From Actinomycetota bacterium (GTDB lineage: Bacteria; Actinomycetota; CADDZG01; WHSQ01), in contig JAUJNI010000001.1 in NCBI GenBank assembly GCA_030446465.1, forward strand, positions 357,859-421,858: a DNA stretch of 64,000 nt, written 5' to 3'. Position numbers and translations under genes: made by a program. This document shows positions 1 to 64,000 of the stretch, one piece after another. Position 1 is the first letter of the stretch; every line of letters begins with the position of its first letter. The notes below the pieces were generated by a model. It did no database searches, was not told where the DNA came from, and was given only the letters and a program-made list of their open reading frames with translations.

Positions 1-2
1 TA

Positions 3-215
3 GAAGAAGCGTGGGGTCGAGAGGTTGTGCTCTACGTGGGAGACGACTTCGCCAGTCGCTACCCGGTGCGAGAGAGGCTTGACCGACCACTGTGGATTCG
101 GCGATTGCTGCTTAGACCCGACGAACGTGGATGGACGATCTGGCAGCTCCATGGTTATGCGAAGGTCGACGGAATTGAGGGAGGCGTCGACCTCGACGTG
201 ATGCGGTCGTGGTGA
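3..215 (+). CDS. GH25-type lysozyme, C-terminal fragment (cut by window start)
   Basis: The frame is open from the left edge, so only the last 70 codons are visible. The tail carries WTIWQLHGYAKVDGIEGG followed by VDLDVM, and earlier YVGDDF and PLWIRR. This matches the closing strands of glycoside hydrolase family 25 muramidases, which hydrolyse the glycan of peptidoglycan. The catalytic Asp/Glu residues lie upstream of the window. A GTG at 27 is probably internal. The stop overlaps the ribosome-binding site of the next gene, suggesting co-transcription. The family call rests on a short segment. Confidence 0.6.
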   Translation, partial: EEAWGREVVLYVGDDFASRYPVRERLDRPLWIRRLLLRPDERGWTIWQLHGYAKVDGIEGGVDLDVMRSW

Positions 216-228
216 GGAGGTATCGGCA

Positions 229-462
229 ATGCACAAAGTCGTAGCCGTTTTGCTGGGGCTGGTGACGACTGCTCTCCTCTTTCCATTTCGAGGCGTAAGC
301 CGATGTCCTGATTGTGTCTCATGGTCGGGAAGCATCCTGGTCAGATACAGCGGCGAGAACGGTGCAGTTGGTATGGCGATCGCAGTGGTCGCAGGAATGG
401 CGATTGGCCTCTTGGTGTACTTCCTCGGCGAGCGACTCGTTGGTGATAGCCGAGATGAATAA
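229..462 (+). CDS. Small two-helix membrane protein of unknown function
   Basis: A 77-residue protein starts at ATG with a strong GAGGAGGT ribosome-binding site 6-7 bases upstream, 13 bp after the lysozyme fragment. An N-terminal hydrophobic helix (about residues 3-19) is followed by a short loop with a CPDC pair, then a second helix (about 47-66) and a charged tail. It may be a partner of the lysozyme upstream, for example a holin-like or anchoring protein, but nothing in the sequence proves this. I do not recognise a family. Confidence 0.55.
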   Translation: MHKVVAVLLGLVTTALLFPFRGVSRCPDCVSWSGSILVRYSGENGAVGMAIAVVAGMAIGLLVYFLGERLVGDSRDE

Positions 463-589
463 CAAGGGACAACCAAACGCGTCCGCGTGGCGGAGTTTGC
501 CGAACCCGTAGTGCACCGTGATGGTCGAAGAGGTCTACGACTCCTTCGTCGGACCGCGAGTCATCCTGCTCCTCCTGGCCCCGGTCCAT

Positions 590-1075
590 GCCTGTGTCCA
601 TGCGGGCCCCGGTGTAGCGGTAGCTGTTGAGCGGCTCGAGGGTCGCAGAGGCGTTGTCGCCCTTGGTCAGCTCAGTGTCCTCACCCCCGTAGGGGGTGTA
701 GCCGTAGGACGCCTGCACCTGGCCCCCTTGGGTGATGAGCTGTGACACCGAGCCGTGGACGTCGTATCCGTAGGTGTAGGTCTTGGTCTCCTTGGCGGGG
801 TCATCTGGGTCGTTGGTCAAAGAGATGCGGTGCCCGAAGGCGTCATAGGAGTAGGTCTTGGTGGTCGGGTTCTTGCCGGTGATGCGCTCCTCGGTGAGAG
901 GTCAGAAAGGCCCTGGTAGCTGAACTTGGTGGTCCTGGTCACCCCGCTCCACTCGTCGTGGGTCTCTGTCTCCTTGACGGTGCGTCGAGGGCGTCGTAGA
1001 CGTAGTCGGTCGAGTCCTTCTTGGGGCCTCCCGCATAGAAGCGGTACTGGTCCACCTGTCCACCGGGCCCGGTTC
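590..1075 (-). pseudogene. Rhs/YD-repeat protein remnant, multiply frameshifted
   Basis: Rhs-type repeat peptides can be followed on the minus strand across three frames. From about 1075 one frame reads GQVDQYRFYAGG and DSTDYVYDALD. Near 985 it shifts to a frame reading THDEWSGVTRTTKFSYQG. Near 900 it shifts again to a frame reading ERITGKNPTTKTYSYDAFGH, then YGYDVHGSVSQLI and NSYRYTGARMDTG. These are YD-repeats and the usual pre-core segment of Rhs/polymorphic toxins. The expected core end (a GRFLxxDP-like motif) and any toxin tip are missing. At least two single-base frameshifts and loss of both ends indicate a dead fragment, unless the shifts are sequencing errors. Confidence 0.7.
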
Positions 1076-1183
1076 CCCTGCTTGCAAGCAGTGAAGACTG
1101 GCATTTCAGGGTCGAGCATCACCATCGAAGGTCGCGCCGACCAGGGTAAGCCTATGTTGCCACAGCGGCCGTGATAGCAGAAC

Positions 1184-1657
1184 TCATCCACTTATCATTG
1201 AGACGACGGCAGCACCCAGTGTCACGACAGTCAGTAGAATCATCACCCCGTCAATGACTCGATCGAAAAGTGTATCGCGGTAGATTTGTTCGTTCTCTGC
1301 GTTGTCCCCTTTCCACTTACTTTCCTCTTCTCGAACCCAATCTGGCTTCAGCCATTCGGGTGGTTTCCGGCTGAAACGCATGGAGAGGATGAAGCTTATG
1401 GCAGCGAGGGCCGTCATTCCTGAAGCGAGGCCGTCTGAGCCCGTCGCGTAAAAAGCCATGGACAGAAAGATAAAGAGAATAGACGCTGCTCCTGGAAGGA
1501 ACCCGTAGACAGCGTTTCTGACGTCAGACGGCATTTCGGGCGTCTTTCGCCAACCTGCAAGCGATCGCCATCGGCCCGCTCTGAAACGAAGAGCGGCGAC
1601 CACTAACACCGTCACTGGTGGAATACCCAGGACCAGCAGAAAGATGGCCCGCGCCAT
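1184..1657 (-). CDS. Integral membrane protein of unknown function
   Basis: A 157-residue protein has four predicted hydrophobic segments: about residues 4-23, 52-70, 78-92 and 135-155. A charged loop between the third and fourth contains PEWLKPDW and an Asn/Glu-rich stretch. ATG at 1657 is preceded by GGAGCG at a suitable distance. It sits 13 bp downstream of the Imm26-like gene and upstream, in transcription order, of the Rhs remnant. It may belong to the same toxin/immunity locus, for instance as an accessory immunity protein, but I recognise no family. Confidence 0.55.
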   Translation of the reverse strand: MARAIFLLVLGIPPVTVLVVAALRFRAGRWRSLAGWRKTPEMPSDVRNAVYGFLPGAASILFIFLSMAFYATGSDGLASGMTALAAISFILSMRFSRKPPEWLKPDWVREEESKWKGDNAENEQIYRDTLFDRVIDGVMILLTVVTLGAAVVSMISG

Positions 1658-1670
1658 ACTTTGGACGCTC

Positions 1671-2062
1671 CTAACCTATTGTGCCAGCGGATTCCAGCGT
1701 CTCCTCAGTCCGGTTCCCGTCGCGATCATGGTCACCATCCAAGGTCAACGCCGCCACCCACCCCGAGCTGATCTCGCCAGAAGCCGCTGGAGTAATAGTC
1801 GCCTCTGGCCTCGGCCTTGTGAACTCATACAGAAACCCCTCATTGTTTAGTGCGCAGTCGGTCAGCGCGGCGCGCACGGGAAAAAAGACAGAGAAACGTT
1901 CCTTCGAACTGACGATCTGCGGCAAGTCGGCCTGAGATGCTTCGTAGATTCCTGGAAGGACTCTGATTAGTTCTCCATAGCGAGGATGTCATGAGTAAGT
2001 TGCGCGTATGCGAAGCCGCTCTTCGTCTCGATCTCTATTACGTCGCCTAAGCCGACGCTCAT
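1671..2062 (-). pseudogene. Imm26-like immunity protein, one frameshift
   Basis: ATG at 2062 opens a frame reading MSVGLGDVIEIETKSGFAYA and then QLTH, which stops after 31 codons. A second frame continues the same protein with HPRYGELIRVLPGIYEA, then a strand-rich region ending at 1671. The two parts joined give the beginning expected of the Imm26 immunity family (GDVxEIxTxxGxAYAQxTH, then YGxLIRVLPG). A single missing base near 1985 explains the break. Imm26 proteins neutralise polymorphic toxins, and an Rhs remnant lies just downstream, so the locus looks like a decayed toxin-immunity module. The family assignment is from motif memory, not a search. Confidence 0.5.
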
Positions 2063-2121
2063 TAGTGGTCAGCTCTTTTCAACAGTTGAGCACCTCGCGG
2101 AGCGATCCCTCGTGCGCTGGA

Positions 2122-3108
2122 TCATCCTCTCGCTCTGCTCCACGCGGGCTGCATGTCCAGGGCGGGGTCCTTGGTTAGGTTCCTCAATCCCGTACCGTCG
2201 AGGTTGATCACGTAGATCTCGCTGTTTCCGTTGACGTCGCGCGTGAATACGATCCGCTGGCCGTCCGGGGACCAACTCGCCCAAAAATCAAGTCCCGGGC
2301 TTCTAGTTAGACGCCGTATGTCTCCTCTGTCGATATCAAAGACATAGAGATCCAACCACCGCTTGCCTCGCAGCCTTGAAAAGACGATCTCTGCCCCTTT
2401 CGGCGACCAGGCCGAAAAGGAGGAAGACTTGGGGCCGAGGTTGAGTTTAATCTCGTCGGAACCGTCGGCGTCCATCACCAATATTCGACGGTGGCCCTCA
2501 ACAATCCTCGTGAACGCGATTTGCCGTCCGTCCGGAGACCACGACGGCGAGGCTTCCGATGTGTTCCCTGTGGTGGTCAGTCTCTCTTGGCCACTTCCAT
2601 CCGCATTCATTACGTATATGTCCGACGTGCCGGCGTTGACGCGGGAGAAAGCAATCTTTGTCCCGTCCGGCGACCACGACGGATAGGCGTCTTGCTCGCC
2701 CTCCTCGAACGTCAGTCTCTGCAGGTTCGTACCGTCGACGCTCGCGACACAGATCTCGGAGGTGCCTGGGAAGGTGCAGGTAAAGGCGATGCTTTCGCCG
2801 TCGGGCGACCAGGCCACCTGGCCCAAGAGATCGAGCCAATAGCGGTCCGGCCCGTTTTCTATCGACGTGATGTCTATCAGCCGCGTGAGGTCAGTTCCGT
2901 CAGGCTTGACGGTGTAGAGGCTGAAGTAGCCGGCGCGACGGCTCGTGAACGCGATGACAGGTTGCTCCGAGGGGTCCACCGCACCGATGGGGCCCGAGGG
3001 AAGTCCCCACCACGTGCAAGCGCTACAAGCAAGAAGAATTGCTGCAAAGGGAGCGGGCCTGACCCATCGCTTGGTCCCGTAATGCGCTTGATGACGTCCG
3101 CTCCCCAT
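2122..3108 (-). CDS. Secreted beta-propeller lipoprotein (TolB/PD40 repeats)
   Basis: At least five PD40 blades are visible, each with a [A/P]xWSPDGxxIxF strand and a later D/NxDGxxxxRLT turn. Examples are YPSWSPDGTKIAF, SPSWSPDGRQIAF and WASWSPDGQRIVF. This is the TolB C-terminal type of six-bladed propeller, used for protein-protein contacts. The chosen ATG at 3108 gives an N-terminus with a basic stretch, a hydrophobic core and an LLAC motif, so export and lipid anchoring are likely. The frame stays open to 3228, but that extension is Arg-rich and has no signal character. No enzymatic domain is seen. Confidence 0.75.
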   Translation of the reverse strand: MGSGRHQAHYGTKRWVRPAPFAAILLACSACTWWGLPSGPIGAVDPSEQPVIAFTSRRAGYFSLYTVKPDGTDLTRLIDITSIENGPDRYWLDLLGQVAWSPDGESIAFTCTFPGTSEICVASVDGTNLQRLTFEEGEQDAYPSWSPDGTKIAFSRVNAGTSDIYVMNADGSGQERLTTTGNTSEASPSWSPDGRQIAFTRIVEGHRRILVMDADGSDEIKLNLGPKSSSFSAWSPKGAEIVFSRLRGKRWLDLYVFDIDRGDIRRLTRSPGLDFWASWSPDGQRIVFTRDVNGNSEIYVINLDGTGLRNLTKDPALDMQPAWSRARG

Positions 3109-3194
3109 GGCAACGGCTAGCGTAAGCGACCCTCCGTAACATGATTCGTCCGCTCCGGGCTCGCATAGGTTCCATTGAACGTACGGTCGGGGAC

Positions 3195-3857
3195 ATGACC
3201 GGCTCCTGTCTCGGCGTGAGGTTTTCAACCTGGCTGGATCGGGTGCCGGCCGCGGCCCTCCTGGCCTCGTGCGGATTCCGTGGGGGCGACGGGCTGTTCT
3301 CCGATGGCGGCACCGATCCGGACGCCGCCATGGCGAAACAAGGACGGCTCAGCGCGCGCCCGAAGGGATCACCACGGGGCCAACCGAACTACGGCTTGCA
3401 TGCGCTCGGTCTCGGTGGTCGCCGGCACGGGCTCGTCTACGTGCCCCGTTCCTATCGCAAGGATCGGCCGGCTCCTTTTGCCCTTTGCCCTCACCCTTCA
3501 CGGCGCCAACGGCAGCGCCGAAAAGGGCATCGGTCCTTTGTCGAAGAGGGCCGAGGAGGCGGGCCTGGTGTTGCTTGCACCAGAATCTCGGGGCAGGACC
3601 TGGGACGTGGTGCTGGGGCGGTTTCGGGCCCGACGTCGCCTTCATCGATCGACCCCTTAAGCATGTGTTCGAGCGCTATGCCGTCGATCCGAGCCACCTT
3701 GCGATTCAGGCTTCTCGGACGGCGCCTCCTACGCCCTTTCCATGGGGATCACCAACGGCGACCTCTTCAGTCACTTCATCGCCCTCTCGCCGGGGTATTC
3801 GGCGCCGGGCGAACCGCAGGTCCTTGGGCAGCAACGGATAGGCGAGCGGCGGCTTAA
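3195..3857 (+). pseudogene. Degraded PHB-depolymerase-like esterase (alpha/beta hydrolase)
   Basis: An N-terminal lipoprotein-like signal (PAAALLASCG) is followed by GLHALGLGGRRHGLVYVPRS. The protein then jumps between frames: LTLHGANGSAEKGIGPLSKR and LVLLAPESRGRTWDVVLG in one, FGPDVAFIDRPLKHVFERYA in another, and GFSDGASYALSMGITNGDLF in a third. GFSDGAS is the nucleophile elbow and HGANG the oxyanion region of an LpqC/PHB-depolymerase-type esterase. At least three frame changes are needed, and the segment carrying the catalytic His is absent. The gene is dead as written. It is divergent from the propeller lipoprotein and ends 11 bp from the convergent sulfotransferase. Confidence 0.7.
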
Positions 3858-3867
3858 GGCAACTCAC

Positions 3868-4773
3868 TCAACCGGGCGCTTTTGGCGTGGCCTTGAGCCG
3901 CCCGAGCGGCAGGCCGGCGCGGCCGAGCGAGGCCTTCAGCTTGGCCCTCGGACCGGGTGCTGGAAAGAGCCTCTCGTAGCCGAGCCGCGCTAGGACGTCT
4001 CCTGCCACCGCCTCGAACAGCTCCACCTGCGAGCGGGGCATCTGCTGGGTCCACGATCGGCTCCTGGAGATCTTCCCTGTCACCTTGGGGTTGTAGAGCG
4101 CGGCCCGCTTCAGCACCTCACGGTGCGCCCTTCCCGGCTCCAGCATCTCGGGAGCGAAGACGAGGCGGAGAAAGTCACAGAGGGCCTTAGCCTGCGTCTC
4201 GGGGTCGTCCACGAGCTCCTCGTAGCGGAGCTCGAGATAACGTCCCTGGGGCAAAGAACGGCCCGCGCTCATCCCCGCCGAGACCCTCGCCGACCACAGC
4301 TGAGCCGCCTTGGTGACGCTCTTGGGGCCGAAGGGGACGTCGGCGTAGGACAGCGCGACGTCCCGGCCGTCTCTGACGAGATGGACGAAGCGGGCTGAAG
4401 GAAAGAGGCGGGCGAGCAGCGGGATGTGCTCGATGTAGCGGGGGGTCTTGTCGCCCCAGCGCTGCTTGCCGCGGGCGGAAGCGTAGGCGCGATACCCGGC
4501 CGAGATCGCTTCCGCGTAGGGCACCGAGGACCTCCCGGCGAGCTCTTGTGCGACCGACTCGACCGGCAGCTCCCACGTCTTGAAACGCTTGTGCGCCCCG
4601 AGCGAGGCCAAGAAGGAGTCCACCGTCACCTCGTCGCCCCGATAGAGCTCGACGATGAAGCGGGATTCGGGAGGCACTGCCACCTGTGGGTGCGCGTTCA
4701 GCATGGTTCGCAGCAGGGTGGTGCCCGACCGGGCCGATCCGACGATGAAGAACAAGCCGCCCTTTCTCCTCAT
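3868..4773 (-). CDS. Sulfotransferase family protein
   Basis: This 301-residue protein probably transfers sulfate from PAPS to a glycan or lipid acceptor. The 5'-phosphosulfate loop is GSARSGTT at residues 12-19, followed by NAHPQVAVPPES. GDKTPRY lies at about 107-113, and the 3'-phosphate-binding element LVRDGRDVALSY at about 132-143. Length and motif order fit the bacterial Sulfotransfer_1/3 family. There is no signal peptide, so it should act in the cytoplasm or at the inner membrane face. It is divergent from the O-antigen-ligase-like gene and is one of two sulfotransferases in the region. The acceptor cannot be read from sequence. Confidence 0.85.
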   Translation of the reverse strand: MRRKGGLFFIVGSARSGTTLLRTMLNAHPQVAVPPESRFIVELYRGDEVTVDSFLASLGAHKRFKTWELPVESVAQELAGRSSVPYAEAISAGYRAYASARGKQRWGDKTPRYIEHIPLLARLFPSARFVHLVRDGRDVALSYADVPFGPKSVTKAAQLWSARVSAGMSAGRSLPQGRYLELRYEELVDDPETQAKALCDFLRLVFAPEMLEPGRAHREVLKRAALYNPKVTGKISRSRSWTQQMPRSQVELFEAVAGDVLARLGYERLFPAPGPRAKLKASLGRAGLPLGRLKATPKAPG

Positions 4774-5073
4774 CCCATGCTCTGTGGACCCGCTCTACCA
4801 CGCCTGATCGAGCTGCGGTCATGGCATCTGTCGTCAGAACCTATCCCACACGAAATCCCCATCCCGCCTGGGATAATCGCCCCTTTATCTCGTCTGAGGG
4901 CATGTAGCATGTGTCCGCTTTAGACGAGGCTTCTGGAGTGGACAAGGCGGTGAAACCGATTCCTTTCTCGAATAGCGATTCAGGCCGCGAGGTCATTGCA
5001 TGTTTAATCCTTATTGCAGGCCCGCCGCGGCGACCACGGTGAGATCCAGGCACTCAGAAGGATCGCCTGCGTC
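4774..5073. other. Divergent intergenic region between sulfotransferase and ligase genes
   Basis: This 300-bp gap separates two divergently transcribed envelope genes and must hold both promoters. It is locally less GC-rich than the flanks (for example around 4900-5000). No convincing gene, repeat or hairpin was seen. Short frames on both strands lack ribosome-binding sites and recognisable residues. Confidence 0.4.
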
Positions 5074-6795
5074 GTGAGGACGAATGCCGCCGTGGACCGT
5101 GTCGCCTCCCGAAGTCACGAAGCCCGGCCCGAGTCAAGGCCTTCACTTGCCACACCCAAGAGACTCTTGCTGCTCGCCAGTCTCTCCCTGGCGGCGGGCG
5201 TTGCCGCGTGGGCGTTGGGCGCGGGAATCGTGGCGTTATGGCTCTTCTTCGTAGCTGCCGCCGTTGTCGCTCTCGCGCTTCCACTTCCCCAGGCGATCGT
5301 TTCCCCTCTGTTCATGGGCTTGGTTGGCTGGCTGGTCGACATGCTCCCTCTCGTCATCCTCGTTGGATGGGCGACGGTGGTGGTTCGCTGGATCGTTGAC
5401 CTCGTGCGAAGCCGGAGCTTGCCACGAGGCGGAAGATGGATCTGGCTGCCTGTTGGGCTATTGGCTTGGACCGCTCTGGGAATCGTCTCCGTAGCCGCCG
5501 CCGAGCGCAAGCACTTCATCCTGTTGCTTGGACTTCAGTTCTTGGTGAGCGGAACGGTGCTGCTAGCCGTGGATCGTCTAGGCGATTTGCGAGCACGCAC
5601 TAGTGTCATGACCGGGCTGCTGGCCTTCGTTGTCCTGCTTTCCGCGGGCGTCTTCCTGCGCTGGGTGGGCGTTCCTCTCGAATCGCTCCAAGACGACACG
5701 GTGAGTGGAAGAGTCGAGGCCGCCTACGGGGTCGACGCGTTCAGGAACTCTACGGGGATGATCAAATATGCGCGCGCCAAGAACGCGGGTGTGGGCACGC
5801 TCCGAACTCAGCTCGCGGCAGCACGGAAAGAAAACCCGGAGTTTCCGCGGTTCGTCGCATTCCTCCCGCTCTTCGACGCGTTCGACAAGACGAACATCGT
5901 TGTTCGCTTCCAGGGTTCCGCTCGAGAAGTCGAGCGTGAGCTCAACGAGCTTGGCGTTGAGCTGATCTATGACAACGTCGGCATCGCGCCTGCCCACACC
6001 GTCCCGCGGCTCCGGTCCTTTCCGCGTAATGCGCTCACTTATGCAGGCGTCAGCGCAGCCCTCTTTCCGTTCGCATTCTTCTTCACTTGGTCGGCGGATC
6101 GTCGCCGTAAGTTTCTTGGCATAGCAGCCATCGCCTCGTGCCTATTCGGCGCCGGATTCTCTCTGGCTCGGGGGGCTTGGGTCGCTATTGCGATCGGATG
6201 TCTTTATCTTTTGGTTGACGGAGCGCTGTCGTGGCGACGAAAGGCGGCAGTCATCGGCGCCTTTGTCGCGGGAGCAGCCGTCCTGACCGGTGTTTATTTC
6301 GCCAAGTACCACGTCGATCCCCTTACCGCTCGGGCAGGGGGAGAGAGCAGTGTCAACGCGCGCAGCGATCTCTACGGAGACACAGTGGACACCATCGGCG
6401 CCAGTGGCCTTCATCTCATCGTGGGCTTCGGGACCGAGCGTGAACGCGGAGGCGGCGAGCTCGGGAAGTATGTCCCATCTGCGGGAACACATTCCACCTA
6501 CCTCAACTACCTGGTGAGGACAGGAATACCGGGGGGTCTTGCGGCCGTTGCGTTGTATGCGCTTGCCGGGCTCCACGCTCGGGCGGCGTCGCGCGTCCGC
6601 GGTGGTTCCGAGCGTTGCTGGGCAACACTTGCCTCCGCCGCGGTCATTGTGGTTTCCGCTCACGCTTTGATCCTTAGTCTCTTCGTCGAGCCGATCTATA
6701 CGCTCACCGTGTCTTTGGTGCTGGGCATTGCGATGGCGGGGGCCACCGCGCTCCCGGCTCCCATCCTCCCGTGGCGAACGCGCGCCGCGCGATGA
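5074..6795 (+). CDS. O-antigen ligase/polymerase-like polytopic membrane protein
   Basis: About ten to twelve transmembrane helices surround a soluble extracytoplasmic segment of roughly 120 residues in the middle. The second half has the Wzy_C-like pattern: SLARGAWVA, then an Arg/Ser-rich loop (NARSDLYGDTVDTI), a glycine-rich GFGTERERGGG and THSTYLNYLVRTGIPGG. This resembles the catalytic periplasmic loop of O-antigen ligases and polymerases that join lipid-linked glycans. GTG at 5074 is preferred because AGAAGGA lies 11 bases upstream; a TTG at 5014 would add 20 residues without a signal. The following sulfotransferase starts one base after the stop, so the two are probably an operon. Confidence 0.7.
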   Translation: MRTNAAVDRVASRSHEARPESRPSLATPKRLLLLASLSLAAGVAAWALGAGIVALWLFFVAAAVVALALPLPQAIVSPLFMGLVGWLVDMLPLVILVGWATVVVRWIVDLVRSRSLPRGGRWIWLPVGLLAWTALGIVSVAAAERKHFILLLGLQFLVSGTVLLAVDRLGDLRARTSVMTGLLAFVVLLSAGVFLRWVGVPLESLQDDTVSGRVEAAYGVDAFRNSTGMIKYARAKNAGVGTLRTQLAAARKENPEFPRFVAFLPLFDAFDKTNIVVRFQGSAREVERELNELGVELIYDNVGIAPAHTVPRLRSFPRNALTYAGVSAALFPFAFFFTWSADRRRKFLGIAAIASCLFGAGFSLARGAWVAIAIGCLYLLVDGALSWRRKAAVIGAFVAGAAVLTGVYFAKYHVDPLTARAGGESSVNARSDLYGDTVDTIGASGLHLIVGFGTERERGGGELGKYVPSAGTHSTYLNYLVRTGIPGGLAAVALYALAGLHARAASRVRGGSERCWATLASAAVIVVSAHALILSLFVEPIYTLTVSLVLGIAMAGATALPAPILPWRTRAAR

Positions 6796-6796
6796 A

Positions 6797-7756
6797 GTGA
6801 GCACCAAGAGGCCGAGTCGAAGAGCGATTAAGAAGAGTCTTCGGACCAACTTCAACGTCGATCTTCAGTGGCGGATTCAGCGCCTGAAACTTCGATCACA
6901 GCAGGCAGTCCATGTGCCGGGCCTGCTGACGGGTGGCAAGCTACACCGGCCTACTTTCGTTATCGGCGCGCCGCGCTCGGGAACCATGTTGCTCTACTCC
7001 ATTCTGAGAAGCTCCAAGGACCTTACTCACTGGAGGCCGAGCGAAGCCCACGAGGTATGGGAAGCTGACTATCACCCCGCGTTGAGAGGGTGGGAATCGA
7101 ACGTCCTCGACGCCTCTGACGTGACTCCTGAAGCAGCGGCGCGCATCAGGCGGACCTTCTTTCTGGTCGCTGGCAACAATCGCCGGTTCATCGACAAGAC
7201 ACCCCGCAACGTCTTGAGGGTGCCCTTCGTAGACGCCATCTTTCCCGATGCTCTTTTCGTCTTCCTGCAACGAGACGGACGAGACAACGTGAACTCTCTT
7301 ATCAACGCGTGGCGCAGCCCCCGATACAGAACGTATCGGCTCGAACAGCCGCACTCCATCCCGGGAGTGGATCCCGAGTGGTGGAAGTTCGTCCTCTATC
7401 CCGGTTGGCGGGACGACCTGACCGGTCCCCTTGAAGTCGTGTGTGCGCGGCAATGGGTGATCTCCAACGAGTTCATCTTGCGAGCGTTCGATTCGGTGGA
7501 GCGGGAGCGCTGGACCAGGATCCGCTACGAGGATCTCGTCGAGCGCCCGGTTAAGGAAACCGAACGGCTCATGGAGTTTCTTGAGTTGCCCTACGGAGAT
7601 GAGGTCCGCCGGGCAGCAGAGGCCAGCAAGACGACGCCCATCAACGTCGTCACTCCGCCAGAACAAGGGAAGTGGAGAAGGGAAAACAAGAAGGAGATCG
7701 ATGCGGTCCTCCCTCTCATCCAACCAACGATGGCGCGCCTCGGATATGGCGCCTAG
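6797..7756 (+). CDS. Sulfotransferase family protein
   Basis: A 319-residue PAPS-dependent sulfotransferase starts at GTG 6797, one base after the ligase-like gene. The frame is open further upstream inside that gene, but the extension is Arg/Pro-rich and overlapping. GAPRSGT at residues 57-63 is the 5'-phosphosulfate loop. IDKTPRNVLRVPF and FLQRDGRDNVNSLINAW give the 3'-phosphate site, and RIRYEDLVERP is the usual late motif. It is only distantly similar to the sulfotransferase at 3.9 kb, so it probably has a different acceptor. The gene arrangement suggests sulfation of the product handled by the upstream membrane protein, which is inference. Confidence 0.85.
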   Translation: MSTKRPSRRAIKKSLRTNFNVDLQWRIQRLKLRSQQAVHVPGLLTGGKLHRPTFVIGAPRSGTMLLYSILRSSKDLTHWRPSEAHEVWEADYHPALRGWESNVLDASDVTPEAAARIRRTFFLVAGNNRRFIDKTPRNVLRVPFVDAIFPDALFVFLQRDGRDNVNSLINAWRSPRYRTYRLEQPHSIPGVDPEWWKFVLYPGWRDDLTGPLEVVCARQWVISNEFILRAFDSVERERWTRIRYEDLVERPVKETERLMEFLELPYGDEVRRAAEASKTTPINVVTPPEQGKWRRENKKEIDAVLPLIQPTMARLGYGA

Positions 7757-7760
7757 AGAT

Positions 7761-9011
7761 CTACAGATACCCGAGGTCGCGCAGGTGTTGCTCGACCACC
7801 GACTCCTCTTCTGTAGTCATTCCCGACTCGCTCACGGCGGAGCTCTGGACCCGTTCTAAAAACTCCTCCAGCCGCCCGGTCACCTCGGGATACCTGCTGT
7901 AGAGGTTTCGTCTCTCGTTGGGGGGGCCACCGCCGTCGAGTTTGTAGAGCGAGGGTCTTCCGTTGCCGCGCCTGAGGAGCTTCCAATCTGGAGTTCTCAC
8001 TCCTACGATCCTGTTGCCCGCGAGCTTCACGCCGACCGCCTCCATATAGGCGGGCTCTTCCGGTAGCCCCGGGCCCTCGATGAGCGGGCGGAGGCTCCGT
8101 CCGTCGAGTACAGCAGGAGCGCTCACGCCGCACAGGTCGGCGAGCGTGGGAAAGAGGTCGACGTGGCGGACCTGGTCCTCAACCGAAGTTGCCGCAAGAC
8201 CTGGCCCCGCCAGCACCAGGGGCACCCGCACCAGGTGCTCATAGAGGGCGAATCCATGTCCGATCTCTTGTCCGGCCAGCTTTGAATCGAGATAGGGAAA
8301 CCAGGATCCGAGCTTGGTAGCCCGCCGAAGCCTTCTTGCCCACCGCACCTTCTGGAGGCCCAGCTCAGAGTTCGGATAGTCCTCACCGTGATCCCCTGTG
8401 ATCACCACGATTGTGTTGTCCCCGGCGACGTCGAACAGCGGTTGGAGGTACTCGTCCGTGGCGGCGAGGGCTGCTTCGTATCCGGCCTTGTCCCTGCGTT
8501 TGTTGAAGTCCGGAGGAGAGCGGTACGGGCGGTGGACCTCCCAGATGTGCAGCAAGAGAAACCAAGGGTCGGTGTAGGACTGCATCCTGTTGCAGATCTC
8601 GTCCCGCCATCCGAAAAAGGGTGCCTTGTAGCCGGGCCGATGCCGAGCCTCGTCGAACCCTCTGAGAATCCCGGTCTCAGGTAACAAAGGACCGGTTACC
8701 TCGGCGTGCGTTTGATACCCTGTATCTGAAAAGGCCTCTGCGATCGTGGCGATGGCTGAGTTCAGTCGGTATCCCTGGAGCCCCCTGACGCCGTGCCTGG
8801 GCGGATAACAGCCGGTAAGAATGGAGGAGAAGGACGGTGTCGTGGTCGTGCTCGAGCACACACACTGCCTGAATGCAGCGCCAGCTTCGATATAGCGGTC
8901 GATGTTGGGAGTGGCAACCTGAGGGCCGAAGACGGCATCGGCCCGCAACGAATCAATCACAAGCATAAAGACGTTAGGTGGCACTAATTTCCTCCGGCTA
9001 CGAGAGCGCAA
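7761..9011 (-). CDS. Sulfatase-fold hydrolase/transferase with Thr at the nucleophile position
   Basis: This 416-residue protein belongs to the alkaline-phosphatase/sulfatase superfamily. A metal-binding Asp lies in LVIDSLRAD (residue 20), and the late ligands are in VVITGDHGED and GHGFALYEHLVRVPLVL. Where true sulfatases have CxPSR, this protein has TTTTPSF, giving Thr57 as the likely nucleophile and Phe in place of Arg. It cannot form formylglycine there, so a phosphodiesterase or phosphoglycerol/phosphoethanolamine-transferase role is more likely than sulfate ester hydrolysis. No signal peptide is evident. The C-terminus HLRDLGYL is shared with two other superfamily members nearby. It is convergent with the sulfotransferase, 4 bp away. 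Confidence 0.8.
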   Translation of the reverse strand: MRSRSRRKLVPPNVFMLVIDSLRADAVFGPQVATPNIDRYIEAGAAFRQCVCSSTTTTPSFSSILTGCYPPRHGVRGLQGYRLNSAIATIAEAFSDTGYQTHAEVTGPLLPETGILRGFDEARHRPGYKAPFFGWRDEICNRMQSYTDPWFLLLHIWEVHRPYRSPPDFNKRRDKAGYEAALAATDEYLQPLFDVAGDNTIVVITGDHGEDYPNSELGLQKVRWARRLRRATKLGSWFPYLDSKLAGQEIGHGFALYEHLVRVPLVLAGPGLAATSVEDQVRHVDLFPTLADLCGVSAPAVLDGRSLRPLIEGPGLPEEPAYMEAVGVKLAGNRIVGVRTPDWKLLRRGNGRPSLYKLDGGGPPNERRNLYSRYPEVTGRLEEFLERVQSSAVSESGMTTEEESVVEQHLRDLGYL

Positions 9012-9052
9012 ACTCTTGGGTCAGGAGCATATCGACGGCTGGAGATGGTCGA

Positions 9053-10792
9053 TTACTGATTCCCGTCGAGGGCCCCCGTGCACGAGACGACATCCGGGAT
9101 TGCCCGCCCTGGGATCACCGCCCTGTAGAACTTTTCGTCGATGTCGGGCTCGAGATCCTCCGGTATCTCAACTCCCTTGGTGAGGTTGTCCCTAATCGTG
9201 TAGCTAGACAAGAAAGATGCGACTTCTTCCGCTGACACGTTGTTTCTCTTGAGCTCTTTTGCGTTCAGAAACAAGGTCGCCGCCGAAGAGGCCTCGATGA
9301 TTCCCTTGCCGTTGTCGGTTCTGTCGAACGCTATTGCGAGGTCCGAGTTCAGCTCAGGACCGGTCATGGGCCAGCCCCTCGGCTCTAGTGGCGTCTGACC
9401 GTGGTCGGCGGTGACAACCAGGACGTAATCTCCCCTGCCGACGTTTTCATCGAGCATTTGAACCATGTCACCGAGCGCATCGTCAACCGAGCCGATCGCG
9501 TCTTCCTGCTCGGGTGCAATCATGTTCCAGAGGTGACCCGCGGCGTCCGGGGCCTTGTAGTTCACGTACAGCAGATCGGTGACGTCGTCGCGGCCAAAAC
9601 CCTCACCCTCGATGAGCGCCCTTATGGTTCGGTTCTCCCAAGCAGCAAACGCCGGCGTAGCGTCGAGGGGCGCTATGGCGTGGCCTCTCCACTCGCCGTC
9701 CAGCTGTCCGTCCCGCCGGTCGACTTCGTCGAGGTCGACTTCAGGGCCCTCCACCTCGGTATTGAGGTAGGGCGGGAGATAGTAGTAGTCCGAATCGGTG
9801 GCCCAGTGGCCGTCCTCTTCGAACGCGACGATGTCCTTGTCACCCCCCTCAAAGCCGGCGCCCTGTCCGACCAGACCGGTGACGTAGCCGCCAAACGCGA
9901 CGAGCGCGACTTCCGGCACGTTGTCCATTGCCCTGTCGTAGAGATCAGGGAGCGTCGCTTGCCTGAGGTTTATCGACGGGTCCACCTCAGCCCCCGCATA
10001 GCGCGGCTCCTCGTTGAAGGCGCCGACGATGGAGTGATCTGGTTTGCGGACCAGGATGGAGGTCACCCCATGTTGCCTGGGGAAGGAACCGGTCGACATG
10101 TTGGTGTGGATAGCGGGCGTGATTGAAGGTGACGATCCAACCGTTGCTCCCTCGACGTTGGTGCCCTCCTCCATGAGCCGTGCGAGGTTCGGCCATGCAT
10201 CGGGCCACCTATTGAGCACGTTCCAGCCCCCGCCGTCGATCACTGCGGTCACGATCAGTTGTGGCCTGTCGGTGGTGGAGGTGAGGATCTCGTTCAGTGG
10301 CGAGGCTTGCCGTTTGGGGAAGTCGAAGTCCACCAAGCGGGCGTAGGTAGGCGCCAGGTCGGCGACCGTCGTATCCCGCCGAAGCTCAGTCCTTCCGAGC
10401 GGGCTGATGAACCCGGGGCCATAGAAAGTCAAGGGCACTTCTTGCAGGTAGTCATAAGGCCCCGAGTGAGCGGTGTTTATGGGTCCCCCTATGTAGTTCG
10501 GCGGGCGCGGCACGATCACTAGGTCGGTGTCTTGCGCTGGACCGGGGTCCCATCCGCGGTGAATCGTGCGAACCCAGTCCGGGGGCAGCTTGCAAGCGGC
10601 ATCCATAAACAACTGCTTCGGTACGGCAACAGCTCCACCGCCTCGGGGTGGGGTCAGGGTAGACCCCTTCTCTAGGGCTGCCCACACTGCCATTGCAGCC
10701 ACAACGGCGATGCCGGCTCCTATGGCCGCGTACCGCCTCTTCGAGGAGGGGCGCCCTATCGCAACCTGTCTCTTCACCGACGTTGAGCGCAC
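9053..10792 (-). CDS. Membrane-anchored alkaline-phosphatase-family phosphoesterase, permuted block order
   Basis: A 579-residue protein has one N-terminal transmembrane anchor (about residues 20-40) with the rest outside. Its metal and catalytic blocks occur in an unusual order. AHSGPYDYLQEVPLTFYGPG (His109) comes first, then DLAPTYARLVDF. The usual N-terminal core follows: DGGGWNVLN (Asp186), SPSITPAIH (Thr225 as nucleophile), NYKAPDAAGH (Asp416, His420) and TADHG (Asp463, His464). In PafA- or NPP-type enzymes the His109-like block is last. The enzyme probably hydrolyses or transfers a phosphoester outside the membrane. Its start lies inside the end of the upstream paralogue (19-bp overlap), so the two are co-translated. 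Confidence 0.75.
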   Translation of the reverse strand: MRSTSVKRQVAIGRPSSKRRYAAIGAGIAVVAAMAVWAALEKGSTLTPPRGGGAVAVPKQLFMDAACKLPPDWVRTIHRGWDPGPAQDTDLVIVPRPPNYIGGPINTAHSGPYDYLQEVPLTFYGPGFISPLGRTELRRDTTVADLAPTYARLVDFDFPKRQASPLNEILTSTTDRPQLIVTAVIDGGGWNVLNRWPDAWPNLARLMEEGTNVEGATVGSSPSITPAIHTNMSTGSFPRQHGVTSILVRKPDHSIVGAFNEEPRYAGAEVDPSINLRQATLPDLYDRAMDNVPEVALVAFGGYVTGLVGQGAGFEGGDKDIVAFEEDGHWATDSDYYYLPPYLNTEVEGPEVDLDEVDRRDGQLDGEWRGHAIAPLDATPAFAAWENRTIRALIEGEGFGRDDVTDLLYVNYKAPDAAGHLWNMIAPEQEDAIGSVDDALGDMVQMLDENVGRGDYVLVVTADHGQTPLEPRGWPMTGPELNSDLAIAFDRTDNGKGIIEASSAATLFLNAKELKRNNVSAEEVASFLSSYTIRDNLTKGVEIPEDLEPDIDEKFYRAVIPGRAIPDVVSCTGALDGNQ

Positions 10793-12441
10793 GTGAGCAC
10801 GTCGTTAAGTCGTTCGGTTGGGAAGGCCCCAGAGAAGATGAGCTCCGTTGCGCGACTTTCGTATTCCGGCGGCAGCTCGCCGCCCGGAGGAATGTTGTTC
10901 TCGATCCGTTGGGTGAGGATGAAGTTCGACAGCTCCTCCAGGGTTATTCCTTCGTCCTTCATGATTTGGTGGTTCACCCATAGCCCCGTCACGCGCTCTT
11001 CTTGGAACAGTGCTCCTGGCTCGACGCCAAAGTGCTCTGCAATCGAGCTTTCAAGCGCACGCATCGAGATAGGCCACGCACCGGTCGCAAGAGCATCGGG
11101 AGTGGAGCCGTGGTCGGCCGTCATAGCCATCACCCATTGACCCTTCCCAACCTCGTCGTCGAGGTAGGCGAAGAGCTTCGCTAGCTCCCGGTCGGAGTAG
11201 CCCACCATCTCGCGCATCTCCGGTTGGAGCATGTTGTAGACGTGTCCCACGTAGTCGATCTGCTTGTAGTTCACGAAGAGCAGGTCGGTCACCTCGTCCT
11301 CGCCGAGCTGCTCTCGTGACACAAGGGCCTTGATCAACCTCGTCGTGTAGAGATTCCCGGCCGGCGATTTGTCCCACGCATCCACGGGGTTTCCAAGGAC
11401 CTCGTGCCCCATCCAAGCAGAATCGAGCTGCCCATCGTCGAGGTCTACCTGGCGTGCGTCTGCGGTGATGTCAGGTAAATCCTCCAGGTACGCGGGCAAC
11501 TCGTACCACTGAGGGTTGGTGAACAATCCATGGCCCCTGAACATGACGCCGTAATCCTTGTCGCCGCCGTCGAGATAGGCCCCCTGCCCCATCATGCCGA
11601 GGTGCCAGCTCCGTGCCCCCACCATGCCGACCTTGGACTGGTTGCCGGTTTGTTGGTCATAGAGGTCGGCGAACGTGGGGATCTCTAGGTACTTGGGTGT
11701 TTCGTTCGGCCACGAGCCGACCATCCGCGACCCGATTCGCAGAGGTATGTCGACGATGCCGTGCTGGTTTGGAAAAGCTCCGGCTCCGATGGTCGCGTGT
11801 ATCGCAGGGGTGGTCGAAGGAGAGGACCCGACAATGGCGTCGCGGACGGAGGTCCCCCCCGAGGCCGCCGCGCGGAGATGGGGCCATGCATCGGGCCACC
11901 TATTCAGCACGTTCCACCCTGCTCCGTCCCACACCACGGTCAGGATGAGGTTGGGCGTGCCGGGGCGCTGTTCTTCGGGGACCAGCGCTTCCTCGATCAC
12001 CGTTCCGGGACGGCCTTCGGGTAAAGAGCTGTCCACGAGCTCGGCCAGCGTCGCTACGAGGTCCGCGCTGGTGGCCTGCCGGTCGAGCGAGATGTCGCCC
12101 TGCGGCTTGATGAACCCGGGCCCGTAGAAGATCAACGGCACCTTCTGGACGTAGTCCCATGGCCCCGCGTGGCTCGTTGCCGTGAAACCGCCGAAGAAGT
12201 TTGGTTGGCGCGGGACCATCGATATATCCGGAGAGCGGTCTCCGAACGCTCCGCGTTGTATGCGCTTGATGTACGTGACGGGGAGATCGCAAGCCGATTC
12301 GAACCAATCACCCGAAGGCGCCGGCGCCATTCTCGAAGGTATGCGGGGCTTCGACGAGTCCTGTCCCTCGTCCCCTGAAGCCCAACAGCCGCCGGTAAAG
12401 AGGGCGAGCGCCAACAGCGATCCAATGATGCGTAAGCTCAC
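10774..12441 (-). CDS. Alkaline-phosphatase-family lipoprotein, paralogue with permuted block order
   Basis: A 555-residue protein begins with a lipoprotein signal (ALALFTGGC, Cys19). It shares the unusual block order of its downstream neighbour: HAGPWDYVQKVPLIFYGPG first (His91), then VVWDGAGWNVLN (Asp172), SPSTTPAIH (Thr211), NYKQIDYVGH (Asp396, His400) and TADHG (Asp443, His444). All expected metal ligands and the Thr nucleophile are present, so both copies should be active. The N-terminal blocks align closely (VPRxPNxxGG in both), which points to tandem duplication followed by divergence. It likely acts on a phosphodiester at the outer face of the membrane. The substrate is unknown. Confidence 0.75.
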   Translation of the reverse strand: MSLRIIGSLLALALFTGGCWASGDEGQDSSKPRIPSRMAPAPSGDWFESACDLPVTYIKRIQRGAFGDRSPDISMVPRQPNFFGGFTATSHAGPWDYVQKVPLIFYGPGFIKPQGDISLDRQATSADLVATLAELVDSSLPEGRPGTVIEEALVPEEQRPGTPNLILTVVWDGAGWNVLNRWPDAWPHLRAAASGGTSVRDAIVGSSPSTTPAIHATIGAGAFPNQHGIVDIPLRIGSRMVGSWPNETPKYLEIPTFADLYDQQTGNQSKVGMVGARSWHLGMMGQGAYLDGGDKDYGVMFRGHGLFTNPQWYELPAYLEDLPDITADARQVDLDDGQLDSAWMGHEVLGNPVDAWDKSPAGNLYTTRLIKALVSREQLGEDEVTDLLFVNYKQIDYVGHVYNMLQPEMREMVGYSDRELAKLFAYLDDEVGKGQWVMAMTADHGSTPDALATGAWPISMRALESSIAEHFGVEPGALFQEERVTGLWVNHQIMKDEGITLEELSNFILTQRIENNIPPGGELPPEYESRATELIFSGAFPTERLNDVLTCAQRR

Positions 12442-12603
12442 GTCTTCCTAACTCTCGTTGTGCCCTCTTCGCTCGCCGGCGCCGCCTGTGTCCTCCAGAG
12501 ACGACCTTCTTGCGCCGGCGGCGCCTCCTCCTACTGGGCGGAGCGGCTCAAGCGTACGGTGAGGAGTTTACGGGAACGGCCGCACCAATCACGCTGATGC
12601 GCC

Positions 12604-13401
12604 GTGGCGCGATGGCATACTTCCGAGGTGCCGAGTCACTCTTTCGCAATCGAGATCCTGGGCATCCCCTACGCGTGCGTCGATGCAGACTCCGCGCTTG
12701 CGGAGGCCGAGCGCCTCTACGAAGAAGAGGCGCCCGCGTGGATCGCCATAGAGAACGTTCACGGCGTCAACATCGCAGTTTCGGACCCGGCGCACAAGGA
12801 TGTGCTTCGTCGGGCCAACCTTCGCCTCAACGACGGCAAGGGTGTCATGTTGGGGGCCAGGATCCAAGGCCGGAGGTTCCCCGTCGATCTGAACGGCAAC
12901 TTCTTTAGCCCTCTGCTCTTGAGACGGGCGGCCGAGCGTGGCTGGCCCGTGTTCTTTCTAGGTGCCGCCCCCGGCGTTGCACAGCGCGCCGGGGACCGCT
13001 TGACCGAGAGCATTCCCGGGCTCCGAATCGTCGGAGTGAGGGACGGCTTCTTTAAGCGGGACCAAGAGGAGGAGGTGGTCGAGGCGATTCGCGCCACGGA
13101 ACCAGGGTTGCTAATGGTCGGGATGGGCAATCCACTGCAAGAGCAGTGGCTCGACCGCAACATCGCCGCAACGGGGGCGCGCCTCGGGGTCACCGTGGGA
13201 GCTTTCTTCGACTTCCAAGCGGGCGAGATGCCTCGTGCCCCCGCATGGATGAATAGCGCCGGCCTGGAATGGGTCTACCGCCTCACCAAGGAGCCCCGGC
13301 GTCTATGGCGTCGCTACCTGATCGGCAATCCATTGTTCTTATGGAGGGTGGCCAGGGACCGCTTGGCCAAGCGCTCTACGACGCAAGAGGCGCATGCGTA
13401 G
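12604..13401 (+). CDS. WecG/TagA/CpsF-family glycosyltransferase
   Basis: This 265-residue protein is a full-length member of the family that adds N-acetylmannosamine-type sugars to a polyprenyl-diphosphate-linked acceptor. Visible motifs are ENVHGVNIAVSDP, RRANLRLNDGKGVMLGAR, FFLGAAPGVAQRAG, MVGMGNPLQEQWLDRN, then VGAFFDFQAGEMPRAPAWM and the amphipathic C-terminal RLWRRYLIGNPLFL that binds membrane. TagA starts teichoic acid linkage units and WecG acts in ECA synthesis, so this gene supports a lipid-linked surface polymer made locally. GTG 12604 is used; a GTG at 12628 is also possible. It overlaps the next glycosyltransferase by 8 bp. Confidence 0.88.
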   Translation: MARWHTSEVPSHSFAIEILGIPYACVDADSALAEAERLYEEEAPAWIAIENVHGVNIAVSDPAHKDVLRRANLRLNDGKGVMLGARIQGRRFPVDLNGNFFSPLLLRRAAERGWPVFFLGAAPGVAQRAGDRLTESIPGLRIVGVRDGFFKRDQEEEVVEAIRATEPGLLMVGMGNPLQEQWLDRNIAATGARLGVTVGAFFDFQAGEMPRAPAWMNSAGLEWVYRLTKEPRRLWRRYLIGNPLFLWRVARDRLAKRSTTQEAHA

Positions 13402-14389
13402 GCACGACGCTTCGAACCCAAAGGCCCCATCTGCATTCATTATCGCTACGCGCAACAGACCTAAGGAGCTGCTGGCCACCATCGAGAGCCTCGTGGCCCA
13501 AACAGTGCTTCCCGCGGAGCTCTGTATCGTCGACTCGAGCGACGCGGCCGAGGTTCGGGCCGACATAGAGGCCCTGTGCCGCACTGCGGGTGTCCCTCTG
13601 GATTATTTCCACCCGGCCCCAAAAGGCCTCACGGTGCAGAGAAACGTGGGCATGGAGAGAACTACAGGGGATCCTCTTTTCTTCATAGACGACGATGTGT
13701 GGCTGGCGCCCGACTGCCACGAGGAGATCCTGAAGGAGTACGGCCGTTGGGGGCGGGAGCTTGGAGGAGTGAGGGCGACTCCAATCAACGGTGCCCGTCC
13801 CCGGTGGTACACGATCTTCTGGCGTCGCTTCTTCGGAATGGGGGGATGGTGGCCGGAAGCCAGCGGGAGGATGAGGCCCGGCTTCTTCGTCGAAGGCGTA
13901 TCGGACTCCTCGGACGTCAAGGAGCTCGACTACTTCAACGGTTGGTTCATGTCCTACAGGAGGGAAGCAATCGGGCTGGAGCGCTTCGACGAGGCGCTTT
14001 CTGGATACGCCTACCAGGAGGACATCGATTTCTCATACCGAGTGCGCCAGCGCGGCTACCTGCTGCTGCAGACTCCGAGGGCCCGGGTCCACCACCTCAA
14101 GACCGGCACCAACCGCATGTCGCCGTTTGATCTCCAAAGGATGAACATGGGGAACCAGTTCTACTTGCATCGCAAGCTGATGCCGCAAACCCTCAAGCAC
14201 AGAGCAGCGCTGTGGTGGGCCCTGCTTGGGCTGTTTACTCTGAACGTCGGAAAGGCGGTCCAGCAGCGTAATCATGGATACATCACGGGCTTGGTGGTGG
14301 GAGCCTGGGAGCAGGCAAGGGGCAGGGGACTCATCGATCCTGCCGCAGATCGAAGCGTAGGAGTGCCAGACCCAGAGAAGCCTCCATGA
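13394..14389 (+). CDS. Family 2 glycosyltransferase
   Basis: The 331-residue GT-A fold begins with FIIATRNRPKELLATIESL, has the nucleotide-sugar metal site in LFFIDDDVWLAPD, and a later acceptor/catalytic region GYAYQEDIDFSYRVRQRGY. The C-terminal 80 residues are amphipathic and could associate with membrane. It overlaps the WecG/TagA-like gene by 8 bp, so translation is coupled and the two sugars are likely added in sequence to the same lipid-linked chain. Donor and acceptor are not predictable here. It is convergent with the phosphoesterase gene at 14434. Confidence 0.85.
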   Translation: MRRHDASNPKAPSAFIIATRNRPKELLATIESLVAQTVLPAELCIVDSSDAAEVRADIEALCRTAGVPLDYFHPAPKGLTVQRNVGMERTTGDPLFFIDDDVWLAPDCHEEILKEYGRWGRELGGVRATPINGARPRWYTIFWRRFFGMGGWWPEASGRMRPGFFVEGVSDSSDVKELDYFNGWFMSYRREAIGLERFDEALSGYAYQEDIDFSYRVRQRGYLLLQTPRARVHHLKTGTNRMSPFDLQRMNMGNQFYLHRKLMPQTLKHRAALWWALLGLFTLNVGKAVQQRNHGYITGLVVGAWEQARGRGLIDPAADRSVGVPDPEKPP

Positions 14390-14433
14390 TCTTCGCCTCC
14401 TTGTGACGCGAGGACAAGCAACCGGGTGGTGGC

Positions 14434-16038
14434 TTAGATGTAGCCGAGGCCCCTCAAGGTATCTTCGATAACCTTTTCCTCTGCTTCGGAATAAGGAGAG
14501 CTCTCGTCTCTCGGTGCGGATGAGAGGGGGGGGATGCTCTCGACCGGGTGATCCCTTGTGTGATCGTCGTCGAATGCGCCTTGGATCACCGACCCATCGA
14601 GCCCTTCCGGGACCCTGAGGCCGGAGAGGTACAGAAGCGTCGGCGTCACGTCCATGATGGTGCCCGCCACGGTGTGACCGGGCGGGACTCCAGGACCGGC
14701 GATCACGACTATCCCGTCGGGATGGTGACCTCCCCGAGGCAGCTCCAGAAACTCTGTGAAGGGGTGAGGATGGAAGATCTCGTCGTCGAGCTGCCACCGA
14801 GAGTCGTTGACCTCGACCACGAGATCAGGCGCGCCCTCGAGCGCGTCGCCGTGGAAGACCTCTTGCGATCTCCACACCCTGTCGGTCACCAGCTCGCCGT
14901 CGGGCCCCCGCAGGCTGGTGAATCGGGCGGCGATCTCTTCTTTCACCGTGTCGAGGTCCGAGGGGGCCACGGTGCCGAAGCGCTCACGGCCCGCGAGGTT
15001 AACGAAGACGCCCTGCTGGTAGTAGACCGATGCGAACGCCTTGGTCCTAGACCAGTCGATCGCCGCGAAGGTTTGTTGGCGCGCCCGGCGCCGCACCTTT
15101 ACAGGAAGGAATCGCCGCGCCGCCAGGGCAGCCTTCGCTACCACCGGGTTGCGCACCGCTCGGGCTCCTCTCTTGAGCGTGAGGTAGCCCCAGCTCTCCA
15201 GGAGGGCGTTGGTGTGGACGCTTGCCTCCCATGCCGTAAATCCGTGATCCGAGCACACGATCACACCCCCTCCCGGGCCGGCGTAGTCATCGAGGAGCCC
15301 CACGATCTCGTCCATGACCTGGAAGCAGCGGTTGATCGATGGCCTGATCCTGGCCCCGGCGGACGAGTGGTAGAGCTCTTCTTCGGGATCCATGTAGCGG
15401 TAGTAAAGGTGCTGCAGACGGTCAGGAGTCTCGAGGACCGCGAAGAGGAGGTCGCAAGGTCGTTCCTCGAGCAGCCGTTGCAGGACCGTGCGCCTTTGGT
15501 GCAGGGAAGCCAGCGCTCGCTCGGCAAGGGCCTCATCTCGCCAATCCTGTTCCTGGTTGGCCTTGATCTCGACGACGTAGTCGGGGACCCACGAAAGCAC
15601 CTGTTGCTCGAGGGCCTCCGGGAACACGAAGCCGCTGAGGTGCTGGCCGATGCCGGGGGTCATCATCCCGGAGACCATCCACCCGTCGAGCTCCCTTGGG
15701 GGGTAGGTCAGGGGCAGATTGTAGACACCCATGGTTGCCCCTTGGGCGTTGGCGATCTCCCATACGGTCGGCGCCTTCACCTGGCCCGAGTGCATCATCT
15801 CCTGGCGCTCGCTCTGTGCGTTGCCGCGGTGGAAGCCGTAGATGCCGTGTCTTCCGGGGTTAACGCCGGTGAACGAAGAGGTCCACGCGGGGGGCGTGAC
15901 AGGAGGCACCGTCGAGCTCAAGGTTCCGCTCGCTCCTCGGGCGCGCAAGGCGGCAAGGCGCGGCATGATGCCGTCGTCGATCAGGGGATCAAGCAACTGC
16001 CAGGCGGCGCCGTCGAGGCCGATTACGACACTCGGCAT
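14434..16038 (-). CDS. Type I phosphodiesterase/alkaline-phosphatase-family protein
   Basis: A 534-residue protein with conventional block order: VVIGLDGAAW (Asp9), TVPPVTPPAWTSSFTGVNPG with Thr48 as probable nucleophile, CSDHGFTAWEASVHTN for the Asp-His pair, and LPRGGHHPDGIVVIAGPGV with the late His. No signal peptide or membrane helix is evident, so a cytoplasmic or peripheral role is likely unless exported another way. It ends in TLRGLGYI, a motif shared with the proteins at 7761 and 16893. It is paralogous to 16893 and divergent from it, with the CDP-alcohol phosphatidyltransferase between. A phosphoester or CDP-activated lipid head group is a plausible substrate. Confidence 0.82.
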   Translation of the reverse strand: MPSVVIGLDGAAWQLLDPLIDDGIMPRLAALRARGASGTLSSTVPPVTPPAWTSSFTGVNPGRHGIYGFHRGNAQSERQEMMHSGQVKAPTVWEIANAQGATMGVYNLPLTYPPRELDGWMVSGMMTPGIGQHLSGFVFPEALEQQVLSWVPDYVVEIKANQEQDWRDEALAERALASLHQRRTVLQRLLEERPCDLLFAVLETPDRLQHLYYRYMDPEEELYHSSAGARIRPSINRCFQVMDEIVGLLDDYAGPGGGVIVCSDHGFTAWEASVHTNALLESWGYLTLKRGARAVRNPVVAKAALAARRFLPVKVRRRARQQTFAAIDWSRTKAFASVYYQQGVFVNLAGRERFGTVAPSDLDTVKEEIAARFTSLRGPDGELVTDRVWRSQEVFHGDALEGAPDLVVEVNDSRWQLDDEIFHPHPFTEFLELPRGGHHPDGIVVIAGPGVPPGHTVAGTIMDVTPTLLYLSGLRVPEGLDGSVIQGAFDDDHTRDHPVESIPPLSSAPRDESSPYSEAEEKVIEDTLRGLGYI

Positions 16039-16180
16039 GAGCGGGTCATATCGACTTTCTCGAGGGTGGCATAGCCCGGCATCCTAGCCTCCTGCGTTGC
16101 TTGCCAAAGGGGGTTGGGTAGGCTCTCGTCCCCGTGGAACAAGAGCCGCGCCCACTTCAGCTCTCCCTCACGCCCGATCG

Positions 16181-16888
16181 GTGAGGCGACGCGCCGCGGC
16201 CCCCCCCGGGGCTAAGAAACGCGATTATTGGTGGACCGTCTTCTTCACCGATCCGATCGCGGTGCCTCTAGTGCGCCTGCTCTCCCGGCACAGGGTGCTT
16301 TCTCCCGACCAGGTCAGCATCGTTGCGGCACTGCTAGGGCTTGCCGTAGGTCCCGTATTCGCGTTTGGGACGCGCGTCGCGCTGATTGTAGGCGGCGTTC
16401 TCTTTCAGGTTGCATTCATCGTCGACTGCATCGACGGCAAGTTGGCTCGGGATCTTGGCGTCTCGAGCCCCAGAGGAGCTGCGCTCGATGCGCTTGGCGA
16501 TGCCACCAGGCGCGCCAGTGCGTCGCTCGGGCTGGTGCTCGGGCTTTGGAGCGGCGAGGAGTGGGCCGACGGCGCAGCGTTGTGGGCGGTTGCCTACGTA
16601 GTGCTCGCCTACCTTTTCATCGAGCTGTCCGGGGGGAGCGAGATCCGGCAGACCGCGTGGTTCAAGAAGGACGAGGGTGGGGGTGGGCGGGTCACTGCTC
16701 CAGAGCCAACCGGGTGGTCGGGAGCGCTCGCGAAGAGACGACTGTTGCCCACGCCCGGTATGCCCGACGTACAGGCGATCGCGTTCATCCTCGGCCCAGT
16801 CACGGGCTTCGTTGTACCGGGCCTGCTGATCGGCTCGGCAATGGTCGCCGCCGGTATTCTCGTCAGCTTATGGAGGCGGCTGCGGTGA
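16181..16888 (+). CDS. CDP-alcohol phosphatidyltransferase
   Basis: The family signature DGxxAR(x8)GxxxDxxxD is complete: DGKLAR, eight residues, G, AAL, D, ALG, D. It is preceded by the second-helix residues VDCI. About six transmembrane helices follow the usual plan. The enzyme displaces CMP from a CDP-linked alcohol or CDP-diacylglycerol to form a phosphodiester lipid. The start is uncertain: GTG 16181 gives a short basic N-terminus, while the frame stays open to a TTG at 16097 without a ribosome-binding site. It ends 4 bp before a phosphodiesterase-family gene and probably shares its transcript. Which alcohol it uses is unknown. Confidence 0.88.
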   Translation: MRRRAAAPPGAKKRDYWWTVFFTDPIAVPLVRLLSRHRVLSPDQVSIVAALLGLAVGPVFAFGTRVALIVGGVLFQVAFIVDCIDGKLARDLGVSSPRGAALDALGDATRRASASLGLVLGLWSGEEWADGAALWAVAYVVLAYLFIELSGGSEIRQTAWFKKDEGGGGRVTAPEPTGWSGALAKRRLLPTPGMPDVQAIAFILGPVTGFVVPGLLIGSAMVAAGILVSLWRRLR

Positions 16889-16892
16889 CGTC

Positions 16893-18509
16893 ATGAGCAA
16901 GGTCCTTCTTCTCGGGCTGGACGGAGTCACGTATTCGATCCTGAACCCTGCCTTCGAGGCGGGGCATATGCCGAAGTACCGGACGTTGTTGGAGCGTGGA
17001 GCCTCCGGCGTCTTGACCTCAACCGTGCCTCCTTACACTCCACCGGGGTGGACGTCCATCTTCACAGGTGTCAATCCAGGCAAGCACGGGATCTTCGGAT
17101 TCACCCTGGGCAACGTGCAGCGGAACGGAGGGCTCGTGAGGCTCGACCGGGTTACCGCACCAGCCATCTGGAACGTCGCCAACGCTCAGGGCGTGCGGAC
17201 AGGGCTCTTCAACATCCCGATGACGTATCCGCCTCCCCCCGTCGACGGTTTTGCGGTGTCGGGCATGTTGACGCCAGAAGGTGGGGGGCTGACTCCGCAG
17301 GGCTTCACCTATCCTGATGCGCTCGCCGAGACGATTCAGCGGGTGGCCCCCGGATACAAGATCGACATCGAGGTCAACTACGACGAGGACTGGCGTTCCA
17401 CCGCCATCCTCGAGCGGCTCTCCCACAACCTTGCTTGCAAGAGAAAGGCCCTGTCCGCGCTCCTCCAGGGCCATCAGGACGTGCCCTTGCTCTTCTCGGT
17501 GTTGGAGGCGCCGGATCGTCTCATGCACGTGCACTACAAGTACATCGACCCAACCTGTGAGCACTTCCACCGGCCTGAAGCTGGGCCGATCAGAGAGCGC
17601 GTATGGGCCTTTTTCGACGAAATGGATGAGTTCATCCAGGACATGCTCGAGTGGGCCGGCAGCGACGGCTACGTTCTAACCATGTCCGACCACGGGTTCG
17701 GCCCCAAGGACAAGACGGTGAACGTCAATCTCGCTCTGAGGGAATGGGGCCTGTTGTCGCTTGGCGGCGCAGGAGTCTTGACCAAGTCCGCGGGCGTCAG
17801 AAGAGCCGGCCGTCGGGTCAAGAAACTTCTTCCGAAAGGCGTGTGGAAGAAGGCAAAGGGGGCGGCTCAGTCTTCTATCGACTGGTCGAGGACGCGGGCC
17901 TTCGCCGCCCCCATCCCCCAGCAGGGCATCTACGTGAACCTCCAAGGGCGGGAGCCCAACGGGATCGTCCCGCCCTCAGATTACGAGGCGGTGAGCGACG
18001 AGATAATCGAACGACTGCTGGCGCTCGTTGATCCGGACGACGGCAAGCCCGTAGTCGACCGCGTCTACAAGCGCGAGGAGGTCGTCCACGGCCCCCAGGC
18101 GGCGGGCGCCCCCGATCTCTTCCCCGTGTGCCGGGCATATTCCTACGAGCTTTCCGACGGCCTCTATTCGCCCTCGGTGCTGGACGACTACAGGGCTTTG
18201 CCCCGCGGGTTCCACCACATGGACGGCATCTTCGGAATCGCGGGGCCCGAGGTGGCGCAGGCGGAGGGACTAACGGCGAGCATCTATGACATCGCACCCA
18301 CTGCCCTCTACCTTGCCGGCTGCAAGCTGCCCGAGATGGACGGAAAGGTCTTGACCGACCTCTTGCCGGAGAAGCTGGTGGCAGGTCGTTCGGTGGTGGT
18401 CGAGCCGATGCAGCTTCCACTTGCTGGCGAGGGGGCCGAGCAGACTCCCTATTCATCCGAGGAGGAGGCGCAGATCGAGGAGTCGCTGCGCAACCTCGGC
18501 TATCTGTGA
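16893..18509 (+). CDS. Type I phosphodiesterase/alkaline-phosphatase-family protein
   Basis: This 538-residue paralogue of the protein at 14434 has LLLGLDGVTY (Asp10), STVPPYTPPGWTSIFTG with Thr49 as nucleophile, TMSDHGFGPKDKTVNVN and LPRGFHHMDGIFGIAGPEV. It begins 4 bp after the CDP-alcohol phosphatidyltransferase, behind a GGAGGCGG ribosome-binding site, so the two form an operon. This supports action on the transferase product or its precursor. There is no signal peptide. It ends ESLRNLGYL, the shared C-terminal motif. Whether it hydrolyses or transfers a phosphoalcohol cannot be decided from sequence. Confidence 0.84.
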   Translation: MSKVLLLGLDGVTYSILNPAFEAGHMPKYRTLLERGASGVLTSTVPPYTPPGWTSIFTGVNPGKHGIFGFTLGNVQRNGGLVRLDRVTAPAIWNVANAQGVRTGLFNIPMTYPPPPVDGFAVSGMLTPEGGGLTPQGFTYPDALAETIQRVAPGYKIDIEVNYDEDWRSTAILERLSHNLACKRKALSALLQGHQDVPLLFSVLEAPDRLMHVHYKYIDPTCEHFHRPEAGPIRERVWAFFDEMDEFIQDMLEWAGSDGYVLTMSDHGFGPKDKTVNVNLALREWGLLSLGGAGVLTKSAGVRRAGRRVKKLLPKGVWKKAKGAAQSSIDWSRTRAFAAPIPQQGIYVNLQGREPNGIVPPSDYEAVSDEIIERLLALVDPDDGKPVVDRVYKREEVVHGPQAAGAPDLFPVCRAYSYELSDGLYSPSVLDDYRALPRGFHHMDGIFGIAGPEVAQAEGLTASIYDIAPTALYLAGCKLPEMDGKVLTDLLPEKLVAGRSVVVEPMQLPLAGEGAEQTPYSSEEEAQIEESLRNLGYL

Positions 18510-18571
18510 GGCCGGCGCGCTAGGAGCCCGATTCTGTACGGGCAAGTGTGGGGGAAGACCTCAGACGGCCA

Positions 18572-20023
18572 TTACGGGCAAGGATCTCCCGAGCAGCGGT
18601 GATCCGCGGCGAGCCGCCTCGAGAGGCGGGCGACGTTCGGATCGTTGGTCTTGTCCCGGTCCCGCAGCAGGTTGTGGAGCTGCCATGGATCGTCCACTAG
18701 GTCGTAGTAGTCCCTGAAGAGGGGCCGGTTCCGTCTCCGCCGCCCGTAGTACTCGATGTACTGATAGTCATCGGTCCGGATGGAAGCCCACTTCCCAGCG
18801 CCTCCGCCCCAGTGCTCGAGCAGCAGGCGGTCGCGGCCAGAGGGCCGCAAGAGGGATTCTCCGTCGAGCGGATAGTCGTCGTCGGCTGTAAGTCCCGCTG
18901 CATCCATGACGGTGGGGGCCACGTCGATGTTCGCGGCGAGCCTGTCGTTTGTCGAACCCCGTGGCACTCGGCCGGGCCACCGCATCAGAAGCGGGATTTT
19001 GACGGATGCGCTGTAGGGATAGCGCTTTCCGTTCAGACCGTGCTCGCCCCAGAGATATCCGTTGTCCGACAAGAAAAAGGCCAGTGTCTTTTCTTGCTCC
19101 CCTCTCTTGCGCACTTCGGCGAAGAGGTCCTGCACCAGGTCGTCTGCCGACATCAGCGTTCGCAGCTGGCCCCGCCGCTCTTTCTTTCCTCTCTCGAGTG
19201 CAGCCACCGGCCCAAGGACGTGTGGATCAGCGCTCGTCTCCTGGTCGTATTTCTTTTGGCGTCCCAGGATCGGCTTGTCTTGCCGGTCCGCCTCTGCGAC
19301 CGCGGGGTTCCCCCCCCATCTGGACACCCGGGCTGTTTCGTATCGCTCCTCAACATCAAAGGGTGGATGCGCGCTGGGAGTCGAGACGTAGAGGAACCAA
19401 GGCCGGGATCGATCAAACGACCTCAACCACTCAAGCGCACGCTGGCCCACGTAGTGGGGTGAGTAGCCCTCGACCTTCCGCATGGTTCCGTTGGTGTTGA
19501 ACGTCATGCCCCGGTAGCCGTTCAAGGAGATCGCCCACTGATCGAAGTAAGGCGGGTCTGTGGACAGGTCCCACCCATTGAGGTACTTGCCCGCGATGGC
19601 CGTCTCGTAGCCCGCTTCTTGGAGATATCGCTGGAGAGTCGACTCTTGGTCGAGGCGTCCCGGCACGCTTTGATACTTGACCCCGTGATTGTGGACGTAG
19701 CGCCCGGTGAAGATCGATGCCCGAGACGGGCAACACATTGGGGTGGTGGCAAACGCATTGGTGAACGTCTTGCCTCCGCGCCCGAACAGCCGCTTGGTCG
19801 AGGGCATCACGCCCAGCGTGCCGGGGTATCGCTGGTCGTCGGTGACGATGATCAGGATGTTGGGGCCGCGAACTCGCCGCGCCGATGGCCCTTCAGGGGA
19901 TTCACCGCTTCCCATGCATGCGGCAGCGGGAAGCAACAGGAACAATGCGGCAGCTACGAACCTCATCAACCACGGCTGCGTCGATGTCCGATGTCGGGGA
20001 TGACGGAACCCTCTTCGCACCAT
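18572..20023 (-). CDS. Exported sulfatase with CxPSR formylglycine motif
   Basis: This is the only classical sulfatase in the cluster. After a signal with LLPAAAC, suggesting a lipoprotein, come NILIIVTDDQRYPG with the metal Asp pair, then TTPMCCPSRASIFTGRYVHN. CxPSR Cys is matured to formylglycine, and FTGRY follows it as in true sulfatases. SDNGYLWGEHG is the typical later metal block. ATG 20023 is chosen; a frame open to 20101 adds residues before the signal. A formylglycine-generating enzyme is not in the window. With two sulfotransferases nearby it could trim or recycle a sulfated glycan. It is divergent from the next gene. Confidence 0.88.
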   Translation of the reverse strand: MVRRGFRHPRHRTSTQPWLMRFVAAALFLLLPAAACMGSGESPEGPSARRVRGPNILIIVTDDQRYPGTLGVMPSTKRLFGRGGKTFTNAFATTPMCCPSRASIFTGRYVHNHGVKYQSVPGRLDQESTLQRYLQEAGYETAIAGKYLNGWDLSTDPPYFDQWAISLNGYRGMTFNTNGTMRKVEGYSPHYVGQRALEWLRSFDRSRPWFLYVSTPSAHPPFDVEERYETARVSRWGGNPAVAEADRQDKPILGRQKKYDQETSADPHVLGPVAALERGKKERRGQLRTLMSADDLVQDLFAEVRKRGEQEKTLAFFLSDNGYLWGEHGLNGKRYPYSASVKIPLLMRWPGRVPRGSTNDRLAANIDVAPTVMDAAGLTADDDYPLDGESLLRPSGRDRLLLEHWGGGAGKWASIRTDDYQYIEYYGRRRRNRPLFRDYYDLVDDPWQLHNLLRDRDKTNDPNVARLSRRLAADHRCSGDPCP

Positions 20024-20111
20024 GGCACTAAGGAGTACCACGAACCACACTTTCCGAAGGTGCAACGGGTACGTGGGTACACTAGGTCTTGCACCATTCA
20101 AGAGAGTGCCA

Positions 20112-20663
20112 ATGAAGAAACTGTCGTTGTTGACAAGGGTTTTGCTCGGCCTGGGAGCTTTGGTCGGAGTCCTCCTCTACCTGCTGATCGTCGATCTAGG
20201 CGTGACGGCGGGGCGAATTCACTACGGCGTCTCCGTGTCCGGTTTTGATGTCGGGGGGATGACCAGCCAGGAGGCGGTCAGGGCGTTGAGGCAACGGAGA
20301 ACAGTCCTCCGAGACCATGAGGTCTGCTTCACCAGGCCTGGCGTTCAGCTCTGCACCAAGCCTGCGGCCCTTGGCTGGTACCCGAGCGCGGCCGCTACCG
20401 CTAGAGACGCCATGCGCGTGGGTCGTGACGAGGCCCCCTTCGGAGCTCTCGTCGATCGTCTAAGGGCATGGGTCAGTGGCGTGACGGTCCAGTGGGACAG
20501 GGGGCCGCGGGCCTGGAGGGTTACGAGGGTATTGGACGACTGGGAGCCGCAGCTGGCGCGGCAGGGATACGCGCTTGACCGGGCCAGGCTCCGCTCGAAG
20601 CTGAGCCGCGCCATACTCACCTACCCTCGCCGAGACCGTCTCTTTCCCCTGGAGAAGAGGTAG
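20112..20663 (+). CDS. Membrane-anchored protein with YoaR/VanW-type peptidoglycan-binding-like domain
   Basis: ATG 20112 gives MKKLSLLTRVLLGLGALVGV, a single N-terminal anchor. It is followed by HYGVSVSGFDVGGMTSQEAV, the typical opening of the PG_binding_4 domain seen before VanW domains and in L,D-transpeptidases. The rest (to 183 residues) has two Cys (EVCF and QLCT) and an Arg-rich C-terminus. No catalytic domain follows, so it is either a short stand-alone binding protein or a fragment of a VanW-type protein. Its last 43 bp overlap the end of the convergent mannosyltransferase gene, which is unusual and could reflect 3' rearrangement. Confidence 0.65.
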   Translation: MKKLSLLTRVLLGLGALVGVLLYLLIVDLGVTAGRIHYGVSVSGFDVGGMTSQEAVRALRQRRTVLRDHEVCFTRPGVQLCTKPAALGWYPSAAATARDAMRVGRDEAPFGALVDRLRAWVSGVTVQWDRGPRAWRVTRVLDDWEPQLARQGYALDRARLRSKLSRAILTYPRRDRLFPLEKR

Positions 20664-21409
20664 GGGGACACCCTTGCCAGCCGGTCCTTGCCGCCCGAAA
20701 TCGTCACGTAGACCAGTGCCTCCGCAATGATTCCCATGGTCATCTTCGACTTACCGTGGGCACGTTCGACGAAGGTAATGGGAACCTCAGTTATCCGGCC
20801 ACCTGCTGAATCAATGCGCCGGATCATCTCGATCTGGAAGGCATAGCCCTCTGAGTGCAAGGTGTCGAGGTCGACCCCGCGCAGACTAGTGGCACGAAAG
20901 GCGCGAAAGCCGGCGGTCGAGTCGCTAACGCTATGCCGGAGCCACAGTCGAGCATACGTGTTGGCGTAGCGGGACAACATCCGGCGGAACCTTCCCCAGT
21001 TCTGGACCGAGCCTCCGGGCACGTAGCGCGAGCCTATGGCGACATCCGCATCGTCGAGGGCCGCGAGTAAGCGCGGGACGTACGCTGGGTCATGGCTGAG
21101 ATCGGCGTCCATCTCTACCATCGCCCAGTAGTCGCGCTTCAGGCCCCAGGCGAATCCCGCGACGTAGGCGGTACCCAGTCCGAGCTTGCTCGTGCGCTCT
21201 ATCAGGTGGACGTTGCGGCGCTTGGCTTTTAGCACCTTGACGAGCTCTGCGGTGCCATCCTCGGAGTTGTCGTCGACGATCATGAGGTCAACGGAGTCAC
21301 CGGCGGCAGCAAAGAGGCGTTCGGTTAGCTCAACGATGTTGTCGCTCTCGTTGTAGGTGGGGACGATCACAAGCGCTCTTCCGGGGGCGCACCCATTGCC
21401 ATGGCCCAC
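20621..21409 (-). CDS. Polyprenol monophosphomannose synthase-like GT2
   Basis: The 262-residue protein has the dolichol/polyprenol-phosphate mannose synthase pattern: ALVIVPTYNESDNIVELTER, MIVDDNSEDGTAE, EMDADLSHDPAYVPRLL with the metal-binding DAD, and GSRYVPGGSVQNWGRFRRML. Later SDSTAGFRAFR and FVERAHGKSKMT complete it. The family moves mannose from GDP-mannose to polyprenyl phosphate, giving a donor for extracytoplasmic mannosylation. There is no fused Ppm1 acyltransferase domain. Its product would feed membrane mannosyltransferases outside this window, or the lipid-linked polymer proposed here. Confidence 0.85.
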   Translation of the reverse strand: MGHGNGCAPGRALVIVPTYNESDNIVELTERLFAAAGDSVDLMIVDDNSEDGTAELVKVLKAKRRNVHLIERTSKLGLGTAYVAGFAWGLKRDYWAMVEMDADLSHDPAYVPRLLAALDDADVAIGSRYVPGGSVQNWGRFRRMLSRYANTYARLWLRHSVSDSTAGFRAFRATSLRGVDLDTLHSEGYAFQIEMIRRIDSAGGRITEVPITFVERAHGKSKMTMGIIAEALVYVTISGGKDRLARVSPYLFSRGKRRSRRG

Positions 21410-21537
21410 CCGTTCACCCTATAGCTGCGAACTCTTCGGAGCTGCCTTGCGTGAAATCCAGCCAGGTGCGTGTAATTCCGGCTCCAAACAGGTATATGTG
21501 TCAGTGCACAGAAATCTTGGTTGAGGAAAGGGGAGGA

Positions 21538-21996
21538 ATGGCAACAGCAGATAGAGGTGCCAGCGCGACCAAGGCCGCGGACAGGACTCCGGCACAGCTT
21601 TTCGCACTCGTCTTTGGAATCGTGTACCTGTTGGTGGGAGTACTCGGGTTCTTCGTGACAGACGATTTCACCGGTGGAACGACGGAAGATACGCTGATCA
21701 TCTTCCACGTCAACCACGTCCATAACATCGTGCATCTGCTGATAGGTGCGGCGTGGGTTGCGGCCTCGAGGAGGCACGACACTGCAAAGACCGCCAACAC
21801 GGCCATAGGCGCGGCCTATCTCCTGGTCGCGGTGTTGGGCTTTTTGCTTCCGGAGCCGGGCTTCATGGGAACATTGATCAACGTCCAAAGTGCGGGAGAC
21901 CCCGACAACTTCCTGCACCTGGTAAGTGGGGCGCTGTCCCTCTACTTCGGTACGGCAGGTGCGGGCGATCGCGATCGAGTGGGGCGCACCGCCTAG
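21538..21996 (+). CDS. DUF4383 membrane protein
   Basis: ATG 21538 follows a strong GGGGAGG ribosome-binding site and gives 152 residues. Four hydrophobic helices are visible with family features: QLFALVFGIVYLLVGVLGF, the polar DDFTGG, then FHVNHVHNIVHLLIGAAW and DNFLHLVSGALSLYFG. The conserved His residues near helices two and four are typical of DUF4383 proteins, common in actinomycetes and often stress-linked. The function is unknown. The frame extends upstream to 21451 but without hydrophobic or family character. It is convergent with the ACT-domain gene across a strong hairpin. Confidence 0.85.
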   Translation: MATADRGASATKAADRTPAQLFALVFGIVYLLVGVLGFFVTDDFTGGTTEDTLIIFHVNHVHNIVHLLIGAAWVAASRRHDTAKTANTAIGAAYLLVAVLGFLLPEPGFMGTLINVQSAGDPDNFLHLVSGALSLYFGTAGAGDRDRVGRTA

Positions 21997-22030
21997 CCCC
22001 CCGCAGCAAGAAAGCTACATAGTTTTCACT

Positions 22031-22051
22031 CGGGGGCCCTCAGGGCCCCCG
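22031..22051. terminator. Bidirectional hairpin between convergent genes
   Basis: A perfect 9-bp GC stem with a 3-base loop (CGGGGGCCC, TCA, GGGCCCCCG) lies between the DUF4383 stop and the ACT-domain stop. No long T run follows on either strand, which is common in high-GC genomes. The position between convergent genes supports a terminator role. Confidence 0.7.
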
Positions 22052-22055
22052 ATCG

Positions 22056-22433
22056 TTAGGCGCTGGTTGCGGCCTCTAGGTTGTCGACCGCGAAGATGAG
22101 CTCGGTTTCCCCGCCCCCGCGACGCGCCACATAGACAGCCGAGATCGAAACTCCCGAGTCGGCCAGTCTCCGGCAGTAGCGGCCCAGCTCTCCAGGGCGA
22201 TCGTCGAGCGTCACCGCCAAGACCGGCCGCGACGCGTCGACCCTGAAACCGTTGGCGGCGAGCACTTGTGCTGCCTCGCCACCGTCATCGACCACCAGGT
22301 GAATTAAGCCCAGGCCGTCATGCTGGGACGCAGTGAGCGTCTCGATGTTGACACCGTGGGCACCCAACAGCTCGCCAACCCTGGCAAGGGTGCCGGGATC
22401 GTCTGGGACCGTGACGGTGAGCTCCTCGAGCAC
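22056..22433 (-). CDS. Tandem ACT-domain protein
   Basis: Two ACT regulatory modules fill 125 residues. The first opens LTVTVPDDPGTLARVGELLG with GVNIETLTAS; the second opens LAVTLDDRPGELGRYCRRLA with GVSISAVYV. ACT domains bind amino acids or similar small ligands, and stand-alone tandem copies usually act as sensors. There is no attached enzyme. It lies 41 bp downstream of the glycerol-phosphate-dehydrogenase-like gene on the same strand and may be co-transcribed, but no functional link is evident. Confidence 0.85.
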   Translation of the reverse strand: MLEELTVTVPDDPGTLARVGELLGAHGVNIETLTASQHDGLGLIHLVVDDGGEAAQVLAANGFRVDASRPVLAVTLDDRPGELGRYCRRLADSGVSISAVYVARRGGGETELIFAVDNLEAATSA

Positions 22434-22474
22434 CTCGCCAGATTAACCCGGACCAGGGGACCGTTGCCGAGCGT

Positions 22475-23515
22475 CTAGTCTCCCGCCCAGATCCTTTTCA
22501 CTAGATTCGCGGCCCCCTGCTCGTCGAGATCGGCTTGCTCGAGCACGGTGAACCTGCCGGGGCGCGTGTCGGGGGCGGCCAGCAGAAGGCGGACGACATC
22601 CTCGTGGTCGAGGCCGAGCTGGCCCGGGTGCTGCGGCAGGCCCAGGCGGACGAGTTGCCTGCGGAACGCTGGGACGTCCTCGCCGTAGAGGGCAGCGCTG
22701 AAGACGCAGCCGAAGGCGACCTGTGCGCCGTGAAGGGTGGGCGACCCAAACAACAGGTCAAGGGCGTGCGAGATCTCGTGCTCCCCTCCGGACGCGGGCC
22801 GGGAGCTTCCCGAAGCGATCATCGACAAGCCGGACATCACAAGGGCGTCCCCAAGCCTTCTCACGAAGACGGGGTCTCGTGACAGGGTCGCCGGATCGTC
22901 GGTCAGATGTGGCTTTATCAGCTCGAAGGACTCGGCCGAGAGGTCCCAGGCCCTTTGGTCCATGTCCGTTAGCCCCCGCTCGGCCGCGAGCGCCCAATCC
23001 CTCAGCGCGAGTGGGTTGGCGATCAGGTCCCCCATGCCGGCCCGCACCGATGCCACCGTGGCGCCCATCAACGTGGGGATGGAGAGATAGACAAAGCGAG
23101 GGGCAATCGCCCCCAGGCTCTGCCTCACCCCGGCCTCATTCGGCACGACTGCCACGGGCGAGCAAATGCCGTCGTGAGAGAGCTGCGTCGGCACCGCAAT
23201 GATCGTCAGACCGGCCCTGGCCGCGGCAAGCTTGGCGAGGTCGAGCAAACGTCCTCCACCAACTGCCACGACGACGTCGGCGCCCGAGCGATGAATCGAT
23301 GAGCCCAGCTCGGAGGCCCACTGCTGGGTGGCGCCGGGGGGAGGGGTCACCGTGAGCGTTACGCCCTTCAGGGAGCTCACCAGCGTGTCCCCGTGCGCCG
23401 AGGTCATGACGAACGGTGCCGTGGTCCCTAGAGCCTCGATCAAACGGGCCAGCTCGTCGGCAGCATCCTGCTCGCTGTCACTGGCTTCGAAGGCCTGGAC
23501 CTCCGGGAACTCCAT
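22475..23515 (-). CDS. Glycerol-1-phosphate dehydrogenase-like protein (Fe/Zn-ADH fold)
   Basis: The 346-residue protein has the EgsA/AraM pattern. VAVGGGRLLDLAKLAA is the dinucleotide site, VPTQLSHDGICSPVAV follows, and metal ligands fall in RAGMGDLIANP (Asp163), SRPASGGEHEISH (His246) and TLHG (His262). This family reduces dihydroxyacetone phosphate to sn-glycerol 1-phosphate with NAD(P)H. In bacteria that isomer is rare and feeds unusual lipids or glycans. It sits 12 bp after a LicC-like nucleotidyltransferase gene, which suggests that a glycerol phosphate is next nucleotidyl-activated. Another polyol-phosphate substrate is possible. No GGGP synthase is visible. Confidence 0.82.
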   Translation of the reverse strand: MEFPEVQAFEASDSEQDAADELARLIEALGTTAPFVMTSAHGDTLVSSLKGVTLTVTPPPGATQQWASELGSSIHRSGADVVVAVGGGRLLDLAKLAAARAGLTIIAVPTQLSHDGICSPVAVVPNEAGVRQSLGAIAPRFVYLSIPTLMGATVASVRAGMGDLIANPLALRDWALAAERGLTDMDQRAWDLSAESFELIKPHLTDDPATLSRDPVFVRRLGDALVMSGLSMIASGSSRPASGGEHEISHALDLLFGSPTLHGAQVAFGCVFSAALYGEDVPAFRRQLVRLGLPQHPGQLGLDHEDVVRLLLAAPDTRPGRFTVLEQADLDEQGAANLVKRIWAGD

Positions 23516-23527
23516 CTCAGGCGCTCG

Positions 23528-24319
23528 TCACTGGGCCGTGTGCACCATCGCGCTCGGTTCATCCCGGGCTTCCGGCCGGGGTTGTGGCCACGCCTCCGAG
23601 TGCCGGTTGATCACCGTCGCTGCGGCGACCATCTCGTCGGGCGAGTCCACCTCGGCGTACTCACCGGCTCCCACTTCGGCAGAGCGCGCGTCGATACGTT
23701 CGAGCAGGAGGCTGTAAACGTCTTCGTAGTAGAGGCTCGATTGCCGTTGCCATTCGATGCCGGTCGCCATCGATCGGTAGAGTCTCTGCGCCTCGTCCCG
23801 CAGCAAGGAGACGCCGCAGTACTCGCCGTGGCTCAGTCTCATGGGAATGTCCTTGCCGATTGCACGCACGCGCTGCCCGTCGAGCTGAACACGCATGTCT
23901 TCTTCATCGAGGCCGTAACGCTGCTCCACTGCCAGCACCAGGTCGCCGGGAGTGGCCGCCACCCGAGTGAAGACGTCCGGGTGCACGACTATGTCGCAGT
24001 TCACGATCAGCAGGTCGGTGCCGGGGGACTGGTCTGCGGCCAGGCGAACGGAGTGGAAGTTGCCCCACGACGCGTATCGGGCGTTGCGCACGAACATCAC
24101 GTTGTCCGACCCCCACACGTCGGTGACGTAGTCCTGCACCGACTTGGCCTCCCAGCCGGTTACCACCAGCAGGTCGTCGATGTGGGCCCTCTTCAGCCCA
24201 TGTAGAAGGTAGTAGAGCAGCGGTTGGTGACCGGGCACAGGGATCAAGGCTTTCGATGTCCGTCCGCCCATGCGGACGCCGCGTCCGGCCGCCAGGATCG
24301 CAGCCCTTAGCTTTGCCAC
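23528..24319 (-). CDS. LicC-like NTP transferase (sugar/alcohol-phosphate nucleotidyltransferase)
   Basis: The 263-residue Rossmann-type nucleotidyltransferase opens AAILAAGRGVRMGGRTSKAL, the NTP-binding signature with the Lys of the [K]AL[I/L]PV motif. LLIVNCDIVVHPDVF is the metal-binding Asp region. Glu- and Asp-rich middle strands and YYEDVYSLLLERID resemble phosphocholine cytidylyltransferase (LicC) and inositol-phosphate cytidylyltransferases rather than the glucose-1-phosphate type. The end is a Pro/Arg-rich tail. It overlaps the DUF4012 gene by 13 bp upstream and is followed at 12 bp by the glycerol-1-phosphate-dehydrogenase-like gene, so these are one operon. It likely makes a CDP- or UDP-activated alcohol. 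Confidence 0.8.
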   Translation of the reverse strand: MAKLRAAILAAGRGVRMGGRTSKALIPVPGHQPLLYYLLHGLKRAHIDDLLVVTGWEAKSVQDYVTDVWGSDNVMFVRNARYASWGNFHSVRLAADQSPGTDLLIVNCDIVVHPDVFTRVAATPGDLVLAVEQRYGLDEEDMRVQLDGQRVRAIGKDIPMRLSHGEYCGVSLLRDEAQRLYRSMATGIEWQRQSSLYYEDVYSLLLERIDARSAEVGAGEYAEVDSPDEMVAAATVINRHSEAWPQPRPEARDEPSAMVHTAQ

Positions 24320-26328
24320 GAGACCTTCAGGACGCGGTCTCTCTTGAGGGGTCGTTCGTAGGTCAAGGTTTTCCCCTGTCGCTTGAAACCGGTCGCGTGG
24401 ATGCTTTTCGCCCCCTCTGGAACCTGCAGCCTTATAACGAGATCTTCGGGTGTCACCTTTGGCTGACGCTGGACCACCAGCCGGTAGACGCTCGTGTTAC
24501 CCCTCGTGTGGACAACGCCGGGCACACGGTAATCGACGCTGAAAGAGCCGTCCTGGTCGACGGGGATCTGCATGGTCGCAGACCACACCTTCTTGCCCCG
24601 TTCGTTGTGTTCTGGGGGTCGACCTGCCTCCCATACGGCGGGGGCCGGAGTGTCCAGCCTGCCGTTGCAGACACGGTCGACCGGGGTGCACAGCTTCTTG
24701 CCGGACACCTGAGCGTCCAACAGCTTGGCGTTGCCGGGAACGTAGAAGTTCATCATCGGCCGGTGAACGGACTTCGAGTCGCCGAGCACCCAACGCGGCT
24801 GGGGCAGCCGGATGCCGTTGTGAATGGTGACCTCAGCGGAAATGGTGGCGTCGTGGTTCGAAAGACGAATATCCATCTCGTTCTTTTGGCTTGCGGTGTA
24901 GTCGAGCTTGTTCCCGCCAACGTTTTGCTCGACGACGTATAGATAGTCACCACCCTTCACTTCTTGCGAGATGGCGCCGTCCCATTCCATCCTCTTGATG
25001 AACGCCTGCTCATCCGGATCCGCCATCCAAATCTGTATGTGCTTCTTAGCGAGAGCCTTCCCGATACCCTGGACGAGCTCGGTTGGATGTGAGGGACTGA
25101 ACATGCGCTTGAAGAAGGCGCTTACGATTTGCCCCAGGAACACTCGCCTTTCTCCGGGGAACGGATAGGTGGTGTAGGCCTTGGACAACAGCAGGTTCAC
25201 GACACTGTTGCGAGAGACCCTGTGGCCTCCGAACTCCGTCCGAAAAGGACCGATGCCCGGCATGATCTCACGTACCGCCAGCGGATCAACAGCCACGACT
25301 CCATCCACTCGGGGAAACCGGGGGCAACCCTTCCTCTGTTCCCGCAAGCACACCTCTGTGCTCTCCTTGGCGTACTCGATAGCGAGCTGGGAGGACAACG
25401 GCCAATCCGGCGACCAGTTGGAGTTACCGAATCTTTGCGCATCGGCAATGGCACGGACGTACCACGCGTCTTTGGGCAGCGGGATATCCAACTGACGCCG
25501 ATTACGGTCTATTTTGTAGACAGATCCCCCTGCTTCAGAATCGTCTTCCGCGGTCGTGGGTAGCAGGGGCTTTCCGTTCTCGATCTGAAGAGTCTCGAAT
25601 CTGAGAATCGCCCCACCGGTGCCTCTCTGCTCTGCAGAGTTCTGAAAGGCGAGCAGATATCTGCGCTTCCTCTCTGCTCCGAGAATCGCCGGGAGAAGGT
25701 CAAGACCTCTCTGTACCTTCGAGAGAAGCTCATCTGCGTCAGTGGTTCGTCGAATGCCCTGAGAGATCTGAGGCCTCAGCCGCCTAGGGAGATTGAGGAC
25801 GTTGATGGCAACGAGCTCGTCGCTGCTCGCCTGGATGTCGTCACGGATTTCCCTGACTACGCCCCCAACCTCTTTGATTCGATCCAGAAGAATCATCTTG
25901 CCCTCACCCGAGGGATCGGGTGCTATCACCTTGTCTTTGCCCCGCACGAGCCCGATGCCGATTTCGAGACTCCTGACCGCTGCGTCCGCCGAGTGCTGCG
26001 CGGCGGAGATCAAGTGAGGCGTCTCCTTCAATCCAGCATCGACCGAGGGGACCACCGTCGCCAGATCCATAAGGGGGCTGGACGCGTTGAACCCCGCCTC
26101 AGCTCGCCTGGCCGACGACTGTGCTGCCAAGGACTCGTATCGGAGCTTCTTGAAGCTTGCTGTCGAAGCAGCCCTATCAGCCTTCTTGAGATGTGAGCCG
26201 GCCTCGATCAGTCCCGTCGCCAGTCGGACAGGCCCCGCAAGCATGGAAGCCCATAGGAGCGCGCCCACGAGGGTGAGGAGAAGCGTAGCGCCGCCTACGA
26301 GTCCCCCGAAGGGGCGATGTTCTTGCAT
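24307..26328 (-). CDS. DUF4012 exported/membrane-anchored protein
   Basis: A 673-residue protein has an N-terminal transmembrane segment (about residues 9-30) and a large extracytoplasmic part. Recognisable DUF4012 stretches are YLLAFQNSAEQRGTGGAILR, the long helical region before it (about residues 45-210), and VDGVVAVDPLAVREIMPGIG further on. Beta-rich repeats follow, ending in a domain with WQS at the C-terminus. Family members are common near exopolysaccharide genes in actinomycetes, but their activity is undefined. The overlapping downstream nucleotidyltransferase start implies co-translation. A role in polymer attachment or assembly outside the membrane is a guess from context. Confidence 0.8.
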   Translation of the reverse strand: MQEHRPFGGLVGGATLLLTLVGALLWASMLAGPVRLATGLIEAGSHLKKADRAASTASFKKLRYESLAAQSSARRAEAGFNASSPLMDLATVVPSVDAGLKETPHLISAAQHSADAAVRSLEIGIGLVRGKDKVIAPDPSGEGKMILLDRIKEVGGVVREIRDDIQASSDELVAINVLNLPRRLRPQISQGIRRTTDADELLSKVQRGLDLLPAILGAERKRRYLLAFQNSAEQRGTGGAILRFETLQIENGKPLLPTTAEDDSEAGGSVYKIDRNRRQLDIPLPKDAWYVRAIADAQRFGNSNWSPDWPLSSQLAIEYAKESTEVCLREQRKGCPRFPRVDGVVAVDPLAVREIMPGIGPFRTEFGGHRVSRNSVVNLLLSKAYTTYPFPGERRVFLGQIVSAFFKRMFSPSHPTELVQGIGKALAKKHIQIWMADPDEQAFIKRMEWDGAISQEVKGGDYLYVVEQNVGGNKLDYTASQKNEMDIRLSNHDATISAEVTIHNGIRLPQPRWVLGDSKSVHRPMMNFYVPGNAKLLDAQVSGKKLCTPVDRVCNGRLDTPAPAVWEAGRPPEHNERGKKVWSATMQIPVDQDGSFSVDYRVPGVVHTRGNTSVYRLVVQRQPKVTPEDLVIRLQVPEGAKSIHATGFKRQGKTLTYERPLKRDRVLKVSWQS

Positions 26329-26343
26329 GCAACCTATTGTGCA

Positions 26344-27393
26344 TCAGGGCCGATTTGAGTTGGCGGCTCTGTCTCGGAGAGCCGGGGCGACCTCGCGGGC
26401 GAACAGCTCGACGGCTCTGGCCGCCGGTTCGGCGCTCATGCCGGGGTAGTGGACGCGGCAGACGAGGTGGCTGTCGGGATAACGGGCCAGCTCGTCGACC
26501 CACGGCTCGAGGTGCGAAACCACCTCGGCGGCGCTGCCGAATGCAGTCGACTCTCTGATCTCTTCCTCGGGCGGCGGGCGGAGCTCGAGTGGCGCGCCCG
26601 CAACGTCGGTGCCCGCTCCCCACCCTCGGTAGACTCCCATCTGATGGGCAATGCCGTCGCGCACCATGGGCCAGTCCCGGTCCGGGTGCTCCGTGACGAA
26701 TGCGTTGTGAAGGACGCCCACAACAGGGGGGCCGGCGAGGCCGGCCTTCGAACGCTCTTGTGCAGCCATAGCGAAACTCTGACCCACGCGCTCAACAGGG
26801 GCGCGGGACGATAAGTAGCCGTCACCGATCCTTCCCGCCCGGCGCACCGCCGCATCAACGAAGCCCCCTACGAGGATAGGAGGGGTCCTCGCGGGCTTGG
26901 GGGTCACCGCGACGCTCTCGTAGCTGTAGTACTTGCCCTTGAAGTCAAAGCGCTCCTGGCTCCAGGCGCCCCGAAGGATTGCGACCACCTCCTCGAGGCG
27001 TCTTGCCCTGGAAGCTGGGTCTATGCCAAATGCTCGGAACTCCTCCTCACGCCACCCAATCCCGAGGCCGGCGATCACGCGCCCCCCTGAAAGCTGATCC
27101 ACCACCGCGAAGTCCTCGGCGAGACGCAATGGGTCATGAAACGGCGCCAAGATCACACCGGTGCCGAGTTCGATCCGCTCGGTGACGGCAGCAAAGGCCG
27201 CGAGCATCGCAGTTAGCGACGGGAGGTAGCCGTCTTCCGCGAAGTGATGCTCAGATACCCACGCGGAATCGAGGCCCTCCGCTTCTGACAGCTTCACTAG
27301 CTGCAGGTAATCGCGGTACTCACGATGCCAAGAGCGTCCGCAGTCCTTGGGCACCTGGCCCGTGAACAGGCCGACGCCGATCTTTAAAGCCAT
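26344..27393 (-). CDS. LLM-class flavin-dependent oxidoreductase
   Basis: The 349-residue TIM-barrel protein is of the luciferase-like monooxygenase/F420-dependent class. SEHHFAEDGYLPS, ELGTGVILAPFHDPLRLAED and GRVIAGLGIGWREEEFRAFG are the conserved barrel strands; TPPILVGGF follows. ATG 27393 is chosen because GGGAGGG lies six bases upstream; the frame opens 18 bases earlier. Members use FMNH2 or F420H2 on varied substrates, and this one has no feature that fixes its substrate. It lies 15 bp upstream of the DUF4012 gene on the same strand and is divergent from the glycosyl-1-phosphate transferase. Confidence 0.82.
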   Translation of the reverse strand: MALKIGVGLFTGQVPKDCGRSWHREYRDYLQLVKLSEAEGLDSAWVSEHHFAEDGYLPSLTAMLAAFAAVTERIELGTGVILAPFHDPLRLAEDFAVVDQLSGGRVIAGLGIGWREEEFRAFGIDPASRARRLEEVVAILRGAWSQERFDFKGKYYSYESVAVTPKPARTPPILVGGFVDAAVRRAGRIGDGYLSSRAPVERVGQSFAMAAQERSKAGLAGPPVVGVLHNAFVTEHPDRDWPMVRDGIAHQMGVYRGWGAGTDVAGAPLELRPPPEEEIRESTAFGSAAEVVSHLEPWVDELARYPDSHLVCRVHYPGMSAEPAARAVELFAREVAPALRDRAANSNRP

Positions 27394-27552
27394 CGAATGC
27401 CCTCCCGACACGGCCTAACTCGAAGCGGTTGCAGCCAAGCTATCGCGACTCTCCGCATGGGGGAGCCGGTCACAGCGTGCGTTCCCGGTTCGGTCTCGGC
27501 GAGGCAAAGGCCTCTCTCGAGAGGTTGCTCCCTTATCATCCAAGGTCGGAGA

Positions 27553-29037
27553 ATGCAGCCCACCTCGCTCGGAGGACGATTGGCCCAGACCGCAACCAAG
27601 ATCGAGTCGGCGCCCACGCCTCAGCGGAGATCGCTGCAACGTCGCAGTGCGGGGCGCATCACCTTGCGGGTGGTCGCCGACGCCATGGCAGTTTCAACTT
27701 GCCTCTTTCTATCCTCGGTAATCCGGTTCGAGCTGTTGTCTACTTCGCCAGCCGCAGATCTTGATTACGCGCTGATAACTGTGCTTGCAACACCAGCATG
27801 GCTGCTGGTCTTCTGGCTCTATGGCCTGTACGAGCCTCGACAGGTACTCAGCCCGGTCAACGAGTTCAAGCAGGTCTTTCATGGAGTGGTCGGTGGTGTG
27901 GTGCTCATATTCGTGGCGGACTCGCTCTTTGATCTGAACCTCGCGCGCGGCTGGGCGCTGCTCGCCATGGCCTGCGGGCTTGTGGTCGTCGGCGGGGAGC
28001 GTCTTGTTATAAGGAAGACCCTTCACTTCCTTCGCCGCCGTGGAGGGGATGCAACAAGGACCATTGTTCTTGGTGCGAATCACGAGGCGCGTTCCATCGC
28101 GAGGACTCTGCGGCGCGAGGCCTGGCTCGGATACAGGATCCTGGGTTTCGTCGACGATCGGCTGCCCAAGGGTGAGATGGTCGAGTCGAAGAACGTCGTG
28201 CTGGGCAACACTGCCCAGATCAAGGACCTGATTGAGGAGCGGCAGGCGACGTTGGTGCTCGTGGCCGCCACTGCATTCGATTCAACCCGGCTCAACCGGC
28301 TGCTGTGGGAGCTGCAAGACGTCGACGTAGACATCCAGATAACGTCGGGAACGTTGGATTTGCTGGCATCGCGCATGACCGTCCAGTCTGTTGCGGGCGT
28401 GCCCCTTCTCTACGTGCGCAGGACTGGTATGGACACCCTCCAGCGCTCGGTGAAACGGATTATCGACGTGGTCGGGGCGGCCGCAGGCCTGGTGCTGCTG
28501 TCGCCACTCCTTCTTTTCATGGCGTTGTGGATCAGAATGGACTCGGAGGGGGGTGCCTTCTTCAGGCAGGTCCGGATCGGACGCAACGGCAAGCCGTTTA
28601 CGTGTCTGAAGTACCGAACCATGGTGGCAAACGCGGAAGAGCGCAGATCAGAGCTCGAGCATCTGTCACAAGGGCCAGGCCTCTTGTTCAAGCTCAAGGA
28701 CGATCCCCGTGTTACGAGGGCCGGCAAGGTACTGCGACGCTATTCACTCGACGAGCTGGCCCAGCTCTGGAACGTGCTACGGGGCGAGATGAGCCTCGTC
28801 GGCCCTAGGCCTGCGCTTCCTGAAGAGGTGCAGCAGTACGACGAGTGGGTGCGGAACCGCCTGAAGGTCAAGCCTGGGATGACGGGTCTATGGCAGGTCA
28901 GCGGCCGCGTCGAGACGAGTTTCTCCGATTACATTCGCTATGACCTGTTCTACATCCAGAACTGGTCGCTAGCTCTCGACTTGTGGATCCTTTGGAGAAC
29001 GTTGAGGGCGGTCCTCACCGCCGAAGGCGCCCACTGA
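27553..29037 (+). CDS. Polyprenyl glycosylphosphotransferase (initiating sugar transferase)
   Basis: This 494-residue WbaP/CpsE-type protein starts lipid-linked polysaccharide synthesis by moving a sugar-1-phosphate from a nucleotide sugar to undecaprenyl phosphate. It has four N-terminal helices, a CoA-binding-like Rossmann region (TIVLGANHEARSIAR, GFVDDRLPKG) and a C-terminal catalytic domain. That domain carries KRIIDVVGAAAGLVLLSPL, KYRTMVANAEER, LRRYSLDELAQLWNVL, SLVGPRPALPEEV and KPGMTGLWQVSGR. ATG 27553 has GGAG/AAGG just upstream; an open frame back to 27397 runs into the divergent promoter gap. A flavoprotein follows at 12 bp and is probably co-transcribed. Confidence 0.9.
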   Translation: MQPTSLGGRLAQTATKIESAPTPQRRSLQRRSAGRITLRVVADAMAVSTCLFLSSVIRFELLSTSPAADLDYALITVLATPAWLLVFWLYGLYEPRQVLSPVNEFKQVFHGVVGGVVLIFVADSLFDLNLARGWALLAMACGLVVVGGERLVIRKTLHFLRRRGGDATRTIVLGANHEARSIARTLRREAWLGYRILGFVDDRLPKGEMVESKNVVLGNTAQIKDLIEERQATLVLVAATAFDSTRLNRLLWELQDVDVDIQITSGTLDLLASRMTVQSVAGVPLLYVRRTGMDTLQRSVKRIIDVVGAAAGLVLLSPLLLFMALWIRMDSEGGAFFRQVRIGRNGKPFTCLKYRTMVANAEERRSELEHLSQGPGLLFKLKDDPRVTRAGKVLRRYSLDELAQLWNVLRGEMSLVGPRPALPEEVQQYDEWVRNRLKVKPGMTGLWQVSGRVETSFSDYIRYDLFYIQNWSLALDLWILWRTLRAVLTAEGAH

Positions 29038-29048
29038 GAGTGGTTGAC

Positions 29049-30398
29049 ATGCCAGACACTCCTGACATCACCATTATTGGAGCCGGGCCCTGCGGTTTGG
29101 GTTGTGGTCGTGAACTCGAGCGTTTGGGGCATCACCGGTGGAGCATCCTGGAACGCAGTCCTCACGCCGGCGGCCTCGCCTCCTCGGTGCTCGATCCTCA
29201 GGGGTTCACCTGGGATCACGGCGGCCACGTCGTCTTCAGCCACTTCGGAGAGTTCGACCGCCTGCTCGAGGACGTCATGGGCGACCAGGTCTACAGCCAC
29301 GAGCGATCCTCCTACATCCGTTTCGACGATCGCTGGGTCCCTTATCCGTTCCAGAACAACCTGCGTTACCTTCCGCCCGAGGCTGCTTACGAATGCATCC
29401 TGGGTCTGATCGAGGCGCAGGGGGGAAACGAAGGGATGGACTTCGCCACCTGGATGGAGGCGACCTTCGGCGGGGGCATCACCTACCACTTCATGCGCCC
29501 CTACAACTTCAAGGTGTGGGCCACGCCGCCGGAGCGGATGGCGTCTCACTGGATCGCCGAGCGCGTCAGCGTCGTCGACTACCGGCGTGCCTTGCGGAGC
29601 CTGATCTTCGCCGAAGACGACTTGGCGTGGGGGCCCAACAACACCTTCGTGTTTCCGGCCGAAGGCGGTACGGGAGAGATCTATCGGCGACTCGCTCTCC
29701 AGCTCGGCGATCACATCTCGTACAACCGGGAGATTGTCGAGCTGGACGCCGAAGCCAGGCGGCTAAGGCTTGCGGACGGGACCGAAGAGAGCTACGACAT
29801 CCTCGTCTCCACCATGCCGATCGACCGTCTCGTCAAGACTCTCGTCCACTGTCCCGAGCGCGTTCGAGCGGCCGCCGAGGACCTCGAGCACAACAGCGTC
29901 TTCATGGTCGGCGTGGGCTACGAGACCCCTCTTAAAGACGACAAGTCGTGGATGTACTTCCCTCAGGATCATGCGCCGTTCTACCGCGCCACCAACTTCG
30001 CGAAGTACTCCCCGGCAAATGTTCCCGACGGCGACACCGGTCGCTACAGCGCCTACATGACAGAGGTCTCGCATTCCCGTTACAAGCCGGTGCCGCGCGA
30101 CGGTCTCGAAGAAGAGGTCGAGAACGGCCTGCGTGCCGCCCGGGTCGTCGAGGGGGCGCCCCCCGTCGCGTCAGCGACCGTGGTCGACATCGACTACGCG
30201 TATCCGGTACCGACTCTGGAGCGGGATGCCGCGCTCGCTGCCATCCAGCCGTGGCTCATGGAGCACCACATCTACTCAAGGGGCAGGTTTGGGTCCTGGC
30301 GCTACGAGATCGGCAACATGGACCATGCCGTAAAGATGGGAATCGACGCCGCACGCCTCATAGTCGAGGGCACACCCGAGCAGCTGTGGTCCATGTGA
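29049..30398 (+). CDS. UDP-galactopyranose-mutase/protoporphyrinogen-oxidase-like flavoprotein
   Basis: A 449-residue FAD protein begins ITIIGAGPCGLGCGRELERL with the dinucleotide fold, then SILERSPHAGGLASSV and DHGGHVVFSHF. TWMEATFGGGITYHFMRPYN and FKVWATPPERM are reminiscent of UDP-galactopyranose mutases and related amine-oxidase-fold proteins in polysaccharide clusters. The C-terminal IYSRGRFGSWRYEIGNMDHA completes the FAD site. It most likely modifies a nucleotide sugar, but a mutase, an oxidoreductase or a desaturase-like role cannot be separated. ATG 29049 is used; a GTG three codons upstream is also possible. It ends 7 bp from the convergent flippase gene. Confidence 0.78.
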   Translation: MPDTPDITIIGAGPCGLGCGRELERLGHHRWSILERSPHAGGLASSVLDPQGFTWDHGGHVVFSHFGEFDRLLEDVMGDQVYSHERSSYIRFDDRWVPYPFQNNLRYLPPEAAYECILGLIEAQGGNEGMDFATWMEATFGGGITYHFMRPYNFKVWATPPERMASHWIAERVSVVDYRRALRSLIFAEDDLAWGPNNTFVFPAEGGTGEIYRRLALQLGDHISYNREIVELDAEARRLRLADGTEESYDILVSTMPIDRLVKTLVHCPERVRAAAEDLEHNSVFMVGVGYETPLKDDKSWMYFPQDHAPFYRATNFAKYSPANVPDGDTGRYSAYMTEVSHSRYKPVPRDGLEEEVENGLRAARVVEGAPPVASATVVDIDYAYPVPTLERDAALAAIQPWLMEHHIYSRGRFGSWRYEIGNMDHAVKMGIDAARLIVEGTPEQLWSM

Positions 30399-30405
30399 GT
30401 ACCAG

Positions 30406-31971
30406 TTACCCCTTCTTGCGTCTGCGCTTGAGGGCCTGGGTTCTGATGCGGTTCCAGACGTAACGCTCCTCGGGGTCGAGACCGAGTACACGAAGGAGCA
30501 AGAGGTAGACGGCAGCGGCGACCGAAACGCCGGCGATCTCCCACCCCAACCTGTCGTCGGCGAAAGACCCCCAGCCCCAGAGCACCAGAGCGGCAGTAAC
30601 CGTGGCGGCCACCGGCTTCAAGAACGATCTGCCGAATGGTTGCACGCCCACGAGAAGCTTCGCCTGGGCCACCCGTACCAGGTTGACGAGCGTGGTCACG
30701 GCTGCATCGATCGCGGCCATCCCGACCGCGCCATGCTCCGGGACGATCCAGGCGCCTAACCCCACATATAGGAGGACGGCGGCGGCTGAATTGATGAAGT
30801 TGATGCCGGGCCGGCCCGTCATGGAAAGCACGTAGCCGGTCGGGCCCGTGCCTGTGTAAAAGAGGTTGCCGGCGGCAAGGATGGCGACGATGGCTGCAGC
30901 ATCCGCAACCTCGTCTCCCGCGAACAGCTTCACAAACAAGTCGGGTTCCAGTGCGAGCGCGGCGAAGACCGGAAACGAGAACGTCGCGACCCAGCGGGTG
31001 ATGGTTTGGTAGAGGGAGCCGAGTCGCTGGATCTCGCCTCGCTCATGGAGGTCTGAAACTACCGGCGCCCAGATGTTTACTATGCCGGACAAGAAGACGC
31101 TGCCGGGTCCTTGCAGTGCTAGAGCTACGGCGAAGAGACCGACCTCTGTGTTTCCCCGGAAAAGTCCCACTACGATGATGCCGAGGCCCAGGGACTGAAT
31201 CCCCAGAGTGGAAGCACCTGCCTGCGGCAACGCAAAACGGATCATCGGACCTGGCAGGGACTTCGGTGTTGCCACCCGCTCTTCTGGAGTGAGCATCCGG
31301 GTGTAGTACCAGGCCCCTGCTATAGCGGCGACCGCCATACTCAACACCAGAGTAGAGATCGCGCCCGCCACCCCAAGACCCGCGAGCAGTAGCATGACGC
31401 CAAGTGCGAACCGAACTACGGGCTGAATGATGTTTCCGACAATGACGGAGGGAACCATCGTCTTGTACGCCTGCGTGCAGTAACGAAGGACCTGCAATAG
31501 GGCAAAAGCAGGGATGTACGCGGCTCCGAGGCGCAGGAGGAAAGCTAGTTCCTCGACCTCGGATGTCGACTCTACGAAAAGGGCCGCGATCTGGTTTGCG
31601 AGCACGAGGAGGGCTCCCGCGACGACCGCAGACGCTAGTAGAGCTCCGACCAGGCCGGTTCTTGCTGCCCCGCGCACGGCACCGTGATCTCCGACTGCTC
31701 TGGCACGGGCAATGAACCGCATTGACGCGTAGTTGAACCCTGCCAGGCCGAGCTGGCCGCCTATGGCGAGTACTTGTGCGACTTGTCTGTAGAGTCCGTA
31801 GCCCCCGGCAAGGAGCACGCGCACCGCTATTGCCGTGAAGAGGAATGAAAGACTTCTCTGCGAGATCTGTCCGATGATCTGGGTTGCGCCGCCCCTTGCA
31901 ACGATCTTTACGTCTTCCGCGGCGCCTGAGGACAGGTTTGCTTCCTGAAGCGGTGGTTTCTGAGGACTCAC
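30406..31971 (-). CDS. Polysaccharide flippase (MOP/Wzx-like)
   Basis: A 521-residue protein has about twelve to fourteen transmembrane helices. It starts RGGATQIIGQISQRSLSFLF and includes LAGFNYASMRFIARARA, features of the PST/Wzx branch of the MOP exporter superfamily, and an Arg/Lys-rich cytoplasmic tail. Such proteins move lipid-linked oligosaccharides across the membrane before polymerisation or ligation. Together with the initiating transferase, the WecG-like transferase and the ligase-like protein it gives the region a Wzx/Wzy-type set. It is convergent with the flavoprotein gene. Confidence 0.85.
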   Translation of the reverse strand: MSPQKPPLQEANLSSGAAEDVKIVARGGATQIIGQISQRSLSFLFTAIAVRVLLAGGYGLYRQVAQVLAIGGQLGLAGFNYASMRFIARARAVGDHGAVRGAARTGLVGALLASAVVAGALLVLANQIAALFVESTSEVEELAFLLRLGAAYIPAFALLQVLRYCTQAYKTMVPSVIVGNIIQPVVRFALGVMLLLAGLGVAGAISTLVLSMAVAAIAGAWYYTRMLTPEERVATPKSLPGPMIRFALPQAGASTLGIQSLGLGIIVVGLFRGNTEVGLFAVALALQGPGSVFLSGIVNIWAPVVSDLHERGEIQRLGSLYQTITRWVATFSFPVFAALALEPDLFVKLFAGDEVADAAAIVAILAAGNLFYTGTGPTGYVLSMTGRPGINFINSAAAVLLYVGLGAWIVPEHGAVGMAAIDAAVTTLVNLVRVAQAKLLVGVQPFGRSFLKPVAATVTAALVLWGWGSFADDRLGWEIAGVSVAAAVYLLLLRVLGLDPEERYVWNRIRTQALKRRRKKG

Positions 31972-32200
31972 CCCGCGCTAGGGCGCCGGTCGTCTATCGG
32001 CGGCTGAGCGGGCATGGAGCATCACGCGCTCTCCTTGGTGGAGCTGTCGGTCAGTGTCGACGCGGTCCAACCGCACTAAACCTCGAGCGCCGCGAGAACG
32101 AGGACGACAGCCCAAATCGGGGTTGGTTTCAGCATGGGTGGCGTGATCCTACCAACGGAGGGTTTCAACCCAGCGGCTTACGAAGAACGTAGCTGCGGGG

Positions 32201-32593
32201 CTAGGGGATTGGCTGGTTTGAGGTAGCGCTGCCCGAGAGCTCCGCCAGCAAGGCCCACACAGCGGGAGCGGCAAGCGCACCAATCGCCAGCACCGTCAAG
32301 CGTTTACCGAGGGACCGTGCTCGAGTCACCGTGAAGAAGGTCGTGGCGATGCCGATGAGGACTTGGGAGGCGAATGCGGCGACCATAAAGCGCCCCACGG
32401 CATCGCTGCACGCGTCCGTGTAGCACCCGTCGGAGGCCATCTGCACCATTGCCGACATGAGGAACCAGAACCCCATCCACAATGCAAAGACAACCCATGC
32501 AACCGTCACGATTGCCTTCTCGCTTCGGGGGCGCGAGCCCTCCTGATTGGAAGGGCTGGTGCCGGCCCCGAAGACATCATTGGAATGCGCCAT
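32201..32593 (-). CDS. Small polytopic membrane protein of unknown function
   Basis: The ATG at 32593 gives 130 residues with an N-terminal polar stretch and three hydrophobic helices (about residues 25-45, 63-80, 95-115). Two Cys sit between the first and second helix (GCYTDACSD) and may form a disulfide outside the cell. No clear ribosome-binding site precedes it, so it may be leaderless or start at another codon (the frame is open to 32680). The 229-bp gap to the flippase gene holds nothing I recognise. It is divergent from the sigma-factor gene. Confidence 0.5.
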   Translation of the reverse strand: MAHSNDVFGAGTSPSNQEGSRPRSEKAIVTVAWVVFALWMGFWFLMSAMVQMASDGCYTDACSDAVGRFMVAAFASQVLIGIATTFFTVTRARSLGKRLTVLAIGALAAPAVWALLAELSGSATSNQPIP

Positions 32594-32719
32594 CAGACCA
32601 GTGTGGGTGAACTCTTCGCCGGGGACAACCCGCACAAGTACCCAAGTCATCCGGATAACTGCCCAGTCGATTCGGGGCAACGGAACCTCTCGGGCACGGG
32701 CGGTGTAGCAAGGGAAGAG

Positions 32720-33289
32720 ATGACCTTGGTGGAGGGCCGACCACTGGGGGACGAGGAGCTCGTCAACCTAGCCAGGAGCGGCGACACGAGTGCTTACGAA
32801 GAGCTGGTGCAGCGCTATCAGAGCCTGGCTCATCGAGTCGCGTACATCGTCACCGCGTCCGCGGCGGAGGCCGAGGACGCGGCCCAAGAGGCGTTCGTGA
32901 GGGCGTACTACGCGCTGCCCCGCTTTCGACAGGGGGGCGTCTTCAAGCCGTGGCTGTTGAAGATCGTGACCAACGAGGCGCTGAACCGCAGGCGATCGCA
33001 GTCGAGACGGTCGGACCTCGCATTGAAGATGGAGCGAAGCGACCGGCGTCTGGGGGATGCGGCCCCATCTCCCGAGGCGTCGGTCTTGTCGGTTGAGCAA
33101 CGGAGTGAGCTGATGGAAGCGATTGGGAGGCTCAAGGAGAAAGACAGGCTGGCCATCACCTACCGCTACTTCCTCGAGCTCTCCGAGAAAGAGATGGCAA
33201 CTGCCCTTGGCTGGACGCAGGGCACCGTGAAATCTCGCTTGTCGCGCGCCATGACAAGGCTGCGCGCAGAGCTGGAGGAGCAGGCATGA
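32720..33289 (+). CDS. ECF-type RNA polymerase sigma factor
   Basis: ATG 32720 with AAGGGA five bases upstream gives 189 residues. Region 2 is EDAAQEAFVRAYYALPRFRQ with FKPWLLKIVTNEALNRRR. Region 4 is RLKEKDRLAITYRYFLELSE with the helix-turn-helix MATALGWTQGTVKSRLSRAM. Both match SigE/W-like extracytoplasmic-function sigma factors. The gene overlaps the next by ATGA, so it is translationally coupled to a membrane protein that probably restrains it. Target promoters are unknown. The frame is open to 32363 but has no homology there. Confidence 0.9.
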   Translation: MTLVEGRPLGDEELVNLARSGDTSAYEELVQRYQSLAHRVAYIVTASAAEAEDAAQEAFVRAYYALPRFRQGGVFKPWLLKIVTNEALNRRRSQSRRSDLALKMERSDRRLGDAAPSPEASVLSVEQRSELMEAIGRLKEKDRLAITYRYFLELSEKEMATALGWTQGTVKSRLSRAMTRLRAELEEQA

Positions 33290-34065
33290 GTCGGCTCGAG
33301 CGCTCCTTGGAGGAGCTCGGGGGCTACGTCGCCTACCCACCTGAGCCGGATCTGGTGCCTGTGGTTCGAGCGAGGCTCCAGGCTCACTCTCAGAGACATT
33401 CGACCCCCGTGCCGTCCCGGGCTCCCAGGTGGCGCGGGGTCCTGGTAGCGGCGACGGTTGTGCTCGTGGCCTCGATCGCCTCACTCACGGCTCTTCCCGG
33501 CTTGCGCTCTGCCGTCGCCGACTGGCTGGGCATCGGGGGAGTCCGCATTCAGACGGGTGGGCCGACGCCTACGCCGGCCAGAGGCTCTCTCGACCTCGGG
33601 GACCCGGTCTCTTTGGAGGACGCTCGAGCCCTGGTGGACTTCGACGTGTTGGTGCCGAAAGCGCTCGGTGCCCCCGACGAGGTCTTTTTCGACGAGCTGG
33701 TCCCCGGGGGCCAGGTGGCCCTCGTCTACCTTGCCGGTGAAGGCCTTCCCGCTACGCGGGGTTCCACTGCCGGCGCCCTCATCACGCAGTTCAAGGGATC
33801 GATCGAGGACCCCGTGCTCAAGAAGATGGTCGCGGGCGAGCCGGGCACCGAGCTGAAGCCGGTCACGGTCAACGGTTCACGCGGGTACTGGATCTCAGGA
33901 GAGCCACACTTCATCACCTACATCGGCCCCGATGGAGAACCGCGCGAGGAGACGGTGCGGCTCGTTGGCAATGTTCTGCTGTGGGCCCAGGACGGCGTCA
34001 CTTTGAGGATCGAGTCGGCCCTCAGCAGGCAGGAGGCCCTCGCCGTCGCCGAGTCGATGCACTGA
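33286..34065 (+). CDS. Putative membrane anti-sigma factor / sigma-associated protein
   Basis: The start overlaps the sigma-factor stop (ATGA). A cytoplasmic N-terminus of about 45 residues is followed by one membrane helix (about 49-66) and an extracellular domain of about 190 residues. That domain begins LRSAVADWLGI, has VSLEDARALVDFDVLVPKAL, and repeated strands resembling the DUF4367/sensor domains of anti-sigma proteins. The N-terminal part lacks the Cys/His zinc motif of ZAS-type anti-sigmas. Coupling and topology support a regulator of the upstream sigma factor, but there is no direct proof. It ends 8 bp before the first 121-bp repeat element. Confidence 0.7.
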   Translation: MSRLERSLEELGGYVAYPPEPDLVPVVRARLQAHSQRHSTPVPSRAPRWRGVLVAATVVLVASIASLTALPGLRSAVADWLGIGGVRIQTGGPTPTPARGSLDLGDPVSLEDARALVDFDVLVPKALGAPDEVFFDELVPGGQVALVYLAGEGLPATRGSTAGALITQFKGSIEDPVLKKMVAGEPGTELKPVTVNGSRGYWISGEPHFITYIGPDGEPREETVRLVGNVLLWAQDGVTLRIESALSRQEALAVAESMH

Positions 34066-34073
34066 CCCAATAC

Positions 34074-34194
34074 GTCCGGTGGACGCCCGCCCACCGAAAC
34101 GGTGCGCGGATGTCCAATGGACATAGAGGGCCCTGGCGGCCTTGCGTCCGGCGGACTCCCACCTACCGAAACGGTGCGCGGATGTCCAATGGAC
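34074..34194 (-). repeat. 121-bp dispersed element, copy A
   Basis: Two 49-bp units (34074-34122 and 34146-34194) are separated by 23 bp. Each unit has an 11-bp near-palindrome at both ends (outer form GTCCAATGGAC, inner GTCCGGTGGAC or similar) and a central CACCGAAACGGTG hairpin. Read on the minus strand it matches the copies at 58060 and 59180. It lies between the convergent anti-sigma and ethylmalonyl-CoA-mutase genes. It encodes no protein. Confidence 0.85.
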
Positions 34195-34202
34195 GCTGGG
34201 GG

Positions 34203-36173
34203 TCAGCGGCCGATGAGGTCGGCGATCTCTCCGATCATCTTGGTCACGTCGAAGTCCTTCGGTGTGTAGACCCGGGACACCCCAAGCTCCCTCAGCTTGG
34301 CGGCGTCTTCCTCGGGGATGACGCCGCCGACCACGATCGGCACCGAGGCGGGGTCGACGCCCTCCTCGCGCAGTCGTTCGATGATGTCCGGCACCAGCAG
34401 GCCGTGCGCACCCGAGAGGATCGAGATCCCAATCACGTGGACGTCTTCCTCGGAGGCCGCTCTGGCGATCTGCTCGGGCGTGAGGCGGATTCCCTGATAG
34501 ATCACTTCGAAGCCGGCGTCTCTGGCCCGAATGGCTATTTGTTCGGCCGCATTGGAATGTCCGTCGAGCCCCGGTTTCGCCAGGAGCATGCGTAGCTTCG
34601 TGGCCTCCACTCGTCGTTGCGCGGCGACGACCTTGGCGCGCGCTTTCTGAAGGCCGGATGCGTCTCCCGCCGCCGTCTTTGCGCCGATGCCCGTGGGGGC
34701 CCGGTACTCGCCGAAGACCTCCCGCAAGGCGTCGGCCCACTCGCCGGTAGTTGCGCCGGCTCTCGCCGCTCGGATCGAGGGTTCGACGAGGTTTGTATCC
34801 GACGCCGCCGCTTGCTTCAGCCCGTCGAGCGCCTTGAAGACCTCGCTTTGGTCCCTCTCGCCCCGCCACTTTTGAAGCGCCTCGATCTGTCCGGCCTCGA
34901 GCTCGGGGTCGATGCTCTCATAGGCCATCTCGTCGAGTCCGGCGACTAGGGGGGAGGGCTCGGCGTCCTGGAACAGGTTGAGACCGACGACCGCGTGCTC
35001 GCCCGATTCGATCGCCCTTCTGCGCTCGGCGTGCGCCGCGACAAGTCGCTCCTTGATGTAGTCGAGGGCTTCTACGGAGCCTCCCAGTTCGAGGATGTTG
35101 GTGAGCTCTTCGTGAGCCTCGGTCACTATCTCGTCCGTCTTGTCCTCGATCACCTTGGAGCCTTCGAAAATGTCCTCGTACTCGAGGAGATCGCTTTCGT
35201 AGGCAAGGATCTGCTGGGCGCGCAACGACCACTGCTGGTCCCACGCACGTGGCAGGCCGAGGGCCTCGTTCCACGCCGGAAGCTGCACGGCTCTCGCGCG
35301 CGCGTTCTTGGACTGGGTCACGGCCATCATCTCGAGGAAGATGCGGTAGACGTTGTTCTCGGGCTGAGCCGCGGTGAGACCCAGCGAGTTCACCTGAAGT
35401 CCGTAGCGAAAGAGCCGGTACTTCTCGTCAGTGACTCCGTAACGTTCGGCGGTGAGCCGGTCCCAGAGCCGGTTGAAGGCGCGCATCTTGCACATCTCTT
35501 CGATGTAGCGGATCCCGGAGTTGCAAAAGAACGAGATGCGGCCCACCACACGCGGGAAGTCATCGTCTGACACTTGGCCGCTGTCCCTCACCGCATCGAG
35601 AACCGTGATGGCGTTGGCAAGTGCAACCGCCGCTTCGAGCACTGGTCCCGCGCCCGCCTCCTGCAAGTGATAGGAGCAGACGTTGATGGGGTTCCACCGC
35701 GGGGCCTCCACGAGCGTCCAGGCGATGACATCCGTGGTGAGCCTCATGGAGGCCTCCGGAGGAAATATGTAGGTTCCGCGCGACAGGTACTCCTTCAGGA
35801 TGTCGTTCTGGGTGGTCCCCGCAACGGAGGACCGTGGCGCCCCTTGCTCGTCGGCCACCGCGACGTAGAGGGCCAGGAGCCACATTGCGGTCGCGTTGAT
35901 GGTCATGGAGGTGTTCATGGTGTCCAGGGGGATGCCGTCGAAGACGCCTCGCATGTCGCCGAGGTGACAGATGGGCACTCCCACCTTGCCGACTTCCCCG
36001 CGGGCCATTGGGTGGTCCGAGTCGTAGCCGGTCTGCGTCGGCAGATCGAACGCCACCGATAGCCCCGTCTGGCCCCGAGCGAGGTTCGACTTAAAGCGAG
36101 CGTTGGTGAGGGCGGGATTGGCGTAGCCGGCATAGGTCCGAAAGATCCACGGTTTGTCTTTGGGTCTCGGCAC
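34203..36173 (-). CDS. Ethylmalonyl-CoA mutase-type (MeaA-like) B12-dependent mutase
   Basis: The 656-residue protein fuses the catalytic barrel with a C-terminal B12 domain, as in Ecm/MeaA. Barrel motifs include TYAGYANPALTNARFKSNLA, GQTGLSVAFDLPTQTGYDSD, GVPICHLGDMRGVFDGIPLD, NTSMTINATAMW, SSVAGTTQNDILKEYLSRGT and NVCSYHLQEAGAGP. Ecm isomerises ethylmalonyl-CoA to methylsuccinyl-CoA. The cobalamin domain has AKPGLDGHSNAAEQIA with the axial His. The usual DxHxxG is DGHSNA here, with Ala in place of the last Gly. SILSGAHG and VGGVIPEEDA complete the lower axial-ligand fold. It looks like Ecm rather than methylmalonyl-CoA mutase, and crotonyl-CoA carboxylase/reductase is in the same window. 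Confidence 0.85.
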   Translation of the reverse strand: MPRPKDKPWIFRTYAGYANPALTNARFKSNLARGQTGLSVAFDLPTQTGYDSDHPMARGEVGKVGVPICHLGDMRGVFDGIPLDTMNTSMTINATAMWLLALYVAVADEQGAPRSSVAGTTQNDILKEYLSRGTYIFPPEASMRLTTDVIAWTLVEAPRWNPINVCSYHLQEAGAGPVLEAAVALANAITVLDAVRDSGQVSDDDFPRVVGRISFFCNSGIRYIEEMCKMRAFNRLWDRLTAERYGVTDEKYRLFRYGLQVNSLGLTAAQPENNVYRIFLEMMAVTQSKNARARAVQLPAWNEALGLPRAWDQQWSLRAQQILAYESDLLEYEDIFEGSKVIEDKTDEIVTEAHEELTNILELGGSVEALDYIKERLVAAHAERRRAIESGEHAVVGLNLFQDAEPSPLVAGLDEMAYESIDPELEAGQIEALQKWRGERDQSEVFKALDGLKQAAASDTNLVEPSIRAARAGATTGEWADALREVFGEYRAPTGIGAKTAAGDASGLQKARAKVVAAQRRVEATKLRMLLAKPGLDGHSNAAEQIAIRARDAGFEVIYQGIRLTPEQIARAASEEDVHVIGISILSGAHGLLVPDIIERLREEGVDPASVPIVVGGVIPEEDAAKLRELGVSRVYTPKDFDVTKMIGEIADLIGR

Positions 36174-36294
36174 GCTTCAATCGTAGACCCGGCCCCCGCT
36201 CTGTAGGCTGAGCCTAGATCTTTCTGAAAAGAGCCACCCCAGTGTGGTCTGGCTCAGAATGAAGCGACGGTTGGCTTAAGGGAGCGAGCAGATA

Positions 36295-38061
36295 GTGGAG
36301 ATCAAGAAGGTCGGTGTCGTCGGATGCGGGACGATGGGCTCGGGCATCTGCGAGGTGTGCGCCCGGTCGGGCTATGAAGTTGTGTTCTCGGAGGTCGACG
36401 AGGACGCGGTCATGGCCGGTCACGAGCGCATCAATCGAAGTGTCGAGCGTGCGGTCGAGCGCTCGAAGATGGCCCGGGAAGACGCCGATGCATTGCTCGG
36501 GCGCATTTCTTCGACCACATCACTCGACGGCCTGTCGGACTGCGATCTTGTTTTCGAGGCGGTCCCCGAGAAGCTCGAGCTCAAGAAGACGGTGTTCGGC
36601 AAGCTCGATGACATTCTCGGGCAGGAAGCCATCCTTGCCACCAACACGTCATCGCTGCCGGTCATCGACATGGCGGTTGCGACCAAGCGCCCTCATCGGG
36701 TTCTCGGCTTTCACTTCTTCAATCCAGCGCAGGTCATGAAACTCGTCGAGCTGGTGCATACCGTTGCGACGGACGCATCGGCACTCGACTCGGCGAGGGA
36801 GTTCGCCAAGGGCCTCGGGAAGACTCCTGTTCCCTGTAGGGATCGAGCCGGGTTCATCGCCAACCTGCTGCTCTTCCCTTACCTCAACGCTGCAACGCGG
36901 CTGTACGACCAGGGCTACGCGTCACGGGAGGACATCGACGCAGCGATGCAGCTCGGTTGCGGCCACCCCATGGGACCCCTGGCCCTGCTGGACTTGATTG
37001 GCCTCGACTCGGCATATGAGATCTGTGAGGCGTTGTGGCGTCAGTTCAGAGACGACCAGGACGCGCCCCCGCCCTTGCTCAAGCAGTACGTCGCGGCCGG
37101 TTATCTCGGGCGCAAAGTGGGACGTGGCCTGTACCGGTACGCGGCCTCGGAGTCGTCGACCATCGTCGACGCCGTGCCCGAGGCGGCCGGGGTCGCGGCA
37201 TCCGACATCCACACGGTTGGCATAGTCGGAAGCGGCGTGATGGCATCCAGCATCGCCGAGGTCGTCGCCAAAGCGGGCGGCGAGGTGGTTCTGAAGGGAC
37301 GGAGCGAGGCCTCCATCAAGCGGGTAAAGGCCGCCGTCGCGGAGAGCCTGGAGAGGGCGATTGTCAAGGGCAAGATCGAGCAGGCGGACGCCGACCGGGC
37401 ACGGTCGAGCATCACTACGACGCTGGAGCTCTCCGATCTCGCGGAATGCGATCTCGTCATCGAAGCGGTTACCGAGGATCTCGGAGTGAAGAGCGGAATC
37501 TTCAAGGAGCTCGACCGCTCCGTGAAGCCGGACGCAATCCTGGCGAGCACGACTTCTTCTCTGCCGGTCGTAGGCCTCGCTGCATCGACCGACAGATCCG
37601 AGCGGGTCGTGGGCCTGCATTTCTTCAATCCCGCCTCCATGATGAAGCTGGTAGAGGTCGTCCGCACGGTCGCCACGGCAAGCGACGTGGAGAAGCGCTG
37701 CGTCGCCTGGGTGCGCACCCTGGGAAAGCGCCCCGTGAGATGCAGGGACAGGGCCGGCTTCATCGTCAACTTTCTGCTGTTCCCCTACCTCAACGACGCG
37801 GTCGTGATGCACGAGGAGGGTTACGGGGCACCGGCCGACATCGACACTGCCATGAAGCTCGGGTGCGGGCACCCGGTCGGCCCCTTCGAGCTCATGGACA
37901 TGGTCGGGCTTGACGTGACCTACGCGATCCTGGAGTCACTCCACGAGGAGTTCAGAGAGCGCAGATATGCGCCGGCTCCCCTGCTCGAGCACATGGTCAG
38001 AGCAGGCTACCTGGGCCGCAAGACGGGCCGAGGCTTCTACGACTACTCGACCCAAGGATAG
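36295..38061 (+). CDS. Tandem-duplicated 3-hydroxyacyl-CoA dehydrogenase (two HBD modules in one chain)
   Basis: A 588-residue chain holds two full 3-hydroxybutyryl-CoA-dehydrogenase-like modules. Module 1 (about 1-285) has VGVVGCGTMGSGICE, LVFEAVPEKLELKK, TNTSSLPV and GFHFFNPAQVMKLVE. Module 2 (about 300-588) has VGIVGSGVMASSIAE, LVIEAVTEDLGVKSG, STTSSLPV and GLHFFNPASMMKLVE. The catalytic His of HFFNP is present in both. The second Rossmann motif is GxGxxA. Both modules end in GYLGRKxGRGxYxY. It should interconvert acetoacetyl-CoA and (S)-3-hydroxybutyryl-CoA. GTG 36295 is preceded by GGAG. No hydratase is fused, unlike FadB. It is divergent from the mutase gene. Confidence 0.88.
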   Translation: MEIKKVGVVGCGTMGSGICEVCARSGYEVVFSEVDEDAVMAGHERINRSVERAVERSKMAREDADALLGRISSTTSLDGLSDCDLVFEAVPEKLELKKTVFGKLDDILGQEAILATNTSSLPVIDMAVATKRPHRVLGFHFFNPAQVMKLVELVHTVATDASALDSAREFAKGLGKTPVPCRDRAGFIANLLLFPYLNAATRLYDQGYASREDIDAAMQLGCGHPMGPLALLDLIGLDSAYEICEALWRQFRDDQDAPPPLLKQYVAAGYLGRKVGRGLYRYAASESSTIVDAVPEAAGVAASDIHTVGIVGSGVMASSIAEVVAKAGGEVVLKGRSEASIKRVKAAVAESLERAIVKGKIEQADADRARSSITTTLELSDLAECDLVIEAVTEDLGVKSGIFKELDRSVKPDAILASTTSSLPVVGLAASTDRSERVVGLHFFNPASMMKLVEVVRTVATASDVEKRCVAWVRTLGKRPVRCRDRAGFIVNFLLFPYLNDAVVMHEEGYGAPADIDTAMKLGCGHPVGPFELMDMVGLDVTYAILESLHEEFRERRYAPAPLLEHMVRAGYLGRKTGRGFYDYSTQG

Positions 38062-38311
38062 GTCGGGGATCGAGGCGGACACCGGCGGCAGTGAGGGGGC
38101 CGCCATTGCGAGGAGGGTTGACCGGTGACTGGGTGCTTTTAGGGTGGCCGTTGCCCGCTGGGTCTGACCTCCGTGAGGCCCCCAAGGCGGGAGCCCTGCT
38201 GGTTAACGGCATCTCGCTGCTTGCCGCGTTCATCTGGTGGTTGCTGGAGATGCGTCTGGATCGACATCCGCACCGATTTGTCCCAATCGAAGATCGGAAG
38301 CCCTAGCGGGT

Positions 38312-38389
38312 TACTTGGCGTCGTCTCGGCCGTTCAGGTCCGGTTAATTCCGGCCGCCGAACGCAACAGGAGGAGGCTTCTACGACTAC
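38312..38389. pseudogene. Relic of a tandem duplication: AccE 3' end (minus) next to HBD 3' end (plus)
   Basis: Bases 38312-38365 repeat 39274-39327, the end of the epsilon-subunit gene, at about 85% identity. They begin with tacttggcgtcg and contain cggccgttcagg in both copies; on the minus strand they still read PDLNGRDDAK then stop. Immediately after, 38373-38389 repeats 17 bases from the end of the dehydrogenase gene (38030-38046, gaggcttctacgactac). The rest of the 324-bp gap from 38062 to 38385 holds nothing recognised, apart from a weak plus-strand frame (38091-38306) with one hydrophobic segment and no good start. Confidence 0.6.
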
Positions 38390-39270
38390 GGCTGAGGCGC
38401 TTCCTTTCGGGTTAGCCGCATGGCGCGCATGTGGTGCACCTCTGCCCAGCCCAACCGTTGGTAGAGGCGGCGCGCGGCCCGGTTGTGGTCGTCGACGGTC
38501 AGCCACGTCTCCTTCACGTTGTCGAAGGAGAACATCCAGTCCACTGCCGACCTCACCAACTTGGTGCCGGTTCCCTTGCGCCGCCCTTGCTCGGTCACTC
38601 CAAGGAAGTGAATTTGAGCTTCCCCGAAGCGAGGCTCGACTTCGACGTAGGCGTAGCCGGCTAGCCGATCCCCTTCCGTTATGACGAGGCAGCGCTTGGT
38701 TGAGTCCAATCTCTCGAGCAACTGCCGGCCGGAGTAATAGGTGTTGGGAAACAGCGAGTCGTGAAGCTCGATGAGCTCGTCCCTGTGGTCGTCATCGACA
38801 TCCTTCACGTCCGGTTGCTGCTGCGAAGCCGCAGGTCCATCACAGCGGACCAGGTATACGTCTTTGTAGTGCTCGAACCCCCGGCGTTCCGCCCACTGCC
38901 CCACATTGACGTTGGCGAGGTTGAAGAAGAGCTCCAGCGTTCGAACCGGCACGGTGACGATTTGGTGGAGGCCCGCCCACAGCCGATCGGCCACGTCCTC
39001 CCACTGCGGGTCGCTCACGACCGGCCCAAAGATCCACGCTCGGTCGAGCTCCGTGTCGATCTCCCGGCCGATGAAGCCAACGATGGCGCCGTTGCGACGT
39101 GCGGTCAGCGCGTTATCGAGAACTCCATCTTCGATCAGGGAGTGGAGGATCTGATCGGCCCCCTCACCGAAGAAGCCGATCTGCTGCTCGGGCTGCGCGT
39201 TCAACTCAGCGATGAACTCGGCCACTGCGCTGTGCTCTGCCGTCTGCGGCCGCGCGATCTCCATGCCCAA
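38386..39270 (-). CDS. GNAT-family N-acetyltransferase
   Basis: The 294-residue protein carries one clear GNAT fold in its C-terminal half. LAGYAYVEVEPRFGEAQIHF is the central strand pair, then LGVTEQGRRKGTGTKLVRSA is the acetyl-CoA pyrophosphate loop (Q/RxxGxG/A form). TWLTVDDHNRAARRLYQRLG ends the fold. The N-terminal half is more diverged and may be a degenerate second GNAT module. Target unknown. The stop codon lies inside a relic of the neighbouring dehydrogenase 3' end, so the extreme C-terminus may have been replaced during a duplication. It follows the acyl-CoA-carboxylase epsilon gene by 2 bp and could be part of that operon. Confidence 0.8.
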   Translation of the reverse strand: MGMEIARPQTAEHSAVAEFIAELNAQPEQQIGFFGEGADQILHSLIEDGVLDNALTARRNGAIVGFIGREIDTELDRAWIFGPVVSDPQWEDVADRLWAGLHQIVTVPVRTLELFFNLANVNVGQWAERRGFEHYKDVYLVRCDGPAASQQQPDVKDVDDDHRDELIELHDSLFPNTYYSGRQLLERLDSTKRCLVITEGDRLAGYAYVEVEPRFGEAQIHFLGVTEQGRRKGTGTKLVRSAVDWMFSFDNVKETWLTVDDHNRAARRLYQRLGWAEVHHMRAMRLTRKEAPQP

Positions 39271-39272
39271 CG

Positions 39273-39563
39273 CTACTTGGCGTCGCCCCGGCCGTTCAGG
39301 CCTGGATACTCCCGGCCCCCGAACGAAAACCGGGCCGATAGTCTCCAGGCGTCTTCTGCCGAGAAGCGGTCGCGGTAGTCGAACATCCCTAGCCTGCGTC
39401 CTTGCGCTCGTCCGGCCCTGCGCCAGATCGAGGGAGCGCGGTTGACTCGCTCTTGCTCGCCAAGCTCTCGGAGCGCCACGACGATGGCGGTCTGCTCGTG
39501 GTCGGTCGGCGTTCCCTTGATCGAGACGATCTCGACCGTCGACCTCTTCGGGTCCGAGCTCAC
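39273..39563 (-). CDS. accE: Acyl-CoA carboxylase epsilon subunit
   Basis: This 96-residue protein fits AccE/PccE of actinomycetes, a small subunit that stabilises the biotin/carboxyltransferase complex. It starts with a polar tail, then [20 protein letters not shown] (the family motif around G-x-PTxxE) and ends [15 protein letters not shown]. It overlaps the carboxyltransferase gene by 4 bp (start inside its stop), as is usual for these pairs. A biotin-carboxylase/BCCP alpha subunit is not in the window. A relic of its 3' end occurs about 0.96 kb away at 38312. Confidence 0.8.
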
Positions 39564-41206
39564 AAGGGGATGTTGCCGTGCTTGCGCTGGGGGATGGTCT
39601 CCCGCTTGGAGCGGAGCATGTCCAGGCCCTTCATGAGCTTGGCCCGCGTCTGCTGGGGCTCGATAACGTCGTCGACGTAACCGCGTTCGGCCGCGATATA
39701 TGGGTTGGAGAACTTATCCGAGTAGTCCTCGATGAGCTCGGCCCTGCGGCTCTCCGGATCTTCTGCGGCGGCGATTTCCCGGCGATGGATGATGTTGACC
39801 GCGCCCTCTGCCCCCATTACCGCGATCTGTGCGGTGGGCCAGGCGAACGAGATGTCGGCCCGAATGTGCTTGGAGTTCATGACCACGTAGGCCCCGCCGT
39901 AAGCCTTGCGGGTGATGACGGTCATGCGGGGGACCGTCGCCTCGCTGAACGCGTAGAGCAGCTTGGCGCCGTGGCGGATGATGCCGCCGTACTCCTGCTC
40001 GGTCCCCGGAAGGAAACCCGGCACGTCCACGAACGCGATCAAGGGAATGTTGAACGCGTCGCAGAAGCGAACGAAGCGGGCAGCCTTCGTCGAGGAAGTG
40101 ATGTCGAGCGTCCCGGCAAGGATCTTCGGTTGGTTCGCGACCACTCCGACCGGGTGGCCCCCGAGCCGGGCGAATCCGCAGAGGATGTTCTGGGCCCAGT
40201 GGGCATGTACCTCGAAGAACTCGCCGTCGTCGAACACGGACCCGATGACCTGATGCATGTCGTAGGGCTTGTTCGGTGAGTCCGGAATGATGTCGAGCAG
40301 TTCGTCGCAACTGCGGAGGGGATCGTCGGTCGGAGGAAAGTAGGGCGGCGACTCGAAGTTGTTCGACGGAAGAAAAGAAAGCAGGTAGCGGATCTGCTCC
40401 AGGCAGTCCTCGTCGGTTCCTGCCACGAAGTGAGCGACTCCCGACCTTGATGCGTGACTCATAGCCCCGCCGAGCTCCTCCTGCGACACCTCTTCTCCGG
40501 TCACGGCCTTGATGACGTCGGGGCCCGTGATGAACATGTGCGAGGTCTCGCTCACCATGAAGGTGAAGTCGGTCATGGACGGGGAGTACACCGCACCTCC
40601 GGCGCAGGGCCCCATGATCGCGGAGATCTGCGGGATGACGCCCGAGGAACGGACGTTGCGATCGAAGATATAGCCGTAGCCCGCCAGGGACGAAGGACCC
40701 TCTTGTATCCGTGCGCCGCCGGAGTCGTTAAGGCCGATCACGGGGGCCCCGGTCTGCAGTGCGAGGTCCATGATCTTGCAGATCTTCTCGGACATGGTCT
40801 CGCCCAGTGATCCGCCGAACACCGTGAAGTCCTGAGCGAACACGAAGACCTTGCGGGCATCGATGGTGCCCCATCCGGTCACCACCGCGTCGGAGTAGGG
40901 CCGCCTGCTCTCGATGCCGAAGCCGTGGCTGCGATGACGCATGAGCATGTCGGTCTCGACGAAGGAGCCTTCGTCGAGAAGCCTCGCTATCCGCTCCCTG
41001 GCGGTGAGCTTTCCGCGTTCGTGCTGCTTGTCGGCGGCTTCGGGGCCGCCGCCTACCAGTGCCTGGGCGCGGATGGCGGCGATCTCTTCTGTAGTGCCCG
41101 GGCCGGGCCCCCCTGTCGGCGCGGCCGCTCCGTCTCCGGCCGGATCGACGCCGGGAGGAGCCTCGCCGGAGGGTGCGGAATGGTCGCGCTGCTCCTGAGT
41201 TGCCAT
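39560..41206 (-). CDS. Acyl-CoA (propionyl-CoA) carboxylase carboxyltransferase, beta subunit
   Basis: ATG 41206 gives a 548-residue carboxyltransferase after a Pro/Gly-rich leader. [55 protein letters not shown] and [16 protein letters not shown] form the first crotonase-like half. [39 protein letters not shown] and [20 protein letters not shown] form the second. It transfers carboxyl from carboxybiotin to propionyl- or acetyl-CoA. Pairing with the epsilon subunit and presence of methylmalonyl-CoA epimerase point to propionyl-CoA as the main substrate. The frame is open further upstream (to 41290) without homology. Confidence 0.9.
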
Positions 41207-41311
41207 GCGCCGCAGCATAGTGGCACGGTCCCAGCCGGTGTGGCGGGGATCATCCGATCCAGGCCGGTGAATCGGCAGGGAACCGAACAAATAGGGCGAA
41301 CCTGGTTAGCT

Positions 41312-42304
41312 ATGTGGGTTCGACGTCTGTTCGGCGCCATCGCAGAGCTGCGGCGCGACTATGCGCGCGCGGCCGACGAGGAAAAGGCCGCCAGCTATGA
41401 GCTGACGGTCTCCGCGCGTCGCTTCGCCGGCAGGGCTCGAAGCGCATCTAACGACAAGCTGAGCTTTTCTGCGGCGCTGATAAGGGCCGGCGAGGTCAGC
41501 GCGGCAGCCCGCGTCGTCGAGGAGCTGCAGTACGACGTCAGAGCCGAGGAAGCTGCGCTGGTCGAGCAGATGAACGAGGTCAAAGTTGCGCGGGCCGTTC
41601 GACGGCAGAAGCTCACTCGCCTGCGCCTTGCAACCGTGCTCGCCACCGCCGCCCTGGGGGCGGGCCTGCTGTCGTTCTCGGCCGCGGGCCTGGCGGTAGG
41701 AAGCTTCATGGCGGATCGCCACAGCAACGTCTCGGTAAAGGCCTCGAGCGGCGTCGGTCGAGTCCTGCAGGCCGTTGGGAAGCCCCGCCTCGCTGCAACT
41801 CAGAAGATGCCGGGATCCCGCAAGGTCGCCGTGGTGCTGGCCGGCCAGAGGGTGGAGATGAGCCAGGCGCAATTCCGGCGCTACCGGGACCTGCTTAGCG
41901 AGCAGCCCGACCGAGCAGAGCTGGAGTCGTTCTTTTCCGGGCTCTTGCCTCGCCATGAGGCCGAGCTGGTCAGCAAGGTGCTCGCCGCATCGATCACAGG
42001 TGCCGAGGAGGTCACCGGCCAGGTGACCGACACTGTGACGAAGAAGGTGCCGCGCAGGGTGGCGAGAAAGACCGGGGTCAAGGCGGCCAAGGCCCCCCAC
42101 GAGCAACCGGCGGCGCCCACCCATAAGGACGAGCAGGCCGGAGGGCAGTCGCCGAGTCCGCAGCAGAGCCCGGAGCCAAGCCCCTCACCCGAGCCAAGCC
42201 CATCGGGCGGCGGGTCATCCAAGGGATCCAAGGGTGACGGAACCCTCAACGGTCAAGACCCCGGCGACCTCGGCAAGCTACCCGGCTCCCTCTCGGGCGA
42301 CTAG
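41312..42304 (+). CDS. Membrane protein with coiled-coil region and Ser/Pro-rich tail, unknown function
   Basis: The ATG at 41312 gives 330 residues. An N-terminal charged, helical stretch rich in Ala/Glu/Arg (about 1-105) looks like coiled coil. It is followed by one hydrophobic helix (about 108-133), a Lys/Arg-rich region with QRVEMSQAQFRRYRDLLSEQ, and a low-complexity tail with repeated SPEPSPSPEPSPS. No catalytic motif is seen. The long upstream extension of this frame is antisense to the carboxyltransferase gene. The stop overlaps the purM stop by 4 bp (convergent). I do not recognise a family. Confidence 0.6.
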   Translation: MWVRRLFGAIAELRRDYARAADEEKAASYELTVSARRFAGRARSASNDKLSFSAALIRAGEVSAAARVVEELQYDVRAEEAALVEQMNEVKVARAVRRQKLTRLRLATVLATAALGAGLLSFSAAGLAVGSFMADRHSNVSVKASSGVGRVLQAVGKPRLAATQKMPGSRKVAVVLAGQRVEMSQAQFRRYRDLLSEQPDRAELESFFSGLLPRHEAELVSKVLAASITGAEEVTGQVTDTVTKKVPRRVARKTGVKAAKAPHEQPAAPTHKDEQAGGQSPSPQQSPEPSPSPEPSPSGGGSSKGSKGDGTLNGQDPGDLGKLPGSLSGD

Positions 42305-43404
42305 GCCGAGCCCCTTCTGAGGAAGCGGCTGTCGCCGTCCTCGAGCCCTCCCGTGAGCCCCAGCGGCTCGATCCTCACACCGGGCTCCTCGGTGACCCTC
42401 CCGATCCGCCACGCTCGATAGCCGCTCGATCCAATCGCCCTGAGCGCGGGGTCCACGCTCTCCTGCGGGACGATTACCACGAAGCCAACCCCCATGTTGA
42501 AGACCCGGAACATCTCCGCGTCGTTGATACGGCCGGTCGCCTGGATCAGGCTGAAGATCGGGGGCGCCGGCGGCAGCTCCTCGATGGCGTAGCCGACCTC
42601 GGCCTCGAGGCGGGCGAGGTTTGCAAATCCGTCTCCGGTGATGTGCGACATCCCTCGCACCTCCACAGCGGCCGAGCGGAGCGCCTCGACGGCCCCCACG
42701 TAGATCTCGGTGGGCTCGAGCAGCTCCTCGCCGAGGGTCCGGCCAAGTGAAGGAAGCTTGTCGGACAAGCGGTGCCCGCCGGTCCCAAGCAGCACCTTGC
42801 GTGCCAGCGTCAGCCCGTTCGAGTGGATGCCCGACGAGCCGATCCCAACTAGCGCGTCGCCTGGCCTCAGCGCGTGCCCCAGGATCAGCCGGTCCGGGTG
42901 CACGGTGCCCACGCACGCCCCGACCAGATCAAAGGCTCGCTCGTCTCCGGGGGCCGAGCCGTTGGAGCCGATGATCTCGGGCAGCTGGGCGACCTCGCCG
43001 CCCGGTATCGCGATCCCAGCCTGCTTGGCCCCCTCGGCGAGCCCTCGTAGGAGTTCGTCGGTGCGACGCGGATCGAGGGCGTTGACTCCGAGGTAGTCCA
43101 CCATCGCAAGTGGACGCGCCCCGAGGCAGATCATGTCGTTGACGTTCATCGCCACGCAGTCGATGCCGATGGTGTCGTAGCGATCGAGTGCCGAGGCGAT
43201 CATCGTCTTGGAGCCCACCCCGTCGGTGCAAACGACGATGGCCAGGTCGGCGCTTACCTTGATCGCACTCGCCGGGTGCCCGAACCTGGTGATGACCTGC
43301 GCCCCTTCGAGATGGGCAAAGCTCGGCTGGAGGTGCCGCACGACCGCGGAGAGCGCGTCGGACTGCCCTGCGACGCCCGCCGCCTCGTAGCTCGCTTGCT
43401 TCAC
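42301..43404 (-). CDS. purM: Phosphoribosylformylglycinamidine cyclo-ligase
   Basis: The 367-residue ATP-dependent AIR synthetase converts FGAM to AIR in purine synthesis. Family motifs are visible in order: LVVCTDGVGSK-type sequence (here LAIVVCTDGVGSKTMIA), GIDCVAMNVNDMICLGARPL, then GGEVAQLPEI, LVGIGSSGIHSNGLTLARKV and MSHITGDGFANLAR. The length fits PurM. It is convergent with the coiled-coil membrane protein and upstream, on the same strand, of nothing obviously linked. No purF or purL is in the window. Confidence 0.93.
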   Translation of the reverse strand: MKQASYEAAGVAGQSDALSAVVRHLQPSFAHLEGAQVITRFGHPASAIKVSADLAIVVCTDGVGSKTMIASALDRYDTIGIDCVAMNVNDMICLGARPLAMVDYLGVNALDPRRTDELLRGLAEGAKQAGIAIPGGEVAQLPEIIGSNGSAPGDERAFDLVGACVGTVHPDRLILGHALRPGDALVGIGSSGIHSNGLTLARKVLLGTGGHRLSDKLPSLGRTLGEELLEPTEIYVGAVEALRSAAVEVRGMSHITGDGFANLARLEAEVGYAIEELPPAPPIFSLIQATGRINDAEMFRVFNMGVGFVVIVPQESVDPALRAIGSSGYRAWRIGRVTEEPGVRIEPLGLTGGLEDGDSRFLRRGSA

Positions 43405-43443
43405 CGAACCAGCCTACCTGCGGCCCCCCAGGGGTCCGGAAAC

Positions 43444-44712
43444 CTAATGGGCCTCCACTGCAAGCTCGGAACGCTCCCTTCGAGTCCCTCGAGGCAGCAG
43501 CCTCACGGCCAGAAACAGAACGATGGCAGCGGGGACCGCACCGACGAGGTAAGCGGCTCCGAAGCCCAGGTGCTGTGCCACCAGCCCGATCAGCGCCGGT
43601 GAGATCAGGTAGCCGAGGTCGCCCGCCATCTGGTTGACTCCCACTGCGGCCCCCGAGCCCTCCCGGGGGATGGCGTCGGCCAAAAGCCCTCCCGCAGCTG
43701 CTCCGCCCGCCGCGACCCCCGCTCCAATCGCGACCATCGTCGGGAAGTAGGCCCACGAGGCCGTGTCGATCTGTCCCATCAGGGCCGTGGCAACTGCCGT
43801 GGCCGCCAGCGAAGGAACGAGGACGGCGCGGCGCCCGTACCGATCCGACGCCCGCCCTGCGACCAGCAGGAGAATGAGGATCTCTCCCACGGCCAGCATC
43901 GTCACCGCCACACCGATCTGGTTCTCCGTGAAGCCGAGCTCGCTCTTTGCGAACAGGGGTCCGATGGTCTGGGCCGGTCCCGAGAGCGACCACCATCCGA
44001 CGAACGTGGCTCCGAGGGCGGCGATGTAGCGGCGGTCGGCCAACAGGGGCCGGGCGGCTGCGAGGGCCTGGAGCGGACTCCTCTTCTCTGTGGCTCGGAT
44101 CTCCGCTCCCCGGCGCATGGCGAACCACGCGATCACGGCTGCGACCAAGAGCCCGGTGGCGTAGAAGTAGAAGGGGGCCGCGAGGCCAAAACTGCTCGCC
44201 GCGAGTCCTCCGAGGAACGGCCCAAGCGCAATGCCGACGAGGAACGATGATCGGAACTGACCGGTTGCCCGTCCCATGGCCGCCGGCTCGACGATGCGAA
44301 GGATCCGGTTCATGAGCCCCGCCATGAACAGCGCGGAGCCGGCTCCACCGACGCCCCGTGCCACGACGAACTGCCCAAAGGTCTCGGCGAATCCGGCCGC
44401 ATAGGCGGAGGCCGACACGATCAGGAGGCCGGCGATGGTGCAGGTCCGCTCGCCGAAGCGGTCGACCACCAGGCCCCCCACCAGACCGAAGCCGAAACGA
44501 GTCAGGCCGAAGGTGAGCTGCACCAGCCCGATGGCCGCCAGGCTCACGCCGAACGACTCTGCATAGAGGGCGAGGACCGGGACCACCATCCCGAAGCCCA
44601 AGGCGACGGTGATGGAGATCGCCAGCAGCTTGACGAACTCCGGCTGTTTCAGGGGCGACGGCGCCTCGTCCGGCTCGAGGTCCGTTGCAGTCGCTGCGGG
44701 TGAGTCGCTCAC
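43444..44712 (-). CDS. MFS transporter
   Basis: The 422-residue protein has twelve predicted transmembrane helices. FGLVGGLVVDRFGERTCTIA carries the major-facilitator loop motif between helices two and three (G-x-x-x-D-R-x-G-x-R/K) and LLVAGRASDRYGRRAVLVPS repeats it in the second half. It resembles drug-resistance or small-solute exporters, but the substrate is not predictable. It follows the epimerase gene by 16 bp on the same strand, so it may be transcribed with it. It lies 39 bp before purM. Confidence 0.85.
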   Translation of the reverse strand: MSDSPAATATDLEPDEAPSPLKQPEFVKLLAISITVALGFGMVVPVLALYAESFGVSLAAIGLVQLTFGLTRFGFGLVGGLVVDRFGERTCTIAGLLIVSASAYAAGFAETFGQFVVARGVGGAGSALFMAGLMNRILRIVEPAAMGRATGQFRSSFLVGIALGPFLGGLAASSFGLAAPFYFYATGLLVAAVIAWFAMRRGAEIRATEKRSPLQALAAARPLLADRRYIAALGATFVGWWSLSGPAQTIGPLFAKSELGFTENQIGVAVTMLAVGEILILLLVAGRASDRYGRRAVLVPSLAATAVATALMGQIDTASWAYFPTMVAIGAGVAAGGAAAGGLLADAIPREGSGAAVGVNQMAGDLGYLISPALIGLVAQHLGFGAAYLVGAVPAAIVLFLAVRLLPRGTRRERSELAVEAH

Positions 44713-44728
44713 TCCTGGGCGGCCGGGC

Positions 44729-45142
44729 TCACGCTCGAGCCGACGGCCGCTGGATCAGCTCGACGAGCAGCCCGTGATTCGAGCTCGGGTGAACGAACGC
44801 GACCAGGTGACCCCGGCCCCCGAGCCGCGGTTGGTGATCGATCAGCTTCACTCCTTTGGATTCCAGTTCCTCGAGCGTGCTGCCGAGGTCGTCGACCTCG
44901 TAGGCGATGTGGTGGAGACCCTCGCCGCGGCGAGCCAGAAACCTCGAGACGGTCGTGTCCGGGCCCGTTGGTCCGAGTAGCTGCAGGAAGGAATCCCCGA
45001 GCGGGAGCATTGCCTCCTCGACGCCCTGGTCCTCGACCACCTCGCGGTGGGAGACCTCGAGGCCCCAGACCGCGCGGTAATGAGAGATGGCCGCATCCAT
45101 ATCGGCTACGGCGAGCGCAACGTGCTCGATCTTGTCCAGCAT
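44729..45142 (-). CDS. mce: Methylmalonyl-CoA (ethylmalonyl-CoA) epimerase
   Basis: The 137-residue VOC-fold protein starts LDKIEHVALAVADMDAAISH and has the metal-binding His and Glu in the family positions: IEHVAL early, GEGLHHIAYEVDDL in the middle, and HGLLVELIQ at the end. Family members interconvert (2S)- and (2R)-methylmalonyl-CoA; the same enzyme often epimerises ethylmalonyl-CoA in the ethylmalonyl-CoA pathway. Both substrates are plausible here because carboxylase, mutase and crotonyl-CoA carboxylase/reductase genes are close by. It overlaps no gene but is followed at 16 bp by an MFS transporter. Confidence 0.88.
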   Translation of the reverse strand: MLDKIEHVALAVADMDAAISHYRAVWGLEVSHREVVEDQGVEEAMLPLGDSFLQLLGPTGPDTTVSRFLARRGEGLHHIAYEVDDLGSTLEELESKGVKLIDHQPRLGGRGHLVAFVHPSSNHGLLVELIQRPSARA

Positions 45143-45182
45143 CAGGCCAGCATGGTAGTGGAGACAACGTTGCTATCAGTGG

Positions 45183-46022
45183 TCAGGCAGCGAGTCTCTC
45201 CGCACGCTCGAGCGCCTCCCGCACCGGTGGCGGGGCGGGCAACAACAGCTTCGCCGCTCGAAGAAAGGCGTAGGTCGCCGCTCTTACCGCCGGGGTCGCA
45301 GGTGCCACCCACGGGAACCCGTAAAGCCCTCGAACCTTGTCGGGCAGGACGGCGACGGCTCCCGCGGCCGCCACGCTCCATAGCGGGCGAAGCGTCAGAG
45401 GCATCGGCGGAGCAAGGACGTAGCGGACGCCCTCGCGGGCCGCCGCGGTGAGCGCGAGGCCATCGAAGCTTCTCAGGTAGTCCCTCAGGTCGCCCACGGT
45501 GTGAGGCACCTCCTCGGCCGAAAGCCCCACGAGCTCGGCATGACGCACCATCTCCGCCACGTAGCGGTCCGCGTCTCGGTCGTTGATCGATCCTGCGTAG
45601 ACGCGATAGCTCTTCAGGAAAGAGTGAACTTCGACGTTGTGGACCCACAGCAGCAGGTCGGGATCATCGGCTCTGTAGGCGCGTCCCGTAACGGGATCCA
45701 CTCCTTTGATCGATCTGTGAATAGTGCGAAGCCGCGCTCCAGCAGCGCGCGCACTTGCGGTGTCCCCGAAGGTCGTCACCGACAGGTATTCGGAGGTCCG
45801 CATGAGCCGGCTCCACGGATCCTCGCGGTAGTTGCTGTGTTGTTCCACCGCCGCCATGGCGACCGGATGGAGGGCCTGGATCAACAACGCACGCAGGCCA
45901 CCCACCAGGGACGCAGGGTCGGCATGGACGCGCCACACCATGGAGCCTGGCCCGAAGAGACCGAGATCGGTCATGACCCGCTGGGGGCTGGAACGCTGAC
46001 TTCTGAAACGATCGAGCTTCAT
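45183..46022 (-). CDS. Oxygenase MpaB-family protein (DUF2236)
   Basis: The 279-residue protein has the DUF2236 hallmark: SMVWRVHADPASLVGGLRAL, then ALLIQALHPVAMAAVEQHSN, and later LLLWVHNVEVHSFL. The conserved His and Arg residues in these blocks bind a b-type heme in characterised members such as rubber oxygenase Lcp (distant) and MpaB. No signal peptide is evident. The function in this organism is unknown. It is divergent from the thiolase gene and shares a short promoter gap (about 60 bp) with it. Confidence 0.85.
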   Translation of the reverse strand: MKLDRFRSQRSSPQRVMTDLGLFGPGSMVWRVHADPASLVGGLRALLIQALHPVAMAAVEQHSNYREDPWSRLMRTSEYLSVTTFGDTASARAAGARLRTIHRSIKGVDPVTGRAYRADDPDLLLWVHNVEVHSFLKSYRVYAGSINDRDADRYVAEMVRHAELVGLSAEEVPHTVGDLRDYLRSFDGLALTAAAREGVRYVLAPPMPLTLRPLWSVAAAGAVAVLPDKVRGLYGFPWVAPATPAVRAATYAFLRAAKLLLPAPPPVREALERAERLAA

Positions 46023-46081
46023 GGTGGCAAACTGTAGCTCGACCTATCTTCTTCGGTAGTTGCTTGAAAGGAGCGTGTGTC

Positions 46082-47278
46082 ATGACTCGCTCGGTAATCG
46101 TTTCCGGCGCTCGTACGGCCATCGGCAAGTTCGGCGGCGCCATCGCTCACGTTCCGGCCGTAGATCTGGGGGCCCGCGCCATAGAGGGCGCGTTGCAGCG
46201 CGCCGGCATCACAGGCGATCAGGTCGATTACGTGATCATGGGGCAGGTGCTGCAGGCGGGAACCGGCCAGATCACCGCTCGCCAGGCCGCGGTGCAGGCC
46301 GGCATTCCCAAAAGCGTGCCTGCGATCACGATCAACAAGGTCTGCCTGTCATCGCTCAACGCAATTGCCCTGGCCGACCAGATGATCAGGGCCGGAGAGG
46401 TCTCGGTCGTCGTGGCGGGAGGCATGGAGTCGATGGACCAGGCCCCCTATCTGCTTCCCAAGGCGCGGCAGGGCTACCGCATGGGGGACGGGAAGCTCGT
46501 GGACTCGATGATCTACGACGGCCTCTGGGATGCCTTCAACCACAGGCACATGGGGGACCAGTCCGACGACGTCAACAAGGAATTCGACATCTCGCGCGAG
46601 GAGCAAGACGAGTGGGCGGCCCGCTCCCACCAGCGCGCCCAAAAGGCCGCGGAGGAGGGCGGCTTCAAAGACGAGATCGTTCCCTTCGAGGTGCCCCAGA
46701 AGAAGGGCGACCCGGTTGTTTTCGACACCGATGAGGGCATTCGGGCGAACACGACGGCTGAGTCACTCGGCAAGCTGAAGCCGGTGTTCCAGAAGGACGG
46801 CACCATCACCGCAGGCAACGCATCGCAGGTGTCGAACGGCGCGGCTGCTGTCGTCGTGATGAGCCAGCAGCGTGCCGAGGAGCTCGGCCTCGTTGCCATG
46901 GCCGAGATCGTGGCCCACGGCATGTCCGCGGAAGAGCCCCCCTACCTCCATAGAGTTCCGGCAACCGCTCTTCAAGCGGCGCTCAAGAAGGCCGGCATGT
47001 CGCCCAATGACCTCGACCTCATCGAGCTAAACGAGGCCTTCGCCGGTGTTGCCGTTCACGCAACCCGCATGTTGTTCAACGGCGACCGCAGCGCCGAGGA
47101 AAAGGTCAACCTGAGTGGGGGCGCCGTGGCGCTCGGTCACCCCATCGGCGCCACGGGGGCTCGCCTCGTCGTGTCACTGATGTACGCCCTCAAGCGAAGA
47201 GGAGGAGGCATGGGGGCCGCGACGTTGTGCGGTGGCGGAGGCCAGGGCGACGCGCTGATCCTCGAGGTCCGCGGCTAG
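46082..47278 (+). CDS. Acetyl-CoA acetyltransferase (thiolase)
   Basis: ATG 46082 with AAAGGAG nine bases upstream gives 398 residues. The nucleophilic Cys88 is in TINKVCLSSLNAIALADQMI. GGMESMDQAPYLL, LNEAFAGVAVHATRM and GGAVALGHPIGATGARLV give the His general base, and CGGGGQGDALI the second Cys. It condenses two acetyl-CoA to acetoacetyl-CoA or runs the reverse, and would be the first step of the ethylmalonyl-CoA or polyhydroxybutyrate route. A strong hairpin follows the stop. Confidence 0.92.
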   Translation: MTRSVIVSGARTAIGKFGGAIAHVPAVDLGARAIEGALQRAGITGDQVDYVIMGQVLQAGTGQITARQAAVQAGIPKSVPAITINKVCLSSLNAIALADQMIRAGEVSVVVAGGMESMDQAPYLLPKARQGYRMGDGKLVDSMIYDGLWDAFNHRHMGDQSDDVNKEFDISREEQDEWAARSHQRAQKAAEEGGFKDEIVPFEVPQKKGDPVVFDTDEGIRANTTAESLGKLKPVFQKDGTITAGNASQVSNGAAAVVVMSQQRAEELGLVAMAEIVAHGMSAEEPPYLHRVPATALQAALKKAGMSPNDLDLIELNEAFAGVAVHATRMLFNGDRSAEEKVNLSGGAVALGHPIGATGARLVVSLMYALKRRGGGMGAATLCGGGGQGDALILEVRG

Positions 47279-47289
47279 TCCCACGCGAG

Positions 47290-47320
47290 CCCGCAGCACG
47301 GTGGTATTCCGTGCTGCGGG
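47290..47320. terminator. Bidirectional hairpin after thiolase gene
   Basis: A perfect 12-bp stem (CCCGCAGCACGG with CCGTGCTGCGGG) and a 7-base loop lie 11 bp after the thiolase stop and 29 bp before the stop of the convergent secreted-protein gene. There is no T run, but position and strength support termination in both directions. Confidence 0.75.
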
Positions 47321-47349
47321 ATGCCGACTTAGCGGAGCAACAGGGCCGC

Positions 47350-47904
47350 CTAGGGGCAGGAGATCGTGGGGTTCCACTCCTCGAACATGCCTGTCGGGTT
47401 CGGCTGCCACACCCACGCATGCAGGTCGTAGTGCACGGGCATTCCGGGACCGTGTCCCGGCATCGGCCCGTCAAAGCCGCTGCCGAACAACACAGGACGG
47501 TCGGCGTCGGTCGCGAGATCCTGATCGGCGTCCGGGACCATGTATTCGACTGCTACCAAGCGCAGGTCGCCGTTTCTCTTGGGAAGGTAGACGAGAACCT
47601 CGGGCTGCTCGATGTCGAGGGTTCCGTCGATCAGCGAAGGCTTGACGTAGTGCACCCCCATCGTTCCCTGCGGTGATGAGACACACTCGACCGTCGAGAT
47701 ATAGCCGGCGGCCTCTGCCTTGCGCACGTCGTGATACCGGGCGGTCGCTCGCCTTGCCTTGGCGAGTTGCTTGTTGGTGTCGGGGTCGGTGGTCCCGCGA
47801 GCCGCCGCGGTGGTCGCGGCGAACAGCGCGCTGGCGGCGAGCACCAGTGCCACGCTGACACCGGCGCGCCGCACGGCTCGTCGGTTGGATCGATAGAAGT
47901 TCAT
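47350..47904 (-). CDS. Secreted protein of unknown function
   Basis: ATG 47904 follows AAAGGAG eight bases upstream. The 184-residue protein has a twin-Arg-containing N-terminus (NRRAVRRAG) and a hydrophobic core ending near AATTAAARG, so it is exported. The mature part has an Ala/Arg-rich helix (KQLAKARRATARYHDVRKAE), then AAGYISTVECVSSPQGTMGV, VEYMVPDADQD and HYDLHAWVWQPNPTG, ending in a second Cys that could pair with the first. The pattern recalls a family of actinobacterial secreted proteins with no known role; I cannot name it. It may share a transcript with the RTX-like gene upstream. Confidence 0.7.
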   Translation of the reverse strand: MNFYRSNRRAVRRAGVSVALVLAASALFAATTAAARGTTDPDTNKQLAKARRATARYHDVRKAEAAGYISTVECVSSPQGTMGVHYVKPSLIDGTLDIEQPEVLVYLPKRNGDLRLVAVEYMVPDADQDLATDADRPVLFGSGFDGPMPGHGPGMPVHYDLHAWVWQPNPTGMFEEWNPTISCP

Positions 47905-47999
47905 GTTCCGGCTCCTTTTCCTAGTTCGGCCACGACTGGTGGATGTCCGCTCCATCACGAGGAAGGCGCGGTTTGTTGCTTTCCGACACGCTCGAGCAT

Positions 48000-48496
48000 C
48001 TACTCGCAGTTGCGCTCGGCTTGGTCGATGCCGAGCCCCGAGTCGCAGTAGTCGATCCCTGGGCCACCGTCGAGACGGTCGTCGCCTCGACCACCTAGGA
48101 GCGCGTCCGCGCCGTAGCCGCCGTGCAGGTTGTCGTCGGTGCGACCGCCGCCGAGCAGGTCGGTGCCGATGTTGCCGAACAGCGAGTCGTTGCCCCGCTC
48201 CCCGCGCAGCTCGTCGTTGCCGCCGCCTCCGCACACCACGTCGTCGCCTCCAAGTCCCTTGATGACGTCGTTGCCGCCGCGGCCCACGATCACATCGCGC
48301 TGGCCCGTCCCGGTGATCTCGTTGTCACCGGAGTCGCCCACGATGGTGGCGAGCGCTCCGTCACATTTCGCAGCCGGCGCCGCCGAGAGGGGGCCGGCGG
48401 CGCTAACTCCGAGCGCGAGCGCCGCTACCAACGCGAGGCTTAGCCGACGGGGGCGAGAAGCTTGCGCTGCCCCCTGAATGGATGTCTGTCGGTCAC
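48000..48496 (-). CDS. Secreted RTX-like calcium-binding repeat protein, probable frameshift in signal region
   Basis: Repeats of the GGxGxDxxx type run through the mature part: GRGGNDVIKGLGGDDVVCGG, GGGNDELRGERGNDSLFGN, GGYGADALLGGRGDDRLDGG. These form parallel beta-roll calcium sites. GTG 48496 has an excellent GGAGGG ribosome-binding site seven bases upstream and starts TDRHPFRGQRKLLAPVG, then meets a stop. The repeat frame, one base off, continues RRLSLALVAALALGVSA, the expected rest of the signal peptide. One base missing in a run of five C at about 48450 would join them. A TTG at 48431 in the repeat frame lacks a ribosome-binding site. Cys residues near both ends may cross-link the roll. 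Confidence 0.65.
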
Positions 48497-48570
48497 TTCA
48501 ATTCCCTCCTTGGCTTCGATTCGACAGTTGCTCAGCGGATCTATCGGTCCGAGCGGAAGCTGGCCGGCGG

Positions 48571-49161
48571 TCACCGGATCGCGTCGACCCTGATGGCCGT
48601 GATGACGGCCTGCGTCGCATAGACACTTTCGTCGCCGTCGTCGTCGTGGGCGCACTTAACTTCGATGTCGCCGCCGAAGTTGCTCACCGTCGCCTGCAAC
48701 GGGAACGTCTCGCTCTCTGCTGGGTCGCCGCCGACGTCGGGGCTGTTGAGGATCTCGTCAGCCCGATCTAGTGTGGTCCCGCCCGCCTCCAGCCGGCACT
48801 CGGCACGGGGGTCCTCTGTGAAGACGTCAGCCTTAACCTGCACCTTGGCGTTGATGACGTAGCTGCCGAGCGGCACCGTCTTCGAGACGATCGTGTAGGT
48901 CTGGCCCCCCAGCATCTCGACGAAACCGCCCCGCTCGGAGAAGGCGGTGGTCAGGCCCACGGTCCCGGGCGGTCCCGGGGGCCCGGGCGGCCCCTGCTCG
49001 CCCTGGGGTCCCTGCTCACCTTGCTCTCCCTGAGGGCCCTGCTCACCCTGCGGTCCCTGCTCACCCTGGGGGCCTTGCGCTCCGGTGTCGCCCTTGGGGC
49101 CCTTCTGGTTGATGACGAGGTGCTGGTCCCGCGCCCGGCACGCCCCTGGGTTGACCTCGGT
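48571..49161 (-). pseudogene. Collagen-like repeat protein, 5' end lost
   Basis: The C-terminal 130 residues (to the stop at 48571) form a compact beta-rich domain beginning [19 protein letters not shown]. Upstream in the same frame are about twelve Gly-X-Y triplets, [18 protein letters not shown] and [10 protein letters not shown], preceded by [18 protein letters not shown]. That matches the usual short domain before collagen-like regions in secreted actinobacterial proteins. No start codon or signal peptide precedes it; at about 49160 the sequence turns into the head of an unrelated gene on the other strand. GTG 48960 could initiate the C-terminal part alone, but without the repeats. Confidence 0.6.
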
Positions 49162-49185
49162 CCCCGAACCCCCCCTGTCACCGAG

Positions 49186-51348
49186 ATGCTGGCCCAGGTC
49201 GCCCGGGAGTCAGTGACACGTCGCCTGGCGCTCGGCCGCCTGAGCGAGGCTGACGTCGGCAAGTACGTCGAACTCACCGCGTCCGAGATCGCGTTCCCAC
49301 AGCTAATCACGGCGCTGGACGAGCACGCAGAAGGCAACCCGCTCTTCGTCGGCGAGATGGTGCGCTTGCTCTGCGTCGAGGGCGTTCGGTCCGAGTCGAT
49401 CTCCGAGCTACGGCTGGCCATCCCCGACAGCGTCCGCGACGTCATCGCTCGCCGGCTAACTCACCTGTCAGAAGAGTGCAACCGGGTGCTCGTGATCGCG
49501 TCCGTGATCGGCCGCGAGTTCCGACTCGACGCGCTCGCTCGCACGGCCGGCGTCACAGAGGACCAGGTCCTCGAAACGCTGGACGAGGCAATGGCCGCAC
49601 GCGTTGTGTCCGAAGTCCCCAGGTCGCCGGGTCGCCTTCGCTTCGCGCACGTCCTCATTGCCGACACGCTCTACGAGGGGCTCACCGCGGCGCGGCGCGT
49701 CCGGCTGCACCGGCTGGCGATCGAGGCGCTCGAGACCCTTTACGGCGAGCACCCGGGACCGTATCTCGCCAAACTCGCGTGCCACTCCATCAACGCAGGG
49801 GATTTCGCCAGGGGAGTCGACTACGCACGGCGGGCGGGAGACCGCGCCCTGGAGCTCCTCGGATACGAGGAGACCGCGCGTCTGTACGAGATGGCGCTCG
49901 AGGCGCTAGACCACGCCGGCGTACCGGACGAGCCAACGCGTTGCGAGCTCCTCCTGTCGCTCGGTGAAGCAGAGGCCCGGGCGGGGCACAGCGTCGCTGC
50001 AAAGGAGGCGTTCCTCGGGGCCAGCGGCGTCGCCCGTCGCCTTGGCCTGCGATGCGAGCTTGCCCGCGCGGCGGAGGGTTACGGCGGGCGAATGGTCTGG
50101 GCCCGGGCCGGGGACGATGATCGGCTCGTGCCGCTGCTCGAGGAGGGGCTGGAGGGGCTAGGTGAGGGCAACGACGAGCTTCGGGCCAGGCTCTTGGCCC
50201 GTTTGGCGGGAGCGCTGCGCGACGAGCGGTCGAGGGATCGTCGTGACCAACTGAGCAGGGAGGCGGTCGAGCTCGCCCGCCGGAGCGGTAACCCCGCGGC
50301 GCTTGCGTACGCTCTCGACGGCCGTGCAGCAGCCATCGTCGGTCCCGACACCGTCGCGGAAGGCCTCGCACTCGGCAGCGAACTGTGCGACGTGGCCCGG
50401 CGGACCGGAGACGCAGAGCGGGTCGTCTCCGGGCACATGTGGCGCATCATCCCGATGCTCCAGCTTGGAGACATCCACGGGGCCGAGGTCGCTCTCTCGT
50501 CGGCGAGCCGGATCGCCCACGAGCTGAGACAGCCGGCCCCCTTGTGGGAGGTCTATGGCGCGCAGGCGATGCTCGCGTTGGCGTCTGGCAAGTTCCCTGA
50601 GGCCGAGGAGCTCGCCGGCCGCGCGTTCGCGCTCGGAGAGCCGGCGCAACCGGAGGCGGCGATCCCCGTCCACCGGCTCCAACGGTACACGCTCTGCGAC
50701 TTCCGAGGGAGCCTCGAGGACGTCCTGCCGTCGATCGGCGATCTGGTGGCCGAGTATCCGGCCCGGCCCGCCTTCCGTTGCGCGCTCGCTCATTTGCAGG
50801 CACGGCTGGGGCGGCTGTCGGAGGCCACGCGAACGCTCGACGAGCTGGCCAGAGACGAATTCTCGGCCCTGCCCTTCGATCAAGAGTGGCTCTACGGGAT
50901 GAGCCTGCTCGCCGAGACCGCAGGTCTCCTGAGCGATGCCGATTCGGCCGCCCTTCTATACGACTTGCTGGTTCCCTGGGCGGAGTTCAACGTCGTGGAC
51001 GTCGCCGAGGGGATGAGAGGGTCGGTCGCCCGCTACCTCGGGATCGCTGCGACCACGACGAAACGCTGGGACGAGGCCGAGTTGCACTTCGAGGACGCTC
51101 TCTCGATGAATGCGGGGATGGGCGCTCGCCCCTGGCTCGCCCACACCCAGGCCGACTATGCACGGATGCTGCTCGCCCGCGACGGTCCCGGTGATCGCGG
51201 GCGCGCTCACCAACTCCTCGACGCGGCGGTCGCAACCTACCGCCAGCTCGGCATGGGCGGCTACCTAGCGGAGGCCTCGGCGCTCGCCAAGGGGGCCGGG
51301 CGGGCCGCAACCCTTTCACCTAGCGCCGGTGTCCGAGCTGTCAGGTAG
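49186..51348 (+). CDS. 5'-truncated STAND/LuxR-type regulator (AAA lid plus TPR-like repeats)
   Basis: Homology to large STAND ATPase regulators, of the kind fused to adenylate cyclase or LuxR domains, begins abruptly near 49168 with [20 protein letters not shown] and ARSENL-type positions [18 protein letters not shown] and [17 protein letters not shown]. The P-loop, Walker B and any N-terminal catalytic or DNA-binding domain are missing. The remaining 700 residues are Ala/Leu/Glu-rich helical repeats of the TPR type (for example [20 protein letters not shown]). No helix-turn-helix is seen at the C-terminus. ATG 49186 is the first plausible start. The upstream part of this frame is antisense to the collagen-like repeats and is not real. 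Confidence 0.6.
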
Positions 51349-51751
51349 CTCGACCGCCGAACCGACCCCGGTCCTCCTGCGCGGGCGCGATTGATCCGAT
51401 CCGACGATCGGGCGGCGCACCTTGTGCCTGGTTGAGGAAGTAGGCCGCGAGCAGGCTCAAGAGGAGGAGGATTGCGATGGCGCCATAAAGCCAGGGCCTT
51501 GTCCGTCGCAAGAGCCAGATGACGAAGGGTCCAGCTGCACCCACGACTCCGGCCAACAAGGAAAAGAGCGCTGCATCCCTGAAGTTCCCACCCGTAGGTG
51601 GATCTCCAAAGAGCGTTGCCGTGGCGAGCGGTATCGGCAGGAGCATGGCTACGGCCGCGGTGGCCGTCGCGGCCAGCCACACGATGGCTATCCCGACCCG
51701 CGCCGGCGTCCACTTGGTCCACCGGAACCATCCGTCCTCCCGCTGGTCCAT
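51341..51751 (-). CDS. Membrane protein of unknown function
   Basis: ATG 51751 gives 136 residues with a Trp-rich start (DGWFRWTKW). Four hydrophobic stretches follow: about residues 18-38, 55-75, 78-85 and 91-107, the third short, then a polar Arg-rich tail. The frame opens far upstream, but that part is antisense to the crotonyl-CoA gene end and the intergenic sequence. Its tail overlaps the STAND-regulator stop by 8 bp (convergent). No family recognised, and no ribosome-binding site is clear. Confidence 0.5.
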   Translation of the reverse strand: MDQREDGWFRWTKWTPARVGIAIVWLAATATAAVAMLLPIPLATATLFGDPPTGGNFRDAALFSLLAGVVGAAGPFVIWLLRRTRPWLYGAIAILLLLSLLAAYFLNQAQGAPPDRRIGSIAPAQEDRGRFGGRAT

Positions 51752-51870
51752 TCCGGAATTGTGACTTACCGAGTGCATGCGGGAGCGGAGGCGGCGGCGT
51801 GCCCGAGCGGAGCGCTGACAAAACGGTTTGCCGGAGCGAGGGTATGTCGCCGCCGGAGCTGTTCTGCCCT

Positions 51871-53217
51871 TTAGTCGGCGAGGCTCCGGAACAACTCGAT
51901 CTTGTCGATGTGGCGGGCCCGCAACTCGTGGTCGGTCACTCCAAGGCCGTCCTCGGGCGCAAGCACCCGAATCCCGATCTTGCCCTTGTGCAGGTTCTGG
52001 TGGACCTGGTACGCGGCCTCGCCGGTTTCGGCCAACGGATACGTGGCCGAGAGGATGGGATGGATCTGACCACGGTAGGCGAGGCGGTTTGCCTCCCACG
52101 CCTCCCTGTAGTTGGCAAAGTGCGACCCGATGATCGTCTTCAGGTGCATCCATAGGTAACGGTTGTCGTACTCGTGCATGTAGCCAGAGGTCGATGCGCA
52201 GGTGACGATCTTGCCGCCCTTCTTTGCGACGAAGACGCTGGTGCCGAAGGTCTGTCGGCCCGGATGCTCGAAGACGATGTCGGGATCCTCACCAACGAGC
52301 TGTCGGATGCGCTTCCCGAAGCGGCGCTGCTCGGCCGAGTCTTGCCTGTCACCGTCCCAGAACTGATAGCCCTCGGCGTTGCGATCGATGACGTGCTCTA
52401 CACCGATGCCGTGCAGAAGGTCAACCTTCTCTCGAGACGAGACCACTCCGACGGGGATGCCTCCACCGTTGAGGACGTACTGGCACGCGAAGCCACCAAG
52501 CCCTCCGGTCGCGCCCCAGATCAACACGACGTCGCCCTGCTTCATGTTGGCGCCATTCGGCGACACCAGCATTCGGTAGGAGGTCGAGGACACCAGGCCG
52601 AGGCACGCAGCCTCCTCCCAACTCAGGTGCCTGGGCTTCGGCATCAGCTGGTTCGCCTTGACCATCGCGACCTCGGCGAGGCCCCCGAAGTTGGACTCGT
52701 AACCCCAGATGCGCTGGCTCGGGTCGATCATGGAATCGTCGTGCCCTTCGGGGGCCTCCATGTCGACGTAGTTGCAGTGCACGGTGACCTCGTCTCCCGG
52801 CTTCCAGCGGGTCACCCCAGGGCCCGCTCGCAGCACGACTCCCGAGGCGTCCGACCCGACGATGTGATAGTCGAGGTCGTGGCGCGCGCCGAGCTCGCTC
52901 TCTTTACCGAGACGCTCCAAGAACGCAAAGGTGGGCACGGGCTCGAAGATCGACGTCCACACCGTGTTGAAGTTGATCGCCGACGCCATGACGGCGACAA
53001 GGCACTCGTTGGGCCCGAGGGGAGGTAGCGGAACCTCGTCGACGTGCAGGGACTTCCGCGGGTCCTTGGCCGCGGGGTCCATGCCTTCGAACATGTCCTG
53101 CTCGTCTCGTTTGACGAAGGCTGCAGTGATGCTTTCTGGGAGGTCCACAGAGCCGAGCGCCTCGGCGGGGGCGCGGTTCACGATTGCGTCTCGGATGGCG
53201 TCTATGGAACCGGGCAT
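51871..53217 (-). CDS. ccr: Crotonyl-CoA carboxylase/reductase
   Basis: The 448-residue MDR-fold enzyme reductively carboxylates crotonyl-CoA to ethylmalonyl-CoA with NADPH. Distinguishing features from plain reductases are the long N-terminus (PESITAAFVKRDEQDMFEGM, DPRKSLHVDEVPLPPLGPNE), INFNTVWTSIFEPVPTFAFL, IVGSDASGVVLRAGPGVTRW, the insert WGYESNFGGLAEVAMVKANQ, and VVLIWGATGGLGGFACQYVL for NADPH. HPGRQTFGTSVFVAKKGGKI and GSHFANYREAWEANRLA complete the Ccr-specific tail. It is the committed step of the ethylmalonyl-CoA pathway, and also supplies ethylmalonyl-CoA to polyketides. It is divergent from the acyl-CoA dehydrogenase gene. Confidence 0.93.
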   Translation of the reverse strand: MPGSIDAIRDAIVNRAPAEALGSVDLPESITAAFVKRDEQDMFEGMDPAAKDPRKSLHVDEVPLPPLGPNECLVAVMASAINFNTVWTSIFEPVPTFAFLERLGKESELGARHDLDYHIVGSDASGVVLRAGPGVTRWKPGDEVTVHCNYVDMEAPEGHDDSMIDPSQRIWGYESNFGGLAEVAMVKANQLMPKPRHLSWEEAACLGLVSSTSYRMLVSPNGANMKQGDVVLIWGATGGLGGFACQYVLNGGGIPVGVVSSREKVDLLHGIGVEHVIDRNAEGYQFWDGDRQDSAEQRRFGKRIRQLVGEDPDIVFEHPGRQTFGTSVFVAKKGGKIVTCASTSGYMHEYDNRYLWMHLKTIIGSHFANYREAWEANRLAYRGQIHPILSATYPLAETGEAAYQVHQNLHKGKIGIRVLAPEDGLGVTDHELRARHIDKIELFRSLAD

Positions 53218-53314
53218 GCTCGTCCTTTCAGGCTCGGCGACCGCCAGAGCCTACTCAGTTCCACGACCGCCCGGTCAAGTCCGGTCAAGCGATGGCGGCA
53301 GGTAGCATCGAAGC

Positions 53315-54475
53315 ATGAGCGAAGGGCTGAGCTTCACCCTCACCGAGGAGCAGGAGGTCTTTCGCCGCACCATTCGCCAGCTCGTCGAGGACAAGATCGC
53401 TCCGCGCGCGGCGGAGATCGACGAGGCCGACGAGTATCCCTGGGACATCGATGAGGTGCTGGTGAGCAACGGCTTCGCCGGCGTCTCGTACCCGGAGGAA
53501 TACGGAGGCGCAGGGGGAGGGGCGGTCGAACTGTGCCTGCTGGTGGAGGAGATCTCTCGCTGGTCGGCAGGAGTGTCGCTGATCCCCGCGGTCAACAAGC
53601 TGGGCGCGATCCCCGTCCTGTTGGGCGGGAGCGACGAGCAGAAACGTCTGGTCTGCGAGGGGATCACCAATGGCGAGCACCGGATGTCCTACTGCTTGAC
53701 GGAGCCCGGATCCGGCTCGGACGCGGGGGCCATGCGAAGCCGTGCTGTTAAGGACCGGGACCACTGGATCCTCAACGGCTCCAAGCGCTTCATCACGGGG
53801 GCCGGCGCCACCGATCTCTACACCTACTTCGCAGTCACGGACCCCGAGGCCCCCAAGGGGCGCAACATCACTGCCTTCTTGGTATCGAGCGACATGGAGG
53901 GCTTCTCGCTCGGGCGCAAGGAAGACAAGATGGGGATTAGGGGCTCGCCCACCCGCGAGGTCATTCTGGAGAACGTGGCGGTGCCTCACTCCAACGTTAT
54001 CGGGGAGGTCAACGGCGGCTTCGGCCTTGCCATGCGGACCCTCGACTTCTCCAGGCCCACAGTGGCCGCGCAGGCGCTCGGGATCGCCCAGGGGGCCTTC
54101 GATTACGCGGTCGCCTATTGCTCCGAGCGCAAGCAATTCGGCGCTCCCATCTCATCGTTTCAAGGGATGCAGTTCATGTTTGCCGACATGGCGATGAAGA
54201 TCGAGACCGCCCGGCTGAGCGTCTACCGCGCCGCCAAGGCGATCGACGACGGCGACTCGCAAGTGTCTTACTGGGCCGCCATTGCCAAGTGCTGGGCGTC
54301 GGACGTCGCCATGTCCGTCACCACCGATTGCGTGCAGGCTCTCGGGGGCTACGGGTACATCCGTGAGTATCCCGTCGAGCGCTTCATGCGCGATGCGAAG
54401 ATCACCCAGATTTACGAGGGCACCAATCAAATCCAGCGAGTGGTCATCGCTCGCAAGATCTTCGGGCGTGCCTGA
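53315..54475 (+). CDS. Acyl-CoA dehydrogenase
   Basis: This 386-residue flavoprotein has standard ACAD features: YPEEYGGAGGGAVELCLLVE, MSYCLTEPGSGSDAGAM, WILNGSKRFITGAGATDLYT and RKEDKMGIRGSPTREVILEN for the FAD site. ALGGYGYIREYPVERFMRDA and IYEGTNQIQR carry the catalytic Glu position. Length and motifs are those of short-chain (butyryl-CoA-like) dehydrogenases. Methylsuccinyl-CoA dehydrogenase of the ethylmalonyl-CoA pathway is longer, so that specific role is doubtful. It is divergent from ccr with about 97 bp between starts and 3 bp before the next gene, which it probably leads. Confidence 0.88.
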   Translation: MSEGLSFTLTEEQEVFRRTIRQLVEDKIAPRAAEIDEADEYPWDIDEVLVSNGFAGVSYPEEYGGAGGGAVELCLLVEEISRWSAGVSLIPAVNKLGAIPVLLGGSDEQKRLVCEGITNGEHRMSYCLTEPGSGSDAGAMRSRAVKDRDHWILNGSKRFITGAGATDLYTYFAVTDPEAPKGRNITAFLVSSDMEGFSLGRKEDKMGIRGSPTREVILENVAVPHSNVIGEVNGGFGLAMRTLDFSRPTVAAQALGIAQGAFDYAVAYCSERKQFGAPISSFQGMQFMFADMAMKIETARLSVYRAAKAIDDGDSQVSYWAAIAKCWASDVAMSVTTDCVQALGGYGYIREYPVERFMRDAKITQIYEGTNQIQRVVIARKIFGRA

Positions 54476-54478
54476 GCG

Positions 54479-54967
54479 ATGCCACTGAAGGTCGACTCTC
54501 CACCGCCGCCCGCAGACGTCGCATCGGACGGCGGCGGCGGCGACCGGGGGTGGGTCCCCTTCTTCCGGGCTCCCAACGATATCGATGCGCATCTTCTTGC
54601 CGGTCGCCTCAACGACGCAGAGATCGAGACTCGCACGGTCAAGGATCGCGGCGTCCCGGGGGCCTGGCTGTACGGGGGTTCGAACCCATGGGCACCCGTA
54701 ACCATCTTCGTGCGGCGTTTCCAGCTGGTCGACGCCAAGGTGGTGCTGGCCGAGGTGGCCTTCAATGCTCCCGCGGCGGAGGCTCCGCCGTCGACGGATT
54801 CGGGCGGTCGGTGGAAGGTCCCGCTGATGTGGTGGACAACCGCCCTGGCGCTCGGGGTCTTCTTCACCGCGCTGGCGCTGCTTCAGGCGGCTACCTCCAT
54901 GAGCTTTTGTCAGCTCCCCGTCTTCTGCCGCAACCAGGCGCCCGCCGAAGACTCGGCTGGTCCATAA
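54479..54967 (+). CDS. DUF2007-like domain protein with C-terminal membrane helix
   Basis: The 162-residue protein begins with a Pro/Gly-rich linker, then WVPFFRAPNDIDAHLLAGRL, a DUF2007-like (putative signal-transducing) fold with NDAEIETRTVKDRGVPGAW and VTIFVRRFQLVDAKVVLAEV. After a linker, one hydrophobic helix (about 116-138) lies near the end, followed by a short outside tail with two Cys. DUF2007 is linked to PII-like ligand sensing by weak evidence. It starts 3 bp after the acyl-CoA dehydrogenase stop, so co-transcription is likely, and 43 bp before the lyase gene. Confidence 0.7.
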   Translation: MPLKVDSPPPPADVASDGGGGDRGWVPFFRAPNDIDAHLLAGRLNDAEIETRTVKDRGVPGAWLYGGSNPWAPVTIFVRRFQLVDAKVVLAEVAFNAPAAEAPPSTDSGGRWKVPLMWWTTALALGVFFTALALLQAATSMSFCQLPVFCRNQAPAEDSAGP

Positions 54968-55010
54968 CCGGCGTGCTGTCGATGGGACGATTTCCCTGGA
55001 GGAGGCCGCG

Positions 55011-56414
55011 GTGACTGATTTCCGGACCGAGAGAGACACTTTGGGCAGCGTCGACGTTCCGGCCGACGCCCTCTACGGCGCGCAAACTCAGCGGGCCCGG
55101 GACAACTTCCAGATCTCAGGCCTTCCGCCCCAGCCCGATTACGTCTGGGGGATGGTGACGATCAAGAAGGCTGCCGCATTGACCAACATGGACACCGGGC
55201 GTCTCGACAAGGCCATCGGCGACGCCATCGTCGCGGCCGCGGACGAGATCCTTGCCGGCCGGCACGGCGAGCACTTCGTCATAGACCCGTGGCAGGCGGG
55301 GGCCGGCACGTCGCACAACATGAACGCGAACGAGGTCCTCGCCAACCGGGCCTCCGAGCTACTGGGGGGCACTCGGGGGGCGGACCGAAGGGTTCACCCG
55401 AACGACCACGTCAATCTGGCGCAGAGCTCGAACGACACCAACCCGACCGCCGTGAGGCTCGGGGCTCTGCGGGTCCTCCCACTGTTGATCCACTCGCTTC
55501 GCGGCCTGCAAGCGGCGCTCGAGGACAAGGCGGAAGAGTTCGACCACATCGTCAAGGTCGGCCGCACCCATCTCCAGGATGCGGTGCCCATCCGGCTCGG
55601 GCAGGAGCTCTCCGGCTACGCCGCCGCAATAACCAAGGGGATTGAGCGCATCGAGCAGGCGGGCGAGACGCTCGGTGAGCTCAACATTGGCGCAACTGCG
55701 GCCGGCACGGGCATCAACGCCGAGCCGTCGTACATAGAAGGGATCGTTGGGCACCTGCGCGACTTGACGGGTTTCGACCTGCGCAGGGGCGCCAACTTCT
55801 TTCGGCTCACGCAGTCGGGCGCGGACATGGCGCACCTGTCGTCGGCGGTCCGCAACGCGGCGGTCGAGATCTCGCGTATTGCCTCCGACATCCGGTTGCT
55901 GGCATCGGGCCCCCGAACCGCCATAGGCGAGATCGTCCTGCCGCCGGTGCAGCCGGGGTCCTCCATCATGCCGGGGAAGGTAAACCCCTCCATGGCCGAG
56001 ATGATGAACATGGTCTGTTTTCAGGTCATCGGATGCGACGAGGTTTGCTCGCTGGCGGCGCACGGGGGCCAGCTCGACCTGAACGTCTTCTGGCCGAGCT
56101 TCGGCTTCAACCTGCTGTTCTCGATGAACCTGCTGGCACGGGGCGTGACCGCCTTCACCGACCGGGCGGTGGCCGGAATCGTGGCGGACGAAGCGAGGTG
56201 CCGGGCCCTGATGGAGCAGTCGTTGATGCTCGTCACGGCTCTCACCGACTACATCGGTTACGAGGAAGCCGCCCGAGTAGCCAAGAGGGCCCATTCCGAA
56301 AGAAAGACGATCCGTGAGGTCGTCCTGGAGCAAGAGATCATGGACGAGGCTCAGCTCGACAAGGTCCTAGACCCCACACCCATGACCGAGCCAGGGGTGC
56401 CGGGCCGCTCCTGA
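55011..56414 (+). CDS. Aspartase/fumarase-family lyase (aspartate ammonia-lyase-like)
   Basis: GTG 55011 with a GGAGGA ribosome-binding site gives 467 residues. RTERDTLGSVDVPADALYGA, WQAGAGTSHNMNANEVLANR, HPNDHVNLAQSSNDTNPTA and the signature GSSIMPGKVNPS define the superfamily. AAHGGQLDLNVFWPSFGFNL after it resembles aspartate ammonia-lyases (GQLxLN) more than class II fumarases (GNFELN). It would convert aspartate to fumarate plus ammonia, or hydrate fumarate. I favour aspartase-like but the choice is not certain. It is the last gene of the run from the acyl-CoA dehydrogenase. Confidence 0.82.
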   Translation: MTDFRTERDTLGSVDVPADALYGAQTQRARDNFQISGLPPQPDYVWGMVTIKKAAALTNMDTGRLDKAIGDAIVAAADEILAGRHGEHFVIDPWQAGAGTSHNMNANEVLANRASELLGGTRGADRRVHPNDHVNLAQSSNDTNPTAVRLGALRVLPLLIHSLRGLQAALEDKAEEFDHIVKVGRTHLQDAVPIRLGQELSGYAAAITKGIERIEQAGETLGELNIGATAAGTGINAEPSYIEGIVGHLRDLTGFDLRRGANFFRLTQSGADMAHLSSAVRNAAVEISRIASDIRLLASGPRTAIGEIVLPPVQPGSSIMPGKVNPSMAEMMNMVCFQVIGCDEVCSLAAHGGQLDLNVFWPSFGFNLLFSMNLLARGVTAFTDRAVAGIVADEARCRALMEQSLMLVTALTDYIGYEEAARVAKRAHSERKTIREVVLEQEIMDEAQLDKVLDPTPMTEPGVPGRS

Positions 56415-56445
56415 CCCTCGAGGTTTACCAACGCCCTCGCGGCCG

Positions 56446-56462
56446 GCGGGGCGCGGCCCCGC
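56446..56462 (+). terminator. Possible terminator hairpin after the lyase gene
   Basis: A 7-bp GC stem (GCGGGGC, loop GCG, GCCCCGC) begins 32 bp after the lyase stop, before the LCP gene. There is no T run, so a role as terminator is only positional. Confidence 0.35.
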
Positions 56463-56527
56463 GACCTGTGCCGATTATGTGAAGACCGCGACCCTTCCCC
56501 TCGGCCAACCGCATAATCGACAAGACC

Positions 56528-58024
56528 ATGAGCTTGTTTAGAAGAAAGAAAGACACCCTCGGGCGCGGCGGGTATTCGGATGTGTTCCGGTCGGCGAGGA
56601 AACGCGAGCGCAAGCACATGCGTCATCGCTGGCAGTGGATCCTTCTTGGGATCTTCTTGCTTCTGGCTGCTGCCGGAGGCTACGGGGCCTATTACTACTA
56701 CTCGCTACAGGGCGACATTCAGAAAGAGATCCCGGGTGTCGTTTCCCGGACGGAGCCGGACGAGGACGACGAGGTCCCCGAGAGGGCTCGCAACGTCTTG
56801 CTGGTCGGCTCTGACTCTCGCGAGGGCCTCACCGAGGAGGAGCAACTGAGGCTCGGGGCAGACGACGAGGGCCTCGCAGGTGAGAGAGCCGACACGTTGA
56901 TCCTCGCTCACATCAATCCCTCCACCGCGGACGTCACCATGGTGCAGTTCCCGAGGGACCTCTGGGTTCCCATCGCCGGAGGCGACAAGGGCAAGATCAA
57001 CTCCGCCCTTCAATCAGGCGACAATGCGCTGGTCAGGACCGTCTCCGACCTGACGGGTCTGGACATCAACAACTACGTCAAGATCAACATCGCGGGGTTT
57101 CGCGACATGGTCGACGCGATCGACGGCGTTGACGTGTGCGTGCCGGAGCCCATCCCCTTCGACGAGAACACGGGTATCGAGATCACGGAGGAACAGGTTG
57201 GGATGGTGCACTTCGACGGAGACCTGGCCCTGCGTTTCGTGCGATCTCGTCACTCCTCGGGAACCGGCAGCGACTTCGCTCGGATACAGAATCAGCAGAA
57301 GTTCGTCGCTGCAGCACTGGACAAGGTCCTGTCCACTTCGACGTTCTTTCAGCCGGGCCGCATAAGGGCGCTCGCGGATGTCGCCCGGCACAACGTCGAG
57401 GTCGACGAGGACACGACGATCCCGGATCTTGTTGACATCGCCCGGATGCTGAGGAACTTCGATCCCGAGCACTACGAGGCGTATACCGTCCCCAACCTGG
57501 GTCTCTCGACCGCCGAGAGCGGTGGGACAACCACCTCGATCGTCGCTCCCGACTACCGCTCGATGAAGGTGATGTTCGATGCGGTGGACCGGGATGAGTC
57601 TCCGGCCGAGGCGGACGGCGTGCCGGGCATCGCTCCCAGCACCATTGCGGTTGGTGTCTACAACGGTGTCGGGCTCGACGAGCCGGTCGCCGAGCCGGCG
57701 GCCAAGCAGCTCGAGGCCGCGACCGACGTCAACGGGGGACCGGTGCGGATAGAGGAAGTAGAAAATGCCGATCATTTCCGGTTCAAGCGCACAGTCGTCC
57801 GGTGGGACGGCCGACGGCCAGAGACCGAGAAGATGGCCGACCTGGTTGGTGCCGCCATCCCGGGGGCCGAGGTCGCCAAAGGAAAGGTCCCCAGGGGGGT
57901 CGACGTGGCCGTGATCGTCGGCAAGGGCATGTTCGAGACGAAGAAGATCACGCAGATCCTGCCGCTACCGATCCCCAAACCCGGGGAGCTTCCAGAAGTG
58001 TGCCGGGAGGACTCGGCCAACTAG
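56528..58024 (+). CDS. LytR-CpsA-Psr (LCP) family protein with C-terminal LytR domain
   Basis: The 498-residue protein has a basic cytoplasmic start, one membrane helix (about residues 36-58) and an extracytoplasmic LCP domain. RNVLLVGSDSREGL, ADTLILAHINPSTADVTMVQ, FPRDLWVPIAGGDKGKINSA and ALRFVRSRHSSGTGSDFARI carry the conserved Asp and Arg residues that bind polyprenyl-diphosphate. A C-terminal LytR_C domain opens IAVGVYNGVG. LCP enzymes transfer lipid-linked glycopolymers to peptidoglycan, so this is a candidate ligase for the polymer made at 4-32 kb, though 25 kb apart. It ends 35 bp before repeat copy B. Confidence 0.9.
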   Translation: MSLFRRKKDTLGRGGYSDVFRSARKRERKHMRHRWQWILLGIFLLLAAAGGYGAYYYYSLQGDIQKEIPGVVSRTEPDEDDEVPERARNVLLVGSDSREGLTEEEQLRLGADDEGLAGERADTLILAHINPSTADVTMVQFPRDLWVPIAGGDKGKINSALQSGDNALVRTVSDLTGLDINNYVKINIAGFRDMVDAIDGVDVCVPEPIPFDENTGIEITEEQVGMVHFDGDLALRFVRSRHSSGTGSDFARIQNQQKFVAAALDKVLSTSTFFQPGRIRALADVARHNVEVDEDTTIPDLVDIARMLRNFDPEHYEAYTVPNLGLSTAESGGTTTSIVAPDYRSMKVMFDAVDRDESPAEADGVPGIAPSTIAVGVYNGVGLDEPVAEPAAKQLEAATDVNGGPVRIEEVENADHFRFKRTVVRWDGRRPETEKMADLVGAAIPGAEVAKGKVPRGVDVAVIVGKGMFETKKITQILPLPIPKPGELPEVCREDSAN

Positions 58025-58059
58025 GACCGTGGGCCGGCCCGGCGACGCCCCCCTCTGGC

Positions 58060-58180
58060 GTCCATTGGACATCTGCACACCGCTTCGGTAGGTAGACGTC
58101 CGTTGGACAAAAAGCCCCCGGGCTCTTGTGCGTCCATTGGACATCTGCACACCGCTTCGGTAGGTAGAGGTCCGTTGGAC
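58060..58180 (+). repeat. 121-bp dispersed element, copy B
   Basis: Units 58060-58108 and 58132-58180 (49 bp each) are separated by 23 bp. Each begins with GTCCATTGGAC and ends with GTCCGTTGGAC, with CACCGCTTCGGTA between. The two units are nearly identical (one or two differences). It lies between the LCP stop and the stop of the endonuclease-like gene, and it has the same orientation as copy C. It is about 1.1 kb from copy C. Confidence 0.88.
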
Positions 58181-58194
58181 AAAAGGGAGGGCGG

Positions 58195-59124
58195 TCAGGC
58201 AGCGCGGCGCAGTGCGTGGAGCGTCGCTCGGACTTGGCCTACGACAAGCCGAGGGTCGTAGAAGATGTCCTCCCAGAAGAACCTGAGGACGGTCCAGCCG
58301 AGCAGTTCCATCCGGTTTTGCCTGGTGGCATCTCGCCTTCTCGCGGCTTTGCTCGTATGGAACCGCCAGCTGTCGACCTCGATCGCCAGCTTGAGGTCGG
58401 GCCAGGCGTAGTCCACTCGCGCCACGAACTCGCCCTGGTCGCTCAGCTCGAACTGTTTGTGACCCCCGGAGAGCCCTGCTTGCGTCAGCACCCGAGCGAG
58501 CCGGGTCTCGGAGACGCTCTCGGCGTGATGGCTGAGACCCATCCGGTCGACGAGCATCAATCTAAGGGCTGCGGCACCTGGCCTTCCTCTCCCTCCGAGC
58601 TGATTGAGCTGTCGCCACAGAAAAGGCACTGAGGTAAGCCCGCGGCACAGGCCTGCATCAAGCGCGGCTTCGACCACCGGCGGTGTGGCTACCCTCCCAA
58701 GGTCGATGATCGTGCGATGGGGCGCCGTAACCGGCAGCCCATGCCGGTAGGTCACCTGGAGGCCAGACAACTCGGTAGTCCTGTGCGTCTTCACTAGGCC
58801 GCCCGGCCGGGGCCGGCGCGCCGTCGAGACCTCTACCGGACCCGGCTCGAAGCCGGGGAGCTCCCACAGTGCGGCGGCGCTGTTATGTGAAACGGCTGCT
58901 CCTGGACCAGCCCAGAGGCACGCTGCGGACAGGCGTCGAAGCCACGAGTCGGGTGATCCGGCAAGCCCGTAGGTTCCCGGATGCAGCGTCGTCCATCTTC
59001 CGGCGGCAAGATGCGCGGCGATAACGCGATCGGAGCCGCCCGCCGCCAGCACCTGGCCCCGGCTGACCGCGCCGTTCTGATCCTCGAAGATGGGAATGAG
59101 CGAAAGATGAACCTGTGACGCCAT
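58195..59124 (-). CDS. AbiEi-like N-terminal plus DUF559 (Vsr-like) endonuclease-domain protein
   Basis: The 309-residue protein has an N-terminal winged-helix/AbiEi antitoxin-like region: NGAVSRGQVLAAGGSDRVIA, AGRWTTLHPGTYGLAG, and SHNSAAALWELPG. The C-terminal DUF559 domain is a PD-(D/E)XK-type nuclease relative: VARVDYAWPDLKLAIEVDSW, then RRRDATRQNRMELLGWTVLR and FFWEDIFYDP. The ELLGW/VLRFFWED end is typical. The pair is common in actinomycetes and is suspected in defence, but the toxin partner AbiEii is absent. Copies B and C of the 121-bp element bracket the gene, 14 bp from its stop and 55 bp from its start. Confidence 0.82.
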   Translation of the reverse strand: MASQVHLSLIPIFEDQNGAVSRGQVLAAGGSDRVIAAHLAAGRWTTLHPGTYGLAGSPDSWLRRLSAACLWAGPGAAVSHNSAAALWELPGFEPGPVEVSTARRPRPGGLVKTHRTTELSGLQVTYRHGLPVTAPHRTIIDLGRVATPPVVEAALDAGLCRGLTSVPFLWRQLNQLGGRGRPGAAALRLMLVDRMGLSHHAESVSETRLARVLTQAGLSGGHKQFELSDQGEFVARVDYAWPDLKLAIEVDSWRFHTSKAARRRDATRQNRMELLGWTVLRFFWEDIFYDPRLVVGQVRATLHALRRAA

Positions 59125-59179
59125 CGAGCTAGCTAATCAGACACCTGCGACACGCAAGGGAAGCAAGCCTCCGACGGCC

Positions 59180-59300
59180 GTCCAGGGGACATCCGCCCAC
59201 CGCTTCGGTGGGTAGACGTCCAATGAACGAACAGCCGCCAGGCACCTCTGTGTCTAGAGGACATCCGCGCACCGCTTCGGTGGGTAGATGTCCAATGAAC
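59180..59300 (+). repeat. 121-bp dispersed element, copy C
   Basis: Units 59180-59228 and 59252-59300 are separated by the same 23 bp. The inner palindromes are CACCGCTTCGGTG. The first end-palindromes are decayed (GTCCAGGGGAC, GTCTAGAGGAC) while the last ones read GTCCAATGAAC. It lies in the divergent gap between the nuclease-like gene and the esterase, so it could also carry regulatory sequence for both. It is followed by aaagggaggg, as in copy B. Confidence 0.85.
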
Positions 59301-59313
59301 AAAGGGAGGGGAA

Positions 59314-59997
59314 GTGGAGCAACTCATCCACAGGGTTCGCCGCTCGCAATCCGAGCCCGAAGGAGCTCTCGTGCTGTTCCACGGGCGAGGCGCCGACGAA
59401 AGCGACCTGTTTGTGCTGCTGGACCTCCTTGACCCGGACCAGCGCTTGCTCGGCCTGTGCCCCCGGGGGCCGCTGATGCTTCCACCGGGAGGGGCGCACT
59501 GGTACCGGGTGCAACGAGTTGGCTTTCCGGACCCAACTACTTTCCACTCGAGCTTCGACCTCGCCGCGTTGTGGCTCGAGGCCGTGAGCGAGAGGATCGC
59601 CCTTCCGACTGACAGGATCGTTCTCGGGGGCTTCTCTCAAGGCGCCGTGATGGCGTGCTCCCTCGGCCTCGGTCGTGGCCGACCGCGGCCCGCGGGGCTG
59701 ATCATGCTCAGCGGATTTCTTCCCCGGGTCGAGCACTTTGACCTCGATCCCGCCGCGGCACGGGGATTGCCGATCGCCATCGGGCACGGCGTGCACGACT
59801 CGGTCATCGGAGTGGAATTCGGACGCGACGCACGCCGGCGACTCGAGGCCGCTGGAGCAAAGGTGCTCTACCAGGAGTCCCCGATGCCTCACTCGATCGA
59901 CCCCGCCTTCGTTGACACCCTGGCTCCATGGCTCCGGCGGGTCCTGGCAAGCCCGCGGAACGTCTCACCGGAGGGGGCGGGGGGTCCGACGCCCTAG
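59314..59997 (+). CDS. Phospholipase/carboxylesterase-family alpha/beta hydrolase
   Basis: GTG 59314 with GGGAGGGG just upstream gives 227 residues. ALVLFHGRGADESDLFVLLD is the oxyanion region, RIVLGGFSQGAVMACSLGLG the nucleophile elbow with Ser, GHGVHDSVIG the Asp region, and ESPMPHSIDPAFVDTL the catalytic His. The family cleaves short-chain carboxyl esters or lysophospholipids and is usually cytoplasmic; no signal peptide is seen. It begins 13 bp after repeat copy C. Confidence 0.85.
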   Translation: MEQLIHRVRRSQSEPEGALVLFHGRGADESDLFVLLDLLDPDQRLLGLCPRGPLMLPPGGAHWYRVQRVGFPDPTTFHSSFDLAALWLEAVSERIALPTDRIVLGGFSQGAVMACSLGLGRGRPRPAGLIMLSGFLPRVEHFDLDPAAARGLPIAIGHGVHDSVIGVEFGRDARRRLEAAGAKVLYQESPMPHSIDPAFVDTLAPWLRRVLASPRNVSPEGAGGPTP

Positions 59998-60137
59998 GCT
60001 ACAAAGACGGCCAAATCTTTCCGAATCCGGGAGGGATCGGACGTTCCAATCCCGAACCTTGTGGGCGGTGCGCGGCAGCTAAGCGGCGCCGAACAGGGGC
60101 GAGCAATGGGGCGAGCCCGTAGCTAGGAGGGGAACCC
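59998..60137 (+). promoter_or_regulatory. Possible structured leader of the first subtilase gene
   Basis: The 140-bp gap before the subtilase contains paired-looking blocks: CCGAATCCG with a later CGGA, then CGGCAGCTAAGCGGC and GCCCGTAGCTAGG. CCGAATCCG and GGCAGCTAA recall conserved pieces of the ydaO/c-di-AMP riboswitch, which often precedes cell-wall and secreted enzymes. The order is roughly right but several core pieces (for example the GGGGxAACC region) do not match well, so this is a weak suggestion. Confidence 0.25.
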
Positions 60138-61382
60138 TTGAGGAAGACTCGGACTGCGCTCTCGCTGGGCCTGGCAGGGGCGATCATCGGCTCTATGGCT
60201 TCCGCGGCGCCCGCCGCGCCCCGCTCCAGCACCTCCGACACCTCGGTGGGCCGCTACATCGTCGTTCTAAATGACTCCGCGTCGGCCGGCCGGATGGCGC
60301 GCCAGCACTCCAGGCAGTTCGGCCTGGACGTCTCCCTTGTCTACCGCCATGCCCTCAAGGGCTACGCGGCGACCATGACGTCGAGCGCAGCATCGGCGCT
60401 GGCCCACGCCGCCGGCGTCAAGTGGGTCCAGCGTGATCGCGCCGTAAAGGCCACGGCGCAGACCATGCCCACCGGGATCAACCGGTCCGATGCCGACCTC
60501 AGCCCCACGGCCAAGATCAACGGGGTCGACGAGCGGGTGAACGTCGACGTTGCAGTGATCGACACCGGCGTGAACCTGACGCACCCCGACCTGAACGTCT
60601 ACAGCGCCGGCGGCAAGAACTGCGTCACGCTGCTGACTCCCCCCGAGGATGGCAACGGTCACGGGACGCACGTCGCCGGCACGGTCGGTGCCCTCGACAA
60701 CACCTCGGGTGTCGTGGGAATGGCCCCCGGAGCGCGCATCTGGCCGGTGAAGGTGCTGAGCGACGCGGGCACGGGCCTGACCTCGCAGGTGATCTGCGGC
60801 ATCGACTACGTCGCCGCCAACGCATCCAAGATCGAGGTGGCGAACATGAGCCTCGGTGGCGGCGGTTCCGACGACAACAACTGCGGCAACTCCAACAACG
60901 ACGCGCAGCACAAGGCAATCTGCAAGGCCGTGAGCGCCGGCGTGACCTTCGTCGTAGCCGCAGGCAACGACGCCAAGGACGCCAAGAGCTTCACGCCCGC
61001 CGCGTACGATGAGGTCATCACGGTCAGTGCGCTCGCCGACTTCAACGGCGCGGCCGGCGGCGGCGCCAAGTCGACCTGTCGCTCAGACGTCGATGACACC
61101 TTCGCCAACTACTCCAACTACGGCAAGGACATCGACCTCATCGCCCCGGGTACCTGCATCAACTCGACCTGGGTGCTGGGCACCTACAACACCATCTCGG
61201 GCACGTCGATGGCGTCCCCCCACGTTGCGGGAGGCGCCGCGCTCTACAAGGCGAACAATCCGACCGCGACCCCGAGCCAGGTCAAGACCGCCCTGCAAAA
61301 CGCAGGCAACCTCAACTGGATCTATCCCTCCGAGGACAAGGACGGTATTCAGGAGAAGCTCCTGAACGTAGGCGGCCTCTAA
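60138..61382 (+). CDS. Secreted subtilisin-like serine protease (S8), first of a tandem pair
   Basis: TTG 60138 with GGAGGGG upstream gives 414 residues. A signal peptide (about 1-27) and an I9 propeptide (GRYIVVLNDSA, GYAATMTSSA) precede the S8 domain. The triad is in DVAVIDTGVNLTHP (Asp), GNGHGTHVAGT (His) and SGTSMASPHVAG (Ser); the oxyanion Asn is in VVAAGND. Cys residues in SQVICGIDY, DDNNCGNSNND, KAICKAV and KSTCRSDVDD suggest disulfides. There is no C-terminal pre-peptidase domain. A strong terminator follows. The second copy starts 205 bp downstream. Confidence 0.93.
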   Translation: MRKTRTALSLGLAGAIIGSMASAAPAAPRSSTSDTSVGRYIVVLNDSASAGRMARQHSRQFGLDVSLVYRHALKGYAATMTSSAASALAHAAGVKWVQRDRAVKATAQTMPTGINRSDADLSPTAKINGVDERVNVDVAVIDTGVNLTHPDLNVYSAGGKNCVTLLTPPEDGNGHGTHVAGTVGALDNTSGVVGMAPGARIWPVKVLSDAGTGLTSQVICGIDYVAANASKIEVANMSLGGGGSDDNNCGNSNNDAQHKAICKAVSAGVTFVVAAGNDAKDAKSFTPAAYDEVITVSALADFNGAAGGGAKSTCRSDVDDTFANYSNYGKDIDLIAPGTCINSTWVLGTYNTISGTSMASPHVAGGAALYKANNPTATPSQVKTALQNAGNLNWIYPSEDKDGIQEKLLNVGGL

Positions 61383-61399
61383 GGGATTCCACACAAGCA

Positions 61400-61432
61400 A
61401 AAGGGGGCCCGGCGAGTTCGCCGGGCCCCTTT
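61400..61432 (+). terminator. Rho-independent-type terminator after first subtilase
   Basis: A 15-bp hairpin (AAAGGGGGCCCGGCGA paired with TCGCCGGGCCCCTTT, one bulged G) with a two-base loop sits 18 bp after the stop. It ends in TTTCC. Strength and position make it a confident terminator. Confidence 0.9.
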
Positions 61433-61587
61433 CCGTTCTGCCCTTGTCGGTCCATTTGCCCCCAATTCCCCACGGACGGGCGTCAACTCCGGGAGCGGTG
61501 TGAGCAAATTCTCTAAGATGACGGAAGGGAATGCGGGGTTCCATGCCGAACCCTGGCTTAGTCATATCCGGTTCTTAGGGGGTAGAT

Positions 61588-62829
61588 GTGAAGAGACGAG
61601 TTCTGGTTGGGCCTCTGCTCTTGGCGTTGACGGCCGCGCTGGCCGGCTCGGCTTCGGCCGGATCCAAGGCGACCACAAGCGGCGGCTCTGCGAGCGATCG
61701 CATCGCAGGCAGCTACATCGTCGTGCTGAAGGACGGCGCCAAGTCCGGCTCCGTAGCCGCCGACCACGCCCGTCGCTACGGCGCAGACGTCTCCCATGTC
61801 TATCGAGCGGCCCTCAAGGGCTATTCAGCACGGATGAGCGACCAGGCCGCGGCTCGGATAGCTCAGAGCCCCGCGGTGCAGTGGGTGGAAGCCGATCGCG
61901 TGGTCACCGCCACAGCGCAGAGCGTGCCCACGGGAATCGACCGAATCGACGGGGAGCTCAGCAGCACCGTCTCCGGTGACGGCAGCGGGAGCGTGGACGT
62001 CGACGTCGCCGTCATCGATACCGGCATCGACACCACCCACCCCGACCTGAACGTCGTAGGAGGCAAGAACTGCTCAACGGGAACCTCCTACAAGGACGGC
62101 CACGGGCACGGCTCGCATGTCGCCGGCACGATTGCCGCTAAGGATGACGCCAACGGCGTCGTGGGCGTGGCACCCGGAGCGCGTCTGTGGGCCGTGAGAG
62201 TTCTCAACAACGCGGGGAGCGGAAGCACCTCGAGCGTCGTGTGCGGGATCGACTGGGTAACCGCCAATGCCAGCACCATAGAGGTCGCCAACATGAGTCT
62301 CGGGGGGAGCGGCTCGGACGACGGCAACTGCGGCAACAGCAACAACGACGCAGAGCACAAGGCCATCTGCCGTTCGGTGGGGGCCGGAGTCACCTATGCA
62401 GTGGCGGCGGGCAACGACCACGTCGACTCGAAAGGATTCATCCCTGCCGCTTACGACGAGGTCATCACAGTGAGTGCACTCGCCGACTTCAACGGCCAGC
62501 CCGGTGGGGGCGCTGCATCGACGTGTCGCTCGGACGTGGACGACACCTTTGCGAATTTCTCGAACTACGGCCTGGACGTCGACATCATCGCCCCGGGCGT
62601 CTGCATCCATTCGACCTGGAAGGGCGGCGGCTACAACACGATCTCCGGGACCTCGATGGCGTCGCCACACGCCGCGGGCGCAGCCGCGCTCTACAAGGCG
62701 AACAATCCCTCGGCGAGCCCTTCAACCGTGAAGTCCGCACTGCAAACCGCCGGCAACCTCAACTGGACCTGGCCAAGCGAGGACCTCGACGGCGTGCAGG
62801 AGATACTGCTGAACGTCGACGCCTTCTAA
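61588..62829 (+). CDS. Secreted subtilisin-like serine protease (S8), second of a tandem pair
   Basis: GTG 61588 with AGGGGG at good spacing gives 413 residues, closely similar to the upstream subtilase throughout. The signal peptide and I9 propeptide (GSYIVVLKDGAK, GYSARMSDQA) are followed by DVAVIDTGIDTTHP, GHGHGSHVAGT and SGTSMASPHAAG with all triad residues, AAGNDH for the oxyanion hole, and matching Cys positions. Tandem duplication is the simplest origin. Its own leader (61440-61587) contains a GGGTTC/GAACCC hairpin near 61537. It too is followed by a strong terminator, so each protease has a separate transcript. Confidence 0.93.
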   Translation: MKRRVLVGPLLLALTAALAGSASAGSKATTSGGSASDRIAGSYIVVLKDGAKSGSVAADHARRYGADVSHVYRAALKGYSARMSDQAAARIAQSPAVQWVEADRVVTATAQSVPTGIDRIDGELSSTVSGDGSGSVDVDVAVIDTGIDTTHPDLNVVGGKNCSTGTSYKDGHGHGSHVAGTIAAKDDANGVVGVAPGARLWAVRVLNNAGSGSTSSVVCGIDWVTANASTIEVANMSLGGSGSDDGNCGNSNNDAEHKAICRSVGAGVTYAVAAGNDHVDSKGFIPAAYDEVITVSALADFNGQPGGGAASTCRSDVDDTFANFSNYGLDVDIIAPGVCIHSTWKGGGYNTISGTSMASPHAAGAAALYKANNPSASPSTVKSALQTAGNLNWTWPSEDLDGVQEILLNVDAF

Positions 62830-62848
62830 CACTCGACCCCTCGCAAAC

Positions 62849-62876
62849 GGCCCGGCGAGAGCCGGGCCTTTTGCTT
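62849..62876 (+). terminator. Rho-independent terminator after second subtilase
   Basis: An 8-bp GC stem (GGCCCGGC, loop GAGA, GCCGGGCC) followed directly by TTTTGCTTT lies 19 bp after the stop. This is the clearest intrinsic terminator in the window. Confidence 0.92.
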
Positions 62877-62950
62877 TGCCCAAGGTGTGCAACACCGCTG
62901 CCTGATGGAGGACTCAGCTTGTTCCGAACCTCGACGATAGAAATGAGGTC

Positions 62951-63508
62951 GTGACGCTCGGAGAGACCTTTTCCTCGACGCTCCAAGCTGCCAGGACCGG
63001 CGCTGAGTGGGCGTGGACGGCCATCTATCGTGAACTAGCCCCGCCGGTGCTCGGCTATCTCAGGGCGCGCAAAGTGGCGGACCCCGAGGACTTGCTCGGC
63101 GAGGTCTTTCTGATCATCGTCCGCAATCTGCCCGGTTTCGAGGGCGACGAGAGGCAGTTTCGGACGTGGGCACTGACCATCGCCCATCGCCGGGTCGTCG
63201 ACGAACATCGTCGGCGCCTCCGCAGGCCGGTTGTGCCGCTTTCCGATGAAGAGGTCGCGCGCGTGGGCCCCCGCGGCAACGCAGAACAGGAGGCGTTGGC
63301 GGCCGTCGAGGCAGAGCGTGTCGTAGGGATCATCCGCGGGCTGCCTCCCGACCAGCAGGACGTCCTCCTGCTCCGGCTGCTTGCAGACCTCACCGTGAAA
63401 GAGGTCGCAGGTGTGATCGGGAAGCGCGTCGGTGCAGTGAAAGCGCTGCAGCGCAGGGGCTTGGCTGCCCTGAAGAAAGAACTTGCGAGGCAAGGCGTAC
63501 CCCTATGA
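62951..63508 (+). CDS. ECF-type RNA polymerase sigma factor
   Basis: GTG 62951 gives 185 residues. Region 2 is VADPEDLLGEVFLIIVRNLP with RQFRTWALTIAHRRVVDEHR. Region 4 is GLPPDQQDVLLLRLLADLTV with KEVAGVIGKRVGAVKALQRR. The order and spacing are those of ECF sigma factors, here of a type different from the one at 32.7 kb. GAGG lies only a few bases upstream, a poor ribosome-binding site. Its stop overlaps the next start (ATGA), so it is coupled to a probable partner. The divergence of targets is not visible. Confidence 0.9.
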   Translation: MTLGETFSSTLQAARTGAEWAWTAIYRELAPPVLGYLRARKVADPEDLLGEVFLIIVRNLPGFEGDERQFRTWALTIAHRRVVDEHRRRLRRPVVPLSDEEVARVGPRGNAEQEALAAVEAERVVGIIRGLPPDQQDVLLLRLLADLTVKEVAGVIGKRVGAVKALQRRGLAALKKELARQGVPL

Positions 63509-64000
63509 GCGATTTCGGCGATTACGAAGATGAGATGAGACGCCTGAACAGCCTCAGCGACCGGGATATCGACCGCCTCTTTGGGGGCAAGGCCGTCGCA
63601 AGCCCCGAGTTCGATGAGCTTGCGGCGCACCTGCGCGACACCAAGACGGTGTGGCTCCGAGCTTCGGAAGACCTCGTCCAGATTGGGCACGTCGCTGAAA
63701 TAGGGAGAACGGCTCGGCACCTTGCTGCGGAGGGTCACAGGTCGCCATCGAAGATCGACGAGATCAAGACCACGCCGCGGCGATCACCGTGGAGAAGAGC
63801 CGCCTCGCTTGCCGTCAAGACGGCGGCGGCGTCACTCTCTGCCTCGCTGTCGATGATCGGCCTGGCGTACGCAGGAGTGGACCTGCCGGGGACCGCGGCC
63901 GAGAGGGCGGTTGAGGCGGTGCTCGGCGTCGAGCTGCCGAACCAGGAGCATTCAGAGGCTGCCGGCGAGGGAATCGGGTCGGGCCGCTCCATTGGCGACT
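63505..64000 (+). CDS. Sigma-associated membrane protein, 3' end outside the window
   Basis: The ATG overlaps the sigma-factor stop and the frame is open to the window end (165 codons seen). The N-terminal 95 residues are polar and helical: SDFGDYEDEMRRLNSLSDRD, DRLFGGKAVASPEFDELAAH. Arg-rich PRRSPWRRAASLAVK precedes a hydrophobic stretch (about 104-124) that may span the membrane. Beyond it are a short outside segment with VEAVLGVELPNQ and Gly/Ser-rich sequence. It resembles partners of ECF sigma factors in actinomycetes by position and topology, so an anti-sigma role is likely but unproved. No Cys/His zinc motif is seen. Confidence 0.65.
   Translation, partial: MSDFGDYEDEMRRLNSLSDRDIDRLFGGKAVASPEFDELAAHLRDTKTVWLRASEDLVQIGHVAEIGRTARHLAAEGHRSPSKIDEIKTTPRRSPWRRAASLAVKTAAASLSASLSMIGLAYAGVDLPGTAAERAVEAVLGVELPNQEHSEAAGEGIGSGRSIGD

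Follow-up and report, generated by a model that had tools for sequence, protein, structure and literature searches.

Two intact open reading frames, P0001 and P0002, lie on the minus strand of the window (the whole 64,000-nucleotide stretch of DNA analysed here) and overlap by 19 bases (Table 1). Inspection of the protein sequences revealed a signal peptide with a lipobox-like Cys19 preceding H91 at the N-terminus of P0002, and a transmembrane stretch preceding H109 at the N-terminus of P0001. In each case, the signal or anchor sits beside what is the last metal ligand in canonical enzymes, as had been proposed from the sequence alone.

The block surrounding this late histidine is found at the N-terminus of both proteins (in P0002, TSHAGPWDYVQKVPLIFYGPG around H91; in P0001, TAHSGPYDYLQEVPLTFYGPG around H109). 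The metal and nucleophile residues follow along the chain in the order H91, D172, T211, D396, H400, D443, H444 in P0002 and H109, D186, T225, D416, H420, D463, H464 in P0001, with the canonical last metal histidine being the first of the seven. An earlier, sequence-only reading had described the late-histidine block near the N-terminus with the other blocks following in order, and every expected residue retained; both observations hold for the two reading frames. It had also referred to the genes as tandem paralogues. They are indeed adjacent but did not arise by recent duplication, the proteins sharing 38 to 39% identity and falling into separate, well-supported clades. As the canonical order (late His last) is absent from P0001 and P0002, and a full canonical match requires rotation, we refer to them as a variant of the alkaline phosphatase superfamily. 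Individual PafA residues (H486, D38 and so on) are numbered as the chain index plus 11, an offset that we take to be correct and that is consistent with the corresponding columns of the mutant chain 5too (T79S, N100A).

Table 1. Positions of the permuted genes, their predicted functional residues and related loci.
Feature	Position	Strand	Remarks
P0002, permuted PafA/NPP-type enzyme, 555 aa	10774..12441	(-)	ORF, profile and model evidence
P0001, permuted paralogue of a different clade from P0002, 579 aa	9053..10792	(-)	
P0002 C51, Cys by new N-terminus, predicted partner of C551	12289..12291	(-)	putative disulfide
P0002 H91, moved metal-1 His (PafA H486)	12169..12171	(-)	62/62 in family
P0002 joint, approximately residues 155-162, old C-terminus to old N-terminus	11956..11979	(-)	rotation peak
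P0002 D172, metal-2 Asp (PafA D38)	11926..11928	(-)	alignment, family conservation
P0002 T211, nucleophile (PafA T79)	11809..11811	(-)	alignment, family conservation
P0002 D396 to H400, metal-1 Asp and His (PafA D305, H309)	11242..11256	(-)	alignment, conservation
P0002 D443 and H444, metal-2 pair (PafA D352, H353)	11110..11115	(-)	alignment, conservation
P0002 C551, Cys by new C-terminus, predicted partner of C51	10789..10791	(-)	putative disulfide
P0001 H109, counterpart of P0002 H91	10466..10468	(-)	
Canonical-order sulfatase-family neighbour	7761..9011	(-)	recurs by permuted genes elsewhere
Second permuted subfamily	loci L079-L082, L087-L090		complete or near-complete genomes included
L004 tandem phosphodiesterase, block order C-N-C-N	L004:1-3750; G000:C6:336.5-340.7 kb	minus	
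P0006, degenerate permuted paralogue	L014:1150-2505; G000:C4:345.6-346.5 kb	minus	

Block order relative to PafA and the predicted fold

PafA (PDB 5tj3; NCBIfam NF042991) was the top match in both sequence and fold and shares all seven residues, although the curated NF042991 cut-off of 650 bits was not reached (115 bits). When P0002 alone was compared with PafA using phmmer, residues 162 to 230 aligned to 17 to 87, 359 to 511 to 257 to 415, and 46 to 154 to 431 to 534, only the middle match being significant. The weak score of the N-terminal block (10.8 bits) might be expected if this block were a separate domain, perhaps the remnant of a second phosphatase domain, with another histidine towards the C-terminus completing the site in the canonical manner. 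Against this, a family profile built from 43 relatives aligned its positions 33 to 132 to residues 435 to 534 of the PafA chain, the C-terminal part, with an E-value of 2.7e-10. The same profile aligned 134 to 254 to 13 to 150 (E 9.7e-10) and 333 to 488 to 253 to 414 (E 6.8e-27), so that all three matches are separately significant and stand in circular order. The PhoK/SPAP alkaline phosphatase (PDB 3q3q, 5xwi), itself of canonical order, has the three matching blocks in common and gave a similar pattern.

The family alignment was also cut at many points and each rotated form compared with a canonical profile, built from four PafA-type proteins encoded in plasmid records of named Bacteroidota and Alphaproteobacteria. 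The native order scored 215, while a single peak of 324 to 328 was obtained at residues 155 to 162, where the canonical template was covered from approximately 14-21 to 542; the score dropped on either side. Rotation of a canonical NPP, included as a control, yielded no gain (95.2 native, 95.3 best). Canonical sulfatases matched the permuted model as two swapped pieces. Re-ordering P0002 alone and searching it against PDB and NCBIfam rendered the pieces colinear but left the scores almost unchanged, because local matching ignores order. The block order of P0001 and P0002 is far beyond chance, and the circular permutation suggested earlier is upheld by the three significant circular-order matches and by a full match that appears only upon rotation at the joint.

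Both proteins also exceed the cut-off of PF01663 (Phosphodiest), which represents the type I nucleotide pyrophosphatase/phosphodiesterases (NPP; PDB 2gsn), with scores of 98.3 and 79.9 bits against a threshold of 23. The matched positions, 3 to 223 and 5 to 283 of the 342 in the model, correspond to roughly its first two thirds. The remaining third, which carries the late metal histidine, has no match in the C-terminal half of either protein and sits N-terminally in the permuted family instead. Relocation of this block therefore explains why annotation tools report only partial matches to these enzymes.

A model of P0002 generated by AlphaFold2 from the 43-sequence alignment (pLDDT 93.0, pTM 0.90) consists of a single compact domain with disorder limited to the signal region. 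A Foldseek search with the full model returned PafA as the top match (E 4.7e-14), with a TM score of 0.50/0.53 (query/target) and an rmsd of 8.1 Å, values to be expected when a permutant is compared by an order-bound aligner. Modelled alone, the fragment comprising residues 159 to 555 matched PafA with TM 0.72/0.56 (query/target) and 4.8 Å, the target-normalised score rising slightly despite the removal of 158 residues. The fragment model lacks two strands of the full model (197-199 and 536-541), as would fit a predicted pairing of the N-terminal block with the core.

Conservation of the active site and the new chain ends

Across 62 distinct members of the family, drawn from many independent genome assemblies and all with the rotated order, six of the seven residues are invariant (62/62) and the nucleophile is threonine in 61 and serine in one. 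No column downstream of H444 contains histidine in more than nine of the 62 and therefore no conserved C-terminal histidine can substitute for H91. Together with the compact predicted fold and the profile match to the PafA C-terminus, this contradicts the separate-domain arrangement, named in the sequence-only reading as its refuting case, which we now consider very improbable. The source genome encodes five intact permuted paralogues (P0001 to P0005) alongside a degenerate one, P0006. Given these copies and the identical order in 62 members from independent assemblies, faulty assembly or accidental gene fusion is so improbable an explanation as to be negligible for this genome; no point in its favour was found, and the earlier view that the order is not an artefact in one copy stands.

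A scan of 84,980 species, seeded from two short motifs, located full-length relatives in uncultivated Actinomycetota only. Matches at an E-value of 1e-15 or better were present in 30 of 198 sampled genomes of the phylum, comprising all those sampled from the window's own family (f1) together with families f9, f51 and, weakly, f12. Relatives of P0002 were not found in viral contigs; plasmid records gave only partial matches, those with an annotation being PafA, NPP and other family proteins of the canonical type.

The columns corresponding to PafA N100, K162 and R164 are mostly occupied by I/N/V/H, E/V/K and W, respectively. Judging from this alignment, the monoesterase phosphate clamp of PafA is missing from the permuted family, a second departure from PafA besides the rotated order, and the substrate class can therefore not be read from PafA. 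The NPP-type asparagine following HGxx is kept in 12 of the 62 members.

The new chain ends correspond to a cut that falls after residue 414 and before residue 435 of the PafA chain. Cysteines were found near both ends in 42 of the 60 members with complete ends and near neither in 18, with no mixed cases. On the tree, both cysteines changed together in two events, too few for statistics, and in P0001 and P0004 the end-proximal cysteines are the sole two in the protein. Most members probably form a disulfide between these cysteines, which would hold the two ends together. By eye, the tail at the C-terminus looks similar to the N-terminal segment, but a duplication of the ends was rejected since profile comparison gave no support for a remnant shared between them (six columns, probability 1.2%).

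Gene context and a proposed natural permutation

Neighbouring genes in the window encode a Wzy_C polymerase/ligase, WecG/TagA and GT2 glycosyltransferases, a CDP-alcohol phosphatidyltransferase, sulfotransferases, a flippase-type protein and an initiating sugar transferase. Parts of this polysaccharide gene set also lie beside permuted genes at loci L019, L026, L029, L054, L058 and L074. At L015-L017, L019 and L026, permuted genes are again accompanied by the sulfatase-family neighbour. In the window, the nucleophile region of this protein reads STTTTPSFSS in place of the CxPxR formylglycine motif, which makes a formylglycine sulfatase improbable. The CDP-alcohol phosphatidyltransferase gene has on either side a gene for a canonical-order phosphodiesterase-family protein (window positions 14434-16038 and 16893-18509), and the cluster therefore contains both orders of one superfamily.

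From this context, the best inference is that these enzymes are anchored and act on phosphoester groups of a surface glycopolymer, by hydrolysis or by transfer. We propose, with a probability of about 0.9, that P0001 and P0002 arose from PafA/NPP-type enzymes by natural circular permutation, with a rebuilt two-metal site and, as a guess from the gene context, a role in surface-glycopolymer phosphoester chemistry. A C-terminal segment of approximately 110 residues, bearing the third metal-1 ligand (His), would have shifted to the front and been connected through a short linker to the former N-terminus, creating new termini at a point matching PafA chain residues 415-434. We expect the permuted chain to rebuild the same fold and two-metal site. 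Going by the alignment to PafA, D396, H400 and H91 would coordinate metal 1, and D172, D443 and H444 metal 2, with T211 as the putative nucleophile forming a covalent phospho-enzyme. The proteins may act as membrane- or lipid-anchored hydrolases or transferases on a phosphoester or, less likely, a sulfate ester.

The neighbouring sulfotransferases, CDP-alcohol phosphatidyltransferase and polymerase, together with loss of the monoesterase clamp, would also suit a permuted non-hydrolase, either a phospho- or phosphoglycerol-type transferase or a sulfate-ester enzyme engaged in glycopolymer assembly. The nearest solved relatives are hydrolases, however, and a transferase-specific sequence feature was not found; we regard this alternative as less likely than not.

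Other folds offer well-documented instances of natural circular permutation; the alkaline phosphatase superfamily is itself a textbook example of a single scaffold supporting many chemistries. Searches of an open-access collection with few subscription journals returned no account of naturally permuted members of this superfamily; the permuted form is apparently a sizeable and unreported family. Laboratory-made permutants of E. coli alkaline phosphatase kept high specific activity, according to the title of Kojima et al. 2005 (cited in PMC2395249). Those permutants are engineered and belong to another subfamily, whereas the permutation described here is natural and fixed in a clade. The picocyanobacterial phosphatase Psip1 was considered as a precedent and rejected, as its own paper ties it to PhoX, a beta-propeller of a different fold.

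A second permuted subfamily, tandem and degenerate relatives

The weak f12 matches belong to a second permuted subfamily, also present in families f33, f37, f42 and f70, whose members comprise approximately 480 residues in the order H, D, T, D/H, DH. They lack an evident signal peptide and are apparently cytosolic, and they keep the NPP-like HGVLHN motif. Sequence inspection placed their cut about one helix earlier than that of the window family.

It is quite possible, at somewhat below even odds, that the two subfamilies were permuted independently at these neighbouring sites, a history compatible with the main explanation. Comparison of the sequences with PafA segments suggests that the helix at the N-terminus of the second subfamily is the one at the C-terminus of the first. 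Furthermore, the nearest structures of the second subfamily are NPPs first, and its rotation scan rose from 155.9 in native order to 190.9 at cut 181, its own joint. Conversely, the two family profiles are colinear across the joint (E 1.9e-23), and an Asp-Gly then Asn-Val-Leu pattern just past the joint is common to both sequences.

The source genome also encodes a tandem protein of more than 1,250 residues (L004) in which two complete residue sets follow one another as H, D, T, D/H, DH, H, D, T, D/H, DH; its middle histidine block could serve either core. Similar long proteins, each with two matches to the second-subfamily model, occur in genomes G001, G010 and G288. Tandem phosphodiesterase proteins of approximately 1,200 to 1,400 residues were noted at L004, L092, L094 and G010:C37. 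Such proteins are a possible relic of the permutation's origin. We tentatively suggest, with slightly less confidence than we give to independent origins, that a single ancient duplication-type permutation founded a permuted Actinomycetota branch with secreted, cytosolic, degenerate-companion and C-N-C-N tandem members. If so, the tandem proteins preserve the kind of intermediate thought to yield circular permutations. The intact residue set, two cut positions, possible end disulfide and tandem relatives offer a system in which the origin and cost of permutation can be tested.

In the degenerate paralogue P0006, the metal and nucleophile residues are gone but the permuted order is retained; it may be a conserved pseudoenzyme partner. 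Genes of this type adjoin active-type permuted genes at L023, L048, L065, L066, L069, L070, L071 and L075, and lie by an ArsP-like permease in the source genome and at L048.

Elsewhere in the source genome (G000:C4:348.4-353.0 kb; L013, L010), a conserved MFS-like transporter is flanked by two permuted paralogues of different clades. The same arrangement of a permuted pair and an MFS-like transporter was found at L021, L023-L025, L027, L028, L032, L036 and L043; paralogue, transporter and paralogue form a stable three-gene unit.
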